Shown here in pieces: positions 1-42,364 of a stretch of 42,364 nt of DNA. Origin of the DNA: Paraglomus occultum (taxonomy: Eukaryota > Glomeromycota > Glomeromycetes > Paraglomerales > Paraglomeraceae). Numbering within the stretch: position 1 is the first letter of the stretch; each line of letters begins with the position of its first letter. The notes under the pieces are model-generated. The model was not told where the DNA came from. It did no database searches and worked only from the letters and a program-made list of their open reading frames with translations. The stretch is taken from positions 1-42,364 of the forward strand of contig CAJVPJ010000124.1 of the NCBI GenBank assembly GCA_910592205.1, given 5' to 3'. The position numbers and the translations under genes were made by a program.

Positions 1-213
1 TAAACTCAATCGAATATTTTGGTGCTTTCAGAAAGTAAAACTAGCAAAAAAAAAGGTTACTCAAATAAATATTGCTTTTTAAATGTAATAATAATAAACC
101 AATGCATCTGGGTACCTTAGCAAGAACTAGAAAAAGAGCTCCAGATATATTGTTATATTTTATTGATAGCACGTTTACATACATTATAGAGAGAATAATT
201 TGTGTTTAATTAT
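1..213. other. AT-rich non-coding sequence at window start
   Basis: No open frame, RNA gene or repeat that I can support. The last five bases (ATTAT, 209-213) are the left copy of the putative target-site duplication of the adjoining MITE-like element. Confidence 0.5.
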
Positions 214-402
214 TGTGGCGGATTAAAACGAAATCGGATTAAAACGAAATTTGGGGTCTTTTGGGTTTAGTGCCTTGAAACCCACATATACTCTTTTACT
301 AACAAATGGTATCCTAAATCCTACCCCAAATTCCCAAAAAATTATCCCCCAAAAAATTTTATAATTTTCAAAATAGAAGAAATTTCGTTTTAATCCGTCA
401 CA
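214..402. mobile_element. MITE-like element with terminal inverted repeats and ATTAT target duplication
   Basis: The left end reads TGTGGCGGATTAAAACGAAA. The right end, read on the other strand, gives the same sequence with one change (TGTGACGG...). The element is 189 bp and is flanked by identical ATTAT pentamers (209-213 and 403-407), which fits a target-site duplication. The 16-bp TIR core (CGGATTAAAACGAAAT) occurs twice in tandem at the left end (220-250). A second inner inverted match exists: AATTTGGGG near 248 against CCCCAAATT near 325. There is no coding capacity, so it would be a non-autonomous DNA transposon. The superfamily cannot be assigned from one copy. An open frame crossing it on the minus strand (223-459) looks spurious. 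Confidence 0.65.
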
Positions 403-407
403 ATTAT

Positions 408-2400
408 TAATAGCTGTCATTTTACAACTTATCTGATTTACTTTCACAGTTCTTGTCACGACAATAACTACAGCGTCAGAGACAAAAGTTTTTCACATAC
501 AATGTGCGTTGCACACGCAAATCTGTCTCGATTGACGAATGATGGTAAGCAGTATGCGCAGAAGCTGTAAAGTCTGCGTGAGATATGTGATTTCATTTCG
601 ATGTCAATGGAAATGCTCGTTTGTGCACTGCGGAGGTAATAAACCTAGAACCAATGATAAATGTACTACGCGATTTATACACGAGCGTTTTAGGTTGTAC
701 GGCGCCTTTACTTATGTGAACGTCATCCAGTAGTAAAAACCCATAATAGAGGCCTAGACCAACCCGACCGTACAACTATAATCTCTGCTTCGCAAAATGC
801 GTTTAATCAATTGCGCATACATGATTTCAATGAAATGTAGCACTTAACGTCGGATCTGTAATAAGCCATATTATTTAGCCTGGACCATGCGGTTTGATCT
901 AATGCTAGTGATAGAAATGAAGAGGATGAATGAGGTGATGATGCCTTGACGGCTAGACTGTGTGGAATCTTGTGCTTTTCGATAACTTGTTGATGCTAGA
1001 ATACTTCGAGTTGTCTATCATAGGAAGCGATAATTAGATATTATCCCAATGTTACACACGTTTAAAGTTGGCCATGATACTGCAGAACCACAAAGCTCGA
1101 TGGTAATTGATAACAACCAATTGATAAATCGAAATTAGAGTTGAGGATAGTCCTTTATAAAGAAATTGTTTTGCAATGCCTTTGCTTCAAGTAAGGAACC
1201 GTGCGCATTAAGTTTCAAATTCATAATATCATCTTTATCACCCACAATCACACAGTATCAAGTTCAGATTGACCTATTTTTGGAGTACTGCAACTGAACG
1301 GATCCTTTCCTAGACGAATTGTTCTTTCTTGAAGAAGCTGAAGAAGAGGGGGGGAGGTGTAGCTTCATATGCTGAAATAATGTTGATGGAACATTCTTGT
1401 CCTACTCGTTTGTAAGCTTTCAGGACATGATTTGTCCGCTGGTATTTGTTATTGTGTCCGTAAGCGTAAAATATACATTATTGAATGATTTGCGTGGTGT
1501 CGTAATGATAATCGATGAAATGTTGGACAATAGATGAGTAAATGAATGCAAGTTTATTATTGTTATTACGATTTTCGTTACTTCCTGTATGTATTTCCAA
1601 TCACACGTTGTATTTCATTTCCTGGCAGAAGGTTTCTGCCGCTTGTTCCCCCCTTCTAATCCAATGTAGTTAGTCAAACAGTCAAATCCTTTGCTATTTT
1701 TTATTTAATTATAAATAACTGCATTATACGAAAAATGCAACATCCAGCACATTCGTTTCAAAGCAGGACGAGTATTGGACTTGTCGTGTGATCTCGAGGG
1801 CACATATATCGATCGAACCGTCGATAACCAAAGCCATCCTTCTCGTCTTTTTAATCCCTAACATTGACTCACTCACACCCCAACATCCTCGACCCCTTAC
1901 ATAACAATGCAAAGCAGTACGTCTGAGGTTGGAATCTATTGGTGGAGAATGCATCGGATATTACAACGATCTGCTGGCTATTTGGCGGATATGTAACACG
2001 ACAATTGAACTATCAGTTATCGGAAATGAGAGGCTGTGGGGGGATAAGGTATGGTATGATATGGTATAGTATGCTGGGTGTTAACATATATATAAGCTTC
2101 TGAAATATAAATAACAAGCTTTGAAATTAAGTGATTGGTTAAATTCTCACAAGTCATATTAATATAGACTTTGTTATTATTGTCTTGGTTTACTATTATG
2201 TGTAATCGTATATAATTAATTAACAAATATATTAATATATTCTATATGTTATTCACGTGATGAACACACATATACCTGTGTACTAATTTAGAGCATATCG
2301 TTATGGGTGTATTGCCTTATCATCTATCGATATGTAGGACAAAGTGAAATAACATCCAGAGGGTGATATCAATAAAAGGATCCAGCAAATCATTGCGCTA
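408..2400. other. Intergenic region, no gene recognised
   Basis: About 2 kb of AT-rich sequence. A 64-codon plus-strand ORF (539-733) is Cys- and Arg-rich (five Cys), but it has no signal peptide, recognisable domain or splice context, so I do not call it a gene. Near 2048-2075 there is a short imperfect run of GGTATGGTATGATATGG type. I see no RNA gene. Confidence 0.5.
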
Positions 2401-2458
2401 TCGATTGTTGACGACTTCCACATCCACCACTCATTCTCGTTTGCTTACCCAACTTCTT

Positions 2459-2479
2459 ATTGGACTAGAAACCACCAAT
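2459..2479. promoter_or_regulatory. Paired CCAAT boxes (ATTGG and CCAAT) upstream of HAP2
   Basis: ATTGG (2459-2463, a CCAAT box on the minus strand) and CCAAT (2475-2479) lie 160-180 bp upstream of the HAP2 start codon. CCAAT is the site bound by the NF-Y/HAP complex that HAP2 belongs to, so autoregulation is possible. This is inferred from motif and position only. Confidence 0.35.
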
Positions 2480-2637
2480 ACCACACGAGGAGATAGGTAA
2501 ACTGACTTCGAAGAAAAGTCCCTCCTCTTCGCCAACATAACATCTCACGCTGACAACTACATTAATAATGCCTTATTTACAAGATATTTCCTTTAGTACA
2601 ATATTAACCTATTCATTTGAGAAGTGCACAAGTAAGT

Positions 2638-3822
2638 ATGGACGCAAAGAAGCAGCAAGCTGAGCAAAACAGCGAACAACAGAACCCTACAAGAGTCAAC
2701 GGACAGACTTCACAAGAACAACAACAACAACAACAACAGCAACAGCAGCAACAACAACAACAACAATCACAGCCGCAACCACAACCACAGCAGAATGCTC
2801 AAGAGCCGCCTAATGACGGGCAGCAACCTTCACAGCAACAACAGCATCATCCGCACTATGAGTTAGCATCGTTTCCCGGAATAGCTCATCCTACCACTAC
2901 TGTTGTCGTTGACCCGGTGAGTAGAGAACTTCTTGCGTTGGTTAGATAGTGTGGAATAATAGTCTGCGTAATTGGTTTATTGTACAAATATGATTGCACT
3001 CACATAGATGGAATATTTAGGCTCTTCAAGCCGATCCAACGAAAGGATCTCCGGCCACTTTTGCGTATAGTCAAGCATATAATCTGGTGAGTAGATTTCA
3101 TTAGTTATTTCCTATTATGTCGCTTTCTGTCTTGCTATCGTACTAAATGTAAAGTACGTATCCCTCCCCCCAGATTATCCCTCCAGGGAGTCATCCATTT
3201 GTCATCACACCAGGTACAGCAGGTGCTCCTGCTTCACAGGCAGGTCAACCTGCACCACCAACGGGAATGGACGAGCACGAAGAGCCATTATATGTCAATG
3301 CCAAACAGGTAAAAATAGAAAACTGTGTTACTAATATGCGAGAGTAATGAAGGATCGATTTGTTCTGTGTTCTGAGAGAACTCGTTTTGGTATGATTATG
3401 CTAGTATCATCGAATTCTAAAACGAAGGCAAGCTAGAGCGAAATTGGAAGCTGAAAATAAAATATCGCGAGGCAGGAAGGTGAGCAGTTAAGCAGTCAAC
3501 AGACTTGGAGACTTTTTTTTTTTCTCTCTTCGTTTTCTTCGTTCGGCAGAGTTATTCCTTATCTTTTTTATTTTATGTTTTTCTTGTAATACTTGAATAT
3601 TAGAAATACCTTCACGAATCTCGGCATAAGCATGCCATGCGTCGACCACGTGGTCCAGGTGGGCGTTTCCTGACTGCAGCAGAGATCGCCGACATGGAAA
3701 GTAAAAAGAAAGAGGATGACAACGGGTTAGCCGGAAATATGGGAGATTCGCAAACAAATGTAAATAATGGCAATGCGGATGTACCAATGGCGAATGGGGA
3801 TAATGGCGTCAAAATCGAGTAA
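2638..3822 (+). CDS. HAP2: CCAAT-binding transcription factor subunit HAP2/NF-YA
   Basis: This is the sequence-specific subunit of the heterotrimeric CCAAT-binding complex (HAP2/3/5), a nuclear regulator of respiratory, nitrogen and redox genes in fungi. Five exons: 2638-2916, 3021-3086, 3174-3308, 3405-3479 and 3604-3822. All junctions are phase 0 with GT-AG introns, giving 257 aa. Residues 1-93 are Gln-rich with a poly-Gln run of CAA/CAG codons (about 2716-2766). The subunit-interaction helix begins at EEPLYVNAKQ (about 151-160) and continues YHRILKRRQARAK. A linker ends GRK, and the DNA-contacting part is YLHESRHKHAMRRPRG then PGGRF (187-207). All hallmark residues are present. ATG 2638 is chosen because the open frame upstream contains no earlier ATG. 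Three introns interrupt the region around the conserved domain. The tail after residue 208 is Asn/Asp-rich. Recognition is secure. Confidence 0.95.
2716..2766 (+). repeat. CAA/CAG trinucleotide repeat encoding poly-Gln
   Basis: An uninterrupted in-frame run of CAA and CAG codons in HAP2 exon 1. Mixed codons make it less slippage-prone than a pure tract, but length variation between strains is likely. Poly-Gln regions are common in NF-YA activation domains. Confidence 0.9.
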
Positions 3823-4467
3823 TTAGTTATTTTATAGTCGATTGGAGGAAGATGAAATAGATGGATAGATTGGGTGAGAGAGTTGTGGAGAGAGGGGTTG
3901 GAAAGGAGGGGTGAAGTAAAATGTAGAGAAGAGAGTGAATAAGAGGGATGAAAAGTAAGAGAGAAGGGTAATCAGAGAATAAGGTGTGATATAGAACTAC
4001 TGATTCTTAATGACTTGCAAGGTGAAGAGAGCATAGAATAGGTAATAGCGTATGAGACAAAGTTGAAGACGGGAGGATTTTGGTTAGAAAAAAAAATTAT
4101 TTTTCCTCCTTTTTATCTTTTTTCTTTTTATTATTTTCTTTTTTTCCTTCCATTTTCTTTTTCCTTTTCTCTTACTTAATATAGAGAAGGTGATGTGATA
4201 AAGAGGTGTATGATCCCTATCAATTTGCGAAATATTAGAGAGGCAATTTTGCGATCTTTTTTTTTTCTTTCTTCTTCTTTTTTCTAACGGATATCGGTTC
4301 TTGAACACAACAATACGAGGCCTCTCTTGTTTGACTGAATCTAGTTAATATTGCGAAAGCATTGCTTTCAATCGAATAAATAAAACTTATCATCCAGGTC
4401 ATCACAGGTCATCAAGGTCATACATGATTTGCTCGTTAATCCATCCAATCCCCAACTGTTCCACCCG
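3823..4467. other. HAP2 downstream region with purine/pyrimidine strand asymmetry
   Basis: Just after the HAP2 stop the plus strand is strongly purine-rich (3840-4090). It then switches to pyrimidine-rich T/C tracts (about 4089-4170 and 4255-4290). At 4395-4425 an AGGTCATCA-type motif repeats two to three times. No coding sequence is supported; the minus-strand open frame at 4084-4308 comes from the homopolymer-rich tracts. Confidence 0.5.
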
Positions 4468-4527
4468 TCCAACATGTTCGTAATACTTCCAACCTGTTCG
4501 TAATACTTCCAACCTGTTCGTAATACT
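4468..4527. repeat. 20-bp tandem repeat, three copies
   Basis: Three consecutive 20-bp units: 4468-4487 (TCCAACATGTTCGTAATACT), then 4488-4507 and 4508-4527, which differ from the first at one base (CCTG for CATG). Non-coding, between HAP2 and the sirtuin gene. Confidence 0.9.
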
Positions 4528-4807
4528 CCATAATTTACCCAATCTATCAATATATCCGACCATTATCCATTATCGTCATACATGTTCTATATATAGAAGC
4601 GAATCACATATTAATCACCGTCAAGTAAAAAATTACTTTTTTGTGATCATCGATATCGGGAGCAGAATTATTAACCCGACGTCAACAACTGCCAACCTTT
4701 CCTCACACTCAATCTAATTCATTCATTGACCAACCCCCCAGTCCCATAACTTAAAACATTCTCAATCCAATTATTACCCACGCATCTGCTCTACCTTCAA
4801 TGAGAAT

Positions 4808-4828
4808 TATAAATACCCGATGACGCAT
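4808..4828 (+). promoter_or_regulatory. Possible core promoter of the sirtuin gene
   Basis: TATAAATA (4808-4815) is followed closely by TGACGCAT (about 4820-4827), an ATF/CREB-half-site-like motif. A CCAAT lies further up near 4768. They are about 250 bp upstream of the sirtuin ATG, which leaves a plausible 5' UTR. Motif evidence only. Confidence 0.3.
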
Positions 4829-5063
4829 CTACATATAGTTGAACTATAGTTCCCCGTTCCCGCCCCATTTGACTTTTCTCGCTTTCAAATCCTCCCTAGT
4901 TATCAAGAAACTTCTGGTATCCGTTAGGGTACTTGTGTTCAGTGTTACACTGGAAACTTTGGTGCAGTTAACTCGTCCTTTTCCTCTTAGAGAAGCTTTA
5001 TCTTGTCCAGGGAGGATATTAGACTACATCCTTTGTAAATACCAAAATATAATAGAAATATCC

Positions 5064-7075
5064 ATGGATGAAAATATGCCTTGTGTAAAAATTAAATTAT
5101 GTGAGAAGAACCACCCAAAGCTAATAGAAGCCGTAAGACACGTTAAACGCGCCAAAAAGTGTGTTCTTATAACGGGAGCGGGAATTTCATGTAGTGGTGG
5201 TATACCTGTGAGTATATAATATATAACATGGACATCGTATAGTCCCCAGTGTGATGACTTTCATGTTTGGAAAGAAGCAATGTCTGCTTTCCACATCACT
5301 TGACTACTTACTTCCCCATGTCATGACCGAATGTATATAACCTCTCGTATTTATATTCAAATAACCATACGTTGACATTAATTTTTTACTCCTTGACCAT
5401 GTAGGACTTTCGCTCGTCTGATGGGCTCTACAATCTAATTGCTTCTAAATACCCAGGCACATTTTCCAAAGGCAAAGACCTCTTTGACGCCAATCTCCTC
5501 CATTCAGACACCTCTCGTCGTGGTTTCTACGAGTTCATGGGTCTCTTAAAAGAGTTTATACTAAACGCTCATCCGACAGCGACACACCTCTTTATGAAAA
5601 AACTTCATGACGTAGGAAAACTCGTCCGAGTTTATACCCAGAACATCGACAATTTAGAAGAGTGCGTAGGATTAAACGTCAAATGGATGGTCAATTCAAA
5701 GTGTGCAAAGGTAGTGCAGTTGCATGGGACCATGCAAATGGTAAAGTGTACTTATTGCACAGAGAGTTTCCCGTTTACGGAAGAATATTGCGAAGTTTAT
5801 AAGCAGGGTGGAGCGCCTAGCTGTCCTGCCTGTGAAGCAAGAGGTAAGCGAACGATGAGTTGAAATGGTAAAATGTTAATGTTAGGGAAACTTACGATTG
5901 GATGTATAATAATCACACATTTTGCTTACCAACTACCAATATTATTAACTTTACCAGAAGAAACTCGACGAAAACAAGGCAAACGACGACACGCCGTGGG
6001 TCTCCTTAAACCCAGTATCCTCCTTTACGGTGATTCACATCCATTAGGCATACAAATAGGCCAGCTTGCAGCAAAAGATGAAGAACGCCTCGACTGCTTG
6101 ATAATTCTCGGCACATCTCTCCGAATACCTGGAGTCAAAGCATTAATAAGACGGTTCGCCAGAGCGGTTCACGCCCGAAATGGAAAAGTTATTCTCGTCA
6201 ATGCCACTGATGTCGCGAAAAAAGAATGGGATGGGATTATCGATTACGAAGTCGTAGGAACAAGTGATGAATGGGTTGCCTTGGTTGAGAAGGAGTTGGA
6301 GAAGAAAGAAAGTACGCGTATGAAAAAGCTGAATGAGCGAAGAAAGGAACGGGAGATGAAAGGCGGAAGAAGAAGAAAGGAAAGACTTGGTGTGAGAAGC
6401 ATATTGAATGCGAGAAGGAAGAAGGGGATCAATAGTGATATGAAAAAAGGACGTTTCGAAGCGCTGAAGTTAAATAGTGGAAATAGAAAGAGATTCCACA
6501 AGAAATCAATGCGCGTGCGAGTGCAGGATGACGAGAGTGAAAACGCTTGTTCGAGCAGTTCCGTTTATGATTCGGTGGATACTGTTGAAACTGACGATTT
6601 ATCAGACGCCAAGACTATAATGTCAGAAGATGACGAGCGTAAGCTTGAAGTCAGAGTGAACGTTGAAGTTATGAGCAGATTAACTGACACTTCTAGTCTC
6701 AGTGAGTTGTCTGATGTATCCGATAGCGAGTTATCGGATACCGAGTCTTGTAGTGAAATGGGTCGAGTGATTGTGGAGATTGAAGAGAATAGAAACATCA
6801 TGTATCTGAGTGAAAAGAGATGTGTGAAAAGTTGTATGGGAATGGCAAACAGCAATCCGATTGGGAGCTGTGTGCAATCTGATGAAGAGACAGATGCGAA
6901 GTCTAGTGATGGGGAAGTAAAACGTTATAATGGTCGTGGGCGTAAAAGGAAAGCCATCGGGCTGTTGAAAGAACAGTTTAAAGTTGTTAAAAAAGTTACG
7001 ATGATTGAGAGCGAAAAGAGAGAGATTGGAAATCCGAGGCGGTCTGCTCGATTGCTTTTGAGAAGAGGAAAGTAA
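5064..7075 (+). CDS. HST4: Sir2-family NAD-dependent histone deacetylase, Hst3/Hst4-like
   Basis: Hst3/Hst4 sirtuins remove acetyl from histone H3 Lys56 and protect genome stability in the nucleus. Three exons: 5064-5207, 5405-5843 and 5958-7075 (566 aa; joins phase 0 and phase 1). Visible motifs are the NAD-binding GAGIS (38-42) running into GIPDFRSSDGLY, TQNID (126-130), catalytic His155 in QLHGT, four zinc Cys (163, 166, 188, 191; CTYC and CPAC), LLYGD (216-220), GTSL (246-249) and the NATD loop (276-279). The short insert after the zinc fingers and LLKPSILLYGDSHPLG fit Hst3/Hst4 better than Sir2/Hst1/Hst2. After the domain (about residue 320) comes a tail of about 245 residues: first Lys/Arg-rich (ERRKEREMKGGRRRKE), then acidic and Ser-rich, then basic with RGRKRK and a final PRRSARLLLRRGK. 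These suggest nuclear localisation and nucleic-acid contact. The frame is open upstream to 4839 but has no ATG before 5064. Subfamily confidence is lower than family confidence. Confidence 0.9.
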
Positions 7076-8248
7076 TTTGTAGTTTTTTTTTTTTCCCCCT
7101 TTTACCACTATTATCTCGAAAAAAATTAAGTATTATTTCCTAGCGAAGGGCTTGAAGTCTTTCGTTTATATAGATAGCATACAGTTTGCGATAAATATTG
7201 TTTTGCTTGAAGAACTTTTTTTTGTAGACAGATGTCGGTAATTGTATAGATCCCCTAATACAGAATAGATAGATTTAAATTTCTTGCTCTTTTTTGTTTT
7301 TCTTTTCTTATTTCACACACCCTTGATATACAGGTAGAAGTAGACCTTGCAGAAGAATAAAAAAAGTCGCTTAATTTCCTGTACATTGAATAAGGTGTAA
7401 TACAACTAATATCAATTAAACAATGTGCTGGGAAGTCACACTGAACGAGTTCAATTCAATGATTGTGTGATCCTATCCTTCTCAATGAAATTAGACGATA
7501 GTTTCTATCTGACCGGGAGAGAGATTAATTTGCACTCCACGCAGATATGATACTGCATACAATGGTTTCTAACAAATTGCGCTTAACCACTCCATTTCAT
7601 GGTACGCTCACTCCATCCTTGCTTTAATATGACGCCATAATTCTATTGGTTCTCGCTCTAATAAACGTATTTCGAATTGTTTTTATTTTCAACTTTGTAA
7701 TTCCCAAGGCCATCTCACATGTGTTCCTGTAAAGTAATATTGATATTAACATCACAGCCCACGCATTACGAGAAACGATTGTTATTAAATAATTGCTTTG
7801 GGTGTCTGTTTCAATTCTCAAAGTAATTGAAAATACTTGACACATCACAAACTTTAGCATAAATAAATTGCATTACGTTTCTTTGTCATATGATTGAAAC
7901 CTATGTATATTGTATTAAATCATAAGGTGAGCGAATTAGGCGATATTAATATTTACGTTTAACATACCCAATTTCTCCAACAATTTTCTCCCCACATCAG
8001 TCGCCTGATAATGACGTGATAACCTCAACAATGACATAGTGTTGCAGTTTTTGACGTATTTGTCATCGCTTAATAATAGATCTGTAGATAATTATCCCCG
8101 TAAAATTGTACAACTTGGGTAATAATATAAAAATGAATGCTTTGCTGTGTACAAATTATGCTGCACATTCTGTAAGGAGTAAAGTCATAAAAAAGGAAAA
8201 AAATCATCATAGATTACATCGATAAGTGCATTACACAATTGTCATAGC
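7076..8248. other. Intergenic region between sirtuin and gamma-glutamyltransferase genes
   Basis: A T-rich tract (7080-7096) follows the sirtuin stop and may belong to its 3' end. The rest is AT-rich without recognisable genes. AATATAAAAA at about 8124-8133 could be a TATA-like element for the downstream gene. A 30-codon ORF (8133-8225) follows it immediately but probably precedes the transcription start. Confidence 0.45.
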
Positions 8249-11200
8249 ATGTCGAAAACTTGTGAATTTATGAGGTTTCCAAGCAGGAGGTCGGTCGTCT
8301 TTGGAACCCATTATGTGGTTGCCAGTAGGTAATTGGCGAAGGACGATATGTTTAAATTTTGCTCGGTTTTCGTCTTCTCTTTTTTTTTTTTTTGCTTTTT
8401 TTTTCTTCTTCCTCCTCTTACTATTTGTCGTGCAAGGGGGTCATGTGTTCAGTTATTCCGCACTTCAATTAGGAGATGCCGAATCTATCCGCACGGACCT
8501 AACAATGACAATAACCATTTTAATAACTGTTACGTTACAATGCCAATTTGCTATTGTCCATATCACCTTTTTTAACCGTAAAACTGTCCATCAATTCTAA
8601 AAATTGCAACCAATAGTCAGCAGTTGGCATGTCAAGCCGGTCTGGAGATACTGAAGCAAGGCGGAAACGCTGCGGTGAGCATTATAGGCAACAAAAATAA
8701 TGTGGTGTAACAGTAATTATAGTTTTACACCAACTCCATCTTACCAAGGATGATTGATGAACTTTAAATTCTGTACGCTTTTACATGAAAAATTAACTTG
8801 TACACGTTTCGTTTTACAGGATGCAGCCGTTGCAGTGGGTGAGCGAGAACAAAGAAAATAAATTAATTGCTATTAACTGGCGTTTTCGTATCTGACTTGC
8901 ACCGTTTTACTTTGGGAACACAAAGCTGCTGCATTAAATGTGACTGGTGAGCTGAATACCACTCATGTTATGACATTGGGATTATTAATTAAATTTTGAT
9001 TTCTTTCTTTAATCAGAACCTGCGTCCACCGGAATTGGGGGCGATTGCTTTTGTTTGTATTATGATGCAACAACAAAACGTGTCAATGCACTAAACGGAT
9101 CGGGAAGGTAGAAATTATGTAATAACTTGATATGGATTAATTGCACATGAATATTCAAGCCTTCGCTTTAACAAAGATAGACAAGGATTTTTTTTCTCGA
9201 TGGGGGATTTGCTCATTCTAATGTTTGGCATATTTTGATAAACACCAAGATTACCTAACAATACATTAAAACCTTTCCTGTTTTTCATCAAGATCTCCCA
9301 AGAATCTAACGCTATCCCACGTCCGAAAGTCCATTTCTGATCAAAAAGCTTGTCACATACCATTCACCAACATTAATGCGGTAACTGTTCCGGGTGCGGC
9401 TGCGGGTTGGGTGGATACGATCGAATGGTTCGGAAGCGGGCGGGTGAGTTTGGCAGATGCATTACGTCCGGCGATTGAGCTGGCGGAACATGGGTTTGGA
9501 GTCGCAGAGATTAGTGCCAAGATGGTAAGAAGGATTATTAAAACAAAAACGTATGAGAAAGGTCATGCTATTCAAACTTGTATTGCCATAGTTCAATCAA
9601 TATCTTGCTTCTGCTCCCTTAAACGACTCTTTAGTGGCAAGAAAACGAACATCTTTTGCGCACATGTTCTGCTCACGGAGTCGACATGCTTCTTGACGGA
9701 CGTGCTCCTCGTACTGGAGAAATCATGCGGATGCCCAAATTGGCGAGGTTGGTGTGAAATGCGATGGTTCTTTTTTCTTTTTTTCTCGGCGAATAGATTA
9801 CATAAGATAGAGAAAGGCGCTCGAACGATTTAACTTTTTTAGGACTTTTCGCGAGCTCGCCGAGAAGGGAAAAGACGGGTTTTACAAAGGTACGTTTCAT
9901 TCAATTTCCTAAATGTTCGCTTACATTATCATCTCTTCTGGAATATAAAACATCATGTTGACCAATAATACAAGAGCGTATAATGCGCAATAAGAATCAA
10001 GTTTGTCAAAGTGTAGGTTGCGCACTTTGAAAGAGTAATATCAATAGACAAACGTTAGAAAAAAAAACCTGTTAGGGAATGACTATTTCTCTTATAATAC
10101 TCGTGTCTTTTTCGCTTGTAGGCCGAATAGCTGAAGCTATAGTCGAACTAATCCAGTCTAAAGGCGGTGTCATGACGTTAGAGGATCTTGCAGCGCATAC
10201 CTCAACACGAGTTGAGCCCATTAGCATTGATTATAAAGGCGTCAGAGTGTGGGAGTGTCCTCCGAACGGCCAAGGTTAGTGAGAAGGAAAAAAAAAAGGT
10301 CGATTTTTGTGGTAGTATTCCACCATGTATCTTGGTAAAAATATAGAAAGAAATATTGCGCGGCATTGAGCGAACGTAACGAAATGTTATTTTATTATGA
10401 CGTCTTGTTATTTATCGCAGTACTTGTATATGTTTTTGGTTTTCCAATCGAAAATATTATCAATAACTCGATGGGAGTTTTTTCTTTTCTGTTAAAGGTC
10501 TTACTGCTCTCATGGCTCTTGGCATTCTCTCTGAACTCCAATCCAAAGGAAAGATTCCACCTCTTACTGAAATGAGGCATAACTCGGGAGAATACCTTCA
10601 CGCTATAATCGAAAGTCTACGGCTAGCATTTGCCGACACTAGATATTATGTGAGTGATCCCGAAGTTGTGCATGTGCCGGTTGAAGAATTGCTAAGTGAG
10701 GTAAGTGGGTCGTGATGAACTAGGGGGTGATGGGGGGTGTGTAGTGGGACTATTGATTCTGGGGATTTGATTAAAATCAGGGACAGCGCTTTTTTGAGGG
10801 GTAAGATTCACGTGGGGGGTTTACAATGATGGGTGATAATAGAAAGATATCACTTTATCAACGAGTTTTTGTTATCCTGTTATGCTCATAGTCGATGTCA
10901 TCATGTAACTCTTAATCTTTTTTTTGCGATATCGGAAAAGGGATTAATCCTTATTTGTCCATATTTATCCTCATTAAATTCGTCAATCGTCTTTCACGTA
11001 TGCTATTGTCGATTACAAAATTTGTGTAGCATTATCTCGCGAAGAGAGCCGAGGTGTTCGATCCAGAGAAGGCATCATATATAGAAAAGGGCTCACCATC
11101 GATTGGGAGTGACACTGTTTATTTTTCTGTTGTTGATGATTATGGGAACGCATGTAGCTTTATCGTAAGTAAACAAAGGGAATAAGGGCAACGTATTTAG

Positions 11201-12422
11201 ATGTGTGGATGGAATGGGGTCTTGTCTGCCTGTTTAACTAAAATGATTGACAGTTTGATTGTTTTTTTTTTCTGTTTTTTTTTTGTATGCATTGCTTTCT
11301 ACTTGTTCGATTATTCGGTGACGATTTAACCTCGTTGTTTCCTCGGTAATGACCGATAGATTTCGAATTACTATGGATTTGGCTCGGTAAGTTGAGTAGC
11401 GAGAATACTGTTGACTGATGGCAAGACTAGCGTATATCATGTGGTCGATTTGTACAATCGAAATAACAAGGAACAGTAGTTAATGACGTAATGCAATTTA
11501 TAATAATAACCATATTGGGACAAAACATTATTAACTTTTAACTTGTTACTCATTTTTTATGCGTCCCGGTATCTTCTTTCCTTACTCTTCCCCGTCTCTT
11601 ATCAACAGGCAGCAGTTCCGAAAGACTGCGGCTTCTCACTCCAATGCCGTGGGTCAGGTTTTGTCTTGCAGGAAGGCCATCCTAACTGTGTTGCTCCAAG
11701 CAAACGACCATACCATACGATTATTCCATCTTTGGTCACCAAGCATGATGAACTATGGGTTTGCTTTGGAGGTAAATGGAAAGATTGTCGGGTTTTGTTA
11801 CATATTTACCCGTTAGTATTAGGTGTTAGGGGACATTGCATTTGAGCAAATATTTACTTTTGATTTATGTCAAATTCTGGAATAGTTATGGGTGGAGATA
11901 TGCAGGTAATTATGAGCTGCATTATGATCAGGAGTAAATGATCACAATGAGTTCCATTCATTGACTTATTGATATGGACAAAAAAATTTTTTTCACAATA
12001 TAATTGTCTTGTTACATTAATTTGATCCGACTATACTCACTCTGAGATGTCACTTTGATTTCTTTTGTCCCTTTACAATTTCTCCATCTTTCTAGCCACA
12101 AGGCCACGTACAAGTATTCCTAAACCTGCTCGAATTTGGTTTCAGTCCACAGATAGCGCTCGACGCACCACGTATTCGCCTTGCTCCTGGAAACGACAAA
12201 GCAGATGAGCAATCATACTGCGTGTGCGTCGAAGAATCTATAGACGAAGAAGCTGGAAGCAAGTTGCGTGAACTGGGTCATCGGGTAAAGGTGATTACAG
12301 GATGGGAAAGAGCTATGTTTGGCAGAGGCCAAGTGGTGCAATTGATTAAGAATAGAAAGGGGGATAGATTATGGGCAGCCGGGAGCGATTTTAGGGGAGA
12401 CGGGTGTGCTTTGGGGTGGTAG
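8249..12422 (+). CDS. Gamma-glutamyltransferase family protein (YwrD-type), 15 exons
   Basis: An N-terminal-nucleophile hydrolase that transfers or hydrolyses gamma-glutamyl groups, for example of glutathione. Exons: 8249-8328, 8617-8674, 8820-8838, 8926-8946, 9017-9107, 9293-9524, 9635-9747, 9843-9889, 10122-10274, 10498-10700, 11030-11164, 11360-11386, 11609-11771, 11886-11905 and 12096-12422. Together they give 1689 nt, 562 aa, with every join in frame. Landmarks in order are [91 protein letters not shown], then the autoprocessing site [11 protein letters not shown] (nucleophile Thr368), [18 protein letters not shown] and VMGGDMQPQGHVQV. The PYHT-type segment replaces the SMSP motif of classical GGT, as in the YwrD/cephalosporin-acylase-like branch. 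No signal peptide or membrane anchor is seen, so cytosolic action is likely. The in-frame Met at 8270 is an alternative start just before the conserved FPSRRSVV. Donor 7 (GTTGGT) is weak but gives the conserved [11 protein letters not shown]. Confidence 0.93.
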
Positions 12423-13967
12423 AGTGGAGGGGGTTTATCTGTGATACGAGTGCGCAAGGTGATATATAAAAGAAAAAGGCCGTTTGTCACAAGAGTAATA
12501 ATAAAAACGATTGTGATTGAAGTGATGGGGGGGGGGGAGGGGGAGGATGGAATGTTACTCTTACTAGAGTTGTCTTTGTCGACATGGGTCAGGTGTTGTC
12601 TTTACTTTTCATCTGTTATTGTTCTGGAACGGTTTTGTTCCCCATAATTAGGTTCACCAATCCCTGTGTTGTTCTAATATGATATCTATTTAGTCACAAT
12701 TCTAATTATGGTTACTGACCATAATAATTAATAGTCATACCTAACAGACTCGGTTATACAAAATAACCTTGGGAATAAGAAGACGGTCCTACTGGTGACC
12801 GCTAGTGTTCTAGTCAGTACTCTTTTTTTATAATTTGAATTAATAATCAACAAGCGATAATTGTAATTCCATTAAAATTCGGTCTATCCAATTGATCAAT
12901 AAATACGTATTTCGCAGCTTTCAATCTTTGACACATAACGTAAACACGATCGTATTGAATGAACGCTGTACGTAAGTGGATAGAATAAACAAACAAATAA
13001 CTTACGCAACTAATTAGTATTTGCCTGTTGTAGAATGCATGCCTAGTCCACTGGTAGCCAGCACGGCTTGGCACAACTTTTTTTTTTCTTCCGGAATTAC
13101 AAATGCAAATCGCATCTTCTTATTGGACTATTCCCCCACCCCCGGCAAGTTAAGGTTTATTAACTGTCATTGAAAAAATTTTTTATGTACATTTTATTTA
13201 TACGATACTTTCATCTTATCTCTTATGGTAGTACTATGATGTAATAGGCTAGCATTTTGGTATGATATTGTCATATCAATAGTCACGTGTTATACACTCA
13301 GATAACGATAAAGAGAAAGAGAATTGCGAATTGAATGTTCAATTACTAATGCGCAAACAGCACAAAGCAATTAAAGATCTTGGTTTTAATAACAATGTCA
13401 GATAAACTTTCGTGCTCTGGAGACACAAGTCAACGCCCAGTCACTTATTCACTCTTTATCACAAAATATATAATTGCGGTGCAGCACCTTATCGCATATT
13501 GTTTCTGAGGCTTGGTTGTTTCACAAGTTTGTCAGCTGATACTTTTGATGGAATTTAGAACATCTTTCTACAACAATATTTCCTACGCAACATCTTGATT
13601 AGGAAAAGGTACTTGTTTAAAGATTCTTTTAAAAAAAATAGTTTTTCCCCTTATCCAAACAGACCCACAATCCCAACGCAACAATCAGGGGCAAATTAAA
13701 AAATAAACACATTGTGGAGGGGTTTTTATGACAATAAGTTGTACCAGGTCACTAAAATATTGTCATTGAAGTTATTTTTGGCGTTCACACAGAGCAGTTT
13801 GGTATACTATAAGGGTATTGTGTAAGTATTGATCTTGCACATAAACTTTAATGATTTAATTGTATTATTATATACAATACTACGCACAATTAATGTTTCC
13901 TTTAGTAATAAAGTTGCTATTTTAATTTCCTTCTTTTCTTTTCCTTCTGTAATACCAACTAGTTCTT
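12423..13967. other. Region downstream of the gamma-glutamyltransferase gene
   Basis: The 3' flank contains a G-run near 12526-12545. From there to about 13.9 kb the sequence is AT-rich without recognisable coding sequence or RNA genes. Small open frames (12441-12647, 12847-13074) show no domain or splice support. Confidence 0.5.
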
Positions 13968-13984
13968 GCTATACACTAGTAAAA

Positions 13985-14172
13985 AAAAAGTTCTTTGATA
14001 AAGCAGGGCAGCCCTATAAGCCACAAAGTAAAAAGCGGTTCGGTTACAGCCGTTACATCATGAACAAAATAGGATTAGAGAAAGGATTAAATTAGTAATC
14101 CTTGTTCAGAATGACCATCAAAAGCTGTGTAAAATTGCTCAATTACTGCACATAGAAAAGGACACTCTTTGG
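13985..14172 (+). pseudogene. Possible Tc1/mariner-like transposase relic (helix-turn-helix part)
   Basis: One frame (from about 13985) reads KKFFDKAGQPYKPQSKKRFG then YSRYIM. Moving one base on, the frame from 14065 reads QNRIRERIKLVILVQNDHQ then KLCKIAQLLHIEKDTLW. The second part has the spacing of a transposase helix-turn-helix (hydrophobic LVQ, then KIAQLLHI, then a recognition-helix-like EKDTLW). A single frameshift would join them. No DDE catalytic part is evident downstream; ORF 14288-14479 is Lys/Arg-rich but not diagnostic. I read it as a decayed N-terminal fragment. The family assignment rests on HTH resemblance only. Confidence 0.35.
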
Positions 14173-15754
14173 CTGACATTTGATTTTGTGCCTGTACTCG
14201 GTCAATTAAATTTAAATAAGTTTAGTTCTTTGTTCTCGAGCATAATGACTCGTTTTACAAGGGTATTAATTAGCTATTACAAGCATCGTGGTACTATTGT
14301 ATTACTACTCTGATTTGGATTTTATTTTCTATAACGGAACGACAATTACAATCATAACCCAACTCGTAAAGGAATTCTCAGCTAGCTTGTGGTCTAAAAG
14401 AAGAAAAATAATTTTTTATCAGTGTAATATCTGGAGCTTTCCGCGTCGATTATTTGGAGTAACGAGTCGAGATAATTAAGTTAAAATAAAAATTAATTGT
14501 CAAATTTTGTGTCAAGTTGAAAGTAAAATTTGTATTCAGTTTTAGGAAAAACTTTCCGAGATCAACATGTAAGGGTAAGGGTTATGCATATTTAGATATT
14601 TTAATCATCCTGTTGATGAGGAAAGACAAACATGGAACTTCCGATGATTGATTAGCAAAAACCTTACAATATGTACTACACTTATAAGGTATGACAACCA
14701 AACTGTCTTTAATGTAAAATCTTGCCGCTTTTCAGGAAATTTTACGAAAAGAACCGAACAGGCTCGGACATGTAAAACGTTTCATAGGCTTTTAAAAATC
14801 CTTGAGAAAAATTTGTCATAAAAATTACTCGTGGGAGAAAAAAGCAGTGCCAAGAACGCAATTAATTTAACCAAATCGCTGAGAGGTGATATAATGGATT
14901 GGTACAACCCTTGCAAAACCACGGAAAACATGGCTCTATAGCATGAGGATTATCATTGCCCTTATTTGCCAATCTCGTCAATTCATTGCAAAGTGATTTG
15001 ATTTGAACACGAATAGCACACAAATAATATGCAGGATTATGAAGCTAGATCATGTTCTACGACAGAGTAGTTAGCAAAACGGAGTAGCGGTACCATCAAA
15101 GAGGCATGTAAACAGTAAACAATAAGTCCATTTAATAATGGAACACAGCTTGATTACAAGAATACATGTATACGTCCATTTGGTTTAATAACTTTATTGT
15201 TTCCTCTTTTACCGCCACTTACAAGCTTGTCCGATATGACATTTCACTATTGTTTTAATTAGTGTGGGAAATCGGTGACAAAAGAGAGCGAGAGAGTGAG
15301 TGAGAGAGAAAAGCCGTTAATTACGAGTGGTCATTAATTTTAATAGTTCGGTTTGTTGCATGGCGACAACGTGGATAATATTCAATAGCGCTGCCATTGA
15401 TCTATACTGTGATACTGCAGCCGCACGATACCATGGAAAATTGATAATACATGCCGTGTCGTTTTTCTTTTGTGTATTATTATGATGGGGGCATATATGC
15501 TAGGGAATTTGGGGGGTGATGATGGATATGAGAGACCCCTACTAACGCAATATGTAAACAAATAAACGAAAGTAAATAAAACGCATTAGGACGAAAAAAA
15601 AAAAGGTTTTCTCTTGAAACATTATTTTCTCTCTGTGCAAGGTGTCAACAAAAATCTCAATACCAGTTTTGAAACAAATTGACTGGTCTTTTTTTCGACG
15701 AATTTAAAATGTGGGGGGAAGTGGTGGGGAGGGTCGTTAAGCTGCAAGGAAAAG

Positions 15755-15769
15755 CCCCCCCCCCCCCCC
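15755..15769. repeat. Poly-C tract (15 C)
   Basis: Uninterrupted run of 15 cytosines, followed by CTCACTCACTC. Non-coding, and prone to length error in sequencing or assembly. Confidence 0.95.
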
Positions 15770-18700
15770 TCTCACTCACTCTTGGTTGAGATGGTTTTTT
15801 TTTTGTTCACATACCAAATATTTCTATTATTTAATTAATAATATTTGTTCTATGCTGGATGATTTGTTGTCTCATTCATTGTTAAATTGATTGCATGTCG
15901 GCAAACAATGACAAACAGACAGATATGTACTAGACGACAAGAAAGGGTTGCGATTGTATAGCACATAGTTATTGGTATAAATCACACGGCTGAGCAATAG
16001 ATTGTTGACACAGTATATATATGGTATAGTGCGCATGCACCAAACAATTATATACCGTATAGTTTATATTTGTATTTACTTTTTACCTCGTGTTTATTTT
16101 TGATTCTTTCTCTCGCAAACGTTTGTTTGGTGCATGTTCGGTAAATATCGGTTAATATCCTGATCCTAGCATTAACGATTATTGATACATATCTACACAA
16201 GAATAGCGTTTAAATCAATCGAATTAGTTATTAACGAGTATAAAAACGTACGCAGATCGGGAACGGATAAGGGATGCGATGGATTGGGACGGGATAGAAC
16301 AAATATAGATGGGTTTGATAAGTAGGTTTGGAAGGTAACAAGACCTTGTCATGTCATTGTCGTTATTTATTACTATTCTTATCGTTGTTGTTTCACTATT
16401 ATAATAATCATAATTATTATCATCGTTATCATCACCATCCGTTATTATTACAAAACGCAGTCACACATCAGAGTATGGGAACAATGATACCAGACATTGT
16501 TGGTAAAGTTTCAGGTGACACATTCATATCTACCATATCTAACTTTACCCATACTGTCAATGCCCTCAATTTCCACTGTTTGTTCGAATTGCCTAGAAGG
16601 CATTCGTATGACAATCATGAGCACCTGATAAGAGACTCGTTAAAATAAATTGTGCAATGCGAATTGCACATGTAAAAATGTAGTTGTGCTACAAAACTGC
16701 TTCCCGGGTCGGAAATGCAAATAGAAAGAAGGTTAAGGGTGAGTAGATTTATATATCGAGGGCGTGGTCATAAAGGATGGGGGGAAAAGCCGTCCAATGT
16801 TTGACAATTTGCTGACTATTTAAAATTGGATAATATGGACGAGTAACAAATTAAAGTTTCTTTGTAGGAAAAAGTATGCGTTCTCATCAATAATTAAACT
16901 GTACGTCTGATGTGTTTGATTTGTGTTTGATTGGTTATAAAACTAAATTATTCAAGAGTATCTGTTTTCGCATAATTGATAAACAAACATTCTACGTATC
17001 TAAGGTTTTCCCTTGATATCAAAATTTTGTCAACCTTCTAATATCCCGTGGGTATATGTCATCAATCTCTGGTCGTACGCGCATTGATTTGGTAAAATCC
17101 AAAGTTTATATCAATAAGATCCCTTCTCCTTATCATAACTGATAGATAATCTCTGCTTGTCCGAATACTCCCATCTAACTGGGATTGGGGGGGTTTTTTT
17201 TTCGCGTCCCGGCTCCCACGATTTTTCCGGTACATCTTCTAATCTGTCTCACATAAAGCTTCGGTTGCATAAACAATCGGTGTAATTTCCCGCACGTTTA
17301 TTGGCAGTCTTTGTTTTGATATCTCCACTTGAGCAACTTCCTATATTAAGTAAACAACATGTAAAAAAAAATTGTCAAGTCCAATGACATTTTAATTTCA
17401 TGAGCTGGGATGGTTTGGCGGGTGACGAATAATGGGGCAGGGAGAGGGGGTGGAGAGGAAAGAAGAGATTGAAAACTTGGCAAAAAAAATATACAAGACT
17501 TTTTTGTTGATTATTGCTGACACATATTTGTTTGGTTGTCGTCTCGCAAATGCAAGTCCCGTCTGTCCCGACGACAAATGGCCGTAGTTTCGGCGATTAC
17601 GCAAAACCTTAACTTTACAGTGGGAGCATTCCGAAGTACTACGTTATACGGCAAGATGAAAGCCGATCAATAAACGGCGATTTACGGTTATACAAATATG
17701 TGGATACAGACAATGATGCACTAATACTAATTTATAGTATCGGACAACGGTTAATGTAATTTTGTATATTTGTATCAATTATTTGTAATTACCATAACTA
17801 TTATTACTAATGTTATATATCGGAACCCAGAGTATTATGGGGGGACGTAACAAAGAGACCAAGAGTTGGTGTCAATATCGTCATGGTGACCTTAATATGT
17901 GTCATCGTGGCTAAGACATACTAATCGAATTAATAATACCGCCACTTGATTATATCGAGTTCTGTTCCTTGTTCTTTTGATGCATTCTGAATGGCACCGC
18001 CACTATAATTATTATTACATTAATTGTAATCGTAACCGTTTTGGCCTTGTCTTGTCTTTGCTTGCGTGATACTATTGTGTCATTATTTACAATAGACTCG
18101 ATGCACTCTTGAATACTTGTTCTTTGTTTCTTTGTTTCTTTGTCCCCTGTTTACCTAAATTCAGAATAATTGAATGACTACATAAACGCGTATATTTTCT
18201 GCAAGGTGTACGTTAATTACATCTCAATACGCCCCTCTCCACTAAAAGTCTTTGGCAGGCCCTGAAGTTTACTGATAAACCATATAAAAAACCTTTTTCA
18301 TAGAAAGTCTGCATATACCATGTAAGGAGTAAGGATTTCAATGAAGCCAATTGCTTGAAAAAATAGTATTATTAAAACATATATAATTATATGTGTGACC
18401 CATCTGCATAGTTAATAATGTCATTATTTTTTCCGAAAAGTACAAGCAATCAAATTATTGCTTCAACCTGTCGGAAACTCTTTGGTTGGGAAAAGATGGA
18501 ATGTGTCTACCGTAAAACTATGAATCATAGTGAGAGAAGGGAGTAGTGATACATAACTCGAACAAGTGGTAGCACGTATGCGTCATGCAGAGAGAGGACG
18601 GAAACTCATTCCAGTTAAGAAACAGGAATAAAGTTCTCAAGTTTTCTTCCAAACTTTCCATGTCGTACTACTGTGATGATTAATTGATGGTACTCAGTTG

Positions 18701-19264
18701 ATAAGAGCGTCGCAATTCCGTGTTCTTGTAGATTGTTAAGCACCTGCGCAGTTCTCTTACAAATAAAAAGATGTATGTACTTGGTTAGAACCGTATGTAT
18801 GCAACACTTGTAATTATCAAACTTGGTTGTATTTACAAGACACTCATTGAAAGGCTGAATACAGTAAATCTAAAGATTATTGGACCTTTGTAATACCTTA
18901 TACTTATCGCTATGTGTAATACATGTAATACACAACCGATAAATAGTTACACCATATATGCTCGACGACGGCAAAGGCAATAAAAATAAGATTGATATAT
19001 TGCAGAACACATAACGTTAACTAATATGAAATGACCAGAATCGTCGATATGAAAATGCATCATGATGTCAATGGCTGAGAAGTTGATTTCCCACTATATA
19101 GAATTTGGAATAGCTTGTGCGATGAGCAGATTTAGTATAGTGGCCAACGAATTGTAAAAACAAACGATTCCAAACTAACTGCACTCTTATTAATTGCATA
19201 CAGCACACGGATTACATCGTGACTTTTGTTTGTTTGTTTAAAATTTTGGGGACAGTGACAACGA

Positions 19265-19315
19265 TAATAATAACAAGAATTAATAATAAGAATAATAATA
19301 ATAATCACAAAAATA
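19265..19315. repeat. Imperfect AAT/ATA microsatellite
   Basis: ATAATAATAAC, AATTAATAATAAG and AATAATAATAATAATC runs, interrupted. Non-coding. Confidence 0.8.
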
Positions 19316-20749
19316 ACCAATTCACACATTCAAACAATAACTAATTAACGTATGTAGGAAAGAGGTACCAAGCATAGCATTTTTTGAAACGGTTACATTA
19401 TGCCTTGAAAATTCGGCAGGGAGCGAATGTATTGGACTGCGTAAGAATTATACTCACGACGCAAACTGTGTAATATATAGTAAGCCTCTTTTTGCTTGTT
19501 ACACATTTACAATAAACTTTTGTGTATCTTTATTAAGAGAATGTGTACCCTCTGAGGCGTTTTTCCAATTCGATACCCTTTATAACTATACAGATTTTAA
19601 AGGAGTGGTATAGTGTGTCAGATTGCGGAATACATGTTTGAATTACGCCACTGAAGCATCTTTAGCCAATGAGACAGTCTTATGTAGTGGGTTGAATAGC
19701 CCATTGATATTTCGGGTTAGATGGTCATTCGCGTTGGTGCGAAAGCGCTGTTCTCCGAGGAGATTGTATAACTAACAAATACGGGGCGTGTATCGAGTTA
19801 TTATATTCTTCTTGCTCGTAGCAAGCCTATCACGAAGCACCTAACGTATTCCCGTATCATACTTGAGAAACCCTTTGTTGCGGCTATATAACAAACAGTA
19901 GTACAACATTGATACGGCTCGACACGTTTTCTACATGATCGACACAATGCCGAGTCACAAGAAAACAAGGGAACAAATGACGAACGATGGAATGATAGAT
20001 AACGTAAATCTTTTGGGGTTTTTGCTTGTCGCTTGTTTGCATGCTTTCTTTTCACGCACGTCTGTGTAAAAATTTGTTACTCGATTGCTATATTTATCCC
20101 GTCGCAAAAAAGCTGACCGGATTAGCATTGTAATACTTGATATGTTAATATTACCGGCATCTTCTTCCTAAAAACCCCATCCTTTCACAAAAGCCCAATC
20201 ATGGTAATAGCAATAGATATGGATGTGGCTATTGTAGAGAAAAAATTTTTTTTTCTTCCCTGACAAATACAATCATTGCTATGTTTATTATCCTTATTAG
20301 TCTTGTTTTCGTTATCACCTATTATGTTAATTCATTTCCATATTTTCTCCCACGAATTTCCGATATATGAAACCGCGGGAAAAAAAATTAAATATTCTTC
20401 TTTTCATTCACATTGCACAAAACAAAAAAGTCACATGTTGTAATAAAACAACGATTGGTCGGGTAAAGAGACACAGATTGAATATACCATTACGTTCAAC
20501 TCGATGGGCTTGGCACATATAATAGACACATAACTATTGGTTATTATTATCAATAAGTCAACCATACTATTTATATCATATTCATGTCTCGAAAAACCTT
20601 GTATGCTCGGTCTTTTCCATTAAAATTTTTTTATGATATTGTTTGTTGGTTGTGCAAAATGATCAGCTAAAGTAAACAAACTGGTATCGCATAAAAGTGA
20701 AACAATAGCTATCAACAGAAAAAAAAAAGCGAATGAGTCATCGGATAGA

Positions 20750-21052
20750 GTGTGTATGTGTATGGATTAATGTGTATGTGTATATGGTGTATATGTGTAT
20801 AAGTGTAAGAGTGTGTCTATCGTATATTGTGTATGTGTATGTGTGTATGTGTGTGTCTATTGTATATTGTATATTGTGTATGTGTATGTATATTGTGTAT
20901 GTGTATGTGTATGTGTATATGTGTGTCTAGTGTGTCTTGTGTGTCTTGTGCGTTTGGGTGTTTGTGTATGTGTATGTGTGTGTGTCTAGTCTAGTGTGTT
21001 TGGATGTATGGGTGTGTATTTGTGTGTGTGTGTATGTGTGTGTGGGCGTTGT
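20750..21052 (+). repeat. TG/GTGTAT-rich microsatellite, about 300 bp
   Basis: Dense imperfect GTGTAT, GTGTGT and GTGTCT repeats on the plus strand. They create overlapping Val/Tyr/Cys-only open frames (20733-20989) that are artefacts of the repeat. The tract is one of the most strand-biased in the window (G/T on plus, A/C on minus). Confidence 0.95.
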
Positions 21053-22051
21053 GTATGATACGAAAAGAGAGAGAGAAAATGACTGATGTTATAAAAAGGT
21101 CAATTTCTCGGACTAGTTTGGTTGGATAAAGAACAGATGACTGTAATGGGGTATATTTGTTTCACACATATTATACATTAAGTATATATTCCATGCTTTG
21201 CTTTGCCGTAGAATATTGTTTCTTAGTTGTTCTATTGACTAGCCTAAATTCGTGTTTATTTTTAAACAGTTGTGGAGTCTCAATGGGCAATTGTATATAC
21301 CATTTATAATAGATAAACAAACAAACATATAGATGTTCATTCAATTCAGTACATTATATATATGATATAATATATGATATATATATTCATTCCTATCACG
21401 CAGCTAACTTCTATATTTATCATCCATTCGAGAAAAAAAGGGGAGGGGTGATGACATTAGAGGGCTGATGGCATTAGAGGGGGGGGGGGGGGGGAAACGG
21501 GTCTGGGGTGTATTGTCAAGGTATCCCTGTCGTAACGGGTGATGTTTGCAAGATTATCATATTTATTAATAATCGTAAACAAGTATATTTGGTGTTTATG
21601 AATACAAATAAGTATCACATAATAGGGCAATATTTATATTCATAATGCACTGTATATAATATAAATGTTAATAAACAACATGAATATAAAAACATGCAAC
21701 TCATACAATAATCAACCAATATAAATTAGCAATTGTTTGTATATTTTACTTTAATATTTACGTTGAATTATTTGTACACAAAAACCTTACCCAATCCTAT
21801 ATATATATACATCCAGAACAAATCGTCCTTCACTGCCTTAACAAACTCTTTCACTTTCCCGATCGCTTGTTTAAGTCTGAGTTCTATGACTCAAGAAAGC
21901 AAGGAAGATTTATGATATATTCCTCTAAATGTCAACCGTAGTCTCTCTACACTCCACCCAGACCACTCCCATTACTATCACGACGAATTGTTAATATTTT
22001 CCTCGCTTCTCTCCACAAAAACACAAAACACGTCTGCAACGCATTTCCAAG
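21053..22051. other. Upstream region of the forkhead gene
   Basis: Contains an AT palindromic tract (21354-21386, TATATATGATATAATATATG type) and a 16-base G run (21479-21494). The G run follows two near-identical copies of TGATGRCATTAGAGG. A CCAAT (21792-21796) and a TATATATATATA tract (21799-21810) lie 240-260 bp before the forkhead ATG and could be the core promoter. A pyrimidine-rich stretch precedes the ATG. Confidence 0.5.
21479..21494. repeat. Poly-G tract (16 G)
   Basis: Uninterrupted run of 16 guanines upstream of the forkhead gene, in a region of imperfect direct repeats. Potentially G-quadruplex-forming and error-prone in sequencing. Confidence 0.95.
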
Positions 22052-23719
22052 ATGCATCCACCGCCTTCACATCCACCCTTTATTCAGTCGCATGAAAATG
22101 CGTATCCCGCAACAAGACAACAGCTACCTCCTATTGATACCTTCTTTCAGTCGCGGAGTCATTCTTTCTTTCCTAGCAGTCCATCAGCACCTTCCCCTTC
22201 CGTCGCCTTTCAACAGACCTCAGTACATTCTAACCATCAAACGCTAGTGAATTCTCATAATTATCCATCTCATCTCCCCCCACAACAACAATCGATGGCA
22301 GAAATGGCTCCGCGAGCTCCTCCATCTCAGTATCCATATCAACAGATACATCCGGCTCCTCCCTACCCTCCTCCCCCTCCTCATTCTCATATACCGGCGC
22401 CTCAAAACATGCAAATATCTCCTCAACAACGCATAGCTCCTTATGCCCATCACCAGCAATTTACACAACCATCTACATTGTCTATATCACCATCACAGCA
22501 ACAACCCCCATTAATATATCCTTCTCCATTACACTATCAACAACATCACTCTCACGCAAATTCTCATCAACGGCCCACTCAAACTCAACGTTCCCAACAA
22601 CCTCTTCAGCCTCGACCAACTCTACGTTTTACCGGCCCTATTCGCGGTGGCACTCCAATGAACACGGTCGAGCAGTTCGTGACTGTCACTCCCGAACTGA
22701 ATAGCAAGTCTACCAGGAAACGCCGTAGGCCACCTTATTCATATTCTTCGTTGATTGCCCAGGCGATATTGAGTTCGCCAGAGAAGAGACTGACATTGAA
22801 AGAAATTTACAAATGGATTATGGACAAATATCCGTCCATGTACAAGCCCGATGACACAGGTTGGCAGGCAAGTATTGTGGTTTTCTCATCTCGTAAAAAA
22901 AAAAAAGAGAATAGATTGTTTGGATGGAGGGAGGGGGGGAGGTTGGCAAAGAGAATTGTAGTTAGTATCGACAATTAGTCATTGACAGACGATAAAACAC
23001 ACACACAAACTGCACACACACACTGCACACACATATACGCCTAATCTGCTAACACGCTTTCCCTTTTCTTTCAAAACCAATAGAACACGATTCGCCATAA
23101 TCTCTCCTTGAACAGATGCTTCAAGCGAGTCCCACGATCAGACACAGAACTAGGTCCAGGAACCAACAGCTCAAAAGGAAAAGGGGGTTACTGGACAATA
23201 GACCCAGAACACATGCATTCATATCATGATGGTGTCTTTGCTAGAGGAGGCGTACAACGACGTCGTCCAGGTGAAACGACCTCATCCACCGCTGCTTCCT
23301 CTCCCCAATCTGCAGTCGTAGGAGACGACGATGCTTCCGATGCTTCCGATGCTGACGATGCCTCAGATTGTGCCCAATCCGATTCGGCAAGACAATCGAA
23401 ATCATCTCCTGCTCCTACTAATGATACGTACAGTGACGGAGCTTTGTCTCCGTTAACTCCCGAATCCAATTCGCCTCCATCACCGATATCGATGACCGGT
23501 CAGTTGGGGTTAGAAAAGGAGAAGAATAATTCGCATATAGATGTGGGTAATCGTGACGTATTCCATAACGACGGGTTGAATGTAAATAATAATATAGATC
23601 AAATAGACGTTTGGGGAAAAAAGAAAGTTGAAGTGAGATCATGCGGGAACGGGGATAAGAAAAAAGACAAAGACGATTCCTCCAAAGGGGCGATGCTTAT
23701 TCGAAATTTGTTAAATTAA
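22052..23719 (+). CDS. Forkhead (winged-helix) transcription factor
   Basis: A nuclear DNA-binding regulator. In fungi, forkhead factors control the cell cycle, ribosomal genes or development; the subfamily here is not certain. Two exons, 22052-22867 and 23084-23719 (483 aa, phase 0). Residues 1-215 are Pro/Gln/His-rich and disordered, typical of activation regions. The forkhead domain runs from about 227 ([14 protein letters not shown]) through [10 protein letters not shown] to DDTGWQ at the end of exon 1. It continues in exon 2 as [18 protein letters not shown] and, after a short basic linker, [13 protein letters not shown]. All forkhead hallmarks are present. The intron splits the recognition helix and starts with GC (CAG|GCAAGT) instead of GT. 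The C-terminal tail has an Asp-Ala-Ser repeat (codon unit GATGCTTCC, about 23331-23355), Ser/Pro-rich stretches and a Lys/Asp-rich end. No FHA domain is visible. Confidence 0.93.
22868..23083 (+). other. GC-AG intron in the forkhead gene
   Basis: The donor is CAG|GCAAGT, which matches the strict consensus of the minor GC class of U2 introns. The acceptor is CCAATAG. Splicing here is the only way to recover the invariant [12 protein letters not shown] sequence of forkhead domains, and the nearest GT (four bases on) shifts the frame. The intron (216 bp) also carries a CACACA-rich tract (22995-23035). Confidence 0.88.
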
Positions 23720-24947
23720 CGAATAGGGGAATTCGGTGCAGGACTTTGGTTTTGTTTTTTTTTTTCTAGCGCTTTATCTTAGTACAGGTGTTTTTTTTAT
23801 AGTGTGGCTCATATCTTTTCGGTATGATATGAGTTGCATCTACTATTTAAGAATTACTTCGTAAATATATACATATTCTTTTTCTCGCCTTATGGCTTAC
23901 GACATTAATCCCTCCTCCATATAAGTAAGATATTCACCACTGAAAAAGTGATGCTTTTTTTTCGCCAACGTTGTAAATATTCATATTTAACATTTTATTT
24001 TACATTTTTACAAGCAATATCGAAACATTGAGAGAAAAACAGAGATACGAAACTCGAAAATCGAATATCGAATTTCGAGAGAAATAAAATAAGAGCGTTT
24101 TTATTTGTTCTGAGAGAAATGAAATTATGTTGTATGAGTGATATTTGGTTATTCATTTTTGATTAAAATTTTTTCTAATCGCAAGTTTTGCAGACATTTC
24201 GTTTGTTCTTTCTTCTTGCAACAATATGTGATTGGAATGCTATTGACAAAGAGTGGGGGGGGGAGGTTTCCCACGTACACCAACACATGCGTAGTCAAAC
24301 CTTTAAAGAAATTCGTTATTATTACATTCATTTTGACTAACGCAGCCCAAATGTCTTTACATTAACGGTGTTCAAAATAAAGCTGCAATTTTGCAAGACA
24401 ACGAATGGTTTGAATTAGCTGACTATTGAGCAACCATATTAATCGACTATTACGTTTTTTGTTTGGTTACAACTAACTGCATTTGATGCAATCTCCTTGT
24501 TCAAACAGGTTTATACTGACAAACGACTTTTCCCCCTCATTTTTCCATGTCCTCTGCCCCGAATATATGCAGTACGTTCACTGTCTCTCTCTCTTTTCCC
24601 CCCCTGAATCTGAGAAGCACGTTCGGAGACGCCTTTGTTCACCAATAATATTGGGTGCTCGATGAATTCATCTATTAATATTAAATTCGTAATATTCACA
24701 CGATAAACCCATCACTGTGGTATGATCAATAAAAAGAAATAAACAATAGACTAGCCCCAGTCATTTACAATGCGTACTACGACGTGTGATATCATTTCGT
24801 GTATGGCTTTTCAGCTTTATTATGAATTTGGATAAAAGATCTCCGGTGATATTTTGAATGTGATATCCTAGTGTGGGGAATGTCATGTGAGAGATTGGTT
24901 AAGTGGTGGAGGCAAAGAAGATAATCGTGCAGATTTCACACACTGAT

Positions 24948-25001
24948 CCTTTTTATCCCCTTTTTCCCTTTTCCCTTTTTCCCTTTCATCTTTCCCTTTC
25001 C
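24948..25001. repeat. TTTTTCCC tandem pyrimidine repeat
   Basis: Imperfect repetition of CCCTTTTT/CCCTTTC units on the plus strand. Non-coding. Confidence 0.85.
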
Positions 25002-25686
25002 AACTCTTTTTAGAGATGCGAAAAGAATGCAAGATATTAAATTTTACCCCTCCGGGATTATAGTTTTATCACAACCGTTCAAACATGATTCGGGGAATCG
25101 TCGATTGTCTATGATTTGCACGATTGTTATTACTAGTAAGACAAACATGTATTAGCCGAGCTACTATAAAACAAACAAACAAACGTTTGCAAACTCAGAA
25201 ATCGTTTGCCTGTTAATGATTTCTTGGCATCGACCAATTATTTAATTGTACCAGCACTCCACCCTCTTTTTTGATAAGTGTCAACTTGCGATGTACATGT
25301 AAAATTACCGCGTTACAATTCATAAAACCCATAAAAACTTTATTTGTATTAAATGTGGGGAGGAGTAGCATCGCAACTCGGGTTAATGCAGGCAATTCTC
25401 TCTTTTTTTTCTTCTTGGGACAAGCTTTTGACGATTTTCATATGAAACCCCCGTGATTTACAAGTCAGGTGTGTGGGCTTGTCGTCAGGGTATGCTCATT
25501 AAAGAGTAAAGGGCTGCTAGTATTAATTCTGCGAGACCATAAGCAGTTGTACAAGTGATCATAATACATGATTATCATGGCTGCTAAACTCGTTTTCACC
25601 CTCTCATACGGAAAAGGGGGAGGAGAAGGGAGGGGGGGGAGCCAAGACAAATACTTTTTCCAATTGTCTATCTGAATATATTAATC

Positions 25687-25700
25687 TCTAAATAATAATA

Positions 25701-25737
<37 letters not shown>

Positions 25738-25740
25738 CAA
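25687..25740. repeat. AAT trinucleotide microsatellite
   Basis: About 16 AAT/ATA units with one AGT interruption, ending in AACAACAAC. Non-coding. Confidence 0.95.
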
Positions 25741-27007
25741 CTTGTGCGCCTTGTCAGTTGATTCCGAAATCGGAATGACAATAGCCGGCTCGTAAAACAG
25801 CCACACAACTTAAGGAATAAGGGAGAGAAAGGAGGAATGAACCATCTAGACCATTTTGGCTGTCACCAGAATCGTTTAAAGAATGGAGGCTATTTTTAAA
25901 ACTTGCCTATAGAACTGACATTATCGAGAGATGTATAGATAGCAATACTACATAGCCCCTGACTGAACAATAGATTTGGTGCTTTTCCCGATAGTAACAC
26001 CAACTCATATCCCTAGCGGTAAGATGGGCTGTTAATATGGTTAGACAGTTGGAATCCAAACAAATAAATAGTCATGCAATCGATTTCTTTGTTTTCAATT
26101 GATGGCGTAAACGCCTAGCTCTATTAAGAAAATACGTTGGTCATCTCCGCATTTTCCGAGAGTTGCAGTATGAGATGACTCGTTTGGTACGAATCTGGTT
26201 GGCCACAGTAAAATAAGGTATATTACTGTTAATAAAATTTATGATGTCACGAACTCCCGTTTTGTTTAGGGTGATTATCACACTATAATTAGTTTAAATG
26301 GACATCACCACCTACACATACATACATGCGCCCAACAATATTTGGCGCTATTCACTTTTGCTTTGTTATTACTTAAACAGGATAACGTGGAAATGTCTGT
26401 GTTTGCTATTTACTTTTCCTGTTTGAAGATGTTGATCATCTCGTAAATAAATTTTTAAGGTTCATTCGTTTATGTGTAATATCATTGCTCCTTGAATTAC
26501 CCTTATTTATGACTATAATATCTTAATTGATTAGTTTATTAGGAAAGAATTAAGTAGTAACTTGCATCAATAGCGATTACACTAACCCCCTCTTTTTTTG
26601 TCTAATTATATTTCATACTACAGAACCGGTGATGATTCTGGTACAATTTTTAGAAACCATAACAATCCTATATGTCACCTGTCCCTACAAGTAATCTTCA
26701 AAGAATGTAACTTGATTGATGAATTATTGGGGCTTTTAAATTGGAATATATTATGTATATGGCAGTGACTCTTTTGTGTCTCTTGTAAATCTACTCATTA
26801 TTTTTGCCAATTTATTGTTCATCCGGTAAAGTAACGCAACTTTACTCTAATAATTGACATAAACTAGTAAATTTCACACTCTTATTGGATAATTCAAGAA
26901 ATTTATTCTTGATGTATTGGTATCAATTAAAATATCATAAAGTATTGATGTAAACGGATTATTTACAGTTTTACCTTTATTGTATAATTTCCATGAGATA
27001 CCGTGTC

Positions 27008-27053
27008 TGAGTATTGAGACCCCTGTCTCAGTTCTGAACTCGGTAGTTACTGA
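27008..27053. repeat. Adjacent short hairpins (copy A of a related pair)
   Basis: TGAGAC-CCCT-GTCTCA forms a 6-bp stem with a 4-base loop. It is followed at once by TTCTGAACT-CGGT-AGTTACTGAG, an imperfect second stem. The same GAGAC/GTCTC and TTCTGAACT motifs, in the same order, form the hairpin pair at 32206-32261. Function unknown; possibly remnants of one repeat family. Confidence 0.55.
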
Positions 27054-28455
27054 GGCACAACATGCGTAGATAAAAAATGTAGTCAATACTTGCAGCTTGA
27101 TGTAGAACAATTTTCCGATGCAAAAACGTACTAGCCTTTATTAGTTAATCCTTGAAAGAATTAAAATCACGCTTGTGTCAATTACATAAAAACTATTAAA
27201 ATTAATGCTCTAAAGTTAGTATTTTGTTTTCATTAGGTAAGGAAAGACGCTCCCGCTAGGACTGCAAATAGAATTTTTTGTTCCACAACAGAGTCGCTGC
27301 AGAATGAAAAAAGTTTTTATTAATGAACCTTGCGTACGTAAATGAGACAATGAAAACTCTGTTAAATATTGGAATACATTAGGACCAATAAAGTCAATCT
27401 ACAGATGCAAAGCAGTTCAAACAGAAGAAGGTGCGTGTTTGATAGTATAAATAAAATGTTCACAGCAAAAACGTTTATAATAAAAAGTCTTTGTCAAAGA
27501 TTAAATGCAATTTTATTAATACTTTATATAATATTAATTCATGGTGAAATGCATCAATGAAATTATCGAATTGCCGATAAAGCCACATTTAATTATTATA
27601 TCGAAAACTTTATTACTACTTGACAAAGAACTCATACGTATTGCATCCCTTAAACACAATTTATTTTGCTCGAAGTGCCTAATGCGTGTTAGGCTATGAC
27701 CTAGTAAACAAGTCGTATATCTTGCAACGGGCTAGCGAAAGAAAGTTATTTTTTGTTTAGTAATTCGCTCCAAAAAAGCAGACGGGCTATGTGCAGAATC
27801 TTGTATACCCGCATTCTGATCAATACGAATATATCTAAACCCCTAGCAAAAAGCCATCTTTAGTATTTAATATGAAACTTTACACCTTCCAATCCTGTTT
27901 ATGAGACGCCGGCCTACTTCAATGAAAGTCAACTTTCGTCCACTTTTTTAGTTAGCTGCATTTTTATGTGTAGTCACGTGATAATAATTACACATGATAA
28001 ATTAATAATGTAACAATTAACCGTTTGACAAAACTATCCTAGTGTTTTCTTAGTTCTGCATGACGTTACCGCAAATATTGGGAAATTTTATCACAAATAG
28101 ACATAATGTAATATGTTAGAAACAAGCGCGCATTACATAATCACAATACGACTTTACTAAAGAAAAGCCTTATCGTCATTGTTTATCATGTCCATAGAAC
28201 TTAAAGCAACCACGGACATTTCTAAGTAATGTGCGGGCAAGGTACCTATGATGGGGCACCCTAAATTAGGACACTTTCGTTGTATTTCAATGTTGTGAAA
28301 TTGTGATGAACTGTTGTAACACGATAATCATATTAAGGGGCATCCTTTCGATCAATATGTTGAATACATGAAACTCTTTTTTTCTTTTTCACATTAAGAA
28401 GACTTTTTTTCTCCTCTTACATTAGCAAGCAAGATAATTTGTAGTCTTGTGATAT

Positions 28456-28812
28456 TCAACATTTGACAATTGTTTGCAAAAATAATTCACACGACCAAGC
28501 GGAAGGATAATATTTAGAAATCTGTTTCCTTTTTGATATGTACTTGTCAAAACCATAGCCTTCTTTCAACTCTTGGCGCAACCAAAACATTCTGCCAACG
28601 CACAAATGACTGGTCTCTGCTTTTGTTTTGACTTCCAATTGATAGTTTGTCCGATGGTAGCGCAACTTGTCGGGCATGATTCCAACAGCTAGCCTATCAG
28701 AGATTCCTTCCCGGAAATTAAAACCAAAAGGCGTCTGATTATGATTATAAATTGACAGATTTTCGGTACTTTGACCGTGTTGGTAAGTATGTGTTTCCTT
28801 CCATTTTCTCAT
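28456..28812 (-). CDS. Hypothetical protein, 118 aa, unrecognised
   Basis: A minus-strand ORF from ATG 28812 to TGA 28456. It has balanced amino-acid composition (5 Cys, 3 Trp, spread charges), and its GC is higher than the flanks, unlike the low-complexity ORFs nearby. It contains GFNFREGISDRLAVGIMPDK, HLCVGRMFWLR and YYPSAWSCELF. No signal peptide, membrane segment or domain that I recognise. An AG acceptor upstream (ACAG at about 28819-28822) with the frame open across it means it could instead be a terminal exon. It may be a real lineage-specific gene, a fragment of one, or chance; the composition slightly favours a real or recently lost gene. Confidence 0.35.
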   Translation of the reverse strand: MRKWKETHTYQHGQSTENLSIYNHNQTPFGFNFREGISDRLAVGIMPDKLRYHRTNYQLEVKTKAETSHLCVGRMFWLRQELKEGYGFDKYISKRKQISKYYPSAWSCELFLQTIVKC

Positions 28813-31800
28813 TACCGTCTGTTCAGCTTTTCACAACTTACCTGTTCAACTTTCCTCTTGAACGTTAACAATTTAACAGTCGATTAATTTCTACTTTAAA
28901 TTCTAGGTGTGTTCTGAAACTAAAACTCACCCCTTCCATACTATTGCTTTTTTTTTGTTGGGTTATCAAGGTTTGTACTTCTTCTTTTTCATTCTTCTAT
29001 TACTATGTGCAGTACGACATTATAATTGTCTCCCGAGATCGATAGGTTGCGATTAGCATTTGGCGATTAACTATCTTATCTTTCTCTTTGGCATCAATGA
29101 AATAGAATTTGGTAATTGTTTATCAGTCGACTCTCTTTTTTTCTCTTCTTCCAACATTTAATTAGAATATAAATTTGGCGGACAAGAAGAGATTTGTATA
29201 TAAATCTATCAAAAGCGTATATATTCGGTGCTATTACGATTAGTAATTCATGTCGGTTTATCATTTTACCCTTAAACTTAAATTACTTGACAGAGTAATA
29301 CAATATCTTACGCAACAGAAGATATTCACTATTAAATATATTTGCCACACATTTTGCAATAATAAGATCAATTTTGAAGTCTAGATGTTATGCATTTGTA
29401 CTTGTGGTTTATTGGCTATCAGACTACATGCGCGGCATCTCCGACTCGGCGCGCAAAGGTGTGGTGACATACAAGTATAGATGTGGTCCAAGAGATAAAT
29501 CGAGTACACACAAAAGAATAGTTAATGTGACAACTGCACTATCACAAAAAAGTGTTATTAAGACCCTGTGAAAAAATTGCCAAAACTTTAAAGTTTGCTT
29601 TAAAGAAAGAAAAATCTAGATTCCAAGGCAACTTAATTAAGGGCTTATATGAATGGCCAGGTCAAAAATTGAATTTATGCCGCATTTCCGATATTATGAC
29701 TCAAGTTAATTAAGTGCAAAAGCAATGCAAATCAAATCTTGGCAATGACTACTAAGGGCCTTGAAATAAATAAACATTTATTAGGTAAACTAAAATTCCG
29801 CCTAATTTTAAGTTAATTCTTTTGTTCAAATACGTATAACAGATGCGGGCGAACCAGACGAAAGATTTCCAAATTAATTATAGTCTTATATTCGGCAAGC
29901 GTTTTATCAATACACATGTGATATTAAGGTAAAAGCTTGCTTTAATATTAAGCGCAGCGCATAATAATATAAACACAACAGTGACATTATCAAATAATCA
30001 CCTTCCCTTCGGGACAGAAACTCGAGGTATATGACGCCTTGCAGGAAGGAACCCCCCCCCCCAACTTGTAAATTACAATAACAACTTTTTGATCAAATCA
30101 TCAAGTTTTCTCATGGTCATTGGATCCAGAACAGACGTTTCGGGAGAGCACAGTCGATAGTCGCACATTAATAGTAATTAATAACAAATTGATAACGGGA
30201 AGACTATTAATAGTCTCAATGGACAGTGTCTTATCAGCTTATCAATCCCAAACCATACATACCTAAGACGTCAGTTTGGGACGGTATCCAGATATGGGGT
30301 TCAGAATAAATAAACTCTTTACCAGCAAATTAACAGGGAGATATGTTAATGATAATAAAGGGGTATGCGTATTGTGGGGTGTGTGTAGCAATATAATACC
30401 ACCGTTTGACGACATATCACCCGAATGTTGAGAATCTGTAAAGGCTTGGCTTTGTGTGTTCGGTTTAATCATTGACATATATATATCACACACTCTTTCC
30501 ATATCGAGTCATTTACGCCATTGTTCTTGCCTTGTCCTGCATGCCAAACAATATCGCAATGTCGACAATTATGTCGATGCGTATTGGTGAAATGTGGCGA
30601 TATTGACTAGGGGCAGTGAGTGAAACCACGCAATCCCCATTTTTGTTAAAAAAAACAATTTACAATATTCTTTGTTACGAAACAAGTAGGTGGGCGGGTC
30701 AGCTGTATGTGTAGAGCTGCAAACAAGCGCATAGTTCATACAGCAGACCGAGATTGTTTGCATATTAAGGATGGCTGTGTGCTGAAATAAACAGGGTTCA
30801 AACATGGAATGAGTCATGGGAATTTATTGTTTACCCAAGTATGAAAGCATTGTGCAAGGTTCTTTTTTGTTGATTACGTAAGTTGCTTTTTTTTAAACAT
30901 CGCCTCATACAAAATTTACCTTATTATGGTTACGCATTACTTATATAGTTAAAAGATGAGCAACAAAACGTCATTAGTGATTATATAATTGTGACTTATA
31001 AAACAAGGTACAATACTTGCACCATAGCTTATTCGGACTCTCTCGGTGATGTTTTTGTTTATACAAACGCAGAAGGGATATGCGCCTTATGTCGGCGGGC
31101 GTGCAAGTTTAAGGAATCATCCATTGAGAGGCATATCAAACAAATAATTAATGGAAAGAAGGAGAGAGAAGGAAACGATTACGGCGCATACAAGTCAAAT
31201 GTGGTCTGTAGCTGACGATCAGTCATGGACAGCATTGTGTTTGGATCATTTAAGAATCGCAAGCTATTGATTTTTAATTACGTCATTGTATAAACAGCGG
31301 CCCACCGGACTGACTCGGGATAACGCCAAGGTTTCATAAGCCCGTACGTGCATAAATCTCTTGTTCTCATATTCCCAAAATGGAGCGATCATAGAGTGTA
31401 TAAAGTTTTGGGGTGATTCATCATCGGAACTTTCTATTGTAATTGGGCAGGGTTACCCCAAAATTTTTTTGGTTGCATAACAAACCCTGTCTACCTGGTG
31501 ACAGTCACCAATAATCAACTCGGCATCCCATGCAGCACTAGAATTTATCGCAAACAGAATTTTAAATAAAATACATACGCACCACGTACGAGTGATGCAA
31601 TTTTATGTTATGGTTTTTAATAGGTTTTTAATTAATTCGATCCCATCGTTTATTCTTCTTTGTCTTGTTAATATCATGCTTAAATTTTGATAAAAGCAAA
31701 ATTATTCGTTTTGCCAATCCAAGATCAACACTTACATTATCCAGAAAACGCCATTTTGTTTACTTGATAAGACTCGCTGTTTGTATTAAAAGCAGCTTTA

Positions 31801-34800
31801 ACAAGAGTGACTATATCTTACCACGCAACATCTAACCGTTTTAAACATTCCCATTCTCATAGCAAGCATCAAGATTATATTGTGCGTTGACACGTCCTAC
31901 GTGTTGTTTAGCCTTATCCTTATGGTTTTGAAACGTGCTGTAATATTTGTTCCAATTTTTACGTAAATTGGTAAAAATAATAAAGTTTATGCACTAAATA
32001 TGCTGGTATTTAATATAAAAAGTTTAATGTATATGTTGTGGCCAGAATAAAACGCATAATTTATATAATTATATAAACTGTTTGTTCAATAACTAAAACT
32101 ACAACTTATAGCATGTTATGTAGAATGTTAAAATTTGTTATTTAAAATTATATTTTGTAATGTAGTTTTAAAATTATAGTGTTAGTGTTGTACCTTAGTT
32201 GGGACTGTCTCAATCTGGACTGAGACAATTGAATTCTGAACTAAGTGACTAGTTCAGAATTAAACAAGTGCCAAAACTCTACCATAATATTATATAGAGA
32301 TTGTAGTATTGCAATAAAATTTAAGTTGCCAAGTAAACCCAAAAATTAAAAGTCAGCTGATTAATATTAAAAGGCTAAAGAGACACACAACTGCCCCAAG
32401 ACATTAAAAAATTGTAACATACTACATTGTCATAATTTGTCTTAGCCGGATGTGGTTTTATAAAGTTTGCATAACAAATACATAACTATAATGTTAAATT
32501 AAATTTGTTGTATTTGTCAAAAACATTACTAGTGAGAATGTTTTAAACAAGACTATTAATGAGGTATTTTGCACAATTAATTGACACTAGAAAAGGTTAC
32601 AATTTAATAATTTGAACATTTCTTTTTCTTTGATACTTAATGGTTTTGTTATTTTAAATCAATGACATTTTATAATATATACAGTACAACAAACTAACGT
32701 TATAAAATTATTATTCATTAAATAGTTAGCTATAACACCATGCTTATTTCTAACTTTTTTATTGTACTCAATTTTAATAAAATTTGTAATATCACAATTG
32801 CTTTACGTCTATTTTTTCTATAAAAAGGTGCCTTGCTAGAAAGCTATTTTTGTTATTTACATTTACCGTTTGTGCTGTATTGGCCAGATTATACAAATTA
32901 TTGGTCGTATTATGGTTTTAATACCAAATAGTTGATAGTATCAAACTGCTAGCCTTTGATAGTGCACATTCTAAAAATAATAAATTAACGATAAAAACCA
33001 TAAAATTATACCAAAACAAATCAGACTTTAACTCTTTAATAGTGCTTTTGGAGCCAACTGTTAATAAATTTATAAAGTACACCAATTTCTGTCTTAAGGT
33101 TTATTACAGTACACACACAAACTTATATATACAATTATATAACTGTGGCAGAGCTGTTAAAAGCAATATCAGTATTTGTCACAATATTGAATAGTACAGT
33201 AATTAATATTCTTGTAAATTTAAGACTATATGTGTCACGCCTTGTCTCGTACTCTTGATAAAAGTTATCACAATCAACGATTGTAATCGTTTTAGCAAAA
33301 ATTTATTTCGAATACAATTACGCCTATTATATTATTATTTAATTGTTTTTTATTCTAATAATAATCTCTCCTGAGTCGTAGTTAAAAATAGGTTTCTTAT
33401 TATTAAATGAAAAGGGTTAGTATAACTCTGATAAATGCTATGTAATGAGGTTTTAACGCAACTTTACTTGGCATTTTTATCTTATTGTTTGCTTACAACA
33501 AGACCAACAAAGGAAACAGGTACTTTGTCTCTGCTTCTAAAATTTAGATCAGAGCGCCAAGATTTACACCTCTCAAGTTGAAAATCAGAAAACTGACCGA
33601 TCGGTTGCTGATAGCAGTTATTTCTCTTATAAACAGGATTATAATTCAAGTCTGCTGACAATGTGATGGTTTATGGCTGTCATAAATTGCCTGTCAATCA
33701 AACAATAAATAATAATTAAAAATTTTTTTCATGCAAGATTTTAACTCATTATCAGTATGCAGTTTTCGAATCCGATTCTAGTTTTTGAAGACTAAGAGCT
33801 GGTATTTTAAATCAAAGTTTTGGTTTCCAAATACGATGCAACATTCGCTAATTATCATTGTATTTCATGTTAGAGCCACAGATGCCGTCACGCTTACTGT
33901 CGTCTATGCGTGTACGTTTAGTTATAACGCATTTGTACTAGACTTTTACATTTGCCAAGGACAGTCGCCGGTTTTAATAATAACAATGTCAGCAAATTTC
34001 TTTTATTGTACGACAATTTTATCCAACTATAATAATAACGTTTGTAAGGCTCGAATTGGATTGCTGTCTACAGAGAGACGATGAAAAAAATGATACGTGC
34101 AGGTAAATTTTAATAGCTTTTTGCTAAAATACCACGCGCATCTGAATAGTGCGAATACAAATTTCAAACTGCAAGACAAAATGTTGGCAGCCTAAAAAAT
34201 ATCTTTCGTAACTCGACTTGTTTAGACAATAATTTTGATTTACATTGTTTAAATATCGTAGAATTAATCTGTGTTTGACATTAGATCTTACAAAAGCGAG
34301 AATATCCTTATCAATAAGAGAGCTAGCTTGTGTAGATCGATTCATCTTGCAAAGGAGGGAAGGCTTATTTCTTTCAATATTTGATGTTCATCTTCTCTTC
34401 TTGTTTTAGTCAATTTTGCTTTATCTATCTTATATCTTCGGCCTCTTCTCTAATCTTCAGGATCTTCTGACTATCATTACGTTGTGTATTATTATGTAAT
34501 ACTGATCAGTGACATCCACGTGTCCGATTGGAGATGTCAAATAATGTAACTCCAGTCAAGTGCTTGCATGTTAATGGTACAATTTATGACATTGCAGCAC
34601 ACTAATATACATGCATTGGCAATTGATCTCTGTGTAGGTAACGACCAAATTGTCTAATGCGTTTAATTTACACAATTTGAATGTGATGGGTACTATTTCT
34701 ATGTAAGAAACATAGATGGAAATGATAGTCGTATGGAGTGCATGTAATGATCTCGTCAATCTTTGTCACATTCTAATCATCGGTATGATTTCCTAATACG

Positions 34801-35418
34801 TTGATGTGTCAACGGACCTTATTATCAATGTACTCAGTTTCTTTTTCTGTTTATATCCTTCCGAAGTAGCCATCGAGACCCATCGTTCGTTTTCATGCGA
34901 CAGATGGTTGGTTATGAGTATGTGGTTAATTTGGACGAATTAAATGACTAATTGATCCGCTTTGCCAATCTAATTCTCTCAAGCTTATGTGTTATACAGT
35001 ACACGGCCTACCCCGAATGTACAATCATGCGCCTGTCGATATCAACAATTGTTTCTTTCATGTCGCCATGTTCAAATATATGCGATGCAACTAATAAACA
35101 ATACCGTATGTATATAACATACTTTTTCTCCTGCATTTGATGGGGGGGGGGCTCACCCATCTTGCACATAGTATCACATAATACGCTGAACGACACACAA
35201 GGCATCCACCAAGCAAAAAGCATTCCAATTAAGCTTAACAAATCACAAACAATTCAATTTTTGAATGTTCAAGTACTGCATCTAAATATATAAATAAGGT
35301 TATCAAGGGATCATACAAACTACATAACATTTTATTCGTTCACTATATATGGTCTTCATACTGTCCTGTCTTGGGCTTTGATTCCCCTTCCCCCAAGCTG
35401 CAGCCTTCGTCCATGATA
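28813..35418. other. Long AT-rich gene-poor region
   Basis: About 6.6 kb with no convincing gene. A plus ORF at 30991-31215 (non-ATG start) ends in a Cys/His-containing segment (GICALCRRACKFKESSIERH) that resembles half a zinc finger but lacks a second metal-binding pair, so it is not called. An 11-base C run lies at 30052-30062. From about 31.9 to 33.4 kb AT content rises further, with several inverted repeats (see 32206-32261), suggesting an old decayed element. A 10-base G run is at about 35142-35151. No tRNA is seen. Confidence 0.5.
32206..32261. repeat. Two adjacent perfect hairpins (copy B of a related pair)
   Basis: TGTCTCA (32206-32212) pairs with TGAGACA (32221-32227). AATTCTGAACTA (32232-32243) pairs perfectly with TAGTTCAGAATT (32250-32261) over a 6-base loop. 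A 12-bp perfect stem beside a 7-bp stem is unlikely by chance. Shares motifs and order with 27008-27053. Confidence 0.7.
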
Positions 35419-35784
35419 TCATGATTTCATCTGTAGGCGTTGCACAGCACAGCAAATGTTACACACCATCACCAGAAACAATGCGATACAAACAAAGAAG
35501 TACAGTTTCCTACGCACCAATCTATTTGCGTCACTTAACATATACACAATGTGACAGCTCGAGGCAAACCTAAAATTACAGGGGTCAAAACCAAAAGCAC
35601 ATTTGATTATATCACCATCACCAAGCATATAGGGTGCGGCGTATTGAGGTGTGTGTGTGTGCGTTTAGAAAAAATTTTTTCTTCACCTTTGAAAAAACTT
35701 GCATGATACACCACAGCCAGCATCATGCATAGTAGTGTATACGCCCCAAATAAACCAACATTGTCCAATCATGCAAAATATCAT
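35419..35784 (-). CDS. Putative small membrane protein, two exons
   Basis: Minus strand, exon 1 35784-35687 and exon 2 35569-35419, joined by a 117-bp GT-AG intron (donor AAG|GTGAAG, acceptor TTTTAG); 82 aa. The first exon encodes MIFCMIGQCWFIWGVYTTM followed by DAGCGVSCKFFQ. The second gives SSCHIVYMLSDANRLVRRK and a strong hydrophobic helix, LYFFVCIALFLVMVCNICC, ending QRLQMKS. Two or three membrane segments and nine Cys are visible. TATAAAAAA lies about 30 bases upstream of the ATG. I do not recognise the family; it may be the C-terminal half of a tetraspan-like protein. It is head-to-head with the YjbQ gene, 120 bp apart. The model rests on the clean splice join, in-frame hydrophobic pattern and promoter, not on homology. 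Confidence 0.4.
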
Positions 35785-35827
35785 AAACCGGTGAATTTTT
35801 ACGACTTTTTTATACGTCTATTGATTA

Positions 35828-35835
35828 TGACGTCA
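35828..35835. promoter_or_regulatory. CRE palindrome in the shared promoter of the divergent gene pair
   Basis: TGACGTCA, the full palindromic site of CREB/ATF bZIP factors, lies in the 120-bp gap between the two divergent start codons (35784 minus, 35905 plus). Position suggests it could drive both genes; no further evidence. Confidence 0.4.
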
Positions 35836-35904
35836 TGACAGTCTTATCCGGCAGGCAAAGAAGAGATAGTAATAGTATCATCTCCTCGCTCGCATATTCC
35901 CAAC

Positions 35905-36693
35905 ATGTCGTGGTTTCAGAAGACAATAACTCTGCCATCAAAGCGTCGAGGGTGTCATCTGATAACCCATGAAATAGAGAGACAAATACCTGAGCTGAGG
36001 GAATACAAAATTGGCATGGCCAACGTTTTCTGTATGTACAATGAAGAGATACATTCACCAGTCGCTCAGTTTATGCATGCATTCTGACCTGCTCTTTAGT
36101 AAAACACACCTCTGCATCTCTCTGTTTGAACGAAAATGCGGATCCGGATGTACGTGTTGATATGGAAATGGGTCTGAATAACATTGTACCCGAAACGCTT
36201 CCCTACGTACATGACGCGGAAGGATCTGATGATATGGTAAGACGGGTAAAATGATGGTATTTGCAGGCTGTGATGGCGCGAAATTCATAAAAAATTAAAG
36301 AGGGAAAATGATAATTTAATGATATAGTGCATCTGTCGGCACTTTACTCGCATTGACATTATTCATTTTACAAACCCCTGTTCCTTGATTTTCGCATTTT
36401 TGATTAGACGTTACCAACTCAATTATTCATTTACTCTTTATTTTACGACTCATAGCCTGCGCATCTCAAATGTGCCATAATCGGAACATCGCTCAATATT
36501 CCAGTTACATCCGGCAGACTCAATTTGGGTACATGGCAGGGGTAAGCGTACGATTGTAGTCTGGAAATTGTATGACATTCACAAACCTCACGATGTTTAA
36601 TGCTCGTCGTTATTTAGAATATACCTGTGTGAACACAGAAATCACGCATCAGCAAGAACTGTCGTTGTTACTATCCAAGGTCAAAAAAAGTAG
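35905..36693 (+). CDS. YjbQ/UPF0047 family protein
   Basis: A small conserved protein. Bacterial YjbQ has been reported to have a weak thiamine-phosphate-synthase side activity, and the fungal role is undefined. Four exons, 35905-36031, 36100-36236, 36456-36541 and 36618-36693 (141 aa; join phases 1, 0 and 2, all GT-AG). The family signature is complete: WFQKTITLPSKRRGCHLIT, EIERQIPELREYKIG, HTSASLCLNENADPDVR (His45 and the Asn/Asp cluster), VDMEMGLNNIVPE, DDMPAHLKCAIIGTSL, IPVTSGRLNLGTWQGIYLCEHR and RTVVVTIQG. Length matches the family (about 130-145 aa). No targeting signal, so probably cytosolic. The single-ORF view breaks after VF because the donor is TTCT|GTATGT; splicing restores FLKHTSASL. 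Appears intact. Confidence 0.94.
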
Positions 36694-37152
36694 ATTTCGA
36701 AAAGGCATTGCTATAACATGTCTATCATTGATTGTAATGTCGTTGAAATGTGTGTATTTGCGAACAATTTTTCGGACAAATTTTCCATCCTGACATCGTT
36801 ATCAGTATCAATGGTTTGCCGAGTAATACCCCTATTATTTCATTATATTTTTTAGTGTCGCCAGGATCTAGCGGAATATCACTAGTCAAAGTTATATGCG
36901 TGATGACACGGGTACTCGCACGACGAGGATTGTGTCATCCGAGAAACTACTAAAGCGAATGCTAAATCAGGCGCATAGTATCGTGACTTGATGATCTGAA
37001 TACACTCGTGTCGTCAATCGAAATTGCTGTTTTGTTTCAAAATATAACGAGCTATACTTTGGTGAAGTTGCTTTTGTTATGCACGTTTTTATAATTATTT
37101 GCAAAGACGGTGCTTTTTTGTTTCGATGCCAAATGGCATATCAATGCTTCGA
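36694..37152. other. Region downstream of the YjbQ gene
   Basis: No gene recognised. An open stretch near 36890-36990 has higher GC and reads RDDTGTRTTRIVSSEKLLKR in one plus frame, but it is closed by a stop just upstream and has no good acceptor. It may be an old duplicated coding scrap. Confidence 0.4.
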
Positions 37153-37224
37153 TTACATCCAACACATTGGGACCCCTGTTACTATTACTAGGTTCACTAC
37201 TCTGCCAAAATTCTCAAGGAATAT

Positions 37225-37345
37225 ATAGTAATAGATAAAGAAAATATTACTTATGGAATTTACCAGGAAGAAAAAGTCAAAATCAATAAATCTAATTAAC
37301 TCTAACTTCTTAATTGTGATGAACCAAGAAAGAATAAGAAACTGA
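37225..37345 (+). repeat. Degenerate direct repeat, left copy
   Basis: About 110 bp similar to 38467-38570 in the same orientation: GATAAAGAAAATATTACTTA against GATCAAGAAAAATTTACTTA, then RAATTTACCA, and later TGATGAACCAAGAAAGAA in both. By eye identity is roughly 70-75 percent. Both copies carry a C-terminal coding scrap (ITYGIYQEE here, FTYEIYQQK in the right copy) and a shared trailing sequence, so they are duplicated ends of one element or gene family. Confidence 0.7.
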
Positions 37346-37639
37346 AATAGAAGAAACATAAAAAAATCCAGCAGACATGTGTCAAGTGAACTTGCAATTT
37401 TTTCACTTTTTTTTGTAAGCATATGAATAATAGTGATTTTGAAACAAATGGTATGAGCCAATGTGATTGAGAACATCTACATATATTCTCAATGCTAAGG
37501 GAAATTATACCAAGAATGTAATAATAAATAAGGACGAGTATGAAAAATATGCTATTCTCTATCCCAGCTACCAGGTAGGGAAGTTTGTTTTTTTCCAAAA
37601 TAAAAATAAAAAAATGTGTCTCAAAGTAATTGCATATTA

Positions 37640-38114
37640 AGATGTCATATTGTTGAATAAGCAGTTGTGGACTTGCCACTCTGATGGTGACCATATAAGA
37701 GGCAAAATTTGCCATTAATATTAACAAGAGCATCACTCAACTTTTTGACCAATTTCTTAGGTTTGATGTAGTAGTAGTAATTAATTTCTGGATGAGTTCT
37801 GTTGGTGGGCGTAAAGGTGTAGAGATCTCCAAGCATACCCTGTGACAGTTTCAAATGTTTGACATTGATGAAATCACCCATTTTGGAAGCTGATTTTTGA
37901 AGATGTTAACAATGATATAGATAGTGAATAAAGTAGTGACAAGGTAAGCAGCATGGCATTTCATGCACAACAATTGGGCATGGTTGAATTTTTTCAAAAG
38001 ACACATACTATTCAATTCCTCAACATGGTCAGAGATGAGAATTGCTGGTCCATGATGCATGCCCATTTCCTTAAGGTCTTGTTTAGTTAGTATTAGCTTC
38101 ACAAATGCAAGCAC
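37640..38114 (-). pseudogene. Decayed SAM-like plus P-loop NTPase gene fragment
   Basis: Read on the minus strand. From about 38105 down, one frame gives VKLILTKQDLKEMGMHHGPA then ILISDHVEELN, the shape of the C-terminal helices of a SAM domain. A second frame (37881 down) gives HLKLSQGMLGDLYTFTPTN then a KLVKKLSDAL helix and NINGKFCLLYGHHQSGKSTT, a clear strand plus Walker A motif (GHHQSGKST). A frameshift separates the two parts, and the frame closes at a TGA soon after the Walker A. Sequence beyond is hydrophobic low-complexity in other frames, and no Walker B is visible. It looks like a broken copy from a multigene or mobile family of SAM/P-loop proteins, a kind I believe is expanded in mycorrhizal fungi (inference). 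Confidence 0.5.
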
Positions 38115-38365
38115 CTATAACTTCATTGTCCTCCAGTGTCACAAGATCATTTGGGTCTAGTAATAACCACACTGTCAACAAGTGACAGGTTATGCACTAG
38201 TAATAATAATAATAATAAGTTATGGACTTGTTAATTTTAATTTTCCCTTTATTATTATTGTACCAGAATGTGATGAATATAAACCATAATAGGATTAATA
38301 TTAAATATAGGATTATCTCTATATATAAAAATATTAATATGAAACTAAATTACATTAAATCCATC

Positions 38366-38509
38366 ATGGAACCCAAGAATTACAGCACTATTAGAAGTAT
38401 TTTAAAGGAGAAAATTGCTCTACCTACTTTTAAAATGAATGATACTCAAACTCTCCAAGAATATCTAGATCAAGAAAAATTTACTTATGAAATTTACCAA
38501 CAAAAATGA
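38366..38509 (+). CDS. Short ORF fragment, 47 aa, C-terminal piece of a duplicated family
   Basis: Plus-strand ORF from ATG 38366; the frame is open back to 38222 with a hydrophobic Leu/Ile/Asn-rich translation. It reads NYSTIRSILKEKIALPTF then QTLQEYLDQEKFTYEIYQQK and a stop. The end recurs in decayed form at 37225-37345. No domain recognised. Probably a gene fragment inside the repeat, not a functional gene. Confidence 0.3.
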   Translation: MEPKNYSTIRSILKEKIALPTFKMNDTQTLQEYLDQEKFTYEIYQQK

Positions 38510-38570
38510 AAAAATAAATGAGCATTAACTTCAAGTTATGATGAACCAAGAAAGAAAAGAAACCTGGCAG
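38467..38570 (+). repeat. Degenerate direct repeat, right copy
   Basis: Partner of 37225-37345 (same orientation, starts about 1.24 kb apart). Ends immediately before the decayed bacterial-like gene on the minus strand. Confidence 0.7.
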
Positions 38571-38590
38571 AATAAACAATCAAATCATTA

Positions 38591-39783
38591 TTAATCATCA
38601 TCCTCTTCATCATCCTCTTCTTCTAGTTCAGCAGGAGAGTTTCATCATTGTAATTGAGCCAGGAGTTTTCTTTTCCAGATGGCTCAACCAAGACTACTGA
38701 GGAGTAAGAGTATTCCCAGCAAAGCTCCTCAATACTCAAGCAGAAGGATTATTAATTCTTCAGAAATCTTCTTGTTTATTATTCTCAAAAGGCTTTTCAT
38801 ATTGCTTCTTGGCATGATTTTGTCCACCTAACTTTTCTGCATAATACTTAACAATTCCTTCTTCAGTAAATTTTTTCCCATCCCCATATTTATATTTAGA
38901 TTTATCTAGCCTTTTGTCACCATCTTTGTAATCTTTCATCTCTTTTAAGATTTGTTTTTTGCAGATTACTATCCACATCTAATTCCTGTAAAGCAATAGT
39001 CTCTACCACTATTTCAGGGTCCCTGGTAAAGAATCAATCTAATCACTCTTGATTGTTAGCATTAGCATTGGCTTGGGGAAGGCCATAAGTATCATCCCTT
39101 AATTCAGGTTTTTTAGCTAAAGTTTCTTTACAGTATTTAACCAATTCAGCTTTATTGATTTTACTGCTTGCTTCATTAACTTTGTCAGCAATATTTTTAA
39201 TTTCATTAGCATTGGTTTTAAAATCAACATTTTTTGAATAGTCAATATCAATTCATTTTTGAGCATTTTACGAAAAACATTAAACTCTACAATCCTCAAT
39301 GCATTTGTTAGTTCACTAGTACTAGGAAGAATCTCTTTACTCAATTGGTACTGGAGTTCCTGCTAAATATCTTTTAATTTCTTCTAACTCATTTTTCTCA
39401 ACTGGATCTAACATAATTCTTGTTTCTTTACCTTCTAAAGCAGACTTCAAAGTTTTCAAATGAGCTCTTACTGCTACTTCATTGTGTCAAGGTTCACCAT
39501 CAGCTTTTTTCCAACCATCTAATCTCTCAGCAAAATCACTTCCCAGACTTGTTCAAGAATAATACTCAGCAAAATTACCTCTTAATGCTTTTTCATCATT
39601 ATCTAAAACTGTTCTTAAAGCAGTTACATCAAATACATCAGGTCCAGTCAGAACAGCTGGGTATAAATCAGGATATTCATTTTGTCATTTTTCTACTAAA
39701 CCTAAAATGCTTCTCAAAAATAACACTTTTTTGTAACTCTTAACTCCAGATTTATTGTTGATTTTATTAAATAATAACACATT
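38591..39783 (-). pseudogene. Frameshifted Mollicutes-like gene read with TGA as tryptophan
   Basis: With the standard code this region is riddled with stops. With TGA read as Trp, long coherent frames appear on the minus strand. Block 1 (39783-39337, 148 aa) includes GLVEKWQNEYPDLYPAVLTG, EYYSWTSLGSDFAERLDGWK and ADGEPWHNEV. Block 2 uses a short frame at 39344-39267 (SKEILPSTSELTNALRIVEF) and then 39267-38902 (NAQKWIDIDYSKNVDF, NNQEWLDWFFTRDPEIVVE). Block 3 (about 38960-38697) has YKYGDGKKFTEEGIVKYYAE and EDFWRINNPSAW. Block 4 (about 38720-38591) has SSLGWAIWKRKLLAQLQWW and an acidic Glu/Asp tail before TAA. By my count 12 of 15 Trp positions are TGA. Each block is joined to the next by one frameshift. 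Mollicutes and their relatives inside arbuscular mycorrhizal fungi use this code. Product family unrecognised: soluble, Lys/Glu-rich. Either an old insertion from an endobacterium or an assembly chimera with homopolymer errors. Confidence 0.78.
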
Positions 39784-39811
39784 TTAACCATCTGTAGTGT
39801 TTCATAGATTT

Positions 39812-40455
39812 ATTAGTATTTTTTTAATTCAAAACAACACATTGTCGTCTAAGTTTGAAACCGTTCCTGGTTGAATAAGATTACGTTAGTATTTTTTAAT
39901 TTTAAACAACACATTTCCGCCTAATTTTGAAAATATGCTGGCTGGAATGTTACATATATTGAGATTAAATTATTATTGTTTAATTCAAGACGACCAGGCT
40001 TACACGTTTCAAAATTAGACAAAAATGTGTTGGCATGTTACGAATATTGAGATTACATTATAATTAGTATTTTTTTAATTCTAAACAACATATTTTCGCC
40101 GGATTTTGAAAACGTACCTGGTTAACATGTTACATATATTGAGATTACATTAGTATTTTTTAATTCAAAACGACGCATTTCCGCCTAAATTTGAAAACAT
40201 GCCTGGCTGAGATGTTACAGTACATATACAGTATTAGTATTTTTTAATTATAAACAAGATTACATTATTATTTTTTAATTCTAAACAACACAGTTCCGCT
40301 TACTTTTGAAAACGTGCCTGGCTGAGATGTTACATATATAGCGGTTACATTTTAAAACGACACATTTCCGCCTACTACTACGTGTCTGGCTGACATGTTA
40401 CATAGATTGAGATTACAATAGTATTCTTTAATTCAAAACGATACAGTCTGTCTGA
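39812..40455. repeat. Degenerate minisatellite, units about 75-95 bp
   Basis: Six to eight diverged tandem copies of a unit with TAGTATTTTTTAATTCAAAA, then CRACACATTTCCGCCTAATT, then TTGAAAACGTGCCTGGCTGA and GATGTTACATATATTGAGAT. Starts are recognisable near 39812, 39887, 39970, 40063, 40151, 40231 and 40275, with a shorter last copy near 40420. Units vary by indels. Non-coding, and it begins about 30 bp beyond the right end of the Mollicutes-like gene. Confidence 0.85.
39993..40031. repeat. Inverted core inside one minisatellite copy
   Basis: In the third unit the central segment starts ACCAGGCTTACACGTTTCAA. Its reverse complement (AACACATTTTTGTCTAATTT, then TGAAACGTGTAAGCCTGGT) matches the normal-orientation core of neighbouring units (AACACATTTCCGCCTAATTT, then TGAAAACGTGCCTGG). 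The flanks (TTTAATTCAAGACG before, GGCATGTTAC after) stay in normal orientation, so only the core of about 39 bp is flipped. Confidence 0.75.
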
Positions 40456-42364
40456 AATGTTACATACATATAATAGGTAGCATGAGTATTCAGGCAATAC
40501 TGATTTCAGTAAGATGGCATCCACAAATCAGTTGAGAATAATAATAATCTGGAATGTGTCATTTTTAGGGATAAAATAGAACCGGGAGTTGTCAATACTG
40601 CACGGCCTATAACACATGACCGGAATACTTCTAACATGCATTTCTGACAGATTTCGGAAACAAATCAGCAGCTTAATTGAGGCAGAAATTGTTTATTTAT
40701 ACTACAAAATACATAATAAATAAAAATATATACTTATATTTATATTGCTTAAAATACATATTATGTCTTACTCCTATTATCTACCTATGATTGTCTAATA
40801 TAACCAGTAAGAGAGGAAATTATCCAATAGTAAAAACCTAACCGTACTTTATATTAAATGGACATAGTCCAGTGCTTCGTCATCATTATCATCACCGACC
40901 TATGTTGACTATTCACTTTCATCATGTCAGTCAGGACAACCCCATGAGTTATGGTCCCGATGCTTGCTGACTTGTGTTGGGTAGCCAAGGTAAACTCATG
41001 CAAAGTTTGAGAATCTGCAGTAGGCTTGTGAAAGTAACTGTTCTTGATTGATTTAAATTGGTTTGTGGGGCAGGTAGGGTTGGAAACTGGGGTGCCGGAT
41101 GGTCTTATAGGCTAAGAGTTCTTCTCAGCATTGGCAAACTGTCTTCCATGATTAACGAAAACGTTTCCAAGGAAAGTCTGGCGGTAATAGCCAGCTGTTG
41201 GAATAAGCCAATAGCTCCTGGGGAGATGCCACCGGCGAAACTAGCTGCGTTTCTGCAAAATTAACTAAAAGTGACGGTTTATGAGCAAAGACAAACGATA
41301 TGAACAAGAACAATAACAACGATTCTTGTAGACTATACTTGCTGGTCTGTTCACCAGTCTGTTCACTGGTCTGTTCAGCAGTCGAAGTGCTGCCACGTAT
41401 CTTTTCATTATCTATGCGAGCAAAGTACTTTCTAACGTCCGTGCTGACACTTGACGGAAGCAGTTTGCTCACTTTTGTCTGGAAAAGTTGCAGGTAATTT
41501 TAGTAATTCCTCAAGCGACAATACGAGTTCACTCCCGCCAAGATAAATGTCATGGTAGACATTACGAGTAATTTTATAGAAGTGTTTGATATTTAGCTTG
41601 TATTGGAGAGGTTTATAATTCAATAAAGCCTGATGAGAAATGTGGCCTTCAACAAGTCTGGGACTATATCATTGGCGACCAGGCCAGGCAGAAAAGGAGA
41701 AACGAAAAAAAGCGGTAGTAACTCATAGGCCAACAGTGCATCCATTAGTCAATTAATATTACTAATCACTATCGGTGTTAGACTCCGGTTCAGTGAATCG
41801 GCCAGTAAAATCAATTATGAATGACTTGTCAAACACACTAATAATAAGGTGAGATGTTATCCTGACGGTATAACGATGATGAGATGATGTGTTAAGTGAT
41901 CGAACGGGTACAATTTATCCAATCATAATTATACCTTTCATGTGATTGTTTCGCCTGTACAACAGACATATAGATACAACATCGGAACCTAGCCTTATGT
42001 TGGTTAATAAAGTTATTAGATTTTCGCACACATAGTGAAGCCACTACGCGCTACGTGCTGATGGAAAGACTCGTCCCGTTTTGATGCAATAATATTATTA
42101 ACGCAACATCATTAACTTTAACTGGTGTCCGCTATCGACGGTCCATTATACCATACCTGCACCGTTGTCTTAATTACGTAATGGACTAGTGATTCTAATC
42201 TGCAACAAAATTAACATCATGCTAATGTTTGTTTCAAACACAGCTATTTCATTTAGAAGTGCGAGACCTGATTATTCACCAATATTTGTATCAATTTAAG
42301 TGACTAATAGTTTTCTTATTGGTAGGTAGATTTCAGGAAAGCCGTTTATGTCTTTTGCAGACGA
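40456..42364. other. Right-end region, no recognised gene
   Basis: Minus-strand open frames overlap at 41152-41623. One reads YLGGSELVLSLEELLKLP (41432-41623) and another reads SVSTDVRKYFARIDNEKIRG then an EQTSEQTGEQTS repeat (41152-41472). The switch between them looks like a frameshift or an unrecognised splice, so a decayed or lineage-specific gene is possible; I recognise no domain. The EQT repeat reflects a 12-bp tandem (CTGGTCTGTTCA-like, three copies near 41341-41376). The window ends at TTTGCAG followed by four bases, which could be an acceptor of an exon beyond the edge. Confidence 0.4.
41341..41376. repeat. 12-bp tandem repeat, three copies
   Basis: CTGGTCTGTTCA, CCAGTCTGTTCA, CTGGTCTGTTCA in a row. 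In the minus frame they encode the EQT/EQTG repeat of the unassigned ORF. Confidence 0.85.

Follow-up and report, generated by a model that had tools for sequence, protein, structure and literature searches.

A dispersed transposon family in the Paraglomus occultum assembly reads TGA as tryptophan and probably came from Mollicutes-related endobacteria

How a gene that reads TGA as tryptophan came to lie in a contig of fungal genes is the question raised by the 42,364-bp stretch of Paraglomus occultum DNA analyzed here (contig CAJVPJ010000124.1; the window). The original prediction was that a decayed endobacterial gene had been inserted into the fungal genome. The best explanation of our results is that the gene lies in an internal fragment of a DNA transposon, one that is bounded by terminal inverted repeats (TIRs), encodes a DUF7869 transposase, and in some copies carries a cargo gene as well. 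We consider it probable that this eukaryote-type transposon became adapted to genetic code 4 in Mollicutes-related endobacteria and has inserted again and again into the nuclei of the host fungi, in which its copies cannot be translated and decay.

The cargo gene in the window (38594..39771, minus strand; homologue matches P0006, P0005, and P0004) is frameshifted and 5'-truncated and is legible solely with TGA as tryptophan. Translation of the minus strand with code 4 gives blocks at 39783-39340, about 39183-38956, 38960-38739, and 38719-38594, and alignment to homologous proteins shows that these are consecutive parts of one protein with frameshifts between them. Over positions 39771-38935, the window shares 83% identity with P0006, which was predicted on a contig of a public metagenome. 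By hand count, the tryptophan sites backed by homologues comprise 11 TGA codons (in the contexts KWQ, YSW, PWH, QKW, EWL, DWF, FWR, SAW, GWA, and both tryptophans of QWWN) and two TGG codons (GWK and IWK), a tally that adjusts an initial estimate of about 12 TGA among 15 tryptophans. The encoded protein ends in a C-terminal membrane helix and an acidic tail, and its predicted structure, of low confidence (mean pLDDT 61), consists of helices throughout, the C-terminal one being of membrane type; the product is thus predicted to be a membrane-anchored, surface-type protein. No Pfam family scored above its cut-off against the cargo, and an Rfam scan of the window gave no match.

The borders first assigned to this gene, 38591 and 39783, are nearly right for the gene itself, but homology to other copies runs past it to about 38215. 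The region common to element copies (38215..38593) ends short of the terminus in the window, and the right end of a complete element in contig C43 (L052) is 70% identical to window positions 38199-38494. A small convergent frame, MEPKNYSTIRS... (38340..38575, plus strand), is open with TGA as tryptophan and resembles the start of the Geosiphon protein P0106, which begins with almost identical residues. A second relic of the right-end region lies at 37232..37342 (plus strand; 76.6% identity to 38466-38563). The window copy is an internal transposon fragment that has neither end.

To judge the code, codons were tallied in the window and 20 further loci against P0005, a protein from a separate source. 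In these 21 copies, TGA fills 142 of the 205 cells in tryptophan columns and TGG 13, and it occurs in 37 of 5,417 cells in other columns (a total summed by hand from the tally); nine of the 37 fall in a single column where the P0005 residue is valine. L052 was included in this search and gave no match. TGA therefore stands at tryptophan positions and seldom elsewhere. The tryptophan letters of P0005 hinge on the code of its own source, so independent support comes from the TGG cells and from the cut-off public proteins described below. One copy, in contig C520, is open under code 4 for 401 codons that include 14 TGA and two TGG. A reading of TGA as decayed CGA (arginine) was rejected for most sites, since TGA swaps with TGG at tryptophan columns; only five of 204 arginine cells hold TGA, and CGA-to-TGA decay does occur, for example, at one transposase arginine codon in L029. 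Given the concentration of TGA in tryptophan columns and the match to P0006, the minus-strand frames read with TGA as tryptophan are genuine, as originally proposed.

The surroundings of the gene are fungal. Exons for SIR2 (5405..5863, plus strand, profile E 3.2e-21; nearest match, Ambispora gerdemannii, 66%, which by itself would point to an Archaeosporales-like host), gamma-glutamyltranspeptidase (9270..9833, plus strand, profile E 6.4e-11), and Forkhead (21995..22978, plus strand, profile E 9.6e-18) lie on one side. Imperfect direct repeats with matches in other contigs (39812..40441) adjoin the fragment on the other, and positions 39900-42364 match repeats across many other contigs. Another copy, in the 97-kb contig C8, has nuclear sequence on both sides, as it sits between trehalose-phosphatase and M16 peptidase genes. 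The host reads the standard code, with 127 of the 146 kinase matches in the assembly free of TGA; 19 contain it (hand count), and six of the seven that have at least two are on contigs taken as endobacterial (C393, C1222, C662, C877, and C593). The code tally, the fungal flanks, and the P0006 match together sustain the view that an endobacterium-type gene lies within a fungal contig and has decayed there.

That view has to be widened in one respect, as the insertion of a single gene does not describe what was found. When the window DNA was searched against the assembly to which it belongs (1,408 contigs, 32.3 Mb in total), 25 matches were obtained: the window itself and 24 others, which lie in 23 further contigs at 69 to 88% identity; loci were sampled from 20 of these 23 contigs (all but C1227, C178, and C837). 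Beyond the end of the gene, about 0.5 kb of sequence is common to the copies and breaks off abruptly at the terminus, which, read inward, is GGGGCA(T/G)(A/G)CTGCAACAAAACCAGACAAAGTGAAC. It is held by 16 of the 20 loci; the window is without it. With up to three mismatches, the 34-base terminus occurs at 312 places in the assembly (152 on the plus and 160 on the minus strand), while a reversed control gave none. In two complete elements, in contigs C43 (L052; 5,193 bp) and C109 (L038; 1,308 bp), the terminus is inverted at each end and ATAT stands on each side, as expected of TIRs and target-site duplications; the ATAT site is AT-rich and self-complementary, so the duplication may be either 2 or 4 bases long. 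LINE-like retroposition, which had been prompted by the shared end near 38215, was dropped as a candidate after the terminus and the both-ended copies were found.

The transposase has the RNase H-like fold of TIR DNA transposons, and it contains nearly invariant acidic residues, candidates for the catalytic acidic triad. DUF7869 (PF25273) matches number 44 in 42 contigs of the assembly, and 36 of the 44 have TGA inside. Transposase copies in C125 and C1 are open for 366 and 350 codons under code 4 and score 64.2 and 63.5 bits, respectively, against a cut-off of 26. The window gene is thus part of a dispersed transposon family with 312 termini and 44 transposase matches. The complete C43 element holds a decayed DUF7869-like frame (22.9 bits, below the cut-off of 26) and, near its left end, a cysteine-rich CXC-like frame (L052:1147-1518, minus strand; 18.8 bits, below its cut-off) that is possibly a second transposon protein. 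It is also without cargo, which marks the cargo as an optional passenger. The cargo is directly preceded by the transposase, with both on one strand, in C139 and C1025; in C125, the transposase ends at about 37650, with the cargo frame opening about 100 bases further on; C125 positions 37988-38404 are 91% identical to the Dentiscutata erythropus model P0007, and the match breaks off beyond. Transposase and cargo form one unit in these three contigs.

Read with code 4, and with a 35% local-identity filter that lowers dN, pairwise dN/dS values of cargo copies range from 0.19 to 0.89 and are mostly 0.3 to 0.5 (C520 and C827, 0.24 over 387 codons; window and C216, 0.30 over 161; window and C31, 0.72 over 106). 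Mismatches at codon positions 1, 2, and 3 in DNA alignments, 902:633:1170 for the cargo and 194:116:606 for the transposase, repeat this point on selection, and the weaker bias of the cargo is expected if decay makes up part of its divergence. Both measures indicate that the copies diverged mostly during a time when TGA in these frames was read as tryptophan. There was purifying selection under code 4 in the past, and the frameshifts and stops arose after the selected divergence. The frameshift decay of the original prediction is therefore real, but most of the divergence among copies predates it and took place under selection.

These observations bear on two alternatives that would keep the history of the element in the nucleus. 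The element could be a normal nuclear transposon that copes with TGA through readthrough or a suppressor tRNA and amplifies there. The many copies in fungal contigs and the TGG found at one tryptophan site in some copies would suit this view; we regard it as improbable nonetheless, because a cargo with up to 14 TGA in 401 codons is under selection and the kinase genes of the same assembly are mostly free of TGA. Rather less credible still is that one endobacterial gene was captured by a nuclear transposon and then spread neutrally. The absence of cargo from the complete C43 element agrees with such a passenger, but the transposase is also in code 4, and the copies differ non-neutrally, as genes under selection do. 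A transposon that lived in a code-4 genome before it reached the nucleus remains our preferred reading.

A protein search with the transposase gave 138 matches, of which 120 were examined further. Among these 120 are two proteins of Candidatus Moeniiplasma glomeromycotorum, I3273_02745 (P0085; 56% identity over 74% of the query) and I3273_07265 (P0122; 59% over 48%), together with proteins from Ambispora leptoticha, Geosiphon pyriformis (on contigs of up to 2.36 Mb), Diversispora, Gigaspora, and Rhizophagus, and many from metagenomes; relatives closer than those of Ca. Moeniiplasma are found in Ambispora, in Diversispora, and on the megabase Geosiphon contigs. Some of these public proteins end or begin at TGA-tryptophan sites. 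Five of the 120 stop exactly at ...HYSYD and nine at ...TI (five of the nine from Geosiphon), directly before two tryptophans that are TGA in the elements of this assembly, and 11 begin at (V/M)PH(S/L)DQQ, right behind the first of these two sites; several fungal gene models leave out TGA-tryptophan sites. The cargo has nine homologues, none bearing an endobacterial name, and six of them (P0007-P0009 and P0011-P0013) are fungal gene models from Dentiscutata, Funneliformis, and Ambispora that mostly omit the tryptophan-rich parts and are likely misannotated code-4 genes.

In a tree of 33 hand-picked transposase sequences out of 122 (midpoint root, with a warning on two long branches), a single group of 28 rows (100/99) takes in the code-4 elements as well as both Moeniiplasma proteins and leaves out the Rhizophagus irregularis protein and four others. 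That R. irregularis protein, P0094, shares the DUF7869 domain and is homologous over most of its length (44%), but it is a full-length prediction of 636 amino acids that has no TGA truncations and presumably uses the standard code. The Moeniiplasma proteins, also DUF7869, sit in a subgroup sister to that of our elements and represent a different element, seen here at the protein level; one of them pairs with an A. leptoticha protein (100/100), and I3273_07265 has arginine instead of tryptophan at the TI[W]F site. End branches for C125, Geosiphon, Ambispora, and two Diversispora rows measure just 0.03 to 0.09, which appears too short for descent along with fungi of different orders and fits spread via endobacteria, for which PMC11423566 and PMC10507103 argue that hosts are switched.

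The altered code by itself would also allow a home in mitochondria or on a mitochondrial plasmid, from which the element leaked to the nucleus. Fungal mitochondria too read TGA as tryptophan, and mitochondrial DNA is often copied into nuclear genomes. We consider this home unlikely, since the two relatives with a Ca. Moeniiplasma annotation fall into the group of code-4 elements and since the cargo is predicted to be a membrane-anchored protein of surface type.

A Mollicutes-like endobacterium seems to have been sequenced together with the fungus. Contig C537 (C537:1-22423; L042-L044) carries a bacterial 16S gene over its full length along with bacterial frames of low GC, and it includes frames that we interpreted as ribosomal proteins, and all five integrase matches in the assembly, on C16, C853, C593, C89, and C612, contain TGA. 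The presence of such contigs, which published Glomeromycotina assemblies also include (PMC10507103 and PMC11423566), raises the concern that endobacterial reads were misassembled or amplified into fungal contigs. We think there is very little chance of this, given that the 24 other matches show different decay, that the complete elements have target duplications, that fungal genes stand on either side of the C8 copy and fungal repeats on the other flank of the window, and that models are cut at identical sites on Geosiphon contigs of 0.37 to 2.36 Mb. As a separate observation, kinase domains at C393:4405-5166, C393:19175-19933, C1222:8443-9201, C662:5127-5858, and C877:9996-10694 have two to six in-frame TGA codons and no other stop and are probably endobacterial, of the kind reported as fungus-derived.

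A donor copy was sought in several places. A DnaA search of the assembly gave no match, so its endobacterial part looks incomplete. The 42 contigs with DUF7869 include none of those that we take as endobacterial (C537, C16, C853, C593, C89, C612, C393, C1222, C662, and C877), and no terminus was seen on such contigs among 100 of the 312 places. DNA patterns from the element found nothing in GTDB contigs, where three of the six patterns of one scan and one of another contain tryptophan and, if that was written as TGG, would miss TGA; scans of viral contigs likewise found nothing. The suggested comparison with Mollicutes and other bacteria thus came up empty for the DNA of sequenced genomes, whereas at the protein level it yielded the two Ca. 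Moeniiplasma transposase relatives. As no copy was found on a contig of this assembly that we take as endobacterial, the donor step is one that we infer, and the direction originally proposed, out of the endobacterium and into the fungus, best accounts for the data while still unproven.

Our results lead us to propose that, most likely, a DDE transposon of eukaryote type entered an endobacterium (Ca. Moeniiplasma or its kin), adapted to code 4 there, took up a surface-protein gene as cargo, and then inserted repeatedly into host nuclei. The scatter of the element through fungal DNA suggests that it jumps out of the bacteria living in the fungus and into the fungal nucleus. Either a transposase made by the bacterium might act in the nucleus, or DNA from lysed endobacteria might be taken up; the ATAT duplications favor real transposition. 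Because the standard code stops at TGA, nuclear copies would be dead on arrival and decay, and a copy with these TGA codons would be unable to make its own full transposase. Endobacteria that switch hosts would spread the element between fungal orders. More tentatively, the traffic may be active in both directions: a fungal transposon was recoded in the endobacterium, gained a bacterial surface-protein gene, and returned to the nuclei of several fungal orders, perhaps via bacterium-made transposase, with the altered code as a lock that silences nuclear copies.

Endosymbiont inserts and nuclear mitochondrial inserts are familiar cases of DNA from resident genomes stranded and decaying in the nucleus, but what is stranded here is a transposon that brings its own ends, occurs in many copies, and uses an altered code. 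Gene flow in this symbiosis has been reported mainly from fungus to bacterium, as far as the consulted parts of PMC10507103 and PMC5982333 go; the former describes fungus-derived genes in Mollicutes-related endobacteria (kinases, MGMT, and LRR), whereas the transfer proposed here would run in the opposite direction via a mobile element, and the latter finds that the bacterial genes of R. irregularis do not come from known endobacteria. The text of PMC10507103 has no word beginning with "transpos." Literature listings and the consulted passages of PMC10507103, PMC5982333, PMC13315312, PMC10512289, and PMC11423566 gave no published report of the element; this coverage did not extend to the two 2015 PNAS endobacterial genome papers or to the Diversispora epigaea genome paper of 2019.

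If our proposal is true, there is dense flow from bacterium to fungus with transposition as its mechanism, and selected genes with TGA as tryptophan, hard to explain via nuclear evolution, provide a built-in mark of direction. The copies would form a datable record of former endobacteria in fungal nuclei and would account for "fungal" database proteins that end at or skip these tryptophan sites. Screens that drop hits restricted to Glomeromycotina as possible endobacterial sequence or contamination, as PMC10507103 describes in its methods, may lose real insertions.

Two minor observations concern the neighborhood of element copies. At L039:405-854 (minus strand), beside an element fragment, lies a frame that we take to resemble a Tc1-type transposase. 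In many contigs, among them C108 (40-73), C168 (39-72), C464 (40-73), and C530 (43-76), the terminus stands about 40 bases from the contig start, which looks as if near-identical elements broke the assembly, and the true copy number may be greater than that counted.
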